The notes under the pieces are model-generated. The model did not search any database. It was not told the origin of the DNA and saw only the letters and a list, made by a program, of their open reading frames with translations. From Paludibaculum fermentans (lineage in GTDB: Bacteria; Acidobacteriota; Terriglobia; Bryobacterales; Bryobacteraceae), in contig NZ_CP063849.1 of assembly GCF_015277775.1 (NCBI RefSeq), positions 1,364,001 through 1,428,000 on the forward strand: a DNA stretch of 64,000 nt. The letters run 5' to 3'. A program made the position numbers and the translations under genes. Each line of letters begins with the position of its first letter. Positions within the stretch are counted from its first letter, which is position 1. Below are positions 1 to 64,000 of the stretch, in pieces.

Positions 1-629
1 GTCTCGCGGAACAGGCGGTCGACCGGTTGTCCATACTCCAACTCCACCCGGTTGCCCAGCGACGCCAGCCGCCGTTGTGCGCCAACCACGGCATTGATCA
101 CCGCGTGCATCGTGAGCTCCGGATCCAAGTCGGGCCGCAGTGTGCCGTCCGCAATCCCCTCGCGGACCAAAGTGCTGAAGTACTCAAGCCCCTCGGGGTT
201 CACCCGCGCCTCGAGCGACAGCAGGCGTTCCGGGGACCACTGCCGCGCATACAGCGCGTCAAACTGCGCCATGAACCGGATCTTCGAGGGACTGTGCGTA
301 AACCCATCGGCCATGAACTCGAACAGCGCCGAGATCTTGGCCAGCGCCGTGTCGGCCGCATCCATGAACTTCTTCGCCCGCACCGCCCCATCCGCAAACA
401 CGTCCGCGACGATCCCCCACACAACATCGTCCTTGTTGGAGAAATACTCGTAGAGCGTGGAGGGACGGATCCCTGCGCCTTTGACGATGTCGGCGATCGT
501 CACCCGGTCGATGCCCTGTTCGTCGAACAGCTTCTCGGCCGCGTCCAGGATACGTTGGCGCTGGCGGACCCGGTGGGAACTGTAAGTCCCCCGTTTAGGT
601 GCTTCATCCATCTGGGCAACCTGAGCCAT
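1..629 (-). CDS. TetR/AcrR-family transcriptional regulator (C-terminus cut by window edge)
   Basis: Reading leftward from the ATG at 629, the first 209 codons are present and the frame runs off the window. Residues 20-65 form a typical TetR helix-turn-helix: an RQRILDAAEKLF helix, then IADIVKGAGIRPSTLYEYFSNKD, the hallmark recognition helix. The rest is a helical ligand-binding domain of the usual length, so only the last few residues are probably missing. Such proteins are repressors released by a small ligand. An AATTCG/CGAATT inverted repeat and a TTGACA-type promoter lie just upstream, which fits autoregulation. The ligand and target genes cannot be told because the downstream neighbours are outside the window. 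Confidence 0.9.
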   Translation of the reverse strand, partial: MAQVAQMDEAPKRGTYSSHRVRQRQRILDAAEKLFDEQGIDRVTIADIVKGAGIRPSTLYEYFSNKDDVVWGIVADVFADGAVRAKKFMDAADTALAKISALFEFMADGFTHSPSKIRFMAQFDALYARQWSPERLLSLEARVNPEGLEYFSTLVREGIADGTLRPDLDPELTMHAVINAVVGAQRRLASLGNRVELEYGQPVDRLFRE

Positions 630-651
630 CGTAAAACCGAAGATCAATCCA

Positions 652-674
652 AATTCGAATAGGTCTTCCGAATT
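652..674. promoter_or_regulatory. Candidate TetR operator (inverted repeat)
   Basis: AATTCG (652-657) and CGAATT (669-674) form a perfect 6-bp inverted repeat with an 11-bp spacer. It sits between the candidate -10 box and the start codon of the TetR gene, where a bound repressor would block transcription. Assignment is by position and symmetry only. Confidence 0.4.
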
Positions 675-676
675 AC

Positions 677-703
677 CTTATAGCGCAAAGGAACCCGTGT
701 CAA
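677..703 (-). promoter_or_regulatory. Candidate sigma-70 promoter of the TetR gene
   Basis: On the minus strand a perfect TTGACA (complement of 698-703) is followed after 15 bp by TATAAG (complement of 77 to 82 past 600, i.e. 677-682). The spacing is slightly short. It lies 48 bp ahead of the ATG at 629. Confidence 0.45.
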
Positions 704-885
704 TGGAAATCTCGAAAGAGAGAGGCGGCTCCTGGCAGTGGAAACCCCAACCGGCAACGCAAACCCGCAGCGGGGACGTTGATCCCCTGGCCCAAAACGC
801 ACAGGCGCCGCCAATCGCCGGCCGGCTCCAGGTGGCCAGGGCGGCAACGTCCCCCGCCCCCGCAAAGCCCCAGCGGCACCGTCGT

Positions 886-2331
886 CTACTCGATGCCATC
901 CTCCGGGTCCGCGACAGCCGCCCCCGTACCCGCCGGCGCCACGAGCTCCGCGCCTTGCGCCCGGTACGCCTTGATCCTCGCGTGGATCGTCTTCACGCAG
1001 ACGCCAGTGATCCGCGCCGTCTCCTGGCGATCGTTCTCGGTGAGGGCCAGCGTGGCCAAAATGATTGACTCCTCGGCGTCCCGGATGGTTGTGGGGAAGG
1101 GTAGTGTGATCTGGTCCGGAGCCACTTCCGCCTGTTTCGCGGCCGGGGCGGAGCTGCGCACCGGAACGCACAAAGCTGGCGGCAGGTGGCAGGGCAGCGC
1201 GACTTGGCCATCGCTCAGGATCAGCGCCCGCTCCAGCACGTTCCTCAGCTCCCGGACATTGCCCGGCCAGGCATGCCGCAGCAGCAGCTCCATCGCATTC
1301 TGCCCGACCCGAAATCCAGGATGCCCGTACTCCTCGCCCAGCAGGAGACAGAGGCTCTCGGCCAGGTCCGGAATGTCGTCCTTGCGGGCCCGCAGCGGCG
1401 GCACGTGGATCGGAATCACATTCAGCCGGTGGAATAGATCATTGCGGAACGTGCCGTGGCGGATCGCATCGGTCAGGTTGCGGTTCGTGGCCGAGATCAC
1501 GCGGAAATCCAGCTCGTCCGACAGTTCGCCGCCCAACGGCTGCACTCGCGAATCCTCCAGCACGCGCAGCATTTTCGCCTGCGCGCCGGCCGGCATCTCC
1601 CCGATCTCATCCAGGAACAAGGTGCCTCCGTCCGCCTGCTCCACCAGTCCGGTATGATCCGCCGACGCGCCCGTGAAAGTGCCGCGCCGGAAGCCGAACA
1701 GTTCACTCTCAATCAGCCCTTCCGGCAAGCCCGCCGCGTTGATCGCAACGAAGGGGCCGGCCCGGTAGCTCAGCCGGTGAATCGTATGGGCGAGCACGTC
1801 CTTGCCGGTACCGCTCTCCCCGTGGATCAGCACGGCCGCCCGCGTAGCGGCGACCCGTTCAATCGTCTGTTGGACGTGCAGCATCTCCTCGCTGCCGCCG
1901 TATTGAAACACCCGCTTGCCCGGACGGGCGGGCGCAGCTCGCGCCGCTTGGCCCTCTTGATCGCGCATGTGTTCGAAGAGCCGGCGGAGCTCGACGGACA
2001 CCAGCGGCTTTCTCAACATCCAGTACGCCCCGCGCCGGTGCACGGCTTCGACGGCCAGGTCGATCCGGCTGTCATTGGATTGCAACACAACCGGCGTCCG
2101 CAAGCCGCGCGAACGCAGGCGGCGGATAAACGAAAAACCATCCGCATCGGCAATACAGAACTCACACAAAATGAGGGTCGGTTGGAACTGGCGGCACCGG
2201 GTCAGCCCCTCATCAAAACCCGTAGACTGGGCGGTCTCATAGCCCCACTGCGAAATTGTATCCGCAGCGGATTTTCGATCCTTGGCGTCCTGATCAATAA
2301 TGAGGACGCGAGTGGCGGTTTGCATGGTCAT
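886..2331 (-). CDS. Sigma-54-dependent NtrC-type response regulator with Asp-to-Glu receiver
   Basis: A 481-residue enhancer-binding activator with three domains: receiver (about 8-125), AAA+ sigma-54 interaction domain (about 145-380) and a Fis-type HTH (about 425-465). The AAA+ part shows Walker A GESGTGKD, a sigma-54 contact loop reading GTFTGA instead of the common GAFTGA, Walker B GGTLFLDEIGEM and the C-terminal HAWPGNVRELRN signature. In the receiver the phosphoacceptor position is Glu57 (context LILCEFC), not Asp, while Asp13 and the lysine of RKP are kept; it may therefore be phosphorylation-independent. No histidine kinase is adjacent. It diverges from the giant secreted-protein gene at 2969 across 637 bp. 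Family and role are secure; targets are unknown, but sigma-54-like sites precede cydA and mtrC in this window. Confidence 0.93.
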   Translation of the reverse strand: MTMQTATRVLIIDQDAKDRKSAADTISQWGYETAQSTGFDEGLTRCRQFQPTLILCEFCIADADGFSFIRRLRSRGLRTPVVLQSNDSRIDLAVEAVHRRGAYWMLRKPLVSVELRRLFEHMRDQEGQAARAAPARPGKRVFQYGGSEEMLHVQQTIERVAATRAAVLIHGESGTGKDVLAHTIHRLSYRAGPFVAINAAGLPEGLIESELFGFRRGTFTGASADHTGLVEQADGGTLFLDEIGEMPAGAQAKMLRVLEDSRVQPLGGELSDELDFRVISATNRNLTDAIRHGTFRNDLFHRLNVIPIHVPPLRARKDDIPDLAESLCLLLGEEYGHPGFRVGQNAMELLLRHAWPGNVRELRNVLERALILSDGQVALPCHLPPALCVPVRSSAPAAKQAEVAPDQITLPFPTTIRDAEESIILATLALTENDRQETARITGVCVKTIHARIKAYRAQGAELVAPAGTGAAVADPEDGIE

Positions 2332-2968
2332 AAACGTGCCTCACCCGAACAGAAGCAAACCGCATACCAAAACGCCTCCCGGCTGATAACCGCCGATCAT
2401 TAGCCGCGCTTCGAATCACTTGGATAACATACAGGATGAAAAAAATACCGGGCCAGTGGGGCGAAGGTAAGTAAAAAGTCAACAATTTAACGGATTTCCA
2501 TGCGATCAGAGCCAACACCGGCCAGCAGCCGCAGCGGCCAACCACCACTTCCGCCTACGCCCGGTTCCCACTGCAACGAACCCCGGCCCTCAGGGAGGCG
2601 GCCCCACCGAGCTGCGAACCGCGACTGGCAAGGAGCGGGCCACGGACATAGGTGCGTCTGCAATGGTGTGGTCCCAAGTCCAGAAATGCACTGATGTTAG
2701 GAACCGTGCCTTATCTGAGGCAATTCGCCCGGGCACCGGAACTCAGCCCGGACGCCGTCCCGAAACAAATCCTCCGCCTGCCGCAGCACCCTGGCCACAT
2801 ACCCACTCGAACCGGGCCGCAAGGCCCCGAAGCCTGAAATTGCCAACTATTAGGAACCGGCGACGCCGGGAATGCCCTGGTTCCGAATTGGGCCGGAACG
2901 TTCATTATCGTCCGCGCCTGCCTACGCAACATGTTGCCCGCAATCAGATAATTTCCTCTTATTGATTT
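2332..2968. other. 637-bp divergent intergenic region
   Basis: No convincing gene is seen. It holds one member of the GC-rich dispersed repeat family (about 2565-2645), and must carry the promoters for the sigma-54 regulator (leftward) and the 1960-residue secreted protein (rightward). No credible sigma-54 or sigma-70 promoter could be picked out for either gene. Confidence 0.6.
2565..2645 (+). repeat. Dispersed GC-rich intergenic repeat, copy 1
   Basis: Contains CCCTCAGGGAGGCGGCC and CTGCGAACCGCGACTGGCAAGGAG. The second stretch recurs almost exactly at about 14871-14893, and the first resembles the CCGTCAGGGAG core at 14847 and 19181. Orientation is the same in all copies relative to the + strand. 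Confidence 0.65.
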
Positions 2969-5900
2969 ATGATGGGATGGATGATTCGCCTTCTATGCGC
3001 GCTCGCCCTGCTCTTCCTGGCCCTACCTCTCGGAGCAACCGTCCCGGAATTCGAACCAAACGCAGGGCAGGCCGAAAAGCAGTACCTTTTCCTGGCGCGC
3101 GCAGGGGGAATCCGGGCCTATATCGCGGATCGCGGACTCGAACTCTCTACCTCCTCCGGTACGCCGGCGCGCCTGTCGTGGTCGGCTGGGGCCTCGGGCC
3201 AAACGGCTAGCCTGGGGGAATGGAAAATTTCCGAGGCCACCGGCAATACCACCCACTACTGCGTTCAAGACAAATCCAGCCTATGCACGAAAGGCGTCCA
3301 GTCCTATCGCCGGCTATTGAGAACGGACCTGTATCCGGGTATTGACTGGGAACTGTACGGCCGGAACGGTCAACTCGAGTATGATCTTGTGGTTCATCCG
3401 GGAGCCAAAGTCGGCGACGTCCGGCTTCGCGTCGAGGGCCCCCCGGCCGAGGTCGCCGCCGACGGTCGCCTGCGTGCCGGAGCCATCTTGCATTGGCAGC
3501 CCGAGGCGTATCAAATCATCAGAGACAAACGTGTGAAAGTGACCGCGGCCCTACGCGCCGCTGGCGACACGGAGTTCGAATTCGTAGTGGGAGATTACGA
3601 CGCCGGGCACGATCTGGTCATTGACCCGGTGGTGCAGGGCATTGCCGTGTCTGGTGGAGGCGCCGAGGATGAGATCCTGGGATTCCTGAGCGACAGCCGC
3701 GGAAGCTGCACCTACCGCTACGGCACTACGCGCTCCGCCGATTGGCATCAACTGCCTGCGGCAGGAGGTCGCCACGTATTTGTGCAATTGGAGACGGCTG
3801 GATCGGGCGGCACGACGATCTTCTGGGGCGGAGAGGGCGAAGAATCCGTCGGCGGCGTCGATTCCGATCTCACCAACTGCCGGCTGTACCTCGTGGGTTC
3901 GACGAGCTCGCGAAATGCGCCCACTCTGACCGGAGTTTACGAGCATCTGACACCCAAAGCTTACGCGGGCGGCGCGACCGATGGCTTCATGCTGAAATTC
4001 TCCTGGGAGGGTCTCGTCTTCGCCGGCTACCTGGGCGGACCGGGGGCGGACCGGCTCTACGATATCCGGACTACCGCCAGCACCGGATACGAGGGCGCCT
4101 TTCTGTTTGCCGGGGAAACCGACGATCCTGCGTGGAATGGAACCACGACGCGGCGGATCGGGGCCGGCGGCAAGGCCGACGCGATCGTTGGGGTGTTGGA
4201 CGGCACGCAGATCTCCCTGCTCGCGATCGGCGGCGCTGGAGACGACCGGTTGATGCGGATCCGTAGCGCTGGAGATGGTTTCTGGGCCCTGGCCGGTGAA
4301 ACCGATTCGCCGGATTTCCCGATACGCGACGGTGCTTCCGATTCGGTCAAGGCCGCGGCCGGCAAGGATCTGTGGGTAGGCCGCACACGGCTGGACCTGG
4401 GCGAGCTATCCATACTCCAGCTCTTCGGCGGCAGCGGCGACGAACGGTTTGGCGGGCTCGCCGTGCTGGAAAGACAGGCGTTTTACCTCGCCGGGACGAC
4501 GACCTCGCGCGACCTTCCTGCCGCGAGCGGCGCCTACCACGGCGGTGACAGTGACGGCTTCGTTGCATTCCTCGATCCCCTCACCGCGGCGCCACAGGCG
4601 GCTACCTATATTGGCGGCTCAGCGCGGGATGAGATCGCCGCGTTGGATACCCGCGGTGGCGATCTGTACTTGGGGGGAACGACGGATTCGGATGACCTGG
4701 CTCTGCCCGGCCTCGCTGCCGGAGAAGGGGTGCACGGCGGTCTCGATGCCCTGTTTGTGTTGTGCGATGCTTTTGGCACGCCGGTGCGAGGTATCCGGCT
4801 GGGCGGTTCAGCGGACGATCGGGTCTTGGGGATTCTGCCGGATGTTTTTGGCAAGGTCTTTCTGGCCGGATCGAGCGATTCACGGGAATGGCTCGACGAG
4901 CTGGACCCGTTCCACCTTATCTCAGGCGGCCAGGACGGGTACCTGGCGGCTGTTGCGTTTCCGGCTGTGAGCCTCAGCGGTTTTTCGAACGGCATGCCCG
5001 GCCGTCTGTATCTCGGCCGCGATCTACAGACTCCGCTTACCGTCCAAACCACGTCTGAGCCGGGCATGGACGGCATGCTGCTGGTGCGCAGCAGCGATCC
5101 GTCGCGGCTTCTGGTCTCGCCGCGTGACGATCTGCCGGGGACGAGTCAGATCCTGCTGGAGGGCACTGATCAGGTCGGCTACTACTCATCCGGCCGGAGT
5201 TTCGTGCTGCAGGCCCTGGCGGATTCTGGCGAAGTGGAGATCGTCGTGGAGGGGCGCACATCGGCTTCGCCGAAGGGATCCTACCTCCGCCGCAGCATCC
5301 GCGTCACCCTGACGCCCTCCGCGCTGTTCCTGACACCTCCGAAGGAACTGACCGTGGGTTTGAACTCCTATTTTGACGTTGTGATCAGCTCCGCCCCGCT
5401 TTTGCCGGATGGCAGCCCCGGCCCCGCCCAGGCGCCGCGGGCCGGACTGACTTCCCCCCTCGCACTGATCAGTTCGGACCCCGCCGGTCTACAGATTGTG
5501 CGCGACTCCCTCCGGCAGGTGGACTCCACGGGAAGCTACCGGCTCCAGGCGGTCGGTTTGCGGGATGGGACCTACACCTTAACCCCCTCGTCCACACAGT
5601 TCCCGGCCGGTCCCGGGCAATTCCTGACCGTGCGGGTGGATAGTTCACCAGCCCTGCCCGGGATCCTCCCGGACCGGTCCCTCATCCTCGCACGGGAGCA
5701 CTTGACGTCGTTCTCCATCAACGGGCGGGCTGGAGATCAGCTGCAATTCACTTCAGAGGACCCAAGCCGTCTCGTGCTGGGCCGCGACTACTACACCTTC
5801 GCGGACACACTCACCGTAACGCCCAAGGCGGACGACTCCGGCGGCAATCTAGTGGTCGCTGCGCTGGCGGGCGAGGGGACAGCCAGGGTTCGTGTGGAGG

Positions 5901-8851
5901 GCACCTATCAGGGACGTCCAATCTCCCAATCAATGCTGGTGTACCTCGTGCCCATAAAGGCCACCTTCAACACCTTCCCGGGAAGGATCGGATCCGGAGT
6001 TCAGCTCTATGTCCAGGCGCAGCTTCAGCCTCAGACCGCCGTGCCGGATGTGATCGACCCGCTGATTCCCTACATGACCCTCCGGCCGGGCTCCTTCGCG
6101 AACGTCCAACTGCGCTCATCGAATCCTTCCGTTCTCCAGGTCACGAAGTCTCCGTATTCGACGTTGAATTACACGGTGCTGGCCGCGGCAACCGGCGACG
6201 CGGTTCTCGATTTCGGGTCTGACGCGCCGCCGGAACTCGCGGAACTGCGTGCTTCGATTCAAGTAGTGGCTCCCCGGATGGACTTCGGCGCGGACGTACT
6301 TCGAATCCCTGCCGGCGCGAGCCTCAATATCTACACGCAGGCCAGCGCGTTCGTGAGCGCCACCGCCCTGCAAACCGTGCGGCTGCGTTTGAGCGCGGAC
6401 ACACCTCTCACCCTAGCCAGGTGGGGTCAGTCTGGAACCGACATCACCGTGGATTTCTCCGGCGGGTACGGAGTGCAAATTGCGGCCAATACCGCCCAGG
6501 CCGGCCAGAAGGCGACTCTTTACATCTCGGCGCCCGGCGTGCCCGAGTTCGCCCTCCCCATTCGCATCGTCGAAGCGGTCCTGGTTCCGCCCGCTGGCGA
6601 GATCCATGTGACGCAGCGCGACGGCCAGCCGGCGACGGACTCAGCCTATTTTCGGTTCGGCGCCTACGATGAGGGACTGGTGGTCGTGCTGCCGGTCGGC
6701 AGGATCTTCTCCTCGACACCGCTCAAGGTGCTGACCAGGATGGACCCGCCCGGTATCTGCGAGGTGACCGAGAAGGGTGAACTCTCCAGTCCCGGCGAGG
6801 TGATTGCGCCCTTCACCTGCGCTGGAACCGGGGTGACAATTCTCTCGCTCCAGCCGGTCTCCGGGCTGACCGCCGCACAACCCCAGTTCACGATTCGGAT
6901 CGTCTCCCGGCCGGGTACTCCGTCTACCATCCCGATAGCCACACGGGTATTGACAGGCAATGGCCTGCAGGCTCAGCTTCCCTGGAACAGCTCAGGCGCG
7001 CCCATCAGCGGCACCATCACCAGCAACGACCCCGGCCGCGTGCGTTTGTCTTTCGATGCGAAAGCGCCCGGTTCCGCCAAGCTCACCGTCCCCGCGAATT
7101 CCTACAACAGCCTTTTCTACGTCCAGGGCTTCGCTTCGCAGGGTACCGCGACCCTGACGGTCGAAACCACCGACGGGCGCAAGGCGGAAATCCTCGTCTA
7201 TCTTTTCCCTCCGACCCTGGCGGTCCGGCCCCGCACGTCCTCCTCCTCCTCCGGGAATCTCCCGGTTTTGTCCGTGAATCAACCCCTTTCGACTAAGGAC
7301 TTCTCCTTGGACCTGCTGCCCGCTCTGGTCGATCCGGACTCAGGGAAGGTGTTCTGGGGCTCCGGACTCTCCATCCGGGGTGGCACCGATCCGGCATTCG
7401 TCCGAGCCAGGACCTCTGACTCCTCGGTCGTCCAACCAGTGCCTCCGGACGCCCTGGTGAGCGAGGGGGATGCTTCGGCGCCGCTGAACTTCCAGGTGAA
7501 GGCAACCGGCGACGCGGTACTCACCGTCACACAGCCCGAAGGCTTTGTGGAAGTGCCCGAATCGTCACTCCGCGTGCACGTGTTCGAACGGCAGTTGGCC
7601 TTCTCCACTGCTCCGTTCTTGAGTGCTGAACTGCAGATTCCGGTTTCCGTGGTGGCGATGGGCGGCGGCTTTCAATCCGGCGTCAGCGCAACCCTAACGA
7701 GCCTGAAACCGGATCAGCTTCTGATTTCCAGCGACGGTGCCACCGCGGGAGAGACCAGCATCACGGCGCCCCTCGGAAACAGCATCTATCTGCAGGCCAT
7801 GAGCAGCGCCGCGCCGGGCGGGACGGTGCGTGTCCGGCTCGAAGCCCCTGGCTATGCCGCCACCGAGCAGCAAGTGGAGTTCCTGCCCGCGGAATTGCAG
7901 CTGCAATATCCGGAATCTCCCCTGAAGCTGAGCCCCCTGGTCAGCCGGACCCTCGGCCTGCGCTACGGACCCGTGGATGGACTGGGCCGGATCTCCAGCC
8001 AGTTCAACGGCAGTATCCGTCCGGGCGTCCGGCTGCCTGTCCGGATTTCCTCCAGTGACAGCAATATTGTCGGCGTCTCCACCTCCGAGATGACGCTCGA
8101 CTCGTATATGGGCGTCGGGCTGCTCCCGGTTGCTCCGGGACGCGCCCAAATCCACATCGACGCGCCTCCGCAGATCACCAACCGCGTTGCGAACCTCGAC
8201 GCGGAGGTGGGGCTGTTCGAGTTCTCCTCGCTCTCCCTCGGTCGTCCGGTTCGATACCTGGTGACGGGCTTCAACCTCACCAACCCCCGTCCCCAACCGA
8301 CTTCGATCTCAGTGAGCGGCGGGGAAGGCGTCCCCCTGCGGTTCGGCACCGCCGCGAGCGGCCCGGGCGCGCCTGCGGCAAGTACACTGTTGGTTACCCT
8401 GGCGGGAAAGGAAAGCCGCACGGTATACATGGAGCCGGCCGGTCCTGGAAACTCCGTAACGGTTCGCCTGAATGCGCCGGACTTCAAGCCCGCCTCCAGC
8501 GCCATGTACCTGCCCGATCCGCAGGCCCGGTTCGATCCGGCTACCCCGTTGAACCTCAGCCTGGCGAACCGTACAGCGCAAGTGGCCATCGTCCTGGACG
8601 AAGCAACCCGCAGCTCCAATAGCCTGCCCTTGGGGACATCCTTCGGTCCCCTAAAACTCCAATTGGAGTCGTCGAATCCACAAGTTGTCCGTGTGGCGGT
8701 TCCGTCGGTGGAGTTCGCGCCTGGCGATAGCCGCAGGAATGTCGGACTGGAGCTGGTCGGCCGCGGCGATGCGGTGGTAACTCTGATCATGCCGGCCGCC
8801 TTCGCCGGCGCGTCCTCCGTTCGTTCTGACCTGGTAGTGAGTGTCCGCTAA
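2969..8851 (+). CDS. Giant secreted SBBP-propeller protein with six alternating Ig-like A/B module pairs (paralog 1)
   Basis: 1960 residues with a signal peptide (hydrophobic core IRLLCALALLFLALPLGA). Residues about 25-230 match the domain that precedes SBBP repeats (FEPNAGQAEKQYLFLARAGG; YPGIDWELYG; later VIDPVVQG). Residues about 230-660 hold propeller-like SBBP blades with recurring GGSGDER / LAGTTTSRDLP / DGF motifs. From about 667 to the end, 12 Ig-like modules of roughly 105 aa alternate between type A (LGRDLQ start, SSDPSRLL, then QALADSGEVEI) and type B (SSNPxVxxV, then GDAVLxxxxP). No C-terminal sorting signal, transmembrane helix or catalytic motif is seen. The stop is only 9 bp before the next gene, a full-length paralog. 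Likely an extracellular or surface adhesion/structural protein; that role is inference. Confidence 0.9.
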   Translation: MMGWMIRLLCALALLFLALPLGATVPEFEPNAGQAEKQYLFLARAGGIRAYIADRGLELSTSSGTPARLSWSAGASGQTASLGEWKISEATGNTTHYCVQDKSSLCTKGVQSYRRLLRTDLYPGIDWELYGRNGQLEYDLVVHPGAKVGDVRLRVEGPPAEVAADGRLRAGAILHWQPEAYQIIRDKRVKVTAALRAAGDTEFEFVVGDYDAGHDLVIDPVVQGIAVSGGGAEDEILGFLSDSRGSCTYRYGTTRSADWHQLPAAGGRHVFVQLETAGSGGTTIFWGGEGEESVGGVDSDLTNCRLYLVGSTSSRNAPTLTGVYEHLTPKAYAGGATDGFMLKFSWEGLVFAGYLGGPGADRLYDIRTTASTGYEGAFLFAGETDDPAWNGTTTRRIGAGGKADAIVGVLDGTQISLLAIGGAGDDRLMRIRSAGDGFWALAGETDSPDFPIRDGASDSVKAAAGKDLWVGRTRLDLGELSILQLFGGSGDERFGGLAVLERQAFYLAGTTTSRDLPAASGAYHGGDSDGFVAFLDPLTAAPQAATYIGGSARDEIAALDTRGGDLYLGGTTDSDDLALPGLAAGEGVHGGLDALFVLCDAFGTPVRGIRLGGSADDRVLGILPDVFGKVFLAGSSDSREWLDELDPFHLISGGQDGYLAAVAFPAVSLSGFSNGMPGRLYLGRDLQTPLTVQTTSEPGMDGMLLVRSSDPSRLLVSPRDDLPGTSQILLEGTDQVGYYSSGRSFVLQALADSGEVEIVVEGRTSASPKGSYLRRSIRVTLTPSALFLTPPKELTVGLNSYFDVVISSAPLLPDGSPGPAQAPRAGLTSPLALISSDPAGLQIVRDSLRQVDSTGSYRLQAVGLRDGTYTLTPSSTQFPAGPGQFLTVRVDSSPALPGILPDRSLILAREHLTSFSINGRAGDQLQFTSEDPSRLVLGRDYYTFADTLTVTPKADDSGGNLVVAALAGEGTARVRVEGTYQGRPISQSMLVYLVPIKATFNTFPGRIGSGVQLYVQAQLQPQTAVPDVIDPLIPYMTLRPGSFANVQLRSSNPSVLQVTKSPYSTLNYTVLAAATGDAVLDFGSDAPPELAELRASIQVVAPRMDFGADVLRIPAGASLNIYTQASAFVSATALQTVRLRLSADTPLTLARWGQSGTDITVDFSGGYGVQIAANTAQAGQKATLYISAPGVPEFALPIRIVEAVLVPPAGEIHVTQRDGQPATDSAYFRFGAYDEGLVVVLPVGRIFSSTPLKVLTRMDPPGICEVTEKGELSSPGEVIAPFTCAGTGVTILSLQPVSGLTAAQPQFTIRIVSRPGTPSTIPIATRVLTGNGLQAQLPWNSSGAPISGTITSNDPGRVRLSFDAKAPGSAKLTVPANSYNSLFYVQGFASQGTATLTVETTDGRKAEILVYLFPPTLAVRPRTSSSSSGNLPVLSVNQPLSTKDFSLDLLPALVDPDSGKVFWGSGLSIRGGTDPAFVRARTSDSSVVQPVPPDALVSEGDASAPLNFQVKATGDAVLTVTQPEGFVEVPESSLRVHVFERQLAFSTAPFLSAELQIPVSVVAMGGGFQSGVSATLTSLKPDQLLISSDGATAGETSITAPLGNSIYLQAMSSAAPGGTVRVRLEAPGYAATEQQVEFLPAELQLQYPESPLKLSPLVSRTLGLRYGPVDGLGRISSQFNGSIRPGVRLPVRISSSDSNIVGVSTSEMTLDSYMGVGLLPVAPGRAQIHIDAPPQITNRVANLDAEVGLFEFSSLSLGRPVRYLVTGFNLTNPRPQPTSISVSGGEGVPLRFGTAASGPGAPAASTLLVTLAGKESRTVYMEPAGPGNSVTVRLNAPDFKPASSAMYLPDPQARFDPATPLNLSLANRTAQVAIVLDEATRSSNSLPLGTSFGPLKLQLESSNPQVVRVAVPSVEFAPGDSRRNVGLELVGRGDAVVTLIMPAAFAGASSVRSDLVVSVR

Positions 8852-8860
8852 AGAGATCTA

Positions 8861-11800
8861 ATGTCGCGCTTATTGACTATCCTTTTCCTCTGCGCCGCCG
8901 CGCGCCCCATGTTCGCTACCGGGAAGCCGTTTGCTCTCGGCTCCGTGCGCTTCGAAGAAAACCGGGGACAGGCGGAGTCCGCCGTGCGCTACCTGGCTCG
9001 CGCCCGCGGTCAGCAGGTCTTCTTTACGGACACGGGTGTGGTGTTCTCGCCGCCGTCGGGTCCGGCGATTCGGATGACCTTCGCCGGCTCGAGCCGGCCG
9101 GAGTGGGTCGCGGACGGTCCGTCCAGCGATTCCATCTCATACTACGTCGGCAGCGACCCGCGGAAGTGGGTAAAGGCCGCCCCGGTGTACAACCGCATCA
9201 CCTGGCGTGGCGTGTACCCCGGCGTCGACGTGACGTTCTATGGCGACGGCGACCGCCTGGAATACGATCTGGTGCTGGCGCCCGGAGCGGATCCCGCCCG
9301 GGTACGCCTCCAGTTTGCGTCGCCCGCGCGTGTCAGCGGCAATGCGGACGGAGTCCTGGAGATTTCCGAGGGCGGTACCAGGATCCACCAGCGGGTGCCC
9401 GCCATCTATCAGGAAACTGCTTCGGGTGACCGCCGCAGAATAGCGGGGGATTTCCAGACCTCAGGCTCGAACGCCGCCGCGCTCAAAGTGGCCGCCTACG
9501 ACCCCGCCAGACGCCTGGTGGTCGACCCCGTCATCGAAATGGCCACTTACCTCGGCGGCGAGAACGACGATGAAATTGTCGCGGTGGCCGAGGGCTTCGT
9601 CGCGGGTAACACACGGTCCATCGCCTTTCCCGCAAACCAGCCGACGCGGCGTGGAGGCCGCGACGTCTTCATAAGGGGAACGAGCCAGTACATCTCTAGC
9701 CAGAATTCCCGGATGTTCTTCTACGGCACGCTAATTTTTGGCGGTTCAGGAGACGATGAACTGGCAGGCATTGCCCTGGAAACCACTCTGGGCTACGTCA
9801 GCCTCGCCGGAACCACCACCTCGCAGGACCTTCCCGCTACCGGCACCTCCAAATACAATGGCGGCGCCAGCGATGGTTTCCTGGCGACTTTGATGGTATC
9901 CCAGGGCTATGCGTCTCTCAACTATACCCAGTACATCGGCGGTTCAGGAGAAGACAGGGTCACAGCGTTCAGCGGACGCGAATACACGCACGCCATGGCG
10001 GGCGTGACCGACAGTCCGGACTTCGTTGTCGTCGGAGATGTCCCCCAAAAGTCCCCCGGCGGTGGCAGGGATGCCTTTTACGGCATTGTCAGCCCGCTCT
10101 CCGGCTCCAGATACTACGGCTATCTCGGCGGCTCGGGCGACGACGCCGCGTATGCCGTCGCCGTCCGGTCGAACTATTCTGTGTGGATCGGCGGGGAGAC
10201 GCGCTCCCGCGATTTCCCCTTTGCCGCCGCCTCCGGACTGGCCGGGCCTTCCGACGGCTTTTTGGCGGAGATCAATTTGCCGCTGGTTTATACCGCCGCG
10301 CCAGTGATCACCGTGGCCAGTTACCGGGTTGGCGGCAACGGAGCGGATAGCGTTCGGGCGATAGCGACGCCGCCCTCCATATTGAGCACAGACCCCAACA
10401 GCCCCTCGGCACTCCGGCCCTTCACGCTGATCGACATCGGTTTCGCGGGTACCACGACTTCCACTGACCTGCCGGTTCGCAACGCCGCCTTTTCCCAATT
10501 TGCGGGCGAGACCGATAGCTTCGCCGGCATGTGGAATCTGACTGCTGCGGAGCCCCGATGGCTAACTTATCTGGGCGGCTCGGGCGTCGATGAGGTCACC
10601 GCCCTCACCATGGATTGGGCCGGTGATCTCTATGCCGGGGGCTGGACACGCAGCGCCGACCTTCCGGTCACGCACGCGCTGCAACCCGCCAGCGCGGGTG
10701 GAGAGGAGGGCATGTTCGCCGTCTTTGACGGCGCCGGAGTATTGCATCACCTCACGTATTTCGGCGGGTCCGGCGACGACCGCATCCGGGATGTGCGACC
10801 TGTTTATGGCACGAATGGCACGCTGGCGCGCGTGGCCGGATCCACCACCTCCACCGATCTGCCGCAGCGCGGGCCTGTGCAGGATCGTGGCGGGCAGGCT
10901 GAAGGATTCTGGGCCGACATCGGCACGGACTTCACGGTTGGCCCCTCGGAACTGATTCTTGCCAAGGATGGACTCATCCCATTCAGCGTAAGGCCAGGCC
11001 GATCGCTGTTCCGCAATCCGGTCACCTACCGGTCCTCCGACCCTTCGCGTGTTCGGCTCGTATACCTGGGCCGCAGTTTCGACGAGGTTACTGCTCCTCC
11101 GGAAGATAACATCGCCATCGAGGCGCTGACCGATTCCGGCGATGCCACCATCACCATTGCGGCCCCGGGTTTCACGACGAAAACAATCCTGGTGAGGCTA
11201 TACCCCGGCGTGTTTGTGCCGGCCTTCTCATCGTCTACTCCGATTTCGACGTGGGCTTCGCCGACCAGCCTCTATGCCGTGTACCGCGCCATGGACCCGG
11301 CGACCGGACAACTGATCGGGGTCACTAACCTGGCCATTCGCGCCGGGGGCCCACAGCCGGTGCTGAACTGGTCGGTCTCCGACCCCTCCGTGTTTGAGAT
11401 CGTCAACAATGGTGGATCCCTTCAGTTGCGTGTTCTGAAGGCGGGCGACGCCACCGTGAGGTTGACGGTGGATGGCTTCACCGTCCTTCAGTCGGACACA
11501 ACGATCACCGCCGCCGTCCCGCGGCCCATGACATCCAATCTGGATCTCCGCCTGGGCCGGAACCTCTACATAGATATTCCCGTCACCTTCGGAGTGAACG
11601 GCCGTCCTGTGACTTCGGGCTATCGTGGCACGCTCACCGCGCGCAGTTCGGATCCGGGCCGTCTGCTGCTCTCCCTTGCGGGCGACCAGCCTGGAGCCGA
11701 GAGCGTCACATTGTCGATGTCCGGCTATCAGCCGGTCATCTATGCGCAGGCCCTTGCCGGCGAAGGCGCCGTACAGATCCTCCTTACTTCGAGCGAGTCG

Positions 11801-14659
11801 GAGGGCGAGACGCCCATCACAGTAACGCTGGAGCCGGCCGTGGTCGCGTGGGGCGTGCTTCGTTACATCCCGACGGGGGGGGCCGTTGTCGACCCGGCCG
11901 TTTCGTTGACTGCGGGAGCACAAACCACGCAGTTGACGCTCTGGCTCCAGGGCCAATCGGGCAGCACGGCCAGCGGCTATCGCACCGGTGCGCCGCCCGT
12001 GATGCTGAAGCTGTCGAACTCCGATCCGAAGGTCGTGGAACTCAACCGGTTGAGCCGGCCCGTGAATGCAACCGACGCGTCCTACACCCTGTTCGGGCTC
12101 GCCGCTGGCACCGCGGAATTGACGCTCACGACTTCCAGCGACGACTTGCGGCCCGTAAACGACTCCGTACACGTCGAAGTGGCCGCGCCCAGGTCGGCGG
12201 CCCTGCAGGCCAATCTGCCTGCGACCTTGTACGTCGGCAAGGACTTGCAGGTCGCGGTCACATTCCGTTATTTGGAGCCACAACAGGTGATCGAGGTCAT
12301 TTCCAGCGATGCGGGCGCCGTGCTGCTCTCTCCCTCCGCGCTCATTGCGGGATCCGCTCAGCTGTCGCTAGGGCCCAAACAGAACAACTCCGATGAGTAC
12401 ACCTTCCAGGTGCAGGCACTCAAGAGCGACGGAGAGACCCGCGTGCGGCTGCGCTTCCCCACGGGAGAGGAACGCGAGATCCGGGTGGTCCTGCTGCCAT
12501 CGGGCGCCGGCTTCTACGGAACTGCCAGCAGTTCGGCCAGCCAGGGCTTCGATCGCTCGATGCGTGTGACCGCATGGGCGTTGGATCGCCAGACCGGAAT
12601 CGGCATTCTCACCCAAACACCACAACCAGGGTTCCGGATCGCGGTGAATCTCCGCGGCGAAGGCGGTCCTGTCCGTCTCTCTCCCGGCAGCGTCACATTA
12701 ACGTCCGAGGCTGCCGAAGCCTCGTTCAATTACACCCTGCCGCCGGCCGGCCAGGACGCCACCTTGATCGTCGAATCCGACGCGGAAGGCGCCGTCTCGC
12801 CGGTCACCTCCACGATGCGGGTCCACCCGGCGGCGGCGGCATTCTCGACGGCTACGATGCTGCTGGCCCGCAATGAACTTCGCGAGTTCAACATCGCTTC
12901 AATCACGAGTATGCCCGCCCTCACCGCGACCAGCAGTGACCCGGCCCGCGTGCTGCTCAGCACGACCCCCTCCACTCCAGCCTCGCAATCGCTGGAGCTC
13001 TCCACTCCCGCCTCCAGGCTCTACATTCATGCGCTGGCCGAGTCGGGCACTGCTTCGGTCTTCTTGAAGTCCGGGGGAGTGACCGTCCTCGAACTCCAGA
13101 TCGCGCTACAACCCCTGTTCTTGAACCTGACCTACTCCAATGTGCTCACCCAGGGTGGAATTGCGGACTATACGTTCTCGTTGAACGCGTCTGGGCTCCG
13201 CCCGAACATCGGACCCTATCGCTTCAACGTCCAATCGTCCAACCCCGCCGTGGCCACAGTGGATCCGTCCGCGTTCGAACTGGTCGCGGCAAATGGCCGT
13301 CTCAGTGCTGTCCTGCGGCTCACGGGCATTGCCCGGGGGACCACCAAACTGGTCTTCGACGGTCCTCCGGAGATCATCGCGAATCCGGTCTCTGTGACAG
13401 TCAGCGGATCGCCTCAGCAGACGATTCCCAGCTATGCGCTCGGCCGGAATCTGCAGGGTGCTGTGCAACTCGACCTCGGCGCGAATTTCAGCAATCCCAA
13501 TGGAACGATCGTCAAGCTCACCAGTTCGGAACCGGGCCGGCTGCTGCTATCGCGCTCCGTCTCGACCGTAGGGACGGCGTCGGTAAGTGTCGCCGTGCCG
13601 GCGGGACAGCACCAGACCCAACTGATTTACTTCCAGGCCATCGAGGTAGGCGACGCGGTCGTCCAGTGGACCTCGAACGACGTCACCCTCCCTGCGGCCA
13701 ACATCCAGATCGCCCGCTCCTGGGTGAGTTGTGCCCCGCAGGGGGCCCTCGTGGCAGGCAGCACCACGTCCACTCAGTGCAGCATTCTCTCCGCCACGGC
13801 CCCGCCGAACTACCTCCAGCAACTCGCGCCCCGCCCCGGTCTGGACGATCTCACCCTGGGCCTGGAAAGCAGCGCTCCGGATATCTTCACGGTGACGCCG
13901 CCGAGCGTATCCCTGCAGTCGGGCGGCGCCCAGGTAACGCTGCGTGGCGTCGCGCCAGGTTCCGCCGAATTGCGGCTCACCCCGCCTGCCGCCTTCGGGC
14001 CCTCGCCCGATGGCTCGGAAACCCTGGCGGTCAACGTCAAGGCGCCCCGTCTGGCGACCAGCGGCGCGACGGAAACCATCCTGGGCAAGGACACGCAGGC
14101 CACTTACCGGATCTACGTCCCAGCCGGCGTGACGGTCACCGCCGCCTCGCAGGATGCCGCGCTCCTGCTGGTCAGCGCGGACGCCAAGGCGCCGGGCGCC
14201 GCCACCGCGACGGCCGTTTCCAACGGAGAGGGTGTTGACCTGACCCTCCAGGCTCTGGCGGGCAGCGGCACCGCGGAGGTTGTCTTCACCGCACCCGGCT
14301 ATGAGGAACTCCGCGTAGCGGTCAGGCTGCGGGCCGCCCAACTGTACTGGACGAGTCTGCCCTATTCTGGAACACCAATCTCCGTGAAGATTGGAACCTC
14401 GGCCCTGCTGACGCTGGGCATGCGTTCCACGGACTATGCGGCAATCCCGCGAGCCGGCTCGAACACAGTCGTAGACGTGCTCATGGACCGTGCGGGCATT
14501 GTGACGCTGAACCCGGCCCAAGTGGTGTTCAGCGGCCCGGGATCCCGAGGGGAAGTGAACATCCAGGGCGTCGCCCCAGGCAGCGTGGTCCTGCGAATCT
14601 CGCCCCCGCAAGGCTTCACCGCCTCCGCCACCCCGGCCTTGGTGACGGTAGGGCCCTGA
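8861..14659 (+). CDS. Giant secreted SBBP-propeller protein with six alternating Ig-like A/B module pairs (paralog 2)
   Basis: 1932 residues, probably co-transcribed with and duplicated from the preceding gene. It has a signal peptide (LLTILFLCAAARPMFA) and the pre-SBBP domain (FEENRGQAESAVRYLARARG; WRGVYPGVDVTFYGDG; LVVDPVIEMATYLGG). Propeller blades with YIGGSGEDRV, YLGGSGDDAAYAV and FGGSGDDRIRDV cover about 230-690. Residues 691-1932 form six A/B module pairs of about 207 aa: A modules begin LDLRLGRNL, TLYVGKDLQ or YALGRNLQ, carry SSDPGRLLLS and end with QALAGEGAVQI; B modules carry SSNPAVATVDPS or SSAPDIFTVTPPS and GVAPGSAELRLTPP. The protein ends directly after a B module, with no anchor. 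Same architecture and pair count as paralog 1 despite substantial divergence. Confidence 0.9.
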   Translation: MSRLLTILFLCAAARPMFATGKPFALGSVRFEENRGQAESAVRYLARARGQQVFFTDTGVVFSPPSGPAIRMTFAGSSRPEWVADGPSSDSISYYVGSDPRKWVKAAPVYNRITWRGVYPGVDVTFYGDGDRLEYDLVLAPGADPARVRLQFASPARVSGNADGVLEISEGGTRIHQRVPAIYQETASGDRRRIAGDFQTSGSNAAALKVAAYDPARRLVVDPVIEMATYLGGENDDEIVAVAEGFVAGNTRSIAFPANQPTRRGGRDVFIRGTSQYISSQNSRMFFYGTLIFGGSGDDELAGIALETTLGYVSLAGTTTSQDLPATGTSKYNGGASDGFLATLMVSQGYASLNYTQYIGGSGEDRVTAFSGREYTHAMAGVTDSPDFVVVGDVPQKSPGGGRDAFYGIVSPLSGSRYYGYLGGSGDDAAYAVAVRSNYSVWIGGETRSRDFPFAAASGLAGPSDGFLAEINLPLVYTAAPVITVASYRVGGNGADSVRAIATPPSILSTDPNSPSALRPFTLIDIGFAGTTTSTDLPVRNAAFSQFAGETDSFAGMWNLTAAEPRWLTYLGGSGVDEVTALTMDWAGDLYAGGWTRSADLPVTHALQPASAGGEEGMFAVFDGAGVLHHLTYFGGSGDDRIRDVRPVYGTNGTLARVAGSTTSTDLPQRGPVQDRGGQAEGFWADIGTDFTVGPSELILAKDGLIPFSVRPGRSLFRNPVTYRSSDPSRVRLVYLGRSFDEVTAPPEDNIAIEALTDSGDATITIAAPGFTTKTILVRLYPGVFVPAFSSSTPISTWASPTSLYAVYRAMDPATGQLIGVTNLAIRAGGPQPVLNWSVSDPSVFEIVNNGGSLQLRVLKAGDATVRLTVDGFTVLQSDTTITAAVPRPMTSNLDLRLGRNLYIDIPVTFGVNGRPVTSGYRGTLTARSSDPGRLLLSLAGDQPGAESVTLSMSGYQPVIYAQALAGEGAVQILLTSSESEGETPITVTLEPAVVAWGVLRYIPTGGAVVDPAVSLTAGAQTTQLTLWLQGQSGSTASGYRTGAPPVMLKLSNSDPKVVELNRLSRPVNATDASYTLFGLAAGTAELTLTTSSDDLRPVNDSVHVEVAAPRSAALQANLPATLYVGKDLQVAVTFRYLEPQQVIEVISSDAGAVLLSPSALIAGSAQLSLGPKQNNSDEYTFQVQALKSDGETRVRLRFPTGEEREIRVVLLPSGAGFYGTASSSASQGFDRSMRVTAWALDRQTGIGILTQTPQPGFRIAVNLRGEGGPVRLSPGSVTLTSEAAEASFNYTLPPAGQDATLIVESDAEGAVSPVTSTMRVHPAAAAFSTATMLLARNELREFNIASITSMPALTATSSDPARVLLSTTPSTPASQSLELSTPASRLYIHALAESGTASVFLKSGGVTVLELQIALQPLFLNLTYSNVLTQGGIADYTFSLNASGLRPNIGPYRFNVQSSNPAVATVDPSAFELVAANGRLSAVLRLTGIARGTTKLVFDGPPEIIANPVSVTVSGSPQQTIPSYALGRNLQGAVQLDLGANFSNPNGTIVKLTSSEPGRLLLSRSVSTVGTASVSVAVPAGQHQTQLIYFQAIEVGDAVVQWTSNDVTLPAANIQIARSWVSCAPQGALVAGSTTSTQCSILSATAPPNYLQQLAPRPGLDDLTLGLESSAPDIFTVTPPSVSLQSGGAQVTLRGVAPGSAELRLTPPAAFGPSPDGSETLAVNVKAPRLATSGATETILGKDTQATYRIYVPAGVTVTAASQDAALLLVSADAKAPGAATATAVSNGEGVDLTLQALAGSGTAEVVFTAPGYEELRVAVRLRAAQLYWTSLPYSGTPISVKIGTSALLTLGMRSTDYAAIPRAGSNTVVDVLMDRAGIVTLNPAQVVFSGPGSRGEVNIQGVAPGSVVLRISPPQGFTASATPALVTVGP

Positions 14660-14692
14660 GCATCACCAACCATACGCAGAGGCGGCCGCCCG

Positions 14693-15060
14693 ATGAGTCG
14701 CGGCCGTCCAGGCGGGAGAATCGTCCTATCAGCGGACGAGCCGCCCCGGCACCAAACCGGACCCGAAGCACCGCGCGAGCCGCCAGCGAGTCCCCCAAGA
14801 CCCGCCGGCCCGCCAAAGCGGACGAAGCCGCAACGAAACCCCGACCGTCAGGGAGGGCTCCCCACCACGCTGCGAACCGCGCCTGGCAAGGAGTCCCCGA
14901 TGGCCCTGCGGGCCGCCAAAGCGAGGGAAGCCGCTTTCGGAGCCGCGACTAAAAGGAGCGGGGAAGCAATGGCAAGCCTCCAATCAACCAGCGAAAAGGG
15001 CCGTACCCCAAGTCGCGCATCTTTCAACGGAGCGGGCCACGGCCGTGCAACAAGGCACGC
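14693..15060 (+). repeat. Cluster of dispersed GC-rich intergenic repeats
   Basis: Several degenerate copies of the same repeat family lie here: CCGACCGTCAGGGAGGG near 14840, CTGCGAACCGCG then CTGGCAAGGAG near 14870, and GCCGCCAAAGCGAGGGAAGCCGC then GGAGCCGCGACT near 14920-14955. Similar sequence occurs at 2565, 19100 and 20503. The stretch has no credible coding frame. Confidence 0.55.
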
Positions 15061-15246
15061 CCGTCCGGGAGTCCCTATGCCCCTGAACGCCGCCAAACTA
15101 GAGGAAGCCGCCCACACAACCCCAGTCCCGGAGTGCAGCGACGGGCTCCCCCCGTGTCGTAATTGGATTGCTCCCCACCCCTGACAACCACGCCGGGCAA
15201 GGGGCGGAACCGCCGGCCTCCGACTCCAGCCCAGTCCCCCGGAAAG

Positions 15247-15500
15247 GGGGCGGCCCCTTGTCCTCGAAGGCCTCACCCAAACCGGGCGGTGGAGTTGTCT
15301 ATCGGGGACTTACCCGGAGTCTCAGACCTTTGTTCTCGAAGGCATCACCCAAACATCAACCTTCTACAACAGCCAGGGTATGGGTTACCCGTCTCAATCC
15401 TATGTGCTCGAAGGCACAGACCAGAGCTGCTGGCCATCGGCTGGTGGATTCATCAGTGACTCAATCCTTTGTTCTTGAAGGCGCCGGCGCTTTCGGGCAA
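15247..15500 (+). pseudogene. Decayed gene fragment made of 72-bp (24-codon) tandem repeats
   Basis: Four copies of a T[TC]xT[GC]CTCGAAGG-like unit start their CTCGAAGG/CTTGAAGG at 15263, 15335, 15407 and 15474, spaced 72, 72 and 67 bp. In one frame the first three encode a 24-residue repeat: PLVLEGLTQT, SQTFVLEGITQT, SQSYVLEGTDQS. The 67-bp step shifts the frame, so the fourth copy (TQSFVLEGAG) is read in another frame and the original frame meets TGA at 15476. No start codon or RBS is seen in the repeat frame. A 24-aa period preserved at protein level points to a former repeat protein; its family is not recognised. Confidence 0.55.
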
Positions 15501-15851
15501 TTCCACTTCACCTGCTCTGCAGGTTCAAGTGAATCGGCACCTTCCCATCCACTTTCTCCCTACCCACAGGTTTCCGCCGTTCTTCCGCCGGATGCCCAGG
15601 GCCATCACCGCGGAACCCGCAATATCTTCCCTTTCAATTCATCGGTTTATCCGCGCCCACTCCAGAAATCGCCGCATCGGCATGCGACAATCCCTCTTCG
15701 ACCGGCACCAAACCAGGTCGTCGAGATCGGGCATCCCCTCCGGGCCCCCCGATCGCCTGCTCCTTGAAATCCGCATCGCCCCAGAGCCCTCGCCCGCGCT
15801 CCCGTTCCAATTCCAGCCGGAACCGGAGCGCGCACACGAAGGAATCACCAG
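15501..15851. other. Intergenic stretch without recognisable features
   Basis: Between the decayed repeats and the glycosidase remnant. Short open frames exist but show no recognisable protein; I see no promoter, terminator or RNA gene. Confidence 0.5.
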
Positions 15852-16316
15852 ATGGCCTACGAGGGACACCGGGCGATGTTCGAAGCCTTCGGGCGCAATA
15901 AGTACAAATCGACGGGAGTCATCCAGTGGATGCTGAACAACGCCTGGCCGTCGATGATCTGGCACTTGTATGACTGGTATCTGCGGCCGGGCGGCAGTTA
16001 CTTGGGGCCAAGAAGGGCTGTGAACCGTTGCACATCCAGTACAGTTACGACGATGGCTCGATTGTTGTCGTCAATTCGCTGTATCAGGGTTTGCGGGGCT
16101 GAAGGCAAAGGCCTGGGTCTACAACCTGGATATGACGGAGAAGTGGTCAAAGGTGGCGGTGGTGGACGCGGGGGCGGACAGGTCCACGCGGGTACTGACG
16201 CTGCCTGCCCTGGAGGGCTGTCCACAACCTACTTTGTGCGGCTGGCGCTGGAGGATGCCTCGGGCAAGACGGTCAGCACGAATTTCTATTGGCTGTCATA
16301 CGGCTTCCTCCGCTAA
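15852..16316 (+). pseudogene. Frameshifted C-terminal remnant of a GH2-type beta-mannosidase/glycosidase
   Basis: The start reads YEGHRAMFEAFGRNKY, STGVIQWMLNNAWPS and WHLYDWYLRPGGSY, a segment characteristic of the catalytic-to-C-terminal region of GH2 beta-mannosidase-like enzymes. The expected continuation is present but in other frames: KKGCEPLHIQYSYDDGS from about 16005, KAWVYNLDMTEKW from about 16096 after an in-frame TGA, and STTYFVRLALEDASGKTVST from about 16212, ending WLSYGFLR stop at 16316. That is three frameshifts in 465 bp. The N-terminal two thirds of the enzyme are missing upstream of about 15850. It is a dead fragment, not a functional CDS. Confidence 0.8.
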
Positions 16317-16459
16317 ATCGCGTCCCCCGAAATCCACCACTTTTGAGGGAACAAAGCCATTCTTGCAGGCCAGCCGGAAGCCCACCCGGCCCACCCAATC
16401 CACTCGCCGCGAGCGAACAAACCCATTCCATCGTCCGGCCCGCCCCCCTCAAACACAAA

Positions 16460-16491
16460 CAGCCGCCACGCACTCCCGTGCATGGCGGCTG
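16460..16491 (-). terminator. Stem-loop terminator downstream of the PhoPQ-related gene
   Basis: CAGCCGCCA (16460-16468) pairs perfectly with TGGCGGCTG (16483-16491) across a 14-nt loop. On the minus strand it is followed by GTTTGTGTTTG, a T-rich run, and lies 37 bp past the stop of the gene at 16528-17961. Confidence 0.5.
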
Positions 16492-16527
16492 CTCTCTCCG
16501 GCCCGGCCTTAACCCGGCCAGCGCGTC

Positions 16528-17961
16528 CTACTTCTTTCGCAACACCCCGCCCTTCGGCGTCTTCGGAGTCGGAGCAGGGAACGGATACACATCCGGCATC
16601 ACCTTCACCCCCGTCGTGAACTTCCATTCACTCCCGCCCGGCGTCGGGAACGTCAGCTCCAGAAACGAGGCCGAATACCCATGCTCCGGCTTCGCCAGCT
16701 TCACCACCCACTTGTTCGGACTCTCTTCCGCCACGTCTTTGCTCTTGTACGCCGGCCCAATCTGCTCCAGCCGGAAATCGCGCGCCTCGGGATTCGACGC
16801 ACTCCACAGCTTCACCGCGCTCGGCTTGTCCTTGCACGTCACCGTGATGATGCCGTCCTTCGAGATGGTCCAGTCGAACTCCGGCCGCTTCCAGCTCTTC
16901 ACAATCGATTCGTAATACGACGCCAGGCTCTGCGCCGCATCCGACCGCCGCGTCACCCCATGGTCCGTGTTCGGCACATACCGCAGGTACTTCTCGCCCT
17001 TCAGGTCATTCCAGTAGAACTGCGACGAGTCCACCACGAAGAACTGGTCGCCCGCCGAGTTCACAATGTACTTCGGCATCGTCATCCGGTCCCGGTACTC
17101 GTACGGCTCTTCAATCTCCAGCAGCTTCTTATACTGCTCCGTACCCTGCCACTCCATGATTCCGTGCTCGACGTAATCCTTCACCGCCGGCGCCCAGAAG
17201 CCGTACACCCGCCAGTGATGCGTGAACGACGCTTCCATGTTCAACATATCGATCACCACCGGCATCACCGCGATCACGCGCTTGTCCACCGCGCCCACCG
17301 TCCATGTCGTCCAGCCGCGCTTGCTGCCGCCCGTGATCACCCACCGGCCAACCTTCACCTTGCCGCCCGCCTCGCTCGCCAGGAACTCCTGCGTCGCGTC
17401 CATCGACTTCACGGCGCCCTTCGTCATCGGCAGCCGCAGCGGCCACTTTTCGTCGCCCGTCTCCAGGAACTTCTGCCACGTGAACGCAATAATCGCGTCC
17501 TCCGTCCGCCGCCGCGACTCGCCAAAGAAACTCAACGGCTGGTTCGGGATCATCTTCAGATCCACGGTCACTGACTGCGTCTTCGCCGCCATCCCCGCCA
17601 GGAACGCATCCTGCTTGTCCGGAGCCGCATTGTTGTTGCTCCCGCCCCCAATCGCCAGCAGCGCGATGTCGCTTTCCACCTTCTCCGGCTTGTACACCGT
17701 CACCCAGTGCTTCCACTCCGTCCTGTCCACTTCGGCAGTCGTAAGATAGTTCTGAGAAGTGACATTTAGGACGTAGGCGGTCACGCCTTGCCCCGGAATC
17801 GTCTTCACCAGCTCCCACTTGTAAGCGGGATCCGGCTTCGCGACATAACGGTCGAGAGCCGTCTCTTTCTTGGTCTGCGCGCACACAGACAGGCCCAAAA
17901 CGGTAAGCAGGGCTAAGGATTGAGTGATTCGGTTGTGATACATGGAACCCGCATAAATCAT
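16528..17961 (-). CDS. PhoPQ-activated pathogenicity-related protein (PqaA family), secreted alpha/beta hydrolase fold
   Basis: 477 residues as opened at 17961; the ATG at 17943 gives a cleaner signal peptide (MYHNRITQSLALLTVLGLSVCA) and is the likelier start. The family's signatures are present: LDRYVAKPDPAYKWEL near the N-terminus, IGGGSNNN, the ITGGSKRGWTTW nucleophile elbow (Ser in GGSKRG), MPVVIDMLNM and VNSAGDQFFVVDSSQFYW, followed by a C-terminal beta-rich region. The length matches complete family members. The substrate is not known for the family; in Salmonella it is PhoPQ-regulated, which need not hold here. It diverges from tdh with only about 20-38 bp between start codons, so promoters must overlap coding sequence. 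Confidence 0.9.
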   Translation of the reverse strand: MIYAGSMYHNRITQSLALLTVLGLSVCAQTKKETALDRYVAKPDPAYKWELVKTIPGQGVTAYVLNVTSQNYLTTAEVDRTEWKHWVTVYKPEKVESDIALLAIGGGSNNNAAPDKQDAFLAGMAAKTQSVTVDLKMIPNQPLSFFGESRRRTEDAIIAFTWQKFLETGDEKWPLRLPMTKGAVKSMDATQEFLASEAGGKVKVGRWVITGGSKRGWTTWTVGAVDKRVIAVMPVVIDMLNMEASFTHHWRVYGFWAPAVKDYVEHGIMEWQGTEQYKKLLEIEEPYEYRDRMTMPKYIVNSAGDQFFVVDSSQFYWNDLKGEKYLRYVPNTDHGVTRRSDAAQSLASYYESIVKSWKRPEFDWTISKDGIITVTCKDKPSAVKLWSASNPEARDFRLEQIGPAYKSKDVAEESPNKWVVKLAKPEHGYSASFLELTFPTPGGSEWKFTTGVKVMPDVYPFPAPTPKTPKGGVLRKK

Positions 17962-17981
17962 AACCGATATACTAGGTTCAA

Positions 17982-19043
17982 ATGGCTGTTTCGTCGTCCG
18001 TCATGATGCCCGCTCTCGTCAAGCCCCAAGCCGAGCGGGGGATGATTCTTAAGGATGTTCCGGTCCCCGAGATCGGCAAAAATGACGTCTTGATACGGGT
18101 TCTCAAGACGGGCATTTGTGGCACCGATGTCCACATCTACCAGTGGGACGAATGGGCCCAGCGCCGCATTCACCCGCCCCTCGTCGTGGGCCACGAATTC
18201 ATGGGTATGGTCGAGCGCGTCGGCGAAGCCGTCGACGAGTTCAAGCCCGGCGACCTCGTCTCTGGTGAAGGCCACATCGGCTGCGGCCACTGCTTCTTCT
18301 GCCGCACCGGCCTCGGCCACATCTGCCGCACCATGAAGATCATCGGCGTCGACCGCGACGGCTGCTTCGCCCGCTTCATCTCCATGCCGCAGTCCAATGT
18401 CTGGCGCCTCAAGCCCGGCATTCCCCACGAAGTCGCCGCCATCTTCGATCCCTACGGCAACGCCATGCACACCGTCATGGCCCAGCCCGTCAACGGCCGC
18501 ACCGTCGCCGTCATCGGAGCCGGAGCCATCGGCCTCATGGCCTGCGCCATCGCCAACGCCGCCGGAGCCCTCTCCGTCCTCGTCGTCGAGCCCCACGCCC
18601 ACAAGCGCGAAATGGCCCAGAAACTCGGCCTGCCCTTCACCTATGACCCCCGCGAACCCGGCTGGGAGAAGGCCCTCCTTGAGCGCACCCCCGACGGCAT
18701 CGGAGTCGACGTAGCCCTGGAAATGTCCGGCAGCGCCCCTGGCATCCACACCGCCTTTAAGATCGTCCGCGCCGGAGGCGACGTCGCCATGCTCGGCATC
18801 CCGTCCACCGAGGTCGGCATCAACCTGGCCGAAGAGATCATCTTTAAGTCGGTCACGGTCAGAGGCATCAACGGCCGTCTGATGTACCAGACCTGGTACC
18901 AGTGCGAGCGCTTCCTCCTCGACCACAAGCTCGACCTCATGCCGCTCATCACCCACCAATGCGGTTACAAGGACTTCCAGGACGCCTTCGGCCTGTTGGA
19001 GCGCGGCGAAGCCGTCAAAATCGTCATGAGCTGGGAAGACTAG
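17982..19043 (+). CDS. tdh: L-threonine 3-dehydrogenase (zinc-dependent)
   Basis: 353 residues, medium-chain dehydrogenase. It oxidises L-threonine to 2-amino-3-ketobutyrate with NAD+ in the cytoplasm. Catalytic zinc ligands are in TGICGTDVH and GHEF; the structural zinc site is the four-Cys lobe GCGHCFFCRTGLGHIC. The Rossmann motif is GAGAIGLMACAIA, and AIFDPYGNAMHT is a Tdh-typical segment. Length is close to the enterobacterial enzyme (341). kbl, encoding the next enzyme, follows 260 bp downstream, separated by GC-rich repeats rather than the usual few bases. Both genes have unusually high third-position C. Confidence 0.96.
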   Translation: MAVSSSVMMPALVKPQAERGMILKDVPVPEIGKNDVLIRVLKTGICGTDVHIYQWDEWAQRRIHPPLVVGHEFMGMVERVGEAVDEFKPGDLVSGEGHIGCGHCFFCRTGLGHICRTMKIIGVDRDGCFARFISMPQSNVWRLKPGIPHEVAAIFDPYGNAMHTVMAQPVNGRTVAVIGAGAIGLMACAIANAAGALSVLVVEPHAHKREMAQKLGLPFTYDPREPGWEKALLERTPDGIGVDVALEMSGSAPGIHTAFKIVRAGGDVAMLGIPSTEVGINLAEEIIFKSVTVRGINGRLMYQTWYQCERFLLDHKLDLMPLITHQCGYKDFQDAFGLLERGEAVKIVMSWED

Positions 19044-19077
19044 ACCCCCAATGCCCGTAAGCCGGAATGCGCCACCC

Positions 19078-19200
19078 CGAGCCACGCCCGCCAGGGCGAG
19101 GCGCCCCGCAGCGCAACGAACCACGACCGCGAACGGAGCCGCGACCGCGAACGGAGCCCCAACCGCGAACGGAGCCGCGACCGTCAGGGAGCGGAGGAGC
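19078..19200 (+). repeat. Dispersed GC-rich repeat with internal 18-bp tandem units, between tdh and kbl
   Basis: Three consecutive 18-bp units of the type CGAACGGAGCCGCGACCG (the middle one CCCCAACCG) run from about 19128 to 19183 and end in the family core GCCGCGACCGTCAGGGAG (19174-19191). It fills most of the tdh-kbl gap. On the minus strand the repeat reads as PDGRGSVRG-like peptides, a common artefact in this bacterial group. Confidence 0.7.
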
Positions 19201-19303
19201 CACCGAAAGTCCCCAACCCACCCGCCGTCGCAACCCGTACAACCCCGTACCGGCGCGTCCCCCGCGTCCCCCGCAACCCACCACAACCCCGAGACTTAGC
19301 CGA

Positions 19304-20491
19304 ATGCCAACAAATCCCCTGGCCTACCTGGGCCAACAACTAGACGAACTGAAAGCCGCCGGATCCTACTTCCGCCTGCGCGAACTCGAAAGCGCCTGCG
19401 AGGCCGTCAGCCACGCCGATGGCCGCGAGGTCATCAACCTCGCCTCCAACAACTACCTCGGCCTGGCCAACCACCCCAAGCTGAAGGAGGCTGCCCTCGA
19501 GGCGGTCCGCAAGTACGGCGCCGGCACCGGAGCCGTCCGCACCATCACCGGCACCCTCGACATGCACATGGCGCTCGAACGCAAGATCGCCGCGTTCAAG
19601 CACACCGAGGCCTGCGTCGTCTTCCAGAGCGGCTTTGCCGCCAACGCCGGCACCGTCAGCGCCATCCTCAGCCCCGAAGACCACATCATCAGCGACGAGC
19701 TGAACCACGCCTCCATCATCGACGGCTGCCGCCTCTCCCGCGCCAAGATCCACGTCTTCCGCCACCGCGACGTAGCCCACGCCATCGAGAAACTCGCCGC
19801 ACTCAAGGACGAACCCGGCCGCAAACTCCTCATCACCGACGGCGTCTTCTCCATGGACGGCGACATCGGCCCGCTCGACCAGCTCACCGAGGCCGCCGAA
19901 GCCCACGGAGCCATCATGATGGTCGACGACGCCCACTCCTCCGGAGTCCTGGGCCGCAACGGCCGCGGCACCGTCGATCACTTCAACCTCCACGGCCGCG
20001 TCCACGTCCAGGTCGGCACGCTCTCGAAAGCCATCGGAGTCCTCGGCGGCTACGTCTGCGGCAGTAAGGACCTCATTGAGTTCCTCTACCACCGCGCCCG
20101 CCCGTTCCTCTTCTCCACCTCGCATCCGCCGGCCGTCACCGCCGCCTGCAACGCCGCCTTCGACCTCTTAGTAGAGGAGCCCGAGCGCATCGAGAAGCTG
20201 TGGGACAACACCCGCTACTTCAAAGCCGCCTTGAAGGACAAAGGCTTCGACACCGGAGTCAGCGAGACGCCCATCACCCCCATCCAGGTCGGCGAAGCCA
20301 AGATGGCGCACGCCTTCTCGGCCGCGCTCTTCGAGGAAGGCCTCTGGGCGACCGGAATTGGTTTCCCCACAGTACCAAAAGGCAAAGCCCGCATCCGGGC
20401 GATCGTCACAGCCGGCCACACCACGGCCCATCTCGACCAGGCAGTAGAGATTCTAGCCAAGGTAGCCCGCCGCATGGCGATCCTCCCTTAA
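19304..20491 (+). CDS. kbl: Glycine C-acetyltransferase (2-amino-3-ketobutyrate CoA ligase)
   Basis: 395 residues from the ATG at 19304; the frame stays open upstream through the repeat but those codons are low-complexity and nonhomologous, so the short start is chosen. It is a PLP enzyme of the alpha-oxoamine synthase family that splits 2-amino-3-ketobutyrate with CoA into glycine and acetyl-CoA. Seen motifs: NLASNNYLGLANHP, GTGAVRTITGT, SGFAANAG, MVDDAHSSGVLG and GTLSKAIGVLGGYV with the PLP lysine. Length matches E. coli Kbl (398). With tdh it makes the threonine-to-glycine pathway. Confidence 0.96.
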   Translation: MPTNPLAYLGQQLDELKAAGSYFRLRELESACEAVSHADGREVINLASNNYLGLANHPKLKEAALEAVRKYGAGTGAVRTITGTLDMHMALERKIAAFKHTEACVVFQSGFAANAGTVSAILSPEDHIISDELNHASIIDGCRLSRAKIHVFRHRDVAHAIEKLAALKDEPGRKLLITDGVFSMDGDIGPLDQLTEAAEAHGAIMMVDDAHSSGVLGRNGRGTVDHFNLHGRVHVQVGTLSKAIGVLGGYVCGSKDLIEFLYHRARPFLFSTSHPPAVTAACNAAFDLLVEEPERIEKLWDNTRYFKAALKDKGFDTGVSETPITPIQVGEAKMAHAFSAALFEEGLWATGIGFPTVPKGKARIRAIVTAGHTTAHLDQAVEILAKVARRMAILP

Positions 20492-20502
20492 GGAGCCGTC
20501 GC

Positions 20503-20539
20503 ATTGAGCCGCGCCCGTCATATTGAGCCGCGCACGTCA
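20503..20539 (+). repeat. Two truncated copies of the dispersed repeat downstream of kbl
   Basis: ATTGAGCCGCGCCCGTCA (20503-20520) and ATTGAGCCGCGCACGTCA (20522-20539) are direct repeats with one mismatch and a 19-bp period. The second continues GTAAGCGGGC, matching the GAGCCGCGACCGTCAGGGAGCGG-like core in a shortened, degenerate form. They lie between the convergent kbl and lysozyme-like genes. Confidence 0.6.
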
Positions 20540-20573
20540 GTAAGCGGGCACCTAAACGTAGGGCTCCAGCAGC

Positions 20574-21146
20574 CTACTTCATAAACAGCCGGTATCGCCC
20601 GTTCTTATAAGTACTCCAGGGCGAGAACCCGCCATGCTCCTTATAGAGCTGGTACGCGAAGTCGATATTGGCCTGGCAGTCTAGCAGGTCCCGCAGGTTC
20701 AGCCCTGGCCGCTGCAGGTGCACCGTGTTGATCTGGAAGTACCCCCAGTCCAACGACCCGTCGGTATTGTAGTGGTAGATCTCGCACTTCCCCTGCGGGT
20801 TCTCGGCCCGCTGGATGGCCAGAGCCAGCCGGCAATCCGGACCGAACTTCCGGCAGGCGTACTCCTGCCACGCCGTCAGCCCCTTGCCGTTCTGGTCCGC
20901 CTGGGCCTCGATTGCGCCGCCTGAGGTGATCCGCTTGGCGACAATGATCGGCGATTGCCAGTGCAGGGTCGCCGGGCTTTGCAGCGTCACCGTGTAGTGC
21001 CGCCAGAACCACCACCCGGCCAATGTCAGGACCAGGGCCAGGACAAACACGACCCGCCAGTCAGGCGTGATGGAAATGTTGGTCTGGATCCGGACAGGAC
21101 GAGCCCGTTTGCGCCTACGGGCAGCAGCAGTGCGTTGAGCGGCCAA
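20574..21146 (-). CDS. Membrane-anchored lysozyme-like (lytic transglycosylase fold) protein
   Basis: 190 residues: a very basic N-terminus (AAARRRKRARP), one transmembrane helix at about 31-50 (VVFVLALVLTLAGWWFW), then an extracytoplasmic domain. ALAIQRAENPQGKCEIYH contains the likely catalytic Glu, and DGSLDWGYFQINTVHL matches the substrate-groove motif of the lysozyme/SLT superfamily; CQANIDFAYQLYKEHGG and FSPWSTYKNGRY complete the fold. Likely cuts or remodels peptidoglycan. The stop of the upstream membrane glycosyltransferase is 18 bp away on the same strand, so they are probably one operon. Short for the family, so accessory domains are absent. Confidence 0.75.
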   Translation of the reverse strand: MAAQRTAAARRRKRARPVRIQTNISITPDWRVVFVLALVLTLAGWWFWRHYTVTLQSPATLHWQSPIIVAKRITSGGAIEAQADQNGKGLTAWQEYACRKFGPDCRLALAIQRAENPQGKCEIYHYNTDGSLDWGYFQINTVHLQRPGLNLRDLLDCQANIDFAYQLYKEHGGFSPWSTYKNGRYRLFMK

Positions 21147-21164
21147 TCAACCAGCTTCGCAAAC

Positions 21165-22598
21165 TTAAGGCCGCCGCTCAAAGACCTGGATCCGATTGAA
21201 GTAATGCTTCCCGGCCGACTCGCAGGCGAGGCACGCCGGCTCGACCGGCCGGAAGTCGCGCTGCAACGCCGTCAGCAGCACCCGCGACGCTGGACTCGTT
21301 GAGTCCACCACCACGACAACCCGGCCGGGCGCCTGAGCCAGGAGCCGCGCCGCCTCAGTCTCCAGCTCAGGTCCTCTAGGTGTTCCTTCGTAGCCGGGAT
21401 GAACGTCGATCGAGGCTGGGAAACTGGTCCGCCGTCCGGCGGCGCCGTGCCAGTACCACTCCACAGGCTGCCGGGACAGCCGGCAGAACACGACCGTATC
21501 GCCAGCCTGGACCTGCCGCGCCAGAGCCTCCGCCGCCGCCCGGCTGTTGCAGGGCGACACGTTCCGGGCATCGAGGGTCGTCCATAGGCAGGCGGCCAAG
21601 GTGAGCACCGGCACCGTCAAAACCCCGGCTCGCGAAAGAAATCCGGCCAGGGCCCAGGCCAGAAAGGGCGCCGCGACCACCGTAAACCGCGAATTATAAA
21701 GGGGCTTCCATTGAGAGATGACCAGCGGCACAAGGATCGAAACCAGAGCCCCGAGAGCCGGTGGCCACCAGGCGCCGGACGTGCGCGGCTTCGCCCCCTT
21801 CAACGCGACGGCAATCAGCAGCACCGGAGCCACCGCCGCCACCAGCCAAAGATGAGCCGCCAGAACCTCCAGCGGCGCGGTCCAGCCGGGCCGCTTCAGC
21901 CACGCCAGTTGCTCGCCGGTAGAGCCGATCTGGGCCAGCGCCGCGTCGCCCCACAGCGCTAAATAGAGGAATCCGCCGCCCAGCACCGGCACCGCCAGCC
22001 GGAAAGCCCGCCAGCCGAACTGCGCCAGCATCGTCACACCCAGCCCCAGCAGGAAGAAAACAAACCAGTTGTGGGTCAACAGCCCGGCTGCGGTGCTGGC
22101 TAGTAAGGCCAATTCGGCCCCGCGGGAGGCGACTGGGCGGCTCAGCACCCGCCAGCCGCACCATAAGGATGCGGCGCACACCGCAGCCTCCAGCGTGTAC
22201 ATACGGCCATAGCCGGCCAGCAGCAGGACCAGCGGATTGGCCAGCAGCAAGGCCGTTCCGGTCCAGGCGACGCCGGGCGAATCGGCTTCCGCGAGGAATC
22301 GCCAGAAAAACCACGCCGCCAGCCCCAAACCCAGCGCGGAAAACACCCGCAGACTTGCCTCATTCGCGGGTGCCACCGTAAGCCATAGATGCAGAAGGAG
22401 ATAGTAGAGCGGAGGATGAACGTCGAGGCGCAAAGAGGCCAGCAATGCCGGAAGGCGCAGTACAGAAGTACTTAAACTGAAGACCTCATCGGATAAAATC
22501 GGAGCCCCCAAACTAGCCGCGCCACAGTACAGGTACCCCGCCAGGAGGAGGTACCGCGCTCTGTTTTGGGAAGGTGCCAAGGGATTCGCCTGAGTCAT
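21165..22598 (-). CDS. Polytopic glycosyltransferase family 39-like membrane protein
   Basis: 477 residues with about ten hydrophobic segments. Near the N-terminus LRLDVHPPLYYLLLHLW is the conserved luminal DxHPPLYY motif of PMT/ArnT-like (GT-C fold) transferases, preceded by LSDEVFS, which carries the acidic residues of the active-site loop. The C-terminal soluble part (about 350-477) follows the membrane domain. It probably transfers a sugar from a polyprenyl-phosphate donor to an extracytoplasmic acceptor; neither can be identified. Followed by the lysozyme-like gene, divergent from the pilin genes. Confidence 0.82.
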   Translation of the reverse strand: MTQANPLAPSQNRARYLLLAGYLYCGAASLGAPILSDEVFSLSTSVLRLPALLASLRLDVHPPLYYLLLHLWLTVAPANEASLRVFSALGLGLAAWFFWRFLAEADSPGVAWTGTALLLANPLVLLLAGYGRMYTLEAAVCAASLWCGWRVLSRPVASRGAELALLASTAAGLLTHNWFVFFLLGLGVTMLAQFGWRAFRLAVPVLGGGFLYLALWGDAALAQIGSTGEQLAWLKRPGWTAPLEVLAAHLWLVAAVAPVLLIAVALKGAKPRTSGAWWPPALGALVSILVPLVISQWKPLYNSRFTVVAAPFLAWALAGFLSRAGVLTVPVLTLAACLWTTLDARNVSPCNSRAAAEALARQVQAGDTVVFCRLSRQPVEWYWHGAAGRRTSFPASIDVHPGYEGTPRGPELETEAARLLAQAPGRVVVVVDSTSPASRVLLTALQRDFRPVEPACLACESAGKHYFNRIQVFERRP

Positions 22599-22819
22599 GT
22601 ATCGACCGGAAAAGAATGGACCTATAGGATGAGGAGAGGGTTTATTCGCCTCGGCCTCAGCCCCATATACTCCTCAGGCTTGCAGCATCTCCTACAGAAC
22701 CCTTGGTTGAATCTAAGTTGAGAATTAGGTACTTCGTTGGATTTGTGTAGCCGGGAGGTACTGTTACTGTGGGTCTAGCAACGACAAGACAAATCGTTTG
22801 CAAGGGAGAGGAGATCACA

Positions 22820-23017
22820 ATGAAGAAACTTAACATGCTCATCTGGAAGCTGCGGATCATGAAGGACACCCGAGGCCAGGACCTCATTGAGTACGCCTTG
22901 ATGGCCGGCTTCGTGGCCGTTGCCGCTGGCGCCATCGTCCCCGGCGTGGCGAGCAGCATCAAGACCATTTTCGGTAAGGTCAACAACGTGATGACCAGTT
23001 CCGCGACCCAGGGCTAA
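22820..23017 (+). CDS. Flp-type class IVb pilin, copy 1
   Basis: 65 residues from the ATG at 22820, with an AGGGAGAGGAG ribosome site just upstream. The prepilin site is RG|QDLIEYALMAG: Gly before the cut and Glu at +5 followed by Tyr, as in Flp pilins, then a hydrophobic helix (FVAVAAGAIVPGV). The mature protein is about 45 residues. Its C-terminal tail SIKTIFGKVNNVMTSSATQG is identical to that of the second pilin 270 bp downstream. It has its own rho-independent terminator. Flp pilins assemble into tight-adherence pili. Confidence 0.93.
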   Translation: MKKLNMLIWKLRIMKDTRGQDLIEYALMAGFVAVAAGAIVPGVASSIKTIFGKVNNVMTSSATQG

Positions 23018-23054
23018 GCCCAGTCGCGTGCGCTCAACATCTCATTATCCCATG

Positions 23055-23078
23055 GAGGGCAGCTTGGCTGCCCTCTTT
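23055..23078 (+). terminator. Rho-independent terminator of pilin copy 1
   Basis: GAGGGCAGC (23055-23063) and GCTGCCCTC (23067-23075) form a perfect 9-bp stem with a 3-nt loop, followed by TTT, 38 bp past the pilin stop. Confidence 0.85.
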
Positions 23079-23286
23079 GGCTATCGCCTGCTTGGTTTGA
23101 ATTCCGGATGGCGAGTTTGTAAGTCATCTTAATACCTTTGTCAGTCCCTGAGGCCAGTTGATCAGTAGTTCCTGCCTCTCTAACTGAGTAGGTAAACTTA
23201 TTTTAAGGTCCAGTCACGGCTGTTATTGTAAGGCTATCCCAACCGTGTGAAAGCACGGAGAAGGACAAAGGAGAGGATTAGAGATC

Positions 23287-23484
23287 ATGAATCGCTTGCT
23301 ACAAATCGCACTTCGGCTTCGGGTCTGGAAAGACACTCGCGGTCAAGACCTTATCGAATACGCGCTGATGGCTGGTTTCGTCGCCGTCGCGGCCGGGGCA
23401 ATTGTCCCTGGCGTCGCCGACAGCATCAAGACCATCTTCGGCAAAGTCAACAACGTGATGACCAGTTCCGCCACGCAGGGCTAA
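23287..23484 (+). CDS. Flp-type class IVb pilin, copy 2
   Basis: 65 residues, MNRLLQIALR start, with AAAGGAGAGG about 10 bp ahead. From KDTRGQDLIEYALMAG to the end it differs from copy 1 by a single residue (VADSIK against VASSIK), while the 15-residue leader and the third codon positions differ clearly. The prepilin cleavage site is the same. It is a separate transcription unit with its own upstream region and terminator. No prepilin peptidase, Tad ATPase or secretin gene is adjacent; a TadZ/CpaE-like gene is at 31437. Confidence 0.93.
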   Translation: MNRLLQIALRLRVWKDTRGQDLIEYALMAGFVAVAAGAIVPGVADSIKTIFGKVNNVMTSSATQG

Positions 23485-23520
23485 CCGGCCCGGCATCGCA
23501 GGAATCAAAAACGAAATTGG

Positions 23521-23548
23521 GAGGGCGCCTGTGGGTGGCGCCCTCTTT
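23521..23548 (+). terminator. Rho-independent terminator of pilin copy 2
   Basis: GAGGGCGCC (23521-23529) pairs with GGCGCCCTC (23537-23545) across a 7-nt loop, followed by TTT. It lies between the pilin stop and the convergent LarA-domain gene and may serve both. Confidence 0.8.
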
Positions 23549-23565
23549 GCTTGTCAGGGCCCTTT

Positions 23566-24828
23566 TCAGGCCAGCCAGTTGATCAGGTCGCCTTTTCCGT
23601 CAAATTCCAGTTCCCTGGGCTGCTCCAGAATCTCCACCATCGGATTCGCTTCCAGTTCCCCCCTCAAATTCTCCGTGAAGGCCATCACCGTCAAATCCTG
23701 AGAGTTACGGATCCAGCCGATCTTCAGTTGCGACGGCTCCATCACGCCCACGGTCCGCCAGATCTGCTTCAGGCATTCGCGATCCGTGGGGAAATGGACA
23801 GGGATGCGGATGGACGCCATGGCGCCGGACGTCAAGCCATTCACATAGGTCGGCTTCTTCTTCATCCCTTTGATCACACGGCTGTTGGCGATATCGCTCA
23901 TGCCCAGGCCCACGGCATTGCCGTAGCTCATGGGGTGGATCTCGCGCAGGAAGACCCGGCCGACCCGGGGCGCGTATGGCCAGGGGTTGTAGTCACCGTA
24001 GACGGTCCGGTTGATCACCTTGGGATCCATTCCGGCGCCGGAGATGTTCTTCCCCAGTTGATTCACGATGAGCAGGTCGAGATCCTGGAGCGGAATGCGC
24101 GGCATCCAGCTCTTCACCTGGACCAGGAGCTCCTCTTCGCGCTGTTCCATCGTCGAGGCCGGCACGGCCTCGACGTGGCCGGTCTCGTGGTTGCCATCCT
24201 CGAGAATCGCCAGGCCGCCCAGGATTTTGCCGGAGGCGATCACCTGGCGGCCGACGCTGCGGATCACGGCCTCCAGTCCGAGGCGGTAGCCATGGGTGTG
24301 GTAGCGCTGGGCTCCGGCGAATTTGCCGAGGCCGATCGCCATCATCTTGAAGAGACCACTCTCGAGCTTGCCTTCAAAGTCGGTATGCCATTTGACGCGG
24401 CTGCACATCATGACGGCGCCGGACTGAAAGGCGAGCCTGTCCATGACGACGTCGATGCCTTCCGGTGTCGTCCCGAGGTTGACCACATTGAGAGCGCTGC
24501 GGATGGGGCAGCCCATGTTCGTTTCGGTGATGCCGTACTTGGCGAGCACTTCGGCCTGCCCGGTGGCGGTAGCCGCTCCGTGGCTGCCCATGGCCGGGAA
24601 GATGAAGGGTTTGGCGCCTTGTTCCTTCCACCACTCGACCACCGTGCGGACGATGATGTCGATATTGGCGATGCCGCGGCTGCCGACTCCGATGGCGACA
24701 GAGGCACCGGGGCCCACGCGCTGCGCGAAACCGGAGTTCTGCAACTCGAAACGCACGGTGCCTGGGATGTCGGAGAGGACGTGGCTGGGGAGTTTCTGAC
24801 GAGTCAGCAGGAAGGGCGCAAACCGCAT
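23566..24828 (-). CDS. Lactate racemase (LarA/DUF2088) N-terminal-domain protein
   Basis: 420 residues. Sequence such as SVAIGVGSRGIANIDIIVRTVVEW, PFIFPAMGSHGAATATGQ (the GSHG loop typical of the LarA N-domain) and LLIVNQLGKNISGAGMDP supports a LarA-like fold. Classical LarA carries a pyridinium-pincer nickel cofactor linked to a lysine; I cannot confirm that lysine here and no larB, larC or larE genes are nearby, so racemase activity should not be assumed. It is the last gene of a minus-strand run that begins at cydA, 56 bp after the preceding gene. Confidence 0.7.
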   Translation of the reverse strand: MRFAPFLLTRQKLPSHVLSDIPGTVRFELQNSGFAQRVGPGASVAIGVGSRGIANIDIIVRTVVEWWKEQGAKPFIFPAMGSHGAATATGQAEVLAKYGITETNMGCPIRSALNVVNLGTTPEGIDVVMDRLAFQSGAVMMCSRVKWHTDFEGKLESGLFKMMAIGLGKFAGAQRYHTHGYRLGLEAVIRSVGRQVIASGKILGGLAILEDGNHETGHVEAVPASTMEQREEELLVQVKSWMPRIPLQDLDLLIVNQLGKNISGAGMDPKVINRTVYGDYNPWPYAPRVGRVFLREIHPMSYGNAVGLGMSDIANSRVIKGMKKKPTYVNGLTSGAMASIRIPVHFPTDRECLKQIWRTVGVMEPSQLKIGWIRNSQDLTVMAFTENLRGELEANPMVEILEQPRELEFDGKGDLINWLA

Positions 24829-24884
24829 GTAGCCATTCTATCGGGCGGCCGACCCGGTTGGCGCCATTCCAGTTGAATTTCGGA

Positions 24885-25529
24885 CTAGATCTCTTCCCAT
24901 TCGCGCTCAAGCATGCGGGAGTACTCACCCGAGGCAAAGAGCTCAAAGCGGAAGTTCCAGGGAGACAACGTCTTGAAGGGTTCCATGCCCTGACGGCACT
25001 GGAACAACTGATCCGCGTAGCGGTAGTAATACTGGATGAAGTGCGGAGCCAGCCATTCCTGGTCTGGCGCCTTGTTGAAGATGGCGTTGAGGCCCAGGGC
25101 GCGGCTGAAGATCGCCTTGTAGTCCGCAACACCCCACTTCGTCAGCTTCTCACGGACATCCCCGGGCGGGCTGTCGATGAGCAGTTGGGTGAAAGCTGCC
25201 GCCGTAATGCCGGCCTCTTTCAGCACGCTGTCGCGAGCCACGAGTTCAGCACACTGTTCCAACCAGCGTTCGAGATCCTTGCCGACGTAATACAGCATGC
25301 GCAGCTCGCACAAGCGTCCGGAGAGCAAACGCTGCAGGATCTCGTCCGAAGACAGCTCTCCCGTGGGGAGCATGCCCTGCAACATCAGGTGCGCTCGGGA
25401 ACTCTCGACAAGCTTATCCGGCCCGCCCGGATCGGAGAATGGGTGAAGGATGACGGGCGGCAGATCCCACACTTGGCCGGCTGGTAGTTTCGCCTCTTCC
25501 ATGCGTACTTCTCTTATCGGCAGCGACAT
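24885..25529 (-). CDS. Conserved hypothetical protein, 214 aa
   Basis: No family recognised. The protein is acidic-amphipathic and probably largely helical, with no signal peptide or membrane segment. Notable stretches are WDLPPVILHPFSDPGGPDKLVESSRAHL near the N-terminus, RLCELRMLYYVGKDLERWLEQC in the middle and FIQYYYRYADQLFQCRQGMEPF near the C-terminus. It starts 17 bp downstream of the M28 peptidase stop, inside the cydA-led gene run, and precedes the LarA-domain gene, so the two may function together. Confidence 0.7.
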   Translation of the reverse strand: MSLPIREVRMEEAKLPAGQVWDLPPVILHPFSDPGGPDKLVESSRAHLMLQGMLPTGELSSDEILQRLLSGRLCELRMLYYVGKDLERWLEQCAELVARDSVLKEAGITAAAFTQLLIDSPPGDVREKLTKWGVADYKAIFSRALGLNAIFNKAPDQEWLAPHFIQYYYRYADQLFQCRQGMEPFKTLSPWNFRFELFASGEYSRMLEREWEEI

Positions 25530-25546
25530 CGAAATTACTTAGGCGT

Positions 25547-27394
25547 TTAACGCATTTGACTGCGGGATTTCAGAGTGGCCTTCGTTTCCAGTTCCTTGCC
25601 GTCCCGTTTGTACTTCAACGGTACGACGTCGCCTGGTTTCTTAGAGCGTAAGGCGTATGTAAAATCCATCAGATTCGAGATCGGCTTGCCGTCGAATTCG
25701 GTGATCAGGTCGCCGCCTCTGAGGCCTGCGACATCGGCGGGCGAGCCCTTGGTGACATCGGAGAGCTTGAAGCCGCCCTTGGTTTCGCCCATGTCGGGGA
25801 TGCTGCCGAACCACGCTCCGCCGCCGCCGCTGGCCGAGGCGCTGGCCGTGGCTTGCGGCGCGGGCGCGGAGACCTTCACGTAGGCCGGGCGCTGGGGCGC
25901 GTCCTGCAATTTCACGGTCACTTCGGCCACGAGGTTGACCAGGTCGGCTGCGCTCTGGTGGTCGATTTTGTCCCAGGTGTCGCTGGGCTTGTGGTAGTCC
26001 GCGTGCAGGCCGGAGAAGAAGAATAGCACCGGCACCTGCTTGATGGTAAAGGAGAAATGGTCGCTGGAGCCGTAGCCGCCCTGCTCCGACAGATCGAGTT
26101 TGAGCTTGGGATGGGCCGCCTTCACGGAATCGAGAACAGCCGAGAGGGTGGAGCCCGTGCCGGTGCCGCCCACGAAGACCTTGCCGTCCTTGATGCGGCC
26201 AATCATATCCATATTGATCATGGCCACCGCCTTCTCCAGGGGGAGGATGGGGTGGTTCACATAGTAGGACGAACCGATGAGGCCGAGCTCCTCCGCCGAG
26301 AACGCGAGGAACAGGATGCCGCGCTTACGCTTGGGCTGGGCGGCGAAGTAGTCGGCCAGTTCCAGCAGGCCGGCGGAGCCGGAGGCGTTGTCGTCGGCGC
26401 CGTGATGGATGGCTTTGCCGGCGAGGTCGGGCGCCATGGAGCTCTGCTCGCCCATGCCCAGATGGTCGAAGTGGGCGCCGAGGATGACGTACTCGTCGGT
26501 CTCGCCCTTGAGGTAGGCGACCACGTTCGGCACCTGGCGCACTTCGCGCAGAACATTCACCTGCAGGTCGACATTCAGGCCGGGAATTTCAAACGACGAC
26601 GGCTTCATCGTCTTGTCGACCGACTCGATCCAATCTTTCAGGTTCTTTCCGGTGGGGTGCAGCCACTGGCTGGCGAGCTCGGCCTTGACCTGGACAAAGG
26701 GGATATCCGGTGAATTGGGGCCGACGTGGTTGGAGAACTTGTCGACCGTGTCCGTGTCGACCGGATGGTTCGACATGTCGTTGACGAACAGGACGGCCTT
26801 GGCGCCGTGGAACTTGGCGTTGACCGCCTTGGTCTGCTTCTGTTCATGCGACGTGTACACTTTGCCGGCGAACTTGCTCTTCTCGTCGAACTCCTGCGGT
26901 TCGTGGCGTAGGACGAGGACGATCTTGCCCTTCACGTCGAGGCCGGCGTAGTCGTCGTAGTCGTACTCCGGCGCGGTGATGCCGTAGCCGGCGAAGACAA
27001 CGGGGCCGCTGACCTTGGCGTTGCCGGAGAAGTTGAAGGGATTGAAGTCCTGGCCGAGGCCGACCGCCTGTTTTTTGCCGCTGCCATTGGTAAACGACAG
27101 CTCGTTGCCCTTGCCGAGCTTGGCGTTGGTGGTGACCTCAAAGGTCTGGTAGTAACTGGATCCGGCGGCGGGTGGAATGCCCAGGGCCTTGAATTGGCCG
27201 GCGATGTAGGCGGCCGCCTTCTTTAGCTGGGGCGTGCCGGTGCCGCGGCCCTTCAGCCCGTCGGAGGCGAGGTATTTCACCGTCTGCTGGTAGTGGTCCG
27301 CGCTGATGCGCCCCTTTTCGGGAACGGACCGGGCTTGAAGGATGATGGCGGCGGAGGCGGCCAGGCTGAAGAGGAACAGTCGCTGTCTGGTCAT
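25547..27394 (-). CDS. Secreted M28-family zinc aminopeptidase with PA-like insert and C-terminal PDZ domain
   Basis: 615 residues with a signal peptide (LFLFSLAASAAIILQARS). A PA-like region lies at about 115-240 (VVFAGYGITAPEYDYDDYAG, GAKAVLFVNDM). The catalytic core at about 290-490 keeps all M28 zinc ligands and the general base: GAHFDHLG, GADDNASG, FSAEELGLIGS, MINMDMIGR and SSDHFSF. A PDZ domain follows at about 520-605 (GSPADVAGLRGGDLITEFDGKPI). It trims peptides outside the cytoplasmic membrane. Nineteen bp separate it from the thioredoxin-fold gene upstream on the same strand. Confidence 0.94.
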   Translation of the reverse strand: MTRQRLFLFSLAASAAIILQARSVPEKGRISADHYQQTVKYLASDGLKGRGTGTPQLKKAAAYIAGQFKALGIPPAAGSSYYQTFEVTTNAKLGKGNELSFTNGSGKKQAVGLGQDFNPFNFSGNAKVSGPVVFAGYGITAPEYDYDDYAGLDVKGKIVLVLRHEPQEFDEKSKFAGKVYTSHEQKQTKAVNAKFHGAKAVLFVNDMSNHPVDTDTVDKFSNHVGPNSPDIPFVQVKAELASQWLHPTGKNLKDWIESVDKTMKPSSFEIPGLNVDLQVNVLREVRQVPNVVAYLKGETDEYVILGAHFDHLGMGEQSSMAPDLAGKAIHHGADDNASGSAGLLELADYFAAQPKRKRGILFLAFSAEELGLIGSSYYVNHPILPLEKAVAMINMDMIGRIKDGKVFVGGTGTGSTLSAVLDSVKAAHPKLKLDLSEQGGYGSSDHFSFTIKQVPVLFFFSGLHADYHKPSDTWDKIDHQSAADLVNLVAEVTVKLQDAPQRPAYVKVSAPAPQATASASASGGGGAWFGSIPDMGETKGGFKLSDVTKGSPADVAGLRGGDLITEFDGKPISNLMDFTYALRSKKPGDVVPLKYKRDGKELETKATLKSRSQMR

Positions 27395-27413
27395 CGGTTA
27401 CTACTTTCGCTGT

Positions 27414-28388
27414 CTATTTTTTCCCGGGGATGGGCAGGGTGAGTTCGCAGCACTTCTCGCCGCCCTCACCGGTAGTCTTGGCGTATTCCAACTCGAAATC
27501 GATGATGCCCTTGAGCTGCTGGAACGGGAGGCTGCCGGGCAGCATGCGTCCGTTGACGAACATCGTGGGAGTGGAACTGACACGCAGGCCGCGGGCCTCG
27601 GCCATGCTGGCTTCCACTTCGGGGAGCGTGGATTTGTTGTCGAAGCAGGCCCCGAAGGCGCCGGCGTCGAGCTCCTTGTCCTTCATCCACTCAGTCACCT
27701 TGGTCTTCAGGGTTTCGGGGGTGATTTCAGCCTGCTTGTCGAAGATCCAATCGTGATAGTCCCAGAAAGAGGCGGGGTTCTGGCGGAAGATGCAGCGGCC
27801 GGCGATGGCGGCGGGTTTGGCCCAGGGATGAAGCTGCTCGATGGGGAAGTCCTTGAAATAGAGGCGGACTTCCTTGGGGTAGGTCTTGATGAGGTTGGCG
27901 CGCAGTTGCTTGGCTTCTTCGCGGCAGAAGTTGCACTGGAAGTCGCTGAAGAGCACAAGGACGACGGGGGCTCCGGGTGTGCCGATGGACGGTTGGAGGT
28001 CAGTTTTCAGCTTGGCGAGTTCTGCGGAGAAGGGGCTCTTGCCCAACTGGTAGAGCGTACCGCGGACGATCTTCTGACCGTCCTCGCTGACGTAGAACAT
28101 CTCGTCGAGCGACACCTTCTGGTAGCTGCCGGTGACCTTGACCTGGCGGAAGCCGGGCATTTCGGAGGGCTGGGGATCGGCCACGGCGACGCTGATCTGG
28201 GGTCCCCAGAGTAGGAGATGCCGCACGAAAGCTTCGAACTTGGGTTTGTCGAAAGTGGGCGGCGCCGCAGGTTTCACGGCCGTGGCCGGTTTCGCCGGAG
28301 CAGTGGTCTTCTTCGGTGTCTGGCCAAAGCAGGAGGCGGCCGCGAGACCGATGGCCGCCCAGCGTGAAAATCTGGTCATACCGCCCAT
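27414..28388 (-). CDS. Secreted DsbA-like thioredoxin-fold protein
   Basis: 324 residues; an N-terminal signal (RWAAIGLAAASCFGQ), an alanine/proline-rich linker, a peptide-like domain at about 50-150, then a DsbA-type thioredoxin fold (about 155-315). The active site is FSDFQCNFCREEA (CNFC), and the cis-proline loop is VSSTPTMFVNG. It probably oxidises or isomerises disulfides in exported proteins. Only 9 bp separate it from cydB, and cytochrome bd often needs thiol-redox proteins for assembly, so a role in maturation is possible but inferred. A second start at 28379 is possible. Confidence 0.88.
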   Translation of the reverse strand: MGGMTRFSRWAAIGLAAASCFGQTPKKTTAPAKPATAVKPAAPPTFDKPKFEAFVRHLLLWGPQISVAVADPQPSEMPGFRQVKVTGSYQKVSLDEMFYVSEDGQKIVRGTLYQLGKSPFSAELAKLKTDLQPSIGTPGAPVVLVLFSDFQCNFCREEAKQLRANLIKTYPKEVRLYFKDFPIEQLHPWAKPAAIAGRCIFRQNPASFWDYHDWIFDKQAEITPETLKTKVTEWMKDKELDAGAFGACFDNKSTLPEVEASMAEARGLRVSSTPTMFVNGRMLPGSLPFQQLKGIIDFELEYAKTTGEGGEKCCELTLPIPGKK

Positions 28389-28397
28389 TCTACCGTC

Positions 28398-29441
28398 TCA
28401 GTAGCCGCCTTCCTCGAGCTGCACTTTTCCGGCGAACTTCCGGTAGAGGAAGACGGAATAGGAAGCGGCCAGGGCCATGCCCGGCGCGAACCAGATGAGG
28501 CCAATGCGCAGGCCGTAGGCGGGCGCGCTGGCGTTGTGGATGGTGAGGCTCAGGGCCGGGTCGGTGTTGGCGGGTAGAACATAAGGGAAAACTCCGAACA
28601 CGACGCTGGTGAGCATGCCGATGACGAAGACTGCTGAACTGACGAAGGCCTTGAGGTCTTCCTGGCGGCTCCAGAAGAGGAAGGCTCCGGTGAGGCCGGC
28701 CAGCGCCAGCAGCGGGAAGACGAAACCCACCGGCATGGCGGCGAAGCTGCGGCTGAGTTGGGGCTGGATGCGGAAGCTGACCACGGTGACGAGCACGGTG
28801 AAGGCGGCGACGGCGAACCAGGACAGGCGGGCGATGCGGCGGGCGCGTGTGCGCACCCCGTTCTCGGTCTTATAGGCGACCCAGAGGGCACCGTGCTGGG
28901 TGAGGGTAAAGAAGGCGAAAAGGCCCACCAGGATGGTGTACCAGTCGAGGATGCCGGGATTCGGGCCGGGCAGCCAATCCGTCCACAGGGGCAGGAAGAA
29001 CTCGCCGGAGGCGTCCAACGGCACGCCGCGCACGACGTTGCCGAGGGCGACCCCGAAGAAGATGGCGAGCAGTCCGCTGGAGAAGCAGAAGACGGTATCC
29101 CAGAGCGGCTTCCACACCGGGTTGTCGATGTGGTTGCGGAATTCCACGGAGATGCCGCGCAGGATGAGCAGCCACAGCACCATCATGAGCGGCAGGTAGA
29201 AGCCGCTGAAGGAGGAGGCGTAGAGGGCGGGGAAGGCGAAGTAGAGCGCTCCGCCGCCGGCGAGCAACCAGACTTCGTTGCCGTCCCACACGGGTCCGAT
29301 GGACTTGATGACGGCGCGGCGTTCGCGATCTGTGCGGGCCACGCCGAGATGGACAATGCCGGCGCCGAGGTCAAAGCCATCGAGCACCACATACATGGCG
29401 ACCATGACGGCGACGATGCAAAACCAGATGACAGGTAGCAT
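28398..29441 (-). CDS. cydB: Cytochrome bd ubiquinol oxidase subunit II
   Basis: 347 residues with about eight transmembrane helices. The N-terminus LPVIWFCIVAVMVAMYVVLDGFDLGAGIVHLG is the standard CydB opening, followed by IGPVWDGNEVWLLAGGGALYFAFP, another family hallmark. It is the partner of CydA in the quinol:O2 oxidoreductase of the inner membrane. An AAAGGAGATT ribosome site sits before the ATG, 17 bp after the cydA stop. Confidence 0.96.
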   Translation of the reverse strand: MLPVIWFCIVAVMVAMYVVLDGFDLGAGIVHLGVARTDRERRAVIKSIGPVWDGNEVWLLAGGGALYFAFPALYASSFSGFYLPLMMVLWLLILRGISVEFRNHIDNPVWKPLWDTVFCFSSGLLAIFFGVALGNVVRGVPLDASGEFFLPLWTDWLPGPNPGILDWYTILVGLFAFFTLTQHGALWVAYKTENGVRTRARRIARLSWFAVAAFTVLVTVVSFRIQPQLSRSFAAMPVGFVFPLLALAGLTGAFLFWSRQEDLKAFVSSAVFVIGMLTSVVFGVFPYVLPANTDPALSLTIHNASAPAYGLRIGLIWFAPGMALAASYSVFLYRKFAGKVQLEEGGY

Positions 29442-29458
29442 GGTTTCTGGAATCTCCT

Positions 29459-30793
29459 TTAGTGGGCAGCCGGAGCGGAGCCGGGGCCGTGCTCGATTTC
29501 ACGCCAGATGAGAAACAGACCGAGCATGAGCAGGACGGAATAGATGCCCATGAAGCCGAACAAAGTGAACATGGCATTGCCGCTGGAGACGCGGTTGGAG
29601 AAGCCGGCGGTGGTCCGCATGAGGCCGTAGATGAGCCAGGGTTGGCGGCCGACTTCGGCAGTCATCCAGCCGGCGGTGTTGGCCACGTAAGGAAGCGGCA
29701 TGGCCAGCAGCAGCGCCCAGAGCAGGGGTTTGAAGGTAAAGAGCTTGCCGCGCCACAACTGCAGGGCGGAGAGCCCCATGATGGCGATGAAGATGGTGCC
29801 GAGGCCCACCATGATGTGGAACGAGTAGAAGAGCAGGGGGATGTTGTCCGGCCAGTTCTCTTTAGGGAAGGCGTCGAGGCCGCGCACTTCGGCATCCCAG
29901 CGCTTGTGAACGATCATGCTGAGGACGCCGGGCAGGACAAAGGGGTTGTCGAGGCGGCGTTGTTCGACGTCGGGCTGGCCCAGGATGGCCATTGGCGCGG
30001 CGGGTCCGGTTTCAAAGTGGCCTTCCATGGCGGCCAGCGTGGGTCCCTGATGGCGGGCGACAAGAGCACCCTGCTGGTCACCGGTGGGGAAGGCGACCAG
30101 TAGCGTGGCCAGGAGCCCCGTGGTGACGGAGACGCGCAGGAACGTTCGGCCATAGTCCTGGTGTTTGCCCATGAGCAGGTAGAACGCGCCGAGGCTGGCC
30201 ATGGCGAAGCAGCCGGTGACGACGCCGCCCAGGATGGTATGCATGAACTGCCAGGCGGCCCAGTCGTTGAAAATCAGGGCGCTCCAACTGTTAAGAATGA
30301 TCTCGCCGTGGGGGCCGAGTTCATAGCCGACGGGGCGCTGCATCCAGGCATCGGTGGCCACGATGAGGTAGCCGGAGAGCCAACTGCCGACCCAGACGGC
30401 CAGGGCGGAGAACCAGTGGCCGACGCGGCCCATGATCTTCTCACCGAAGATTAACAGGCCCAAAAAGCTGCTTTCCAGGAAAAATGAGTACAGGCCCTCC
30501 ATGCCGAGGGTGTGGCCGATGACGCCTCCCGCGGCTTTGGAGAAGCGCGACCAGTTCGTGCCGAACTGGAATTCCATGGGGATGCCGGTGACGACGCCGA
30601 GAGCGAAGTTGACGGCGAAGATCTTGGCCCAGAAGCGGGCGGTATCGTTATAGTGTTCGTTGCCCGTGCGGAGGGCCATCGTCTTGAGGATGAAGATCAG
30701 AAGAGCCAGGCCTAGCGTGAGCTGGACGAAGAGGTAGTGAAACGTGATGGTAAACGCGAAGTGAAAACGATGAAGAGCCAGAGCGGAGTCCAT
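29459..30793 (-). CDS. cydA: Cytochrome bd ubiquinol oxidase subunit I
   Basis: 444 residues, nine predicted helices. Family features: HRFHFAFTITFHYLFVQLTLG with the heme b595 His, the heme b558 His in the WQFMHTILGG helix, FPTGDQQ at the Q-loop start and GWMTAEVGRQPW. The Q loop is short, as in the cyanide-insensitive (CIO) branch rather than E. coli CydA (522 aa). It reduces O2 to water using quinol with high affinity. It heads a six-gene minus-strand run with cydB, a DsbA-like protein, an M28 peptidase, a hypothetical and a LarA-domain protein. A sigma-54-like site lies just upstream. Confidence 0.96.
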   Translation of the reverse strand: MDSALALHRFHFAFTITFHYLFVQLTLGLALLIFILKTMALRTGNEHYNDTARFWAKIFAVNFALGVVTGIPMEFQFGTNWSRFSKAAGGVIGHTLGMEGLYSFFLESSFLGLLIFGEKIMGRVGHWFSALAVWVGSWLSGYLIVATDAWMQRPVGYELGPHGEIILNSWSALIFNDWAAWQFMHTILGGVVTGCFAMASLGAFYLLMGKHQDYGRTFLRVSVTTGLLATLLVAFPTGDQQGALVARHQGPTLAAMEGHFETGPAAPMAILGQPDVEQRRLDNPFVLPGVLSMIVHKRWDAEVRGLDAFPKENWPDNIPLLFYSFHIMVGLGTIFIAIMGLSALQLWRGKLFTFKPLLWALLLAMPLPYVANTAGWMTAEVGRQPWLIYGLMRTTAGFSNRVSSGNAMFTLFGFMGIYSVLLMLGLFLIWREIEHGPGSAPAAH

Positions 30794-30813
30794 TTGGTCC
30801 TTGTCTATGCGGA

Positions 30814-30829
30814 TGCAATTCAGACACCA
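30814..30829 (-). promoter_or_regulatory. Possible sigma-54 (-24/-12) promoter of cydAB
   Basis: Minus strand TGGTGTCTGAATTGCA: GG and GC are exactly 10 bp apart, the -12 box TTGCA is perfect and the -24 box keeps TGG but departs from CAC. Transcription would start about 10 bp before the cydA ATG, leaving just room for the AAGGACC ribosome site. The tight leader lowers confidence. Confidence 0.35.
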
Positions 30830-30891
30830 AAGTCTAGATTCGTTGAATTCTCAGTGTTTATACAACTTGCTGATTCTGTTACCTTTCCTGA

Positions 30892-31371
30892 ATGGGTGAT
30901 TTGCCCCACATGAAAATCTGTTGCATGTGCCAGATGCCACGGCCGGAGGCGGAGGCGGTCTGCCTGATCTGTTTGAGTAAGGACTTCACGTCCGTCTCGT
31001 GGGCGTTGCCGGAAGACTTCGGGCTGCGGTTGATTGGCGAAAACCGGCTGGATGTCGCCTATGCGTACCTGGAGGAGCAGGTGGCGCGAGACCGGGAAAC
31101 GGCCGCGGTGACGCTGCGGCTGGCGTGGCTGGCTTATGCATTTAAGGACTTCCGGGCGGTGGAGACCTGGTGCCACGAGGCGACACGATTGGATGAGGCG
31201 TGGGCGGAGCCGCATATTCTGCTGGGGTATGTCCTGCAGCGGGCCGGGCGATGGGAGGAAGCGGTGGAGGAGTACGCGATCGCCGGGCGAAGAGAGGGGC
31301 TATCGGAAGAGCGGCGGCAGCGGGTGTTGGACTTGACTGTCGAGTGTAGGACGAACATATCCGAATTCTGA
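30892..31371 (+). CDS. Small zinc-ribbon plus TPR protein
   Basis: 159 residues, divergent from cydA. The N-terminus carries two CxxC pairs, CCMCQMPRPEAEAVCLIC, a likely zinc ribbon. Residues about 50-145 form two or three TPR-like helical repeats (AAVTLRLAWLAYAFKDFRAVETWCHEA, AEPHILLGYVLQRAGRWEEAVEEY). No signal peptide, so probably a cytoplasmic scaffold. The ATG at 30910 (MKICCMC) is an alternative start. It precedes the TadZ/CpaE-like gene by 65 bp on the same strand and may belong with it; function unknown. Confidence 0.72.
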   Translation: MGDLPHMKICCMCQMPRPEAEAVCLICLSKDFTSVSWALPEDFGLRLIGENRLDVAYAYLEEQVARDRETAAVTLRLAWLAYAFKDFRAVETWCHEATRLDEAWAEPHILLGYVLQRAGRWEEAVEEYAIAGRREGLSEERRQRVLDLTVECRTNISEF

Positions 31372-31436
31372 TGCAAAGTCTCTGGCGGGAACCGCCGATA
31401 TAGGGATAGAGCGGGAAAGTATCCCCGGAGCGTCAG

Positions 31437-32579
31437 ATGTTCACCACAGTCATCATTCAGGCCAGCCCGGAGCGCTCGCCGTACATTCGAGCTTTGGCTG
31501 CCGACACCCGGTTGTTGCAACTGGTGAGGGAGTACCCGAGTGTCCCCGCCCCTTACGAACTGACGAGAATCGTGCACGCCTCGGCGCCCGAGGTGATCCT
31601 GATTGACGTGGGCAGCGGCGAGCTGGCCCTGCATTGCTGCTCGACGATCAAGGGGATCGATGCGGGCATGCCGGTGATTGGGGTTGGCTGCGCGCCGGCG
31701 ATGATGCAGCCGGCAAGGGATGCAGGGTTCACCACAGTGCTGGGAGAATCGTTCACTACGGAAGAGCTGAGCGAGGCCATCCACTGTTCTCTGGTCAGCC
31801 TGAAGGGTGGGCCAGAAGAGTATCTCTTCAGTTTTCTGCCTTCGAAAGCAGGCAGCGGCGCCTCGACGGTGGTGCTGAATACGGCGCTGGCGCTGGCACG
31901 CGATCAGAAGAAGCGAGTGCTGGTGATTGATGCGGACCTGCGCAGCAGCATCCTCAGCATCCTGCTGGACGTCAAGTTGAGCAGTTCGATCCAGACCCTG
32001 CTGGGTTCCACGGACGAGATCGACCAGTTCAAACTGCGGGCCTCCACCGTCACGTTCGAGGGCGTGGATTTTCTGCTCTCCTCGCGCTCGCTGGATTCGC
32101 GGCAGCCGAGCTGGCCGCAATACTTCCAACTGCTGAACTTCGTGCGCGGCCTGTACGACACGATTCTGGTGGACCTGCCGGAGCTGGTGAATCCGGCCTC
32201 GATCGAGCTGGTGCGGCGTTCGCGCAAGGTGTACCTGGTCTGCACGACGGAAGTGCCCTCGCTGCGGCTGACGCAGCAGAGAGGCGAAGAGTTGACCCGC
32301 TGGGGCGTACCAGATCACCGTTTCGGCCTGCTGGTGAACCGCTGGCAGACGAGCGATCCTTCGTCGGCCGAGATTGCGAAGATCCTGGGCATTCAGGTTC
32401 TGAAGAGACTGCCCAACGACTACCCGAGCATCCGGAAGGCTCAAACCGAGGGCCGGTTTGTGGCCCCGAATACGCGGTTGGGCAAGGCGTTCTCGGAGTT
32501 CGCCGCCGCCCTGGCGGGCGATGTGAATGCGCCGCCGGCCAAGCCCGCGGGCCTGTTGTCGAGCCTGTTCAGCCGCTAG
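31437..32579 (+). CDS. tadZ: TadZ/CpaE-like atypical MinD-family ATPase with receiver-like domain
   Basis: 380 residues. An N-terminal receiver-like domain (1-125) with VILIDVGSGE is followed by a MinD/ParA-type domain (130-365). The deviant Walker A reads SKAGSGAST: the signature lysine (Lys137) is kept but the P-loop lysine is Ala142, a loss also known from TadZ proteins. VLVIDADLRSS and DTILVDLPELV occupy the Walker A' and Walker B positions. TadZ/CpaE localises the Tad pilus machine at the cell pole. Two Flp pilins lie 8 kb upstream, but no other tad gene is in the window. ATP binding may be weak or absent. Confidence 0.82.
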   Translation: MFTTVIIQASPERSPYIRALAADTRLLQLVREYPSVPAPYELTRIVHASAPEVILIDVGSGELALHCCSTIKGIDAGMPVIGVGCAPAMMQPARDAGFTTVLGESFTTEELSEAIHCSLVSLKGGPEEYLFSFLPSKAGSGASTVVLNTALALARDQKKRVLVIDADLRSSILSILLDVKLSSSIQTLLGSTDEIDQFKLRASTVTFEGVDFLLSSRSLDSRQPSWPQYFQLLNFVRGLYDTILVDLPELVNPASIELVRRSRKVYLVCTTEVPSLRLTQQRGEELTRWGVPDHRFGLLVNRWQTSDPSSAEIAKILGIQVLKRLPNDYPSIRKAQTEGRFVAPNTRLGKAFSEFAAALAGDVNAPPAKPAGLLSSLFSR

Positions 32580-32586
32580 GGTCAAG

Positions 32587-32775
32587 TTAGCCCTTCACGC
32601 CGAGCTTGCGCAGGATGGTAATCATGGGGCACCAGTTGGTGAAAGCGCTCTGGAATAAGTTCAGGCCCACAAAGCCCGTGAAGTAGAACCAGCGCGGGTC
32701 GTGCCAGACGCCCAGCGCGACGCTGAGCATCACGAAAAAGCCGGCAATCATGCGCAGATAGCGGTCGACGGTCAT
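32587..32775 (-). CDS. DUF2892 small inner-membrane protein
   Basis: 62 residues with two short hydrophobic helices. [20 protein letters not shown] and [25 protein letters not shown] match the DUF2892 (YgaP-type membrane) family, including the conserved FTNWCP segment with its cysteine. The start codon overlaps the RND pump stop by 4 bp (ATGA), so it is translated with the efflux operon. DUF2892 segments are often found with rhodanese or sulfur-handling proteins, which might hint at the pump's substrate. Confidence 0.85.
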
Positions 32776-35700
32776 ACGGATTGTCTCCTCCGGTTGGCGA
32801 TGAAATAGACGATGGGGACGGTGACGCGGGACAGCGTCAGCGAGGCGATTTCTCCGGCCATCAGCGCGATGGCCAGGCCCTGGAAGATGGGGTCGAACAG
32901 GATGACGATGCTGCCCACGACCACGGCCGCGGCGGTGAGCATCATGGGGCGGAAGCGTACGGCTCCGGCGTCGATCACCGCCTTATCCAGGGGCATGCCC
33001 TCTTTCAACCGCAGTTCCACAAAGTCGACGAGGATGATGCTGTTGCGGACGACGATGCCGGCTCCGGCGATGAAGCCGATCATCGAGGTGGCCGTGAAGA
33101 AGGCGTTCATCAGGCCATGGGCCGGCAGGATGCCCACCAGCGAGAACGGGATGGCGGCCATGATGATGAGCGGCGTCAGGAAGCTCTGGAACCAACCCAC
33201 AACCAGCACGTAAATGAGCACCAGGACAGCGGCGAAGGCCAGGCCGAGATCGCGGAAGACCTCGTAGGTGATGTGCCACTCTCCGTCCCACTTCATGGAG
33301 TACTTCGAATCTTCGAAGGGCTGGTGGGCGGTGTACTGCTGGATCTCGTAGCCGCCGTCGACGGGCAGTTTGGCGATCTTCGGCCCGAGGTTGAGGATAG
33401 CGTAGACCGGGCTCTCCATGATGCCGGCCACGTCGGCGGTGACGTAAGTGACGGGCATCAGGTTCTTGTGATAGATGCTGCGCTCGCTGGTGGTGTTCTC
33501 GACTCGCACCAACTCAGAAAGCGCGACCAGGTTGCCGGTGCGGCCCGCGACTTTGAGGCTGCGGAGGCGGTCGAAGTCGCTGCGGGTGGCGCGGTCGAGC
33601 CGCAGGGTGATGGGGATGTCTTCCTTGGCGGAGTCGACGTGCAGGAGGCCGGCGGACATGCCGGCGGAGGCCAGGCGCAGGGTCTGGGCGATGTCGGCGG
33701 TGGAGACTCCGTTGAGGGCGGCTTTTTCGCGATCCACCTGCCAGATTTGTTTGGGCTGAGGGTCTTCGACATACCAGTCGGCATCGACGACGCCGGGGGT
33801 CTTGTCGAAGATGTTGAGGATGCCGGCGGCGAGGCGGTCGCGTCCGGCGGCCGTGGGTCCGTAGACTTCGGCGACGAGGGTTTGGAGGACCGGAGGTCCG
33901 GGCGGCACCTCGGCCACCTTGATGCGCGCGTGGTTGGCGTGAGCGATGGGCAGCAGGCGCTCGCGGACCTGTTTCGCGATCTCGTGGCTCTTGAGCTTGC
34001 GGTCGCCCTTGCCCAGCAGGTTGACCTGGATGTCGGCCATGTTGGGGCCGCTGCGCAGGAAGTAGTGCCGGACGAGGCCGTTGAAGTTGTAGGGCGACGC
34101 CGTGCCGGTGTAGGTCTGGACGTTGACGACCTCGGGCTGCGCGAAAGTCGCTTCGGCTAACTGGCGGGTGACGCGGGCGGTGTCCTCGAGCGTCGTGCCT
34201 TCGGGCATGTCGATGATGACCTGGAACTCGCTCTTGTTGTCGAAGGGCAGCATTTTGACCTTGACGAACTCGAAGTAGACGAGACTCATGGAGCCGAGCA
34301 GGAGAACCACGACCATCAGCAGGAAGCCATAGCGCAGGACGGGCACGTGCAGCAGGCGGTCCATTGCGTGGCGGTAGAAGGCGGTGAAGCGGTCTTCGGG
34401 TTCGTTCGCGCTGTGCGACTCACCGGTCTTCAGCAGGCGCACGGCGGCCCAGGGCGTGACCAGGAACGCCACGATGATGGAGAAGATCATGGCGGCGGTG
34501 GAGCCGATGGGGATGGGCCGCATGTAGGGGCCCATGAGGCCGCCGACGAAGGCCATGGGCAGGATGGCGGCGATGACGGTGAGGGTGGCCAGGATGGTGG
34601 GGTTGCCGACTTCGTCGACGGCCTCGACGGCGACCTCGGCCAGAGGCCGGCCGTTATTCGAGGGCAGGTGCGTGTGCCTGACGATGTTCTCGACGACCAC
34701 GATGGCGTCGTCGACGAGAATGCCTATCGAGAAGATCAGCGCAAAGAGCGTGATGCGGTTGAGGGTGTAGCCGTACAGATAGAAGACGGTCAGGGTGAGC
34801 GCGAGGGTGACCGGGATTGCTGTGAAGACGATGAGGGATTCACGGAAGCCCAAGACCAAGGCGATGAGAATGCTGACCGAGACGACGGCAATGCCCATGT
34901 GGAAGAGCAGTTCGTTGGACTTCTCGGCCGCGGTCTCGCCGTAGTTGCGGGTGATGGTGACGCTGACGTCGTTCGGGATCATGCCGCCTTTCAGGGCGTC
35001 GACGCGTTCGATGACATGGTCAGCCACGGTGATGGCGTTCATCCCCTTGCGCTTGGCGATGGAGAGGGTGACGGCGGGCTCGAACTTGCCGGCTGAGGCG
35101 AACTGGACGTACTGGGTGGGGTCCTCGCCGGTGTCTTCCACGGTGGCGACGTCGCGCAGGTAGACGGGCCGGCCGTTGGCGACCGCGACTACCAGCGAGG
35201 CGGCGTCCTGGGCGTTCCTGAGCCAGGCTCCGGCTTCGAGGATGGTCTCCCGGTTGGCCTGGGCGGCCTGGCCGGCGGGCAGTTTCTGGTTGGACTGGCC
35301 GATGGCGCCCAGCACCTGCAGCGGAGACAGGTTGAAGCCGGAGAGGCGGTTTGCGTCGAGGGTGACCTTGAGGGCGCGGCGCTGGCCGCCGAGCATCGTC
35401 ACTTCGCTGACGTCACTGACCTGTTTGATGGTGTCGTGAACCTGGGCGGCGACGCGCCGCAATTCGAAGTCGTTGTAGCGGGCGGAGTGGAGGGTCAGGG
35501 CCAGGATGGGGACGTCGTCGATGGAGCGCGGCTTGACCAGGGGTTGCGTGGCTCCGGCCGGGATGAGGTCGTAGTTCGAGTGCATCTTCTGGTTGAGCTT
35601 GACGATGCTTTTCTCTTCGTCCTCGCCCACTTTGAAGCGCACGATCGCCATGGACATGCCGGTGGAGGAGGTGGAGTAGATGTACTCGACTCCGGGGATC

Positions 35701-35945
35701 TCCCACAGCAGTTTCTCCATGGGCTTGGTGACGCGCTCTTCCACTTCGCGGGCACTGGCTCCGGGCATGCCCACCATGACGTCGATCATGGGGACGATGA
35801 TCTGGGGCTCCTCTTCGCGCGGCAGCATGATGACGGAGAAGACGCCCATCAGGAGCGAGGCTCCGATGAGGAGCGGCGTCAGTTTGGAGTTGATCCAGCC
35901 GTGGGCCAGGCGGCCGGCCAGACCGTACTTGGGTGTCTCGCTCAC
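32772..35945 (-). CDS. RND efflux transporter permease subunit
   Basis: 1057 residues, the full length of the AcrB superfamily. It shows the N-terminal helix with [25 protein letters not shown], the porter-domain motif [19 protein letters not shown], and [18 protein letters not shown] with the two proton-relay aspartates in TM4; a second six-helix block is at the C-terminus. It exports its substrate with proton influx, together with the adaptor and TolC-like gene upstream. Sequence alone does not settle the substrate; the opening PREEEPQI and the attached DUF2892 gene set it apart from the AcrB drug-pump core. Four-bp overlaps with both neighbours indicate tight translational coupling. Confidence 0.95.
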
Positions 35946-37114
35946 GGGCGTACCTCGACCTTGCCGCCGTCGGCCAGATTCGTGGGGGCGGGGGAGACGA
36001 CGGCTTCCCCGGGCTGGAGGCCGCTGAGGACTTCGACGCGGCCTTCGGTGCGGGCTCCGGTGGTGATGAGGCGGCCGCGGGCGATGCCGTTGTCGACGAC
36101 GAAGACGCGCTGGACCTGGCCTTGCTCCATGAGGGCCATCACGGGGATCGTCAGGGCTTGTTTGGAGCCCTGGGCGAAGCGGGCGCGGCCGAACATGCCG
36201 CTGCGGAGGGTGCCGGCTCTGGCGAGTCCGATTTTGACGGTGAACGAGCGGGAGGCGGGATCCATGGCGGGGACGATCTCTTCCACGCGGGCGTCGAGGG
36301 GGTGGTCCATCGACTCGAGGTCCACTTTGACGGCGAGGCCGGGGCGGATTGTGGCGAGGCGGGCCTCTTCCACTGAGGCTTCGAGACGGTAGCTGCCGGC
36401 CTGTTCGACGACCAGCAGCGGCATGCCGGGCGCGGCGAGCATGCCGGGCTCGGCCTTGCGTTCAATGACGATGCCGTTGAAGGGCGCGGTCACCTCCGTG
36501 TAGCCACGCATGACCGACGCCTGGGCGACGGCCTCCCCGGCCTGCTTGATCTTCTGGTCGAGCTGGATTCGTTTCGCCTTGGCCATTTCGTAGTTGGCCT
36601 GGGCCATGCGGTGGCGGGCGGAGACTTCGTCGAACTCCTGGGGCGTGATGGATTTCTGATCGAAGAGGCTCTTCATGCGGCCCAGGGTGGAGGCGGCGAG
36701 ATCGAGTTGGGCCTTGGCGGCGGCGATGGCGTTGTCGACCTCGGGAATGGCTCCGCGGGCCTCTTCGCGGGCGGCCTCGGCCTGGCGGACACTGGTTTCG
36801 ATCTCCTTGGCCTCAATGACGGCGACCACCTGCCCGGCCTTGACGGTGTCTCCGGCCTGCGGCTTGAGTTCGCGGATGTAGCCCATGACGCGGGCGGAGA
36901 GGACGGAGGTGGTGCGGGCTTTCACGGTGCCGGTGGCCACGTACTCGTCCGGCATGGCCTCCTGGGCGGTACGGATGACGCTCACCTTGACGGCCGGGGT
37001 ATCATCGGCCTTCTTCGCGGCCGGTTTGTCTCCACCGCAGCCGGTGAGCCACAGGGCGGCCAGACCGAGGGCCGCCAGCTTGGTCGGGTTACTGCAGAAC
37101 ATTCGAATCTCCAT
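35942..37114 (-). CDS. RND periplasmic adaptor (membrane fusion) lipoprotein
   Basis: 390 residues. The signal ends in the lipobox LTGC, so it is probably lipid-anchored in the inner membrane. [32 protein letters not shown] is the lipoyl half-motif of HlyD/AcrA adaptors; a helical hairpin follows at about 100-190, then the second lipoyl half ([23 protein letters not shown]) and the beta-barrel. It couples the pump to the outer-membrane channel. Start overlaps the TolC-like gene by 26 bp and its end overlaps the pump gene by 4 bp. Confidence 0.95.
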
Positions 37115-38402
37115 TCAGAATTCCTTCGGCCTGCTCCACGGCGACGGCCGCCAGACGTTGTTCATAGATCGAGCCCAGGCGGCGCATCTTGGCGTCGAGG
37201 AGGGCGGTTTGGGCGCGCAGGAGGTCAGTGACGGTGGCGAGGCCATTCGAGTAGCGGTTGCGCAGGATGCGGAGGCTCTCCTCGGCCTGGGCAATGGTGG
37301 CGTCGGTGACCTGGATGCGCTCAGTAGCGGAGTCGAACTCGGCCTGGGCGCGGCGGACTTCCAGTTGGACGGCACTCTGCACCTGGCGCTGGCCGGCGGC
37401 AGCGGCATGAGACATCGACTGGGCCTCGGCTACGGCGTTTCGGGTGCGATTACCGTCAAAGAGGGTCCACTTCAGGCCGGCGGCGAACATCCAGTTGGCT
37501 CCGCCCTTCGTGGCGAAGTTCTGGCGGTCGGCTTCGAAAGCTCCGCGCAGGAAGAACTGGGGCCAGTAGCCGGCCTTGGCGGCGGCGGCCTGGGCGGTGG
37601 CGGCTTCCTGGCCTAAACGGGCCATCTCGATCTCCGGCCGGCGGACGGCTTCGGTTTTGAGGGCAGCACCGGCGGGCGTGAGTTCGGTGGTGAGTTTGTG
37701 CTGGGTGTCGAGCGGCAGGCCGAGCGCGTCGTTCAAGGAGGCCTGGGCGATGCGCAGGTCGGCCTGGCGGCGGATGACCTGCTCGCGCATGGAGGCGACG
37801 TGCACCTTAATCGAGAGGACATCGGCGTCGGTGGCCATGCCGGCGGCGCGGATGGTTTCGGCGCGGGCCTGGTCGGCTTCGGCGGTCTTGAGGGCTTCGC
37901 GGGCGACGGTGAGCCCTTCGGAGGCCAAGGTGACGCCGTGATAGGCGCGAGCGGTGCCGGCGGCCAGCATCAACTCCGCCGACTTTTTCTCTTCTTCCGA
38001 GATTTTCCGGCCCAATTCCGCGGCATGGATGGTTTTGCGTAAGCCGCCGAAATCGTAGAGCAATTGTTCGGCGGTGACCGTGGACTGGAAATTGTTGAGA
38101 GGATCCGGACGATTGAGGGAGCCCAGGGCGAAGTTGTTGGCGGTGAACTGGCGCTGGGTGAGCAGGGCTCCGAAGACGTAGACAGGGTTGTTGCCCGACT
38201 GGAACATTTCGGTGTAGCGGACCTGCGGCATGAGGCCTCCGCGCGCCTGGTCGACACGGGCTCCGGCGGCCTGGATCCGGGCTGAGGCTGCTTCCACGGC
38301 GGGATGTTTCGCGAGGGCCATCTTGACGGCATCGCGAAGGCTGAGGGGATCCTGCGCCCGGGCGCCGAGAGCGGCCGCGATCGAAAGAAAGACGATTCTC
38401 AT
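37089..38402 (-). CDS. TolC-family outer-membrane efflux channel
   Basis: About 437 residues from the ATG at 38402, chosen because it opens a signal peptide (MRIVFLSIAAALGARA) and leaves the palindrome at 38437 non-coding; the frame stays open to 38468. Two repeats of the outer-membrane factor fold are visible: SLRDAVKMALAKHPAVEAASARI and the second half around RRPEIEMARLGQEAA, with long amphipathic helices and GLATVTDLLRAQTALLDAKMR near the end. It is the first gene of a four-gene efflux operon. Confidence 0.9.
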   Translation of the reverse strand: MRIVFLSIAAALGARAQDPLSLRDAVKMALAKHPAVEAASARIQAAGARVDQARGGLMPQVRYTEMFQSGNNPVYVFGALLTQRQFTANNFALGSLNRPDPLNNFQSTVTAEQLLYDFGGLRKTIHAAELGRKISEEEKKSAELMLAAGTARAYHGVTLASEGLTVAREALKTAEADQARAETIRAAGMATDADVLSIKVHVASMREQVIRRQADLRIAQASLNDALGLPLDTQHKLTTELTPAGAALKTEAVRRPEIEMARLGQEAATAQAAAAKAGYWPQFFLRGAFEADRQNFATKGGANWMFAAGLKWTLFDGNRTRNAVAEAQSMSHAAAAGQRQVQSAVQLEVRRAQAEFDSATERIQVTDATIAQAEESLRILRNRYSNGLATVTDLLRAQTALLDAKMRRLGSIYEQRLAAVAVEQAEGILNGDSNVLQ

Positions 38403-38436
38403 TCGCACGTCAGAAATGATGCGATTTTCCTCGCCC

Positions 38437-38450
38437 GGTGACATGTCACC
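38437..38450. promoter_or_regulatory. Perfect 14-bp palindrome between efflux operon and osmC
   Basis: GGTGACATGTCACC is fully self-complementary and sits near the middle of the 88-bp divergent gap between the TolC-like gene and osmC. That is the expected place for a shared operator. No regulator gene is adjacent, apart from the sigma factor downstream of osmC. Confidence 0.5.
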
Positions 38451-38490
38451 TTCGCCGTTTGGCTGCATCTTTGCTGATGAAGGCGTTTAT

Positions 38491-38931
38491 ATGGAACTTA
38501 CTGTCAACTATTTAGGCGATGCGCAGTTTGAGGCCGAAGCTCGCGGGCACAAGATTATCTGCGATCAGCCGCTGGACAACGGCGGGGCGGATGAGGGCAT
38601 GACTCCTCCGGAGCTGTTGCTGGCTTCACTGGCCACTTGCGCTGGGTATTACGCAGTACAGTATCTGAATGTCCGCAAGCTGGAGAGCGCGGGTTTGCGC
38701 GTGAAGATCACGGCGGAGAAGGCGAAGGCGCCGGCGCGGTTGGACCAGTTTGTGATTGGGATTGAGGTGCCGGGCGTGTTTGAAGAGAAGGACGTTGAAG
38801 GACTCCGTCGTTCGGCGGAGAAATGCCTGATCAAGAACACCATGCTGGCCACGCCGGCGATTGCCGTGGAGATTCGGACGGGGTCCACGGTATCGCCGGT
38901 TGTTGAGGAGCTTAGTCCGGCAAGCCGCTGA
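38491..38931 (+). CDS. OsmC-family peroxide/thiol-protective protein
   Basis: 146 residues from the ATG at 38491; the frame extends upstream but overlaps the divergent gene. MELTVNYLGDAQFEAEARGHKIICDQP is the usual OsmC opening, GMTPPELLLASLATCAGYY contains the first redox cysteine and SAEKCLIKNTM the second. Such proteins reduce organic hydroperoxides or bind thiols. It is 21 bp upstream of a sigma factor gene on the same strand, so the trio osmC-sigma-anti-sigma may be a stress operon. Confidence 0.92.
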   Translation: MELTVNYLGDAQFEAEARGHKIICDQPLDNGGADEGMTPPELLLASLATCAGYYAVQYLNVRKLESAGLRVKITAEKAKAPARLDQFVIGIEVPGVFEEKDVEGLRRSAEKCLIKNTMLATPAIAVEIRTGSTVSPVVEELSPASR

Positions 38932-38952
38932 ATGAGCAAGTAAGATAAGGGC

Positions 38953-39555
38953 GTGACGACAGTTAGCCGGATTGCTCCGGAAGTGGAATGGGCGCGGCGG
39001 TTGCTGGCCGGCGACGAGTCGGCCTTTACTCCGTTCGTGGAGAGTTTCCAGCACCGGATTTTTCAGTACACCTGGCTGATGTGCGGCCAGCGGGAGGATG
39101 CGGAAGAGGTTGCGCAGGACACGCTGCTGAAGATCTTCGAGAGCTTCGACCAGTTGGAGGATCCGGAGCGCGTCAAGGCCTGGGTCTTCCGGATCGCGAA
39201 GAACTACTGCCTCATGAAGAGGCGCAAGAGCGTGTTCGCGCCGGACCGGGAGTTGTCGCTGGACGAACTGCTGCCGGGCCAGGAGGGGGACCGTCCCATC
39301 CAGGTGGCGGATACGTCCGAACTGCCGGAGGGGCGGGTGCTGCGCCAGGAGTTGAGTGAGGAGTTGGAGCGGGCTATGCGGGCGTTGCCGGATACATACC
39401 GGTCTGTGGTGCTGCTGCGCGACGTGGAAGACCTGTCTACGGCGGATACGGCGGAAGTGCTGGACCTGACAGAGGATACGGTGAAGCAGAGGCTGCACCG
39501 CGGGCGGCTTGCGCTGCGCAAGAGCCTGGCGGCGTATGTGGAGAAGGCGCAATGA
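38953..39555 (+). CDS. ECF-type sigma-70 family RNA polymerase sigma factor
   Basis: 200 residues from a GTG start. Region 2: FESFQHRIFQYTWLMCGQREDAEEVAQDTLLKIF and RVKAWVFRIAKNYC with the -10 recognition face. Region 4: MRALPDTYRSVVLLRDVEDLSTADTAEVLDLTEDTVKQRLHRGR, a canonical -35 binding HTH. No region 1 or 3, as in extracytoplasmic-function sigmas. The next gene, a small zinc-finger protein, overlaps its stop (ATGA) and is probably its anti-sigma. Confidence 0.94.
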   Translation: MTTVSRIAPEVEWARRLLAGDESAFTPFVESFQHRIFQYTWLMCGQREDAEEVAQDTLLKIFESFDQLEDPERVKAWVFRIAKNYCLMKRRKSVFAPDRELSLDELLPGQEGDRPIQVADTSELPEGRVLRQELSEELERAMRALPDTYRSVVLLRDVEDLSTADTAEVLDLTEDTVKQRLHRGRLALRKSLAAYVEKAQ

Positions 39556-39836
39556 CGACGCACCAACACGACAAGCGCGATCCAGCCTGCCTGGAAGTGT
39601 TCGCGAAACTCTCTGAATACGTCGATGGGGAATTGGACGCGGTCGAGTGCCAGGAGGTGGAAGCGCACATCGCCGACTGTCCGCCGTGCGTCGAGTTCCT
39701 GCAGAGCCTGAAGCGGTGTGTGGCCGCGGAGCGGCAATTCCAGGGCAGGGAAGAGTGCGGTCCGGTGCCTCCGGAGTTGGAGCAACGGCTGAAATCGGCC
39801 TGGCAGGCGGCGCTGGCCCGGCGTCATCACGCGTAG
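39552..39836 (+). CDS. Zinc-finger anti-sigma factor (zf-HC2/ZAS type)
   Basis: 94 residues. LSEYVDGELDAVECQEVEAHIADCPPCVEFL contains the HxxxCxxC zinc motif (HIADCPPC) of ZAS-domain anti-sigma factors, with an upstream Cys in DPACLEV. No membrane helix is present, so it is a soluble cytoplasmic antagonist that may respond to thiol oxidation. The start codon overlaps the sigma factor stop by 4 bp, the usual arrangement for partner pairs. Confidence 0.9.
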   Translation: MTTHQHDKRDPACLEVFAKLSEYVDGELDAVECQEVEAHIADCPPCVEFLQSLKRCVAAERQFQGREECGPVPPELEQRLKSAWQAALARRHHA

Positions 39837-39915
39837 CGTCCCCTCGATCATTGAATTCTCTAAAGTCCTGATTCCAGGGCCTCACAATTTACAAGTTGGC
39901 GTCTTCCGGTCGAAC

Positions 39916-39943
39916 GTCTAGTGGAGTATGATCGCCACTAGAC
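39916..39943. promoter_or_regulatory. PadR operator overlapping the promoter of the padR-ADOP operon
   Basis: GTCTAGTGG (39916-39924) and CCACTAGAC (39935-39943) form a perfect 9-bp inverted repeat with a 10-bp spacer. The spacer holds TATGAT (39928-39933), a good -10 box, and the start codon begins at 39945, so the transcript would have almost no leader. A weak TTCCGG lies 18 bp further up as a -35. This fits autorepression by PadR. Confidence 0.65.
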
Positions 39944-39944
39944 C

Positions 39945-40286
39945 ATGCCGAAGCGCGACACGCCCGATATGCTCCAGGGCACCCTGGACATGCTGATCCT
40001 GCAGACCCTGGTGATGGGGCCGGCCCATGGCCATACCATTGCCCATGTGATCGAGCACCGGTCCGAGGAGGTGCTGCAGGTGGAGCACGGGTCGCTGTAT
40101 CCGGCGCTGCACCGGCTGGAGGATCGCGGCTGGATCGCCTCGTTCTGGGGCACCTCGGAAAATAATCGCAAGGCGCGCTACTACCGGCTGACTCCGGCGG
40201 GGCGTAAGCAACTGGTGGCGGAGACGGATCGCTGGACGCAACTGGCGCGGGCCGTGGAGCGCGTGATCCGGCCAGTGGAGGAGTGA
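39945..40286 (+). CDS. PadR-family transcriptional regulator
   Basis: 113 residues. [30 protein letters not shown] is the standard PadR winged-helix opening; [23 protein letters not shown] gives the recognition helix and wing, and [15 protein letters not shown] the second strand of the wing. It lacks the long C-terminal domain of subfamily s1. In this bacterial group it is typically encoded directly ahead of an ADOP permease, as here, with the stop overlapping the next start. A 9-bp inverted repeat just before its ATG is the likely binding site. Confidence 0.95.
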
Positions 40287-42946
40287 CGGCTATGGGCTGG
40301 ATGAAGTATTTCCGGCGGGCCCGGTGGGCGCGCGAGCGGGCGGAAGAGATCGACTGCTACATCGAGATCGAGACGGCGGAGAATGTCGAGCGCGGGATGG
40401 CTCCGGACGAGGCGCGGGCGGCGGCGCAGCGCAAGTTCGGCAACCGGCAACTGGTGCAGGAGGAGATCCGCGAGATGAATACGATCCAGCCGTTGGAGAC
40501 GCTGGTGCGCGACGTTCGCTATGCCGCGCGGGCCTTGCGGCGGAGCCCTGGATTCTTCTGCACCGCGGTGCTGACGCTGGCGCTGGGCATTGGCGCGAAT
40601 ACGGCGATCTTCAGCATTGTCGACTCGCTGCTGCTGCGGCCGCTGCCGTATCCCCAGGCGGACCGGCTGGCCCAGGTCTCGCTGGAGTATCGGGGGCAGG
40701 GCGGCGGGCTGATCACGGCGGTGAACGGACGGATCTGGGAGCTGATCCGGGATGGTTCGCCGGGCTTGGACAAGGCGGTGTATAGCGCCTCAGTGACGGG
40801 CATCAACCTGGCGTTCCCGGGGCAGAACCGGGCGGAGTTCGCAAGGCAGCAGAGGGTGGGCAGCGGTTACTTCCGGGTGCTGGGCGTGGCTCCGAGGGTG
40901 GGCCGCGAGTTTTCAGCGGACGAAGACCGGGTGGGCGGCCAGCAGGTGGCGGTGATCAGCCATGCTCTGTGGCAGCGGGTATTCGCAGGTGATCCGGGTG
41001 TCACGGGCAAGACGATCCATCTGCGCGGCGAGCCGCACCAGGTGGTGGGCGTGATGCCGGCGGATTTCCGGACAAACTCCGTGGTGGATGTCTGGACGCC
41101 CCTCAAACCGAGTACAGGCGGGGAAGGGGAGGGTACGAACTACCATGTGATCGCGCGGCTGCCGGAAAGCCTGTCATGGGCGGCCGTCCAGCAGCAACTG
41201 GCGGCGATCTGGGCTGCCCGGCCGCGCACACGCCGGACGAATCAGGTGGAAGAGTATCGTCTGATTGCATTCCCGCTGCAGGCCAGTTTCACGCGGGACA
41301 TCCGCACTCCGCTGCTAATCCTGTGGAGCGCGGTGGGCATGGTGCTTTTGATTGCCTGCGTGAACATCGCCAGCCTGCTGCTGGCCCGCGCGGGTAGCCG
41401 ATCGCGGGAACTGGCGACGCGGCTGGCCCTGGGCTGTGGCCGGGCCGGGGTCGTGCGGCAACTGCTAACGGAGAGTGTTCTGGTTTCGGCGGCGGGCGGT
41501 TTGCTGGGGCTCGCGATGGGGTACTTCGCCCTTTCGGGCCTGGAGAAACTGGCCGGCGACCTGTTCCCGGTGTGGCAACCGGTGCAGGTGGATATGCGGG
41601 TACTGGCCGCGACCTTGGGCCTCTCGCTGTTGACCAGCCTGGTGTTCGGACTGGCTCCGGCGCTGCATTTCAGCCGGATCGACATCCACGGGAACCTGAT
41701 CCAGGGCGGCAGCCGGGGGCACGCGGGGCGGGCGAATCACTGGCCGCAGCGGTTCCTGGTGGTGACGGAAGTCGCGTTGGGTGTGATCCTGCTGGTCTCG
41801 GCCGGACTGCTGCTGCGGAGCTTCGCGCATCTGCGGGGCCTGGATCCCGGCTTTGATCCAAACCGTGTGCTGACAGCGAGTTTCTCGTTGCAGGATGCGC
41901 GGTATAAGGATCCGGTGGCCGTGGGGCGGCTGTTCCGGACTGGCCTGGAACGGATGCGGCAGATTCCGGGCGTGGAGTCGGCCGCGGTGACGTTGAGCCT
42001 GCCGTTCGAGGGTGCATTGAACGTGGGCTTTCACCGGTTGGATGGGCCGGCGGCTCGGGAACAGGGCCGCACGGAGATCACGAATTTCACTTACGTGACG
42101 CCGTCTTATTTTGAGACGCTGCGAATTCCGCTGCGGCGGGGGCGAGTTTTGCAGAATTCCGATTCGGCGTCGACGGCGCCTGTGGCGGTGATCAATGACG
42201 CGTTTGCGGCTGCGTACTTCCGCGAACAGGAGGCGGTGGGCAGCCACTTCTCGTTGGGCCAGCAGCAGGTTGAGGTAGTGGGGGTCGTGGGCAATGTGCA
42301 GTCGGCCGCGGGCTGGGGGCAGTTCGGGCCCTTCGGGCAGGTGCCTTTCATCTACGTCTCATCGGAGCAGGCTCCGGCGAAGATCATGGACCTGGCGCAC
42401 AACTGGTTTGCTCCGCACTGGGTGGTGCGGGGCACTGGCCGCGCCGCCGCGCTGAAGGCCGGCATGGAGCAGGCCGCGGCGGCGGTGGATCCGCTGCTGC
42501 CGATCTCCGGTTTCAAGGCAATGGACGAGGTGCGCGCCGGGACGCTGGCGATGGAGCGCTTCATGATGTCGCTGCTGGCCGGGCTGGCGGCGCTCTCGCT
42601 GCTGTTGTCGGGGATCGGCCTGTATGGGTTGATCTCGGGCAGTGTGCTGGAGCGGACCCGGGAGTTGGGCATTCGCATGGCGCTGGGGGCTACGTTCGGC
42701 CAGGCGGTGAGTTCGGTGGTGTTGCCTGGATTCTGGCTGACACTGGCAGGCCTTTCGATTGGATTGCTGGGCGCAATGGCGGCGACGAGGGTGCTGCGCA
42801 GCATGCTTTGGGGCGTCACGACGACTGATCCGCTGACGCTGGGGGCGGTGGCTTTGGGCCTGATATTAGTGGCGGTGGCGGCGAGCCTGGCTCCGGCGGC
42901 GCGAATTTTAAGGCTGGATCCGGCAAATACACTGCGACACGAATAA
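40283..42946 (+). CDS. ADOP-type (acidobacterial duplicated orphan permease) FtsX/MacB-like permease
   Basis: 887 residues with two MacB-PCD/FtsX units. The N-terminal 70 residues are the ADOP-specific helical stretch ([22 protein letters not shown] ... [16 protein letters not shown]). [27 protein letters not shown] opens the first unit, [28 protein letters not shown] its FtsX core; [17 protein letters not shown] and the final [15 protein letters not shown] are the matching parts of the second. There is no ATPase gene next to it, the reason for 'orphan'. Transported substrate unknown. A GTG at 40283 overlaps the padR stop; ATG at 40292 is an alternative start. Confidence 0.94.
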
Positions 42947-42988
42947 GAAATGGGGTTATTCTGTTGACCAGCAGAGAGGCTGTCCGGA

Positions 42989-43783
42989 ATGTTCTCCATT
43001 CACCACATCAGCCCGAAATCTATCTTTACGGCGTGGATGTTTAGTATTTTCCTGGGCGCAGCCCTGCCGGGCCAATCCGGAATGGCGCCCAGAATCGGTC
43101 GTTATGGCGACCAGATGCGGATCCAGCTGGAAAGCGGCAGGCCGCTGGCGGCAGCGGCCGAGGCCCTGGAAGTGCAATATGGATGGCAAATCAACTACGA
43201 AGATCCGCCGAGCTACTGCCCGCAGGAAATAACCAATGTCACCGCGCAAGCCAAATCAATCGCAGGGAACGCGGCTCGAGTTCCAGTCCTGAAGCCTGTC
43301 CGGTTTGAGCCGACTTTCATCCAGCCGGTGGATCCACCGACAGCGTCAGAAAGACGCGCCATCGTCAGCCGGGTGGTCGAAGCCGCGCGCAAGTACATCG
43401 GCCGGAATTACACGTTTATGGAAATGGGCGGGAGCTTCGACCTGATTCCTTCGGGCTTCCTCGACGGGAATTGCAAATTCGTTATGCGCTCGTCGGTGAT
43501 GGACACCCGGATCACTTTGCCCGCCGGGCCACGGACTTTCGATCGCGCCTTGCAGGAGTTCACCGCCGCACTCAGTAAGGCGGCCGGCCGGCCGGTGGGA
43601 CTTGGCTCGGCGCCGCTCAACCTGCTGGGCCAGACGCAGTTACCCCTGGCGCCCATGGGCGGGCCCGCGCGATCGGTCCTGCGCCGCCTGATCGAAACCA
43701 GTAAACGGAAGCTGGCGTGGCAGTTGCTGGTGGAACCGGGTAACGGGATGGCGCTGTTGAATCTGCACCAGGTGCAGCGTTAG
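42989..43783 (+). CDS. Secreted hypothetical protein with STN-like segment
   Basis: 264 residues with a signal peptide (IFTAWMFSIFLGAALPGQS). Residues 45-75 (SGRPLAAAAEALEVQYGWQINYEDPP) resemble the short STN domain of secretins and TonB-dependent receptors, which binds partner proteins in the periplasm; the rest is unrecognised. GGPARSVLRRLIETSKRKLAWQLLVEPGNGMALLNLHQV near the C-terminus may be a second such alpha/beta unit. It lies 42 bp after the ADOP stop and converges with the cytochrome operon. Confidence 0.6.
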   Translation: MFSIHHISPKSIFTAWMFSIFLGAALPGQSGMAPRIGRYGDQMRIQLESGRPLAAAAEALEVQYGWQINYEDPPSYCPQEITNVTAQAKSIAGNAARVPVLKPVRFEPTFIQPVDPPTASERRAIVSRVVEAARKYIGRNYTFMEMGGSFDLIPSGFLDGNCKFVMRSSVMDTRITLPAGPRTFDRALQEFTAALSKAAGRPVGLGSAPLNLLGQTQLPLAPMGGPARSVLRRLIETSKRKLAWQLLVEPGNGMALLNLHQVQR

Positions 43784-43823
43784 GAGCGAGGCATGCGGCG
43801 GGTGGAACGGCAGGAATAGGAAA

Positions 43824-43847
43824 AGGGCGGAGCGTAGGCCCCACCCT
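43824..43847. terminator. Bidirectional terminator between hypothetical gene and cytochrome operon
   Basis: AGGGCGGAGC (43824-43833) pairs with GCCCCACCCT (43838-43847), ten pairs with two G-U wobbles and a 4-nt loop. On the minus strand TTTTCC follows, closing the mtr-like operon 24-47 bp past its stop; on the plus strand TCTTC follows. Confidence 0.7.
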
Positions 43848-43870
43848 TCTTCAGACTGAATGTTGACGGA

Positions 43871-44959
43871 CTAGCGGCGCGTCCGGAGATACGCCAGCAG
43901 GTCCGACATGTCGGTGTTCTCGAATCGCGGCCATTTGATGCCCTGGCTCGCCATCTGCTTTTGCATGGACGGGCCGTGGCCCCAGAGGACCGAGATCATC
44001 TCGTAAGAGTTGGCCCGTTCGCCCATCGCCAGTTTCGGCGCCAGGCCCTTGTCGTGGCAGTTGCCGCAGCCGCGGGCTTCGAAGACCTTCTGGCCGCGGG
44101 CAGCCAGGCCGTCATCGGTGGCGAACTGCAGGGCCCAGATGTAGCCGACCAGGCGGCGCATCTCTTCGGGCAACAGTTCGGACTGCTGCTTCATTTTGGA
44201 AGAGTGGTTCCACATCGACGCGGCGAATTCGCTGGCCGTGCGCATGGAGGACTTCTTCGCCAGGCTGTTTTCGCCGACGTGGCAGCCGATGCAGCCCTTG
44301 GCCTGGAACAGGGTTTCGCCCGTGGTCGGCGAGGCCGGCGCGAACTCCGGCTTGAGGTTCTTCGTCTGCGGGAGGTTCTGGAGATAGACCGCGATGTCGT
44401 TCATCTCCAGGGCGGTGAGGATGGGCATCTTCATGCCCTTGGCGCCCATCGTGTCCCGCATCTTGGGCGAGTGGTTCCACATCTGGCGAGCCAGTTCGAT
44501 GGGATCGGTAACCGATGCCCACTTCATGACCGGTGTGCCGCCCAGCCCGTTGGTGGAGGTGATGTTGTGGCATTCCGCGCAGCCCTTGGAGACGAAAAGC
44601 TGGCGGCCGCGGCCGGCGTCGCCCTTCTTCTCGAAGTAGCGGGCGGCAAAGAAGTAAGCGAACAGATCGGCCGATTGCTGGCTGTCCAGCTTGGGCTTGG
44701 TCAGGTTCGCCTTTTCCATGGCAGACCACATCTGGGGCGCGTGATTCCACATCAGGGCCGCCAGATCGGCGGGGGAGTAGCCCCGGCTGGCGCGTTTGCC
44801 CAGATCCGGAGCCATTTTTCCGCCTTCGCCGTTTATGCTATGGCAGGTTTCGCAGTTTTGACTTTTGAAGAGCGCCGCGCCGCGCGAGGAGTCGCCCACC
44901 AGGACGGCTGCCTGCGAGATGACCGCGCCGGCGACCAACCCTATTAAGATTCGCTTCAT
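43871..44959 (-). CDS. Periplasmic c-type cytochrome with four tandem monoheme modules
   Basis: 362 residues with a signal peptide (RILIGLVAGAVISQAA). Four repeats of about 85 aa each carry one heme site (CETCH, CAECH, CIGCH, CGNCH) and, about 40 residues later, a WNHxxxM or WGHxxxM motif (WNHAPQM, WNHSPKM, WNHSSKM, WGHGPSM) whose Met may be the sixth heme ligand. Each module also ends in an L-A-Y-like helix. It is the last gene of the mtr-like operon, 16 bp after the beta-barrel gene, and may shuttle electrons between the inner membrane and the MtrA-type protein. Confidence 0.9.
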   Translation of the reverse strand: MKRILIGLVAGAVISQAAVLVGDSSRGAALFKSQNCETCHSINGEGGKMAPDLGKRASRGYSPADLAALMWNHAPQMWSAMEKANLTKPKLDSQQSADLFAYFFAARYFEKKGDAGRGRQLFVSKGCAECHNITSTNGLGGTPVMKWASVTDPIELARQMWNHSPKMRDTMGAKGMKMPILTALEMNDIAVYLQNLPQTKNLKPEFAPASPTTGETLFQAKGCIGCHVGENSLAKKSSMRTASEFAASMWNHSSKMKQQSELLPEEMRRLVGYIWALQFATDDGLAARGQKVFEARGCGNCHDKGLAPKLAMGERANSYEMISVLWGHGPSMQKQMASQGIKWPRFENTDMSDLLAYLRTRR

Positions 44960-44975
44960 TGTGCTCCTCCGGTCC

Positions 44976-46973
44976 TTACATCACGAACCGCACGCCGCCT
45001 GTGAACATGTTCGAGCGGAAGCCTTCGTAGTAGTAGTTAGGCTGATGCAGCCCATAGTACTTCCACTCCGAGAAGAACTCCAGCTTGGGTGTCACGGGGA
45101 GTTGGATGCGGCCCTGCGGCTGATAGTAGTTCGACGGGCGGGTGCCCGCCGTCGTGACGAATGAGCCGCCAAAGGTCAGATGTCCACTGTAGTTCCTGCC
45201 GAGCGGCAATCGCAAGTCGGCCATGAGCGTGCCGCTGTGCGCGTTGTCGCGGTAGAGCGATTGAACCGGAAAGAGCCCCAGGGGATAGAGGTAGTTGAAG
45301 TCGCTCTTGATGGTGGAGCGGGTGTAGTCCGCGATGATGCTGATGCGCTTGCCGTCTTTCGGCATCCATTGCAGGTTGGCCGAAGTCGCCTGGGAAGTCG
45401 CGTCGAGATTGATGCCCGTGGTTGGGTTCTTGTTGTCGAACCGGCTGTAGAGCAGGTTGAAGAACAGGCTCTTGGGCAAGCTGAGGCGGCTCTGGAGGTT
45501 GATGCGTTTGGTGTCCATCAGGCCACTGCGGTAGTAGGTTTTCACGCCGTCGGCCAGTTCGAAGTCGCCGGTGAGGGTCAACCGGGTGACGGGCCGGGCG
45601 AGGAAGCCGAACAAGCCGACGTGGCGCTGCAGTTCGCCGCGCTCAGTGGGATTGTCGGTGATGAACTGGTTGGCCTTGAGGATGACACTGCCCCATTCGT
45701 AGCGGTAGCCGCCGCGAACGGTGTACTTCTTCGAGATGTCGTAGAGCGCTTCCACCTGCTGCCGGTTGCGGGTGACATCGAGGCGCTCGCCATCGGTGCC
45801 GGTAACCGGTGTGCCGGTGGCGGCCGTGGTGGTGAGGAAGTAGGAGGTGGTGAGGACGCCGCTGCCGCTGGTGTGGAAACGGTCGGTCTCCCAGGTGGTG
45901 CGGACGCGCAGCCGTTCCATGGGCCGGACCTCGGCGCTGGCATTGGCCGAGGTGTGCGGCATGCGGACGTTGCCGTAATAGGAGTCGGTGATCTGCGGGA
46001 TGATCAGCAGGGGATCGTCACCCGAAACCAGGCTGCCTTTCAACGTGTCGTTGTAGGTGGCGTAGGTCTTGGGGGCGGTCCGGACGAGTGTGCCGGAGAG
46101 GTCGAGCCAGTTCCACGGATTGGCGGTGAGCAGCACCTTGGTATAGGCGCCATTGCCGCGGACGCGGTAGTACTGGGCTCCGCTCAGCAGGTAAAGCGAC
46201 TGGCCCAGATAGGGGCTGGTGCGGTTGCCGGTGAGCTTCTCGGTGGAGTAGACGCCCTGGTCGTCCTTGAAGTTCGTGCCGCCTTCTTCCAGCGTCACGT
46301 GCCAGCGGTTCATTTCGATGCGGACGCCGCCGCGCACTTCGTTCATGCCCCAGGTGATGAGATTGCGCAGCGGATACTCGTTCATGTCGGCGACCAGCGT
46401 GGTGATGCCGTTGCCGCTGTCGGAGTTGCGCGAGTAGCCCAGGTAGGGCATGATGCGGGCGCCCGGGAACAAGGTGAGCTCGTTCTCGAAGTTGCGGCGC
46501 GTGGTGTCGTAGGAACGCTGGTTCATGTAGACACCCTTGTTCGCGGTGACATCGGCGAAAGAGGGCAGGTAGTTGTAGTAGGCGATGTTCGAGTAGCTGC
46601 CGACGTAGCGGTAGATGCCGCGTTTCTGCAGGTCGAAGCGGGCCGTATTGTAAGGATCGCCGCCCCAGTTGTAGCCCTGGATGCGCAGGCTGGTAAACAG
46701 GCGGTTGGCCGCCGGTTCATAGCCGATATCCATGCCCAGCAGGCGGGTGCCCTGGCTGAGGTTGACCAGGCTGCGATAGGTATTGAAGTCGCCGGCGCGC
46801 CCGACCCAGCGTGCGCCGACGTCGATATACCCGGTGAGTTCCTTCTCTTTTTGAGGCTGCGGCGATTCAGCGGCCGCCTTCTCGTCTTTCTTTTCGGTCG
46901 TCGCTTCCTTTTTGTCGGCAGACTCCTGCGCCAGAAGCGTCAGCGGCAGAAGTAATGCCAGCCAGATTCTCAT
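44976..46973 (-). CDS. mtrB: MtrB/PioB-type outer-membrane beta-barrel of the porin-cytochrome conduit
   Basis: 665 residues from the ATG at 46973 (signal MRIWLALLLPLTLLA, then a charged linker); the frame is open to 47132 but lacks homologous sequence there. The body alternates amphipathic strands rich in Tyr, Arg and Asn, such as GYIDVGARWVG, RGIYRYVGSYSNIAYYNYLP, LMADLRLPLGRNYSGHLTFGG and the final MFTGGVRFVM, as expected for about 26-28 strands. No cysteine was seen, so the N-terminal CxxC of Shewanella MtrB is absent. It should sheath the periplasmic decaheme protein. The start overlaps the mtrA-type stop by 4 bp. Confidence 0.86.
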   Translation of the reverse strand: MRIWLALLLPLTLLAQESADKKEATTEKKDEKAAAESPQPQKEKELTGYIDVGARWVGRAGDFNTYRSLVNLSQGTRLLGMDIGYEPAANRLFTSLRIQGYNWGGDPYNTARFDLQKRGIYRYVGSYSNIAYYNYLPSFADVTANKGVYMNQRSYDTTRRNFENELTLFPGARIMPYLGYSRNSDSGNGITTLVADMNEYPLRNLITWGMNEVRGGVRIEMNRWHVTLEEGGTNFKDDQGVYSTEKLTGNRTSPYLGQSLYLLSGAQYYRVRGNGAYTKVLLTANPWNWLDLSGTLVRTAPKTYATYNDTLKGSLVSGDDPLLIIPQITDSYYGNVRMPHTSANASAEVRPMERLRVRTTWETDRFHTSGSGVLTTSYFLTTTAATGTPVTGTDGERLDVTRNRQQVEALYDISKKYTVRGGYRYEWGSVILKANQFITDNPTERGELQRHVGLFGFLARPVTRLTLTGDFELADGVKTYYRSGLMDTKRINLQSRLSLPKSLFFNLLYSRFDNKNPTTGINLDATSQATSANLQWMPKDGKRISIIADYTRSTIKSDFNYLYPLGLFPVQSLYRDNAHSGTLMADLRLPLGRNYSGHLTFGGSFVTTAGTRPSNYYQPQGRIQLPVTPKLEFFSEWKYYGLHQPNYYYEGFRSNMFTGGVRFVM

Positions 46974-47938
46974 CGCAGCAACGCCCCATTCACGTTCGAA
47001 CCGTGGATCTTCTGATGACAGGTGGTGCAGTTGCGGAACCGCGGGCTGCGCATGTCGTGCAGCGCCGGAGGAATTCCGCCCACCGTCGTGGCCGCCGGGG
47101 GTGACTGGATATTGGAGTGGCATTCCAGGCACAACGGGGCGACTTCAGCCCGCTTGAGCATGCGCGGATTGGAGGATCCATGCGGTTCGTGGCAGGTGGC
47201 GCAGGGTTCATTGCGGCTGGGCGCGTGTTCGAAGACGAACGGGCCGCGCTTGTCGGCATGGCAGGCAAAGCAACCCGGCTCATTTCCACCCGAAAGCCGC
47301 AGGTTGCGGTTCAGGTTGCTGGCATGCGGGTTGTGGCAACCGGTGCAGCTCATGGCGCCTTCCGGGATGCGGTGATGATTGGGCTTGGCGAAACTGGCGG
47401 CCACATCACGATGGCAGCTGGAGCACTTCTGATTGATGCCGGCGGCCCGCTTGAACTGGTACTCGCTCGACTCCTCGCCCTGCTTGTGCATGTTGTGGCA
47501 GGAGGTGCAAGGTACGTTGTTGCGGGCGTGGCTGCTCTGCAACCGGCCTACGTGTGTCTGCTGATTCTTATGGCAGTTGAGGCACATGGCGTCGATCGCC
47601 GAGGGCTTCATCTGCTTCGGGCTGCGGATGTCGTCGGCCGAATTGGTCTCGGCGTGGACCGACCCCGGTCCGTGACACGATTCGCAGGCTTTGGTCTCCC
47701 AACCGCGCTTCTTGTTGGTTTCGAGGATGGAATGAGGATTCTTTTTAAAAGCAGTGCTGATGTCCTCGTGACAACCCGCGCAGGTCTCCGACCCTATGAA
47801 TTCTTTTTTCGCGGGCGCGGCAGGCTTTGCATCCTGCTGCGCCGCGGATTTGTCCGGCGGCTTCTGATCCTGTGACGCACCCGCCGCCAAAACCGACAGC
47901 GCCACGGCCGCGGTCCACGGCAATAACCGGAAAGTCAT
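46970..47938 (-). CDS. mtrA: DmsE/MtrA-family periplasmic decaheme c-type cytochrome
   Basis: 322 residues with a signal peptide (LLPWTAAVALSVLAAGAS). Ten CxxCH sites were counted: CAGCH, CESCH, CLNCH, CTSCH, CSSCH, CTGCH, CFACH, CATCH, CLECH and CTTCH, with additional His residues between them for bis-His ligation. The spacing, the DMRSPRFRNCTTCHQKIHGSN ending and the length match the DmsE/MtrA/PioA family, whose members insert into the beta-barrel and form a wire of hemes across the outer membrane. The gene order mtrC-mtrA-mtrB is the same as in the Shewanella core. Confidence 0.94.
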   Translation of the reverse strand: MTFRLLPWTAAVALSVLAAGASQDQKPPDKSAAQQDAKPAAPAKKEFIGSETCAGCHEDISTAFKKNPHSILETNKKRGWETKACESCHGPGSVHAETNSADDIRSPKQMKPSAIDAMCLNCHKNQQTHVGRLQSSHARNNVPCTSCHNMHKQGEESSEYQFKRAAGINQKCSSCHRDVAASFAKPNHHRIPEGAMSCTGCHNPHASNLNRNLRLSGGNEPGCFACHADKRGPFVFEHAPSRNEPCATCHEPHGSSNPRMLKRAEVAPLCLECHSNIQSPPAATTVGGIPPALHDMRSPRFRNCTTCHQKIHGSNVNGALLR

Positions 47939-47961
47939 GAGTTCTCCCGATCTGAGAAAAG

Positions 47962-47987
47962 GGGCAGGCCCCTTGCGAGACCTGCCC
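47962..47987 (-). terminator. Intra-operon stem-loop between mtrC- and mtrA-type genes
   Basis: On the minus strand GGGCAGG (complement of 47981-47987) and CCTGCCC (complement of 47962-47968) form a 7-bp GC stem, followed by CCTTTTCTC. It is the only structure in the 65-bp gap. It could act as a leaky terminator or 3'-end protector giving more mtrC than mtrAB message. Confidence 0.5.
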
Positions 47988-48003
47988 GTAATTGAGTTTT
48001 ACC

Positions 48004-50133
48004 TTACTGAGCGTGCACCTTGCTGACGGCGAATTCAGCGCTGGGCCCGTGACAGGTCCCGCAGCTTTCACCCAGCGTGGTGGTGTTGGCCAGGGCATGC
48101 GACGCGGCATCCTTGCTCGCGTGGCAGCTCAGGCAGGCAGCCGACGTCGTACCGACGGGGCTCAGCCAGCCTCTCGGATCCTGGACAGGCAGTACGCCGA
48201 TTGCCGGCGCGTTCTGCGTGTTGGTGGAGTGGCACATGTTGCAGTTGGTGACGGAAGCGGGCTCAGGGAACCCGACATCGTTGAAGTTGTTGGCGGAGTT
48301 GCCGAAGCCGTAGATGGTGAAATCACGCGGCTGTTCCTTGCCGGTGTGGATGCGGTGCACCATCGAGGCCATGCTGATGGACTCGTTCGGGGCTTGGGCA
48401 GCCGGACGGCGGGCGGCGTCGGTCATGTTGGGGTTGTGGCAGATCACGCAATTCTGGATCTCATTGCGGTTTTCGCCATGCAGGGACAGGTTGTAGTGGC
48501 AGTTGTTGCAGGTGGCCGTTTCCACGATGTGGCGGCGGGTGACAACATCCGTGCCATCGACGGAGAAGTACTTCATATCATTGGGGATATTGACTTCGTA
48601 GGTGCGCTGCTTCTGCGTGCCGGAGAGGATGGTTTCATCCGAGCGGCCTTCGGCGGCGAACACCCAGGTGCCCTTGGCGTCGGCCGGGATGGCCGTGCTG
48701 AAGGTGTACTTATAGGTGCCCGGTCCACCGGTCATGCTGGTAACAGTAATGTTGTCCTGCACATAGCCGTTGGTGCCGGTGGCGCCGATGCCGGTGCCGT
48801 AGTCGGTGGTGGGACCGGCGAGGGTGAAGGCCAGACGGCCGCGGCCTGCGCCAGGGATGAGTTCCTTGATGTCCATGTCGGCGCCGGAGCGATCCTTCAG
48901 GGAGACGGTGAGAACCGGCTTCTGGCCCGGCTTGGCGTTGTCGATGCTGAGGATCTTCACGACGGCGCCGCGGGTGAGCGAGGAGGCCTGTTCGACCACA
49001 TGCGCGCCCTTGATGGAAGCGTCGAAGTCGATTTCGCCCTGCGGGATGTGGCAGGTGGAGCACTGGTTGTCAGTGGCCTGGGGCAGACCGACGTGGCCGG
49101 CGCCCGTGGTGAAGTTCACCGTGTCATGGCAGGCTCCGCAAGCGGCGCGGGAGGGCTGGGTGAGCCAGGCGTCTTTCTGCGTGGCGGTGTTCTTCTGCTC
49201 GTGGCACCACTGGCAGTTGTTGGGCTTCGACGGCATGTTGACGTCGGAGAAGTCGCTGACGGCATTGCCGAAACCGATGATCTGATACTTGCCGCCCGCC
49301 ACGACACTGGCGAGGCTGCTGCCGGCATGGATCTTGTGAGCCATCTGGGTCAGGTCGATCGTGTTGTCGGTTTCCGGGTTGGTGTTCTGCACGGTGGTGG
49401 TGCCCAGGGTGTAGCCCGGTGCATGGCACATCACGCAGAGCTCGACGCCCTTGCGGGAGCCGCCATGGAAGGACAGGTCGTCATGGCACTTGTTGCAGGA
49501 GGAGGTGCTGATGACGTCGCGGACCTTCTTCACAGCCGTACCGTCCGGCACAAAGCTGTAGGTGGCGCTGGCATAGTTGGTGCCCAGGTCGAATTCGGTC
49601 AGGTTGCGGCTGCCGTACACAGCGATCGTGTGCGTGGCGGTCTTGTCATAGCCCGAAGGCAGCTTCGTCCCGAAGGTATAGACGTATTCGCCATCGGCGA
49701 CCTTCGCGAACGATCCGCCGGCATCGGCACCGGCCTGACGGGCCTGCTTGCCGGCCGTCGGGGCGTAGGTGCTGGTCTTCAGGCGGGTTGTGTAGGCCTG
49801 ATAGAACTTGTTGTTGTTCGGAATCGTGGCCAGGATAAAGCTGGCGCTGACTGCGCCCGGCGTATTGATTCCTTCGCGTTCCAGGGCGGCGCCCTTGGGA
49901 TCGGTCATCTTGAACCGAACCTTCACGGTGCCGTCGGACGCAATCTCATGACTCACGATCGTGAATACAAGGCCTGGACGGACGAAGTTCACCAAAGCTT
50001 CATCCGCGTAGAATGCCTTGTTCCGCTCAGTGAAGGGCGGTTTGGTGGAGCTGACCAGCGCGGTGGATGCTAACAGCACCATCACCACGAGAGTCCACTT
50101 CATCCAGCCCTTGGAGCGTTGATGCAAGCGCAT
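48004..50133 (-). CDS. mtrC: OmcA/MtrC-family decaheme c-type cytochrome (outer surface)
   Basis: 709 residues from the ATG at 50133, picked because AAGGAG lies 6-7 bp ahead; the frame opens 27 bp earlier. Ten CxxCH sites fall in two groups of five: CNKCH, CVMCH, CQWCH, CGACH, CSTCH (about 213-362) and CNNCH, CVICH, CNMCH, CLSCH, CGTCH (about 541-690), each after a beta-rich domain, the MtrC layout. MAHKIHAG and MVHRIHTGKE, which recur in both halves, supply distal His ligands. The signal peptide (WTLVVMVLLASTALVSS) has no lipobox cysteine, so unlike Shewanella MtrC it is probably not lipid-anchored. First gene of the operon; likely terminal reductase on the cell surface. Confidence 0.93.
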   Translation of the reverse strand: MRLHQRSKGWMKWTLVVMVLLASTALVSSTKPPFTERNKAFYADEALVNFVRPGLVFTIVSHEIASDGTVKVRFKMTDPKGAALEREGINTPGAVSASFILATIPNNNKFYQAYTTRLKTSTYAPTAGKQARQAGADAGGSFAKVADGEYVYTFGTKLPSGYDKTATHTIAVYGSRNLTEFDLGTNYASATYSFVPDGTAVKKVRDVISTSSCNKCHDDLSFHGGSRKGVELCVMCHAPGYTLGTTTVQNTNPETDNTIDLTQMAHKIHAGSSLASVVAGGKYQIIGFGNAVSDFSDVNMPSKPNNCQWCHEQKNTATQKDAWLTQPSRAACGACHDTVNFTTGAGHVGLPQATDNQCSTCHIPQGEIDFDASIKGAHVVEQASSLTRGAVVKILSIDNAKPGQKPVLTVSLKDRSGADMDIKELIPGAGRGRLAFTLAGPTTDYGTGIGATGTNGYVQDNITVTSMTGGPGTYKYTFSTAIPADAKGTWVFAAEGRSDETILSGTQKQRTYEVNIPNDMKYFSVDGTDVVTRRHIVETATCNNCHYNLSLHGENRNEIQNCVICHNPNMTDAARRPAAQAPNESISMASMVHRIHTGKEQPRDFTIYGFGNSANNFNDVGFPEPASVTNCNMCHSTNTQNAPAIGVLPVQDPRGWLSPVGTTSAACLSCHASKDAASHALANTTTLGESCGTCHGPSAEFAVSKVHAQ

Positions 50134-50210
50134 GTTGCTCTCCTTATCTATAATTTCCACTCACTACAGCGTGACCGCCGTTGCCGCAATACACGGCTCA
50201 GCATCTGCAT

Positions 50211-50226
50211 AGCATGATCCAGGCCA
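50211..50226 (-). promoter_or_regulatory. Sigma-54 (-24/-12) promoter of the mtr-like operon
   Basis: Minus strand TGGCCTGGATCATGCT: GG and GC exactly 10 bp apart, TGGC-Y-G in the -24 box and TGCT in the -12 box, with two mismatches to TGGCACGN4TTGCW. Transcription would begin about 65 bp before the mtrC ATG. The flanking 50227-50290 is AT-rich, suited to an activator and IHF. Confidence 0.6.
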
Positions 50227-50838
50227 AACTTAATCAGTTTATTGACTTACGAGTAACATATCTGAAATCAACAAGATAGGTTTTTTGCAGGAATTCTCTA
50301 CAGCGGACTCTATCGTCCGGCTTGGGTGAAAGTCACCAGCATTGGGTGAATCCCCCCAACTTGCACATTCCCCAGAGGAAAGCGGCTCGTCCCTTAGCGA
50401 TTCCTAATCTGACTTGTCGATGTCTGCCTCACTTTAGCGGTCAGGTATGGATTGAAGGCCGATTTGGTCTGCTTGAGCCCCCTCGAGTCGGGCCGAGCGG
50501 AGAGAAATGGGCGTCCTGGTACGATGTCGGGCTCAGGCTGGGTGAGATGGAGCAATACGGGTGGGGCTAAGCGGTGACCGCCAGTGGACCCACTGCGCAA
50601 CCTCACCCACTCCAGCCACAACCCCTGCCTCAGATTGAGTTTCGCCGCAGGGGTAAAGGCTCGTACAATGAGCTTCATTGGCCGCAACGATGGGTGACTT
50701 CCCGGCGGAGCCATGCAAAGGTGGAGTTCCATGTGGATTCCCTCGTTTTGCGATCTGCTGGTGAGCTGCCAATCAAGCTCCGGATGACTCAGCCAAGACA
50801 ACTCCCGATGGGCCGGGTCCGGCCATGAAGAACGAATT
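50227..50838. other. Long divergent intergenic region upstream of mtrC and the glycosyltransferase
   Basis: Over 600 bp without a recognisable gene. It has an AT-rich segment (50227-50290), two adjacent short dyads (50571-50595) and distant complementary segments (GGCTGGGTGAG near 50535 and CTCACCC near 50604) that could fold together. Open frames on either strand show no family resemblance. Confidence 0.5.
50571..50595. promoter_or_regulatory. Two adjoining short perfect dyads
   Basis: GCGGTGACCGC (50571-50581) and CAGTGGACCCACTG (50582-50595) abut each other. Their loops are too short for stable hairpins, so they look more like protein-binding sites. Role unknown. Confidence 0.3.
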
Positions 50839-51981
50839 GTGAGAGAACTCCTATCCATGCCGCCGGAACTGAACGCTGGAGTAGAAACCAGCTGGGATTT
50901 GTACGTTTTAGGGGTGGCTCTGGCGGTTGTGCTGCTGATCACGGCCCTGGCGGTGTACTCGAGGTATCAGTACCGGCTGCTGCCGGAACTGCGGCTTCAG
51001 TCCGACAGCGCCCTGGCGGCGCAAGGCAATCTGGACCACTGCGTGATCATCCCAGCCCGCGACGACGAGGCCGTGATCGGGCGCGCGGTCCGCAGCTTCC
51101 CGGAGTCCCTGAGGGTTGTCGTGGACGACCATTCCACCGACGCAACGGTCCTGCGCGCTGAGGAAGCGGGCGCGACCGTGCGGGTGGCCCGGCCGATGGA
51201 GCGCGGCTGGCTGAGCAAGTCGAACGCGTGTTGGACCGGGGCGTTGTACACCGATTCCGCCTGGATCCTGTTCACTGACCCCGACACGTGGTACGAACCG
51301 CGGTTCCTGCCCTCCCTGCTGGCCTATGCCGCCGCGAACAGCCTGCATGCAGCTACGGTGCTGCCGCGCCAGAACCTGGTTAAGTGGTACGAAAAGATGC
51401 TGGTTCCCTACGCCATGGGGCTCAGTTTCACGGGCGTCAGCGCCAGGAACCTGGGGAATCCGAAACACCCCGAGTCGATGGCGAACGGCCAGTGCCTGTT
51501 ATTCCGGCGTAGCGCGTACAGTTTCATCGGCGGTCACAAGGCGGTGGCGCCCCATCCGCTGGAAGACCTGGCGCTGGCGCGGCTCATCAAGCGGCACCGC
51601 ATGAGCATGGCGGTCCTGCGCTGTGAGAGCATGGCCCAGACGCGGAGGTACAACTCCTTTGCCGCCACCTGGCGGGGCCTGGAGTGGATGGTCCTGCATG
51701 CCGCTCGCGCATATGGCAAATCGCCGATGCTGTTCCTGGGCTCCATCCTGGTGAGCACGCTGTGGTTGCCGCTGCTGGTGGTGCTGATCGGCTGGAAGTA
51801 CTACCTGCCGGCGGGCATCCTGTTTCTGACGCCGATCCTGGCCTGGCGTGCCTGGTATGGATCCTTCCTGCGGGCGCTCTGGGCGCCGTTCGCCGTGTGC
51901 CTGTTTCCGCTGATTGCCTTCACGGCGCTGGTGAGGGGTGCGCTGGGTTCGATGACGGATTCACAGGGGCGACGGGTCTGA
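50839..51981 (+). CDS. Membrane-associated family 2 glycosyltransferase
   Basis: 380 residues: one N-terminal helix (LYVLGVALAVVLLITALAVYS), a GT-A domain (about 65-275) and three or four C-terminal helices. Catalytic motifs: VIIPARDDE opening, VVVDDHSTDAT, FTDPDTWYEP (the DxD metal site) and HPLEDLALARLIKRH (acceptor-side ED). The arrangement resembles CrtQ-like glycosyltransferases that act on carotenoid or lipid acceptors; the actual acceptor is unknown. Start by GTG at 50839; ATG at 50857 is an alternative. The fucosidase gene follows 35 bp later. Confidence 0.87.
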   Translation: MRELLSMPPELNAGVETSWDLYVLGVALAVVLLITALAVYSRYQYRLLPELRLQSDSALAAQGNLDHCVIIPARDDEAVIGRAVRSFPESLRVVVDDHSTDATVLRAEEAGATVRVARPMERGWLSKSNACWTGALYTDSAWILFTDPDTWYEPRFLPSLLAYAAANSLHAATVLPRQNLVKWYEKMLVPYAMGLSFTGVSARNLGNPKHPESMANGQCLLFRRSAYSFIGGHKAVAPHPLEDLALARLIKRHRMSMAVLRCESMAQTRRYNSFAATWRGLEWMVLHAARAYGKSPMLFLGSILVSTLWLPLLVVLIGWKYYLPAGILFLTPILAWRAWYGSFLRALWAPFAVCLFPLIAFTALVRGALGSMTDSQGRRV

Positions 51982-52016
51982 CCGGTTGGGCGTAAACTTG
52001 GAATCGATTCCAAGCC

Positions 52017-54491
52017 ATGCCGACCCGTCGAAGCTTTCTCCAGAGCGCAGCCGCGCTCGCCGTACCCGCCGCCAAGGATCCCAATCTCCGCCTGTGGTAC
52101 GACACCCCGGCCAGCGACTGGAACGAGGCCCTGCCGTTGGGCAATGGCCGGTTGGGGGGTATGATTTTCGGCTCGGTGCCGGAGGAGTTGATCTCGCTCA
52201 ACGACGATACACTCACCTCCAGCGAGCCGGGCGTCGACAATCTGCCCCTGGATGTCAGCGGCCAGTTCGATGTGGTGATCGCCCTGCTGAAGCAGAGGCA
52301 GTACGCCGAGGCGGCGGATGTCATCACGAAGAACTGGACCGGGCGGTCGTGGCCCTGCTATCAGCCGCTGGGTGACCTCAGGTTGGCGTTTGACCACGGA
52401 CCGTCATCTGGCGCCTACCTGCGGGAGCTGGATTTAGCGCAGGCCATTTCGCGGACGGTGTACACGGTGGGCGGGGTGGAGTTCTCGCGGGAGTGTTTCA
52501 TTTCACAGCCGGGGCAGGTGCTGGTGCTGCGGCTGAAGGCGTCGGAGCCGCGGGCGTTGCGTTTCCATGCGACTTTGCAGTCCGTCCACCCGACGGCGGA
52601 GACCCTATCCGTCAATAAGAAAGACAGCATCCGGATGCACGGTCAGGTGCCCGGGTTCGCGTTGCGGCGCTCTTTGGAATGGGTGGAGAAGCGCAAGGAG
52701 CAATGGAAATACCCGGAGCTCTGGAACTCAGACGGGTCCAGGAAGCCGAACGCCAAGGCGGTTTTGTACGGGCGCGAAGCTGGGGGGCTTGGGACGTTTT
52801 TTGAAGCCCGGGTGATGGTCCATTCGACTGACGGCACGGCGAGTGTCGACAAGGGCGTTCTGAGTGTACGAAACAGTACTGAGACCGTGCTCCTGCTGTC
52901 GGCGGCCACTAGCTTCAACGGGTTCGACAAGAGCCCCAGCAAGGCGGGATTGAATCCGCAGGAGATCGCTTCGCGGCAGATGGCGGCCGCCTCGGCCAAG
53001 GGTTGGCTGGCCCTGCGGGATGAACACGTGGCGGATCACCAGCGGCTGTTCAAGCGGGTGACGATCGACCTGGGCGCAGCGACGAAGCAGAGTGAACTGC
53101 CCACCGATGCGCGGATCCCGGCGTTCAGGAATGGCAACGACCCTTCGCTGGCGGCGCTGTACTTCCAATACGGGCGCTACCTGACCATTGCGGGGTCGAG
53201 GCCGGGCACGCAGCCGTTGAATCTGCAGGGGATCTGGAATCCGATGGTCGTTCCGCCCTGGGCCAGCGGCTACACCACCAACATCAACGCGGAGATGAAC
53301 TACTGGCCGACGGAAGTGGCGAATCTGGCCGAATGCGCCGAGCCGCTGATGAAGATGGTGCGCGAACTGGCCGTGACCGGCCGGCAAGTGGCGCAGAAAA
53401 TGTACCACCGCCGGGGCTGGGTGCTGCACCACAACACGACGCTTTGGCGCGGAGCGCAGCCGGTGGACAACGACGCCATCCCGTCATTCTGGCCGGTGGG
53501 TGGAGCCTGGCTGTGCCAGCATCTGTGGGAGCACTACCAGTTCGGGGGCGACCGCCAGTTCCTGACGGAAGCGTATCCGCTGATGAAGGGTGCGGCCGAG
53601 TTCCTGTGCGACTGGCTGGTCGACGACGGGCACGGGCATCTGGTGACGGCGGCGGGCAACTCGCCCGAGAACTCGTTTGTCTATCTGGACGCCAACGGCA
53701 AGCAGCAGACCGCGGGCGTGACCATGGGGCCGACGATGGATCTGGCGATCACTCGGGACCTGTTCCGGAACTGCCTGGAGGCGGCGAAGATCCTGAATGT
53801 GGGCGCCGGGTTCCGGAAAGAGCTGCAAGGCAAGCTGGACCGGCTGCTGCCCTACAAGGTGGGAGCGCGCGGGCAGTTGCAGGAGTGGCCCGAGGACTTT
53901 GAGGAGAGGGAGCGCGAGCACCGGCACGTGTCGCATCTGTATGGGCTGCATCCGGGACGGGAGTTCCATCCGCGGACGACGCCCGAGTTGTGCGCGGCGG
54001 CGCGGCGGACTCTGGAACTCCGGGGCGATGGCGGGACGGGCTGGTCGCGGGCCTGGAAGATCAACTTCTGGGCCCGGCTACTGGATGGCAATCACGCCTA
54101 TAAGTTGTTGAGCAATCTATTTGAGCCGGGCCGGTCGGCTCCGGGGAAGTTCAACAAGGGCGGAGTGATGCCGAACCTGTTCTGTTCGCATCCGCCGTTC
54201 CAGATTGACGGCAACTTCGGCGGAGCGGCGGGCATCTCGGAGATGCTGCTGCAGAGCCACATGGGCGAGATCCACCTGTTGCCGGCGCTGCCGGACGCCT
54301 GGCCGGACGGGAAGGTGACGGGGTTGCGGGCGCGTGGCGCGTTCGAAGTGGACCTGGCCTGGAAGGCTGGCCGGTTGGCGCGGGTCGAGATCCGGTCGAA
54401 GCACGGCGGAGAGTGCCGGCTGCGGTACAAGGATCAGACGGCTACGCTGAAAGGGAAGAAGATTGAGTTCACGAGATTTCCTTCGGCCTGA
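52017..54491 (+). CDS. Glycoside hydrolase family 95 alpha-L-fucosidase-like enzyme
   Basis: 824 residues. The N-terminus [18 protein letters not shown] looks like a Tat signal. [29 protein letters not shown] and [13 protein letters not shown] are the GH95 N-terminal beta-domain signatures. The catalytic alpha/alpha barrel shows [41 protein letters not shown] and [19 protein letters not shown], and [20 protein letters not shown] leads to the C-terminal beta domain. Such enzymes release L-fucose (or related L-galactose) from plant or host glycans by inversion. It is exported, so it probably serves polysaccharide foraging. Confidence 0.94.
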
Positions 54492-54554
54492 GTTTGCGAT
54501 TCGCGGAACAACGCCCGGAGGTGCTCCGTATCTGTAGATGCAAGGAGATCCAAG

Positions 54555-54875
54555 ATGTACTGCACGCAATGCGGAACCCAAATGAACGACGACGCTCGTT
54601 TTTGCGGTCAATGCGGGAAGTCCGCGGGCGGTCCCGCGGAGAGTGCAGCCAAGCCTTCGTTCCAGGCCCAGAAGCCGCTGTCGCGTGACATGGCGAACAG
54701 GAAAATCGCCGGTGTCTGCGCCGGACTCGCCAGGCACCTGGGCTGGGATGTGACGCTGGTGCGGGTGGTGCTGCTGGCCTGCGTAGTGTTGCACGGCTTT
54801 GGGGTGCTGGCCTACATCATCGGCTGGATCTGCATGCCGCGCGACGACGAGCGGTCGTACCAGGCTGCGGCCTGA
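54555..54875 (+). CDS. Zinc-ribbon plus PspC-domain membrane protein
   Basis: 106 residues. YCTQCGTQMNDDARFCGQCGKS is a double-CxxC zinc ribbon; residues about 50-95 match PspC (RKIAGVCAGLARHLGWDVTLVRVVLL ... YIIGWICMP) with one or two membrane helices. PspC-domain proteins take part in envelope-stress sensing. AAGGAG precedes the ATG. Its stop abuts the stop of the convergent carboxypeptidase gene with no gap. Confidence 0.9.
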   Translation: MYCTQCGTQMNDDARFCGQCGKSAGGPAESAAKPSFQAQKPLSRDMANRKIAGVCAGLARHLGWDVTLVRVVLLACVVLHGFGVLAYIIGWICMPRDDERSYQAAA

Positions 54876-56078
54876 TTACGGCTGGGCGGGCGTAACGGCT
54901 TCGGTGAGGACGTCGACGAGCGCCGCGCCGAAGTCGAGGCGATCCTGGACGGTGGGCGGGCGGTGCAGGCGCGGGTGGTTTTCGACCATCTGCTCCATGA
55001 GGAACGCGGGCACCTTGCGGGCGGCAAACAGTTCCTGATGAACGGTTTTGCGGCCCTTCATGCCGGGCGTGGTGGATTCGCCTGCGTCGCGCGGTCCGTT
55101 GGGCGCATAGAATACGGTTTTTTCATTCAAGAGGCGCTGGAACCGCTGCGCCAGCGTGTTCAATTCCGGGCCCCCGGTGGAGAGCATTGTGTCGATATAG
55201 TCGACCGATTCCGTATTGTGCATGGCCAGGAAGAGATCGATGCGATGACCGGAATCGACCCAGGCCAGGATCGCTTTACGCATGGCGGCGATCTCGGGCA
55301 TGGTGGCCGGATCGATCGCGTCCCAGTTCCTATTAATGTCGTAGCCGTTCACGTTGAAGCGGACGCCGCCCTCGGCCATGCCGTCGGGGTCAGGGCAGGG
55401 CAGCACCTTGAAAACAAACCGTTTGCGTAGTCCGGCCGACTCAGGCGCCAGCAGCTTTCGCAGGCCGCCCTCCAGTGCCCAGGAAGTGCCGGTCTCCCAG
55501 GCGTGCTGGCGCACCATCCACCAGATGACCTTCTTGCCGGATTCCGGCGCTTCGAAATCGGTGATCGTCAGCAGGGGCAGGGAACGGCCATGGACGCTCG
55601 CGCCAATACTTTCCTGTTTTAAATAGGACTTAGCCGCGAATTCCTTCAGTAATGCTTGAAGATTGGAATTCGTATAGGGCGGTGTGTGGGCGATGCGGAT
55701 CAGCGGTTTCGCCGGAACGAACCGGACGGTGAGTTCCTTGGCGTCTTCGTTCCAGGAGACCTGATCGTCGGTGAAGTGGGTCCAGGTCCGGCCGCCGTCG
55801 TAGCTGTAGACAGGTCGGGTGCCCTTGGTGACGGCGTGGCTGCCGGGCTTGAAGTTGTACTCGCCGACGAGATCGGTGAGGTCAAAGCGGAACGCGCCCT
55901 TCGGCAGGTTGCGGAGTTCGAAGTAGTACCAGTTGGCCTGGCGGTTGCGGCCGTTCTGATCGGCCTGGCCTTTCACGGCGAGGCGCAGGTGATCTGGAGC
56001 CGCGGTCTCGACTTTGCCAAGGTTGCCGCCTTCAAAGGCGGTGGAAACCGTGACGGCGGCCAACAGCAGGGCCAACAT
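54876..56078 (-). CDS. Secreted M14-family zinc carboxypeptidase
   Basis: 400 residues with a signal peptide (MLALLLAAVTVSTA). An N-terminal beta domain (15-125: NWYYFELRNLPKGAFRF, YSYDGGRTWTHF) of the kind found in cytosolic-carboxypeptidase-like M14 enzymes precedes the catalytic domain. Zinc ligands: RQHAWETGTSW (HxxE) and LAMHNTES (His). NGYDINRNW carries the substrate-binding Asn-Arg, and FLMEQMVENH is in the place of the catalytic Glu. It likely removes C-terminal residues from peptides outside the cell membrane. Confidence 0.88.
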   Translation of the reverse strand: MLALLLAAVTVSTAFEGGNLGKVETAAPDHLRLAVKGQADQNGRNRQANWYYFELRNLPKGAFRFDLTDLVGEYNFKPGSHAVTKGTRPVYSYDGGRTWTHFTDDQVSWNEDAKELTVRFVPAKPLIRIAHTPPYTNSNLQALLKEFAAKSYLKQESIGASVHGRSLPLLTITDFEAPESGKKVIWWMVRQHAWETGTSWALEGGLRKLLAPESAGLRKRFVFKVLPCPDPDGMAEGGVRFNVNGYDINRNWDAIDPATMPEIAAMRKAILAWVDSGHRIDLFLAMHNTESVDYIDTMLSTGGPELNTLAQRFQRLLNEKTVFYAPNGPRDAGESTTPGMKGRKTVHQELFAARKVPAFLMEQMVENHPRLHRPPTVQDRLDFGAALVDVLTEAVTPAQP

Positions 56079-56087
56079 GGCTGGCGC

Positions 56088-56537
56088 CTAGTTGGTTTCC
56101 CAGGGGCGCTTCGGCACGCCGTGGTCGCGATCCTGTACCCGATCGTAGAGGTGCTTCTCGTTGGTGGTGCCCAGTCCGTGGTTGTAGAGGCTGGTCAGGC
56201 CGGCGGCTTCGCGGAAATCCTCTTCAAAAGCGTGGAGGGCCACCAGGTGCTCGGCGAGAGCGGGCATCTTTTTGCCGCTGGGGGTCATGAAGATCTTCTG
56301 GAAGCCAAGGTCGGTCAACAAGGCGAGTTCGGGCCCGACGACGAGGCCGACTTCGCACAGGGCGAGGTTCTGATCGTCCTGGTCCACATCGGCGCGTGCC
56401 TGGACCAGGGCGCCGAGTTTTCCCTTGACGACGCGGGTCTGGCTGCCGGATGCTTCCACCGTGTAGCCGGCGCTCCGCAGCTTGTCCAACTGGGTTGAAA
56501 AGGTGGTCTCTTTTGCTTTCTCGCGCTTGAAGAACAT
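56088..56537 (-). CDS. Conserved hypothetical protein, 149 aa
   Basis: Not recognised. A charged N-terminus (FFKREKAKETTFSTQLDKLRSAGY) precedes a small alpha/beta domain: TVEASGSQTRVVKGKLGALVQA and VGPELALLTDLGFQKIFMTPSGKKMPALAEHLVALHAFEED. No signal peptide or membrane segment, so probably cytoplasmic. It lies 9 bp upstream of the M14 carboxypeptidase on the same strand and is probably co-transcribed with it. Confidence 0.72.
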   Translation of the reverse strand: MFFKREKAKETTFSTQLDKLRSAGYTVEASGSQTRVVKGKLGALVQARADVDQDDQNLALCEVGLVVGPELALLTDLGFQKIFMTPSGKKMPALAEHLVALHAFEEDFREAAGLTSLYNHGLGTTNEKHLYDRVQDRDHGVPKRPWETN

Positions 56538-56697
56538 GAGCCTCTCTCGATCGGACTCCCTCCATTATGCCCGATCCTACTCATTCGATGAATCTTTTCT
56601 GTTCTGATCGGCTCTAAGCTTCTGTCCCATCTGGCGGTAGTCCCACCAAATGGAGCTACTGGGGTCAACGTTCGGTCTTTCTGGGATGTCTCCAACC

Positions 56698-58767
56698 ATG
56701 AAAAAAACTCTCTTCCTTGGTTTCGCACTCGCGCTTTCGATGGCCGCGCAGTCCGTCGAAACGATTCCATATCGTGTCAACCTCTCCTCCTTGAACGAAG
56801 TACCGGCGATTGCAGGAGATCCTTCCACCGCTGTCGCGACGCTGCTGGTCCACGTCACCCGTGACGCATCGGGCCAGATCGTCAGCGGAGCCGTGGACTT
56901 CAAGTCCGTCTACAAGCTGGCGGTGACCTCCAACATCACTGCCATGCATATCCATCGCGGAGCCGCCACCGCGAATGGCCCCGTCGTCATCGACTCCACG
57001 CTCTCCACTCCGGTGGCCGACGCCACCAGCGGCACCCTCGCCCTGCAGGGTCCGGTGCTGCCGACGAACACCAATGCCCTGACCGCCCTGCGTGACCTGG
57101 TGGCCGATCCTTCCGGCTTCTACCTGAACATGCACACGGCCCGCAACCCCGGGGGCGAGATGCGCGGTCAGTTGCTGAAAGCCGACCGGCTGGTCCTGAT
57201 GACCTTCATGAGTCCCGACAACGAGGTGCCGGCCATCACCGGCAGCACCGGCAAAGCCGTGTGCGCGATCAACGTGATTGCCGCCCGCAACGCAAATGGA
57301 GTTCCGATCTCGGCGGAAGTCACCTTCGATGCGAACTACTCCGGCTTCCCGGATGGAACGAACTTCACCGGGTTCCACATCCACAACGGCCCTGCCGGGG
57401 TGAATGCCGGGGTCGTGATCAATACCGGCCTCAGCGGCCAGGTGGCGGCGAACGCGGCTGGCGGAAATCTCAGATATGAAGTGCAGATTGATCCCGCGAA
57501 CCCGAATCAGTCAGCGGCGGTGTATGGTCTCTTCGTAGCGCCTTCGCAGTATTACGTGAACGTCCACACTACGGTGTCTCCGGGTGGTGCGGCTCGCGGC
57601 CAGTTGCGGAACACCGACAGGATGAACTTCCAGACGACACTGCTGCCCAGCAATGAAATCCCGGCGGTGAATCTTGACGCCTCGGCTAACGCCGCGTTCA
57701 CAATGCACACGCTGCGGAACAACGAGGGCTGGATTGTCGCCGGCTACACGATCTTCGACGTCAATTACAGATTCCCGGGCAGTGTGCAGGTCACCGGAAC
57801 GCATATTCACGATGGCGCGGCCAGCGTGAACGGTCCGGTGGTGATCAACTCCGGCCTGTCGGCTGCTAACCAGCCGGTGAATCCCACTGGGTTTGGGAAC
57901 GTCTTCCGGGCCCTGGTGCAGTCGAGCGACCTGGCCATCCGGTCGATGAACCAGGTGTCGATCGATCCGAACAGCACCTACTACAACCTGCACACGTCCG
58001 ACTTCCCGGGCGGTGTCTTCCGCAGCCAGACGGCTCCGGCGCTGAATACGCCGCAGATCTCGGCGGTGATTGCGGGCGTCAGCGATCCGACGATGAACAA
58101 GGTTGCGCCGCTGGGCTGGTTGACGATCTTCGGCAGCAACCTGCTGAGCGCTCCGGGCAGCGAGGCTGCCTTTGAGTCGAAGGCTCCGCTGCAGTTGAAC
58201 GGTACGGCGGTCCTCATCGGCAACAAGCCGGCGGCAATCATCTCATTGGCCAGGGACAATGGGTTGGTTCCGACCGACTACATCGTGGCGCAGGTTCCAG
58301 CCGATGTCACGCTGGGTACGCAGCCAGTGACGGTAGTGACGGCGGGCGGCTCGAGCGCCAGCACCAATGTCACCGTGAACTCGGTGGCTCCGGCGCTGTT
58401 CTTCGACACGCTTGGCGGTATCGCCTTCCACAACAGCGACTTGACGCTGGTGCGGCCGGATAGCCCGGCTGTGCCTGGCGAGCAGATCGGGATCGTCGGC
58501 ACCAACCTGGGCCTGACCGTTCCGCCGATGCAGACAGGGCAGTATGCGACGGCTGATGCCTTTGCGTTTGTCCTGCCCAGCCCGACCGTGAAGTTCGGTA
58601 CGACGAACGCCACGGTGGTGGGGGCGGCCATGCTGCCCGGGCAGGCTGGCGTCTATGCCGTGGTGGTGGTGGTGCCCAGCGTGAGCGGCAACAACACGGT
58701 GACCATCACCCAAACCGCGGGTGGCGTGACGGCGAACTCCAACGCCGTGACCATCCCGGTGAAGTAA
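56698..58767 (+). CDS. Secreted triple-CHRD protein with Solibacter-type C-terminal domain
   Basis: 689 residues from the ATG at 56698, which opens the signal peptide KKTLFLGFALALSMAAQS; the frame continues upstream but without sense. Three CHRD domains of about 140 aa follow (about 22-157, 165-300, 305-440), each with a NEVPAI-like opening, an xHIHxGxAxxNGPVVI core and a YYxNxHTxxxPGGxxRGQL ending. Residues about 455-689 match the TIGR03437-like domain common in Solibacter (LTIFGSNLLSA, VLIGNKPAAIISLA, PGEQIGIVGTNLGLT, VVVVVPSVSGNNTVTITQ). The domain set suggests an exported, perhaps surface-bound protein; function not established. Confidence 0.92.
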   Translation: MKKTLFLGFALALSMAAQSVETIPYRVNLSSLNEVPAIAGDPSTAVATLLVHVTRDASGQIVSGAVDFKSVYKLAVTSNITAMHIHRGAATANGPVVIDSTLSTPVADATSGTLALQGPVLPTNTNALTALRDLVADPSGFYLNMHTARNPGGEMRGQLLKADRLVLMTFMSPDNEVPAITGSTGKAVCAINVIAARNANGVPISAEVTFDANYSGFPDGTNFTGFHIHNGPAGVNAGVVINTGLSGQVAANAAGGNLRYEVQIDPANPNQSAAVYGLFVAPSQYYVNVHTTVSPGGAARGQLRNTDRMNFQTTLLPSNEIPAVNLDASANAAFTMHTLRNNEGWIVAGYTIFDVNYRFPGSVQVTGTHIHDGAASVNGPVVINSGLSAANQPVNPTGFGNVFRALVQSSDLAIRSMNQVSIDPNSTYYNLHTSDFPGGVFRSQTAPALNTPQISAVIAGVSDPTMNKVAPLGWLTIFGSNLLSAPGSEAAFESKAPLQLNGTAVLIGNKPAAIISLARDNGLVPTDYIVAQVPADVTLGTQPVTVVTAGGSSASTNVTVNSVAPALFFDTLGGIAFHNSDLTLVRPDSPAVPGEQIGIVGTNLGLTVPPMQTGQYATADAFAFVLPSPTVKFGTTNATVVGAAMLPGQAGVYAVVVVVPSVSGNNTVTITQTAGGVTANSNAVTIPVK

Positions 58768-58791
58768 CCCTAGCCAGCAAAGAAAGATAGG

Positions 58792-58829
58792 CGCCCGCCT
58801 GGGGATTTCGGTCCTCCGGCGGGCGTTTT
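58792..58829 (+). terminator. Rho-independent terminator after the CHRD gene
   Basis: CGCCCGCC (58792-58799) pairs perfectly with GGCGGGCG (58818-58825) across an 18-nt loop, followed by TTTT. Confidence 0.75.
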
Positions 58830-58901
58830 GTCGCTGGGGCCGGGGAACTAGTAGGGACATATTATTGACCATTGTTTCAACGTTGTGTCTCAATACTGGA
58901 G

Positions 58902-61900
58902 ATGAACTTCAGGGGTGTGTCTCTCTGTGGAGGCTGCGTTGCGCTCGCGGTATTGGCGTTCGTTCTCCCGGCAGAGCCGCCTGGAAGTGCCTCCGAGCAG
59001 TTGTTGAGGCTGCGCACGCTGGGCAAGGCGTATTACGAGAACCCGACCACGCAAGTCCAGGCGGTGGAACAGTTTAGACAGGCCCACAAGCTCAATCCCG
59101 GATCGTCGATGGACCGCCTGAACTATGCTCTTGCGCTGCTGCGCGCCGGCAACGGCAAGGAGGGCATGGCGGAGCTGGAGGCGGTGCAGAAGCAGGATCC
59201 GAAGATCCCCCACACCTGGTTCAACCTGGGTATCGAGTTCAAGAAGATGGGGGAATCGGAGAAAGCCATCGCGCAGTTGGAGCAGATGGCCCAGCTGGTG
59301 CCGGGCGAGGCAATCACCGAGTACAACCTGGGCGTCCTCTATAAAGCCGTCGGCCGGGTGGAGGAAGCAAACCGGAAGTTTGAGCTGAGCGCCCAATTGG
59401 ATCCGAACTTCGCCGCTCCGCACTTCCAGTTGTTCAACTACTACCGGCAGCAGAGTGAGCCCGAGAAGGCCAAGGCCGAGTTGGGCCGCTTCCAGGCGCT
59501 GAAGAAGACGCACGACGATGCCGGGACAGGCAATGAGGATGTCGAGTGGAGCCTGTACTCCGAGATCCTGGATCCTGTCGATGGCGCGCTGGCGGCCGAT
59601 GCGGCGCAACCTGGTCCGCTGAAATTCGCGGCTACGGCCTTGCCGGGCAAGTTCACCGCGGCGGGAGCTTCGCTGCAGGTGATCGACTCGGATGGTACGG
59701 GCTCGACCGATCTGCTGGTGGTGTCGAACGGTGGTTTGGCTTTGTTTCGCAAGGGACTGACACCGGTTCCGCAGCCGGCCTTGAGCGCGTTGAAGGACGT
59801 TCTGGCCGCAGTGCCCGGCGACTATAACAATGACGGGTTTGTCGATCTGTGCGTCCTGACGAAGTCCGGCGCCGTGCTGCTGGAGAACTCGAAGGCCGGG
59901 TTCAAGAAGGGCGTGGAGCTGCCGGCGGGCCGGTTTGAGTCGGCGCTGTGGATCGACTACGACCGCGACTACGACCTGGACTTGGTGCTGCTGGGCGCGC
60001 AGACGAAACTCCTGCGGAATCAGATGCCTGGCGGGTTTGAAGACCACACGGCGGATCTGCCGTTCGTGGCTGGCACGGCGGTGGCTGGAGTGGAGATCCG
60101 GGTGATCCCGGATACCAAGTCGCACGACATGATCGTCTCCTACGCCGGGCGGAATGCCGTCCTGTATAAGGACCGGCTGGCCGGCAAGTACGAGGCTCGC
60201 GAGTTGGCGGCTGTGCCACAGGGCGCCAGTGGGCTGACGGTGGCGGATTTGAACAACGATTCGCAGCTCGATCTCGTCTGGAATGGCGGCGCGGCCTTGA
60301 ATCAGAACGGGAGTTTCCAGACTCTGGCGTGGCCGGCCAAGGGCAGCTTCGCCCTGGGCGACTTCGAGAATCGCGGGCTGCTGGATGCGCTCACCGGCGG
60401 GCAGGTGTACCGGAACCGGGGCAAGACGACATTTGCAGGTCAGGCAGGGACGGGCATTCCCGCCGAAGTGACCGCGCTTGCGACGGCCGATTTCGACGGC
60501 GACGGCCGGGTGGATGCCGCGGCGATGCTGCCGGACGGCACGGTGCAGCGGCTGATGAACCAGACCACGCTGAAGACCGGCTGGACGCGGGTGGCGCTGA
60601 ACGGCGTCAAGAACCTGAAACTGGCGGCGGGCACCGAGGTGGAGGTGAAGTCCGGGTCGCTCTACCAGAAGCAGATGTACCGCGGGTATCCGCTGACGGT
60701 GGGTTTGCGCGGCAACAAGGAGATCGACACGATCCGCATCACCTGGCCCAACGGGTTGATTCAGAACGAGATGAAGCAGAAGGTCGCGACTCCGTTGAAG
60801 TTCGAGGAGGCGCAGCGGTTGTCGGGGTCGTGTCCGACGATCTGGACCTGGAATGGACGCGAGTTTGAGTTCATCACGGATACGCTGGGCGTGGCTCCGC
60901 TGGGGGCGTCGTCGGGCGACGGGCAGTACTTCCCGGTGGATCACGACGAGTTCATCTCCATTCGCGGGGATCAACTCAAGGCGGTCGATGGACAGTATGA
61001 GGTCCGGATCACGGAAGAGCTGAGCGAAGTCACCTATCTGGACCAGGTGAAGCTGATCGCGGTGGACCATCCGGCGCAGCAGGAGGTCTTCACCAATGAC
61101 AAGTGGAAGTCGCCGCCGTTCCCCGAGTTCCGGCTGTTTGGCGTGACGAAGCGGGTGTATCCCCGCAAGGCGACCGAAGACGGCGGCCGGGACGTGACGG
61201 CGGCGATGTTGAAGCGGGATGCGCGGTATCCGGACGGGTTCCGGCGGGATCTGCAGAACGTGGCGTCGATGCACTCGCTGGACCTGGATTTCGGCCAGGC
61301 GGCCAAAGACAACCGGGCGGTGCTGATTCTGCACGGCTGGGTGGACTGGGCGGACGGGTCGACGTTCCTGGGCGAGTCGCAGCGGACGAAGACCGGGCTG
61401 GCGACTCCGAAGCTGCAAGTGAAAGACAAGACGGGTGAATGGATTACGGTGATCGAAGACATGGGCATGCCGGCCGGCAAGCCGAAGACGATCGCCGTAG
61501 ACCTGACGGGCAAGTTCCTGAGCGCTTCGCGTGAAGTGCGGATTGTGACGAATCTCTGCCTGTATTGGGACGAGATCTTCCTGAGCGAGACGAATGACGC
61601 TCCGCAGGTCAAGATGACCGAGATGGCGGCGGGGCAGACGGAGTTGCGGTTCCGCGGCTTCTCGAAGAACATCGTGCATCCGGAGAGGAAGCAGCCAGAG
61701 CAGTTTTTCTATGACAACCCGGCGGTGACCTCGATGTGGAATCCGACTCCAGGCCAGTACACACGCTATGGCGCGGTGACCCCGCTGCTGGGCGAAGTGG
61801 ACGACAAGCTGGTGGTAATGGGGTCGGGCGATGAGGTGCAGTTGAAGTTCGACGGCGGCGCTTTACCGAAGCTGCCGGCAGGTTGGCAGCGTGACTGGTT

Positions 61901-62129
61901 GTTGAAGGTGGATGGCTGGGCGAAGGACCGCGACGCCAATACGGCCTATTCGCAGACGGTGGAACCACTGCCGTTTCATGGCATGAGTGCCTATCCCTAT
62001 CCGGCGGGTCAGCATTATCCCGACTCGGCCGAGTATCGCGAGTACCAGAAGCAGTACAACACGAGACCCGCACTGCGCCTGATGCGCGCACTGCACGAAT
62101 CCGGCACACGTTCCAAACAGGTGAACTGA
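58902..62129 (+). CDS. Secreted TPR / FG-GAP / ASPIC-UnbV protein
   Basis: 1075 residues from the ATG at 58902; a TTG 30 bp earlier is in frame. After a signal segment (GGCVALAVLAFVLPAEP) come TPR repeats (about 30-200: HTWFNLGIEFKKMGESEKAIAQLEQM, ITEYNLGVLYKAVGRVEEANRKF), then FG-GAP/VCBS-like blades (about 230-590) with DYNNDGFVDLCVL, DLNNDSQLDLVW and DFDGDGRVDAAAM calcium loops, then an ASPIC/UnbV motif (IDTIRITWPNGLIQNE) and a 400-residue C-terminal region of unknown fold. The stop is one base before the multiheme cytochrome gene, so the two are one unit. Likely an exported scaffold for that cytochrome; inference. Confidence 0.88.
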   Translation: MNFRGVSLCGGCVALAVLAFVLPAEPPGSASEQLLRLRTLGKAYYENPTTQVQAVEQFRQAHKLNPGSSMDRLNYALALLRAGNGKEGMAELEAVQKQDPKIPHTWFNLGIEFKKMGESEKAIAQLEQMAQLVPGEAITEYNLGVLYKAVGRVEEANRKFELSAQLDPNFAAPHFQLFNYYRQQSEPEKAKAELGRFQALKKTHDDAGTGNEDVEWSLYSEILDPVDGALAADAAQPGPLKFAATALPGKFTAAGASLQVIDSDGTGSTDLLVVSNGGLALFRKGLTPVPQPALSALKDVLAAVPGDYNNDGFVDLCVLTKSGAVLLENSKAGFKKGVELPAGRFESALWIDYDRDYDLDLVLLGAQTKLLRNQMPGGFEDHTADLPFVAGTAVAGVEIRVIPDTKSHDMIVSYAGRNAVLYKDRLAGKYEARELAAVPQGASGLTVADLNNDSQLDLVWNGGAALNQNGSFQTLAWPAKGSFALGDFENRGLLDALTGGQVYRNRGKTTFAGQAGTGIPAEVTALATADFDGDGRVDAAAMLPDGTVQRLMNQTTLKTGWTRVALNGVKNLKLAAGTEVEVKSGSLYQKQMYRGYPLTVGLRGNKEIDTIRITWPNGLIQNEMKQKVATPLKFEEAQRLSGSCPTIWTWNGREFEFITDTLGVAPLGASSGDGQYFPVDHDEFISIRGDQLKAVDGQYEVRITEELSEVTYLDQVKLIAVDHPAQQEVFTNDKWKSPPFPEFRLFGVTKRVYPRKATEDGGRDVTAAMLKRDARYPDGFRRDLQNVASMHSLDLDFGQAAKDNRAVLILHGWVDWADGSTFLGESQRTKTGLATPKLQVKDKTGEWITVIEDMGMPAGKPKTIAVDLTGKFLSASREVRIVTNLCLYWDEIFLSETNDAPQVKMTEMAAGQTELRFRGFSKNIVHPERKQPEQFFYDNPAVTSMWNPTPGQYTRYGAVTPLLGEVDDKLVVMGSGDEVQLKFDGGALPKLPAGWQRDWLLKVDGWAKDRDANTAYSQTVEPLPFHGMSAYPYPAGQHYPDSAEYREYQKQYNTRPALRLMRALHESGTRSKQVN

Positions 62130-62130
62130 C

Positions 62131-64000
62131 ATGAATCTGACGAAAACCGCCCGGTGGGCCGGGCTGGCGTTCCTCGTCCTGCTCGTCAACAGCTTCTACT
62201 TGCTGGCCTTTGCGACGCCCGGCATCTTCTACATGACCAACGTGTTAGTCCACATCGGGCTGGGCACGGTGTGGGCGGCGGCGCTGCTGTATCTGGCTTT
62301 TACCTCGCCTCAGTACAGGCGCATGGGTTTGTACGTGGTGGCGGCCATCGCCACGGGTGGGGTGCTGTGCGTTGTGGGGGCGGCCCGCGAGTTCAACTGG
62401 CTGCTGTGGACCCACATCGGCACCGGGCTGCTGGGCGCGCTGGCGATCGTGGTGGAATCGAAACGGCGCTCGGCGCAACTGGTATTTGCCTGCAGCGCGG
62501 TGTTCTGCGTTTCAGCGCTGGGCTACCAGAAGGTCTTTCCGGAACACCAGCTCAAGGTGACGAACACGGGCTATGTGCCGGCGTCGATGGAACAGGAGGG
62601 CGGCGGGCCGAAGACGCCGTTCTGGCCGTCGTCCTCGAAGACGAACGTGGGCGGGGTGATTCCGTCGAACTTCTTCATGGATTCAAAGTTCTGCGGCGAG
62701 TGCCACAAGGACATCTACCAGCAGTGGCAGTCGTCGATGCACCACTTCTCGTCGTTCAACAACAAGTACTACTCGAAGGCGATCGAGTATATGCAGGACA
62801 TCTCGGGGACGCGCGGGTCGAAGTGGTGCGCCGGGTGCCACGACCACGCGGTGTTCTTCAACGGCCGGTTTGAGAAGCCCATCAAGGAGCAACTGGAGAC
62901 GCCGGAGGCCCAAAACGGACTGGGCTGTGTGTCGTGCCATTCGATCACGCATGTCGACTCCACAATGGGCAATGGCGGGTTCACGATCGAATATCCGAAG
63001 CTGCACGAGCTGGCTTCGTCGAAGAATCCCATTATTCACTGGGTGGACCGGTTCCTGACCAAGGTGGAGCCGGAGCCGCACCGCCGCACCTTCCTGAAGC
63101 CCTTCATGAAGGACAGCGCGGAGTTTTGTTCGACGTGCCACAAAGTGCATCTCGACGAGCCGGTGAACAATTACCGCTGGATGCGCGGATTCAACGACTA
63201 CGACAACTGGCAGGCGTCGGGAGTGAGCGGGCAGGGTGCGCGATCGTTCTACTATCCCGACAAGTCGAAGACGTGTTCGGGCTGCCACATGGATCTGGTG
63301 CCGTCGAAGGATCCGGGCAACCGGGACGGCATGGTGCACAACCACCGGTTCGCGGCGGCGAATACGGCTGTGCCGTTTGTGAATGGCGACAAGACTCAAC
63401 TGGCGGCGGTGCAGGGGTTCCTGCAGTCGGGCTTTATCTCGGTGGACATCTTCGCGGCGGCGCCGGCGGGCGAGGCTCCGCAGACGCAGATGCAGCGGCG
63501 GGCCGATGCGGGTCCGCAGGCGATGACGACGTTCGCGGTGGGGGAAGAGGCGGAGCAGTCGTCCTCGGCGTACATGATCCGCGAGGTGTCGGAACTGGCG
63601 GCGCCGTTGGACAAGACTTCGACGAAGTTCCAGCCGGGTTCGACCATCCGCATGGATGTGGTGGTGAGGACAAAGAAGATCGGGCATTTCTTCCCGGGCG
63701 GCACGGTGGATGCGTTCGATATCTGGGTGGAGCTGGAAGGGCACGATGCGACGGGCAAGCAGGTGTTCCTGTCGGGCAACCTGCAGAACCCGAAGCAGGG
63801 CAACCTGGCTCCGGTTGAGCCGGGGGCGCACTTCTATAAGTCGTACATGCTGGACGGCGATTCGAACCCGATCAACAAGCGGAATGCATGGCAGGCGCGG
63901 TCGTTGCTGTATGTGCGGCTGATTCCGCCGGGCGCAGCGGATGTGGCGCACTACCGGGTGAAGATTCCCAAGGATGCGAAGGGGCCGATCACGTTCACGG
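62131..64000 (+). CDS. Membrane-anchored multiheme c-type cytochrome (C-terminus beyond window)
   Basis: 623 residues are visible and the frame is open at the edge. Four or five transmembrane helices occupy residues 10-135 (GLAFLVLLVNSFYLLAFA, VLVHIGLGTVWAAALLYLAF, LYVVAAIATGGVLCVVGAA, LLWTHIGTGLLGALAIVV). The extracytoplasmic part has five heme sites so far: CGECH, CAGCH, CVSCH, CSTCH and CSGCH, with many free His (SSMHHFSSF, VHNHRFAAAN). ECHKDIYQQWQSSMH is typical of cytochrome c554-like domains. A beta-rich region without hemes follows (GSTIRMDVVVRTKKIGHFFPGG). One base separates it from the TPR/ASPIC gene. Probably a quinol- or partner-linked electron carrier. Confidence 0.88.
   Translation, partial: MNLTKTARWAGLAFLVLLVNSFYLLAFATPGIFYMTNVLVHIGLGTVWAAALLYLAFTSPQYRRMGLYVVAAIATGGVLCVVGAAREFNWLLWTHIGTGLLGALAIVVESKRRSAQLVFACSAVFCVSALGYQKVFPEHQLKVTNTGYVPASMEQEGGGPKTPFWPSSSKTNVGGVIPSNFFMDSKFCGECHKDIYQQWQSSMHHFSSFNNKYYSKAIEYMQDISGTRGSKWCAGCHDHAVFFNGRFEKPIKEQLETPEAQNGLGCVSCHSITHVDSTMGNGGFTIEYPKLHELASSKNPIIHWVDRFLTKVEPEPHRRTFLKPFMKDSAEFCSTCHKVHLDEPVNNYRWMRGFNDYDNWQASGVSGQGARSFYYPDKSKTCSGCHMDLVPSKDPGNRDGMVHNHRFAAANTAVPFVNGDKTQLAAVQGFLQSGFISVDIFAAAPAGEAPQTQMQRRADAGPQAMTTFAVGEEAEQSSSAYMIREVSELAAPLDKTSTKFQPGSTIRMDVVVRTKKIGHFFPGGTVDAFDIWVELEGHDATGKQVFLSGNLQNPKQGNLAPVEPGAHFYKSYMLDGDSNPINKRNAWQARSLLYVRLIPPGAADVAHYRVKIPKDAKGPITFT

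Follow-up and report, generated by a model that had tools for sequence, protein, structure and literature searches.

Bryobacterales genomes that encode the outer-membrane barrel of an MtrCAB-type conduit described here nearly always pair it with an ImcH-like gene, a new observation which suggests an inner-membrane electron donor. The conduit was analysed in Paludibaculum fermentans, in a 64,000-nucleotide stretch of contig NZ_CP063849.1 (positions 1,364,001 to 1,428,000; hereafter the window). There, the adjacent genes mtrC-mtrA-mtrB are followed by a gene for a four-haem cytochrome (Table 1). Taking the explanation as a whole, including the ImcH/CbcL chain described below, this cluster is very probably an MtrCAB conduit of the form found in Bryobacterales (Group 5).

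Table 1. Genes of the window cluster (window positions) and the ImcH/CbcL-like genes of P. fermentans
Feature	Position	Strand	Description
mtrC-like OmcA/MtrC-family decahaem cytochrome	48004..50133	minus	709 aa from ATG
mtrA-like DmsE-family decahaem cytochrome	46970..47938	minus	322 aa, 10 CXXCH, 20 Cys
mtrB-like outer-membrane barrel	44976..46973	minus	665 aa, 0 Cys
Four-haem class I cytochrome c gene	43871..44959	minus	362 aa, 4 CXXCH, four cytochrome-c modules
ImcH-like gene	C1:1683615-1685051		273 kb from mtrCAB, adjoins CbcL-like gene
CbcL-like gene	C1:1685097-1686758		9 CX2CH and PF01292 cytochrome b561 domain

The four consecutive minus-strand genes had the haem contents originally predicted for them (10 + 10 + 0 + 4 CXXCH), a recount giving the predicted total of 24, and the barrel proved to be free of cysteine, as had been claimed. 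The predicted span of 43871-50226 holds all four genes, but its upper end does not stand, since coding stops at 50133 or, with the alternative GTG start of mtrC (718 aa), at 50160. The start ATG of mtrB overlaps the mtrA stop as ATGA, and 16 bases separate the end of mtrB (44976) from the tetrahaem start (44959). MtrC is laid out as two pentahaem blocks and matched PF22113 in two stretches, and the tetrahaem cytochrome contained PF00034 and PF13442 repeats.

MtrC scored 514.6 bits against TIGR03507 (cut-off 209.3), and MtrA scored 242.6 bits against the DmsE subfamily model TIGR03508 (cut-off 192.2). In sequence searches of the PDB, MtrC matched 3pmq (MtrF; 2.2e-26) and 6r2q_C (9.3e-12), and MtrA matched 6r2q_A (5.3e-36). 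The window barrel had no match to a Pfam or NCBIfam family, and neither the barrel alone nor its profile matched a porin of the MtrB kind in the PDB sequence search; PF11854 (MtrB_PioB) was matched by 16 of 74 aligned orthologues. The structure model of the barrel is a 28-strand porin (pLDDT 87.5). In a fold search of 350,542 chains, its best PDB match was 6r2q_B, the MtrB of 6R2Q (E 1.4e-15, TM 0.66), with the other 49 chains among the matches listed at TM 0.47 or below. Families, haems and fold therefore support the original prediction of an MtrCAB-type conduit with a four-module cytochrome in Shewanella gene order, whose barrel had to model as a porin of 26-28 strands; the family search proposed with it placed MtrC and MtrA above cut-off, and the barrel was placed by its fold. 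MtrA is predicted to sit inside the MtrB barrel.

The arrangement was compared in 80 named loci of relatives, many of which are cut by contig ends. An MtrA match lies upstream of MtrB in 79 loci and an MtrC match does so in 66, that of L100 being a fragment, with MtrC downstream only in four; the tetrahaem gene follows MtrB in 46 loci (partial in L065). Because this synteny is conserved across the 80 loci, a chance arrangement is ruled out. CXXCH matches by chance were likewise rejected, since families, synteny and fold agree.

P. fermentans P105T is a heterotroph and known Fe(III) reducer according to the strain's published description, and the MtrCAB clusters of Bryobacterales, tetrahaem included, were described as Group 5 in the available part of a 2022 survey (PMC8805035, which we take to be Baker et al. 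2022). The notion that extracellular respiration, and with it the cluster, would be unexpected in this host was therefore rejected. In the available text of that survey, Group 5 hosts are Bryobacterales or unclassified Acidobacteriia, and the clusters comprise mtrC, mtrA and mtrB with a predicted periplasmic tetrahaem directly downstream of mtrB and no adjoining mtrC duplicate (PMC8805035). The window cluster matches this description, having a Bryobacterales host, a tetrahaem gene immediately 3' of mtrB and no second mtrC next to it; its product, predicted to be periplasmic, is the counterpart of the published Group 5 tetrahaem. Paludibaculum itself is unnamed in the main text of the survey (PMC8805035). 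The cluster also resembles Shewanella MtrCAB/MtrDEF (6R2Q, 3PMQ) in its C-A-B order, its 10 + 10 haems, the sequence matches of MtrA and MtrC and the fold match of MtrB, but differs from Shewanella MtrCAB in holding a four-haem class I cytochrome. Moreover, Shewanella uses CymA, as stated in the survey (PMC8805035), whereas the P. fermentans genome has ImcH/CbcL-type genes.

The set of barrel orthologues was drawn by hand, after viewing, at the gap between best E values of 1.6e-51 and about 1e-24, and the window-type barrel was present in 72 of the 120 genomes of the order that were sampled. An ImcH-like gene co-occurred near-obligately with it, being found in 69 of these 72 genomes compared with 6 of the 48 without the barrel (Fisher p 3e-22). 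When listed genomes less than 90% complete or more than 5% contaminated were removed by hand, the counts were 67/70 and 4/42, respectively, in agreement with automatic tallies. Of 20,000 shuffles of ImcH within genera, 0 equalled the agreement observed, whereas 11,326 of 20,000 did so for the cytochrome bd control (109 of the 120 genomes; the 11 with no listed genus were left out). A CbcL-like gene was present in 35/72 barrel genomes and 2/48 others, including one of the three barrel genomes without ImcH. Those three genomes, together with the six that have ImcH and no barrel, speak against a strict pairing.

The ImcH-like gene was located inside the mtr locus in 28 of the 80 named loci, in four arrangements. 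On an MtrB tree of 73 loci and the window (seven barrels that were cut, at most 600 aa long or held N were dropped), the label of linked or unlinked ImcH changed at least 5 times, 18 rows with short flanks carrying no label. This position beside MtrAB, frequent in Bryobacterales, is noteworthy because a 2018 survey (PMC6295460, presumably Zhong & Shi 2018) found, in its available portion, no mtrAB adjoining imcH. Full-length CbcL-like genes were found in five of the 80 loci (L078, L079, L086, L091 and L103), and the matches in L065, L083, L096 and L119 covered the multihaem half of the query only. The matches in L077 and L121 were rejected as CbcL, because the frame they hit is that of the 10-haem MtrA.

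In the available text of the 2018 survey, ImcH is defined by an atypical CX3CH adjoining its membrane portion, 5-9 CX2CH and three N-terminal transmembrane helices (PMC6295460). The ImcH-like protein of P. fermentans has one CX3CH, at residue 133, and five CX2CH, and this pattern is kept in all 28 locus copies; residues 108-183 matched PF03264 (NapC/NirT) at 26.3 bits (cut-off 24.1). A hydropathy scan (threshold 1.6) gave two hydrophobic segments in the P. fermentans copy, and three, two and one (cut) in 22, 5 and 1 of the locus copies, respectively. CbcL is defined by an N-terminal half that carries nine CX2CH and a b-type membrane half of six helices that resembles HydC/FdnI, compared with four segments in the scan of the CbcL-like protein. 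The haem-motif pattern and the b561-type domain liken the P. fermentans pair (C1:1683615-1686758) to Geobacter ImcH/CbcL. The distance of 273 kb between the ImcH-like gene and mtrCAB speaks against one ImcH-MtrCAB chain.

The best explanation, and a highly likely one, is a chain from ImcH/CbcL through MtrCAB to Fe(III), in which we infer both the direction and the electron transfer. The ImcH-like protein, perhaps with the adjacent CbcL-like protein, would oxidize quinol at the inner membrane; electrons would cross the periplasm, possibly via the four-haem cytochrome, and enter MtrA inside MtrB, and MtrC would deliver them outside the cell, to Fe(III) or some other acceptor. This net outward flow would serve as anaerobic respiration or as a sink for fermentation. 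Cytochrome c assembly proteins are present in P. fermentans. The tetrahaem matched in 56/72 barrel genomes and 7/48 others (paralogues elsewhere in the genome counted) and is not universal in barrel genomes, which makes any position given to it in the chain a guess. For the order, we judge it somewhat probable, all parts taken jointly, that Bryobacterales have a hybrid extracellular respiration in which quinol oxidases of the Geobacter type, ImcH (with CbcL in about half), feed an MtrCAB of the Shewanella type, with a mostly non-lipid-anchored MtrC and a four-haem shuttle specific to the lineage, that ImcH-MtrCAB is kept or lost as a unit and repeatedly co-located, and that outward flow is a core trait of much of this group of soil bacteria.

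The conduit itself is of a published kind, and its wiring to the inner membrane is what would matter. The 2022 survey, which was confined to the locus, reports in its available part that Group 5 clusters have no quinone oxidoreductase of the inner membrane nearby (PMC8805035), whereas here an ImcH-like gene was found in 28/80 loci and 69/72 barrel genomes. The pairing would matter because acidobacterial MtrCAB was thereby given no inner-membrane donor; co-occurrence and linkage of ImcH supply a candidate, testable in a cultured, sequenced strain, and predict outward electron flow. If the chain works in the many Bryobacterales carrying it (barrel in 72/120), it would be relevant to how iron and humic substances are reduced in soils, peat and groundwater.

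The acceptor might instead be soluble or humic (or DMSO, iodate and the like), with MtrC as a general surface reductase. This alternative departs from the best explanation in the acceptor only. It deserves serious consideration, though it is the less probable reading: MtrA falls in the DmsE subfamily model TIGR03508, groundwater, fen, bog and palsa are among the sample sources in the relatives' records, and Shewanella MtrCAB respires many acceptors according to the survey (PMC8805035), but what the strain has been tested for is Fe(III) reduction, and a Pfam scan of 13 proteins of the window detected no molybdopterin reductase. Unlike in DmsEF conduits, no DMSO reductase is present among the four cluster genes.

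The MtrA/DmsE-family decahaem with an MtrB/PioB-type barrel is common to DmsEF and PioAB/MtoAB, and the conduit could run inward like the latter, oxidizing extracellular Fe(II) or another donor and delivering electrons to the respiratory chain. To our knowledge, PioAB and MtoAB lack MtrC, whereas the P. fermentans cluster has both an adjacent MtrC and a tetrahaem, in a heterotroph that reduces Fe(III) and in whose genome a search found no RuBisCO large subunit. MtrAB-type conduits work both ways and PioA/MtoA form no clade separate from MtrA, as far as the available survey text goes (PMC8805035), and the window also contains cytochrome bd oxidase genes, some 13 kb from the cluster; however, the near-obligate partner resembles ImcH, whose family is implicated solely in the oxidation of quinol in the available part of PMC6295460, and we consider inward flow unlikely.

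It is equally doubtful that the Fe(III) phenotype derives from a second MtrAB pair or other multihaem cytochromes, the window cluster being minor or oxygen-related: a second 10-haem MtrA-like gene with a barrel (C1:2122894-2125847) and a second MtrC-family gene exist, but no MtrC-like frame was present beside that pair within the 19 kb read, and ImcH tracks the second barrel type more loosely (43/56 genomes with it, listed by hand at E 1e-10 or better, vs 32/64 without). As a caution on the assigned Fe(III) role, these second genes could carry the phenotype.

In the outward chain, the last step would fall to MtrC. Shewanella MtrC is a surface lipoprotein, whereas P. fermentans MtrC has a hydrophobic N-terminus with no lipobox cysteine, all of its exactly 20 Cys belonging to its 10 CXXCH. 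Since its sequence shows no lipid anchor, it can be placed at the surface only tentatively. A surface-lipoprotein MtrC is a Shewanella-type feature, absent from the published Group 5 description in its available part. The narrow lipobox pattern was missing from 63 of the 66 MtrC orthologues scanned, some of which (e.g. L064) have a Cys in the hydrophobic stretch outside this pattern. One of the three matches lies before the likely start, and those in the close relatives L104 and L112 could be real.

The original prediction described four minus-strand genes with 24 haem sites. All four were present in the window, and a recount gave a CXXCH total of 24 (10 + 10 + 0 + 4). Every cysteine of the MtrC-like, MtrA-like and tetrahaem proteins (20, 20 and 8, respectively) lay within a CXXCH motif. 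MtrC and MtrA scored above the curated cut-offs of TIGR03507 (514.6 bits) and TIGR03508 (242.6 bits), respectively. Against the PDB, MtrA matched the Mtr complex structure 6R2Q (chain A, 5.3e-36), and MtrC matched MtrF (3PMQ, 2.2e-26) and 6r2q_C (9.3e-12). The fourth product was a string of class I cytochrome c modules by Pfam, and the P. fermentans genome encodes cytochrome c assembly proteins. The barrel gene very likely starts at the ATG overlapping the mtrA stop codon (ATGA), so that its product has 665 aa, not 718.

Features of the mtr cluster and other genes considered in P. fermentans (plain numbers, window positions; G000, P. fermentans genome; C1, its contig; L-numbers, loci)
Feature	Location	Strand	Characteristics
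MtrC-like	48004-50133	-	10 CXXCH
MtrA-like	46970-47938	-	10 CXXCH
MtrB-like barrel	44976-46973	-	cysteine-free
Tetrahaem cytochrome (last gene)	43871-44959	-	4 CXXCH
Cytochrome bd oxidase subunits I, II	28398-30793	-	PF01654 479 bits, PF02322 296 bits
ImcH-like, 478 aa	within C1:1683615-1686758		one CX3CH, five CX2CH, NapC/NirT-like stretch
CbcL-like, 553 aa, adjoins ImcH-like	within C1:1683615-1686758		nine CX2CH, cytochrome b561 domain
Second 10-haem MtrA-like + 731-aa barrel frame	L037:7895-10848 (G000:C1:2122894-2125847)	-	MtrA-like: TIGR03508 260.7 bits
Second OmcA/MtrC-family decahaem	L042:8703-10709 (G000:C1:6381702)	-	TIGR03507 424.8 bits
932-aa protein, 10 CXXCH	L044:8858-11656 (G000:C1:6463357)	+	beta-propeller family matches too

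The window barrel alone gave no match in sequence searches of Pfam, NCBIfam and the PDB, and its profile gave no more than two PDB matches, neither of them significant (E 0.28 and 0.9). PF11854 (MtrB_PioB) was matched by 16 of 74 barrel orthologues. An AlphaFold2 model built with 74 sequences (pLDDT 87.5, pTM 0.77) had 28 strands, and the top Foldseek match of this model was MtrB itself (6r2q_B, E 1.4e-15, TM 0.66). Siderophore receptors followed from E 8e-10 onward, and the query TM was at most 0.47 for all 49 other chains among the matches listed. Thus the predicted structure, which covers the barrel alone, agrees with the porin fold on which the original prediction had staked its reading.

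The conduit belongs to a known group. A survey in 2022 placed the mtrCAB genes of five Acidobacteriia in Group 5, all clusters of which carry a predicted periplasmic tetraheme cytochrome directly 3' of mtrB (PMC8805035). The main text of this survey does not name Paludibaculum; the window cluster is a Group 5 cluster. Fe(III) reduction is an established trait of P. fermentans P105T, which has a genome of 9,476,802 + 55,292 bp (PMC8407742).

The MtrC of Shewanella is lipid-anchored, whereas the window MtrC has a hydrophobic N-terminus and no cysteine outside CXXCH. Among 66 orthologous MtrC frames uncut by contig ends (4 of which lacked 10 CXXCH), 63 had nothing near the start that fitted a narrow lipobox pattern. 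One of the three matches precedes the likely start, and the other two (L104 and L112) could be real; in some other orthologues the hydrophobic stretch contains a cysteine that this pattern does not cover. Because the window MtrC has no spare cysteine and 63/66 frames do not match the pattern, lipid anchoring is unlikely for the window protein and probably rare across the group. MtrC may be held by binding MtrAB.

In a sample of 120 Bryobacterales genomes, the barrel was matched in 89 with an E-value of 1e-10 or lower. The orthologous barrel type was assigned to 72 genomes and a weaker second-type match to 56, both sets being drawn by hand from this search. MtrA was matched upstream of MtrB in 79 of 80 named loci, MtrC upstream in 66 (exclusively downstream in 4), and a tetrahaem gene followed mtrB in 46. 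Where each flank extended for about 6 kb (45 loci), the counts were 45 for MtrA, 38 for upstream MtrC and 27 for the tetrahaem. Tetrahaem matches at E 1e-40 or better, counting paralogues located elsewhere in the genome, were found in 56/72 genomes with the barrel versus 7/48 without. The tetrahaem is thus widespread across the wider sample without being universal, as the 56/72 genomes and 27/45 well-flanked loci indicate. Three mutually close relatives (L078, L079 and L086) carried mtrAB, tetrahaem, cbcL and imcH consecutively with no MtrC match within the locus, where alone it was sought; this is a possible MtrC-free form of the cluster.

ImcH and CbcL are Geobacter-type inner-membrane quinol oxidases. 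ImcH homologues are described as having 3 helices, an atypical CX3CH and 5–9 CX2CH (PMC6295460). The P. fermentans pair, 273 kb from mtrB, agrees with the descriptions of ImcH and CbcL homologues given there, although a hydropathy scan confirmed the published helix counts only in part.

ImcH-like genes were present in 69/72 genomes with the orthologous barrel versus 6/48 without (Fisher p 3e-22), and in 67/70 versus 4/42 when the genomes were limited to those with completeness of 90% or more and contamination of 5% or less. The pattern was mostly repeated inside genera holding both kinds (g2, 4/4 vs 0/9; g9, 7/7 vs 0/3; g10, 8/10 vs 0/2; g8, 1/1 vs 0/3; g34, 1/1 vs 0/1), with g15 and g26 as exceptions. 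CydA, the cytochrome bd control, was itself associated with the barrel in the whole sample (39/72 vs 9/48, p 1e-4); lineage effects therefore exist, and the test to rely on is that within genera. When ImcH was shuffled within genera (109 listed genomes), the observed agreement was reached in 0 of 20,000 shuffles, compared with 11,326 of 20,000 for cytochrome bd. The association with the second barrel type was looser (43/56 vs 32/64). CbcL-like genes occurred in 35/72 barrel genomes versus 2/48 others, and 36 of the 37 genomes with CbcL also had ImcH.

ImcH and the barrel shared a contig and were no more than 10.5 kb apart in 30 of the 69 genomes that carry the two. ImcH fell inside 28 of the 80 named loci, in four arrangements sorted by reading coordinates: on the same strand downstream of the tetrahaem or mtrB (12), on the same strand upstream of mtrC (10), as a downstream CbcL-ImcH pair (4), or on the opposite strand (2). 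On an MtrB tree built by a quick method from the window and 73 of the 80 loci, with short flanks leaving 18 rows without a label, the unlinked label changed at least 5 times, as forced by the starred branches. Linkage therefore shifted repeatedly, a pattern that one accident would not produce. The window's own clade was unlinked.

With parts, fold, co-occurrence and linkage observed for the conduit, the best supported route would run from ImcH/CbcL across the periplasm to MtrA in MtrB and on to MtrC; its transfer steps, direction and acceptor are what we infer. Quinol would be oxidised by ImcH, plus CbcL where present, and electrons would cross the periplasm, perhaps via the tetrahaem, enter MtrA inside MtrB and exit through MtrC. 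A search of titles and partial abstracts, with subscription journals and supplements outside its scope, found no report of an ImcH-MtrCAB link in acidobacteria. Transcripts of imcH and cbcL are reported from many MAGs in PMC11748539, as are conduit genes of two Acidobacteriota (Holophaga and Geothrix); the passages covered do not mention adjacency. The conduit was already known, and its wiring is new to the extent of the literature covered.

P. fermentans encodes further cytochromes. The second MtrA-like/barrel pair had no MtrC beside it, and the second decahaem had no other CXXCH gene nearby among frames of at least 150 aa in 19.5 kb; the latter adjoins a frame resembling GroEL by eye. Some 13 kb separate the cytochrome bd genes from the mtr cluster, and a second CydA is at C1:6210889. 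An open plus-strand frame at ~62131-64000, running off the window end, has a hydrophobic N-terminus and five CXXCH and is probably a further multihaem cytochrome.
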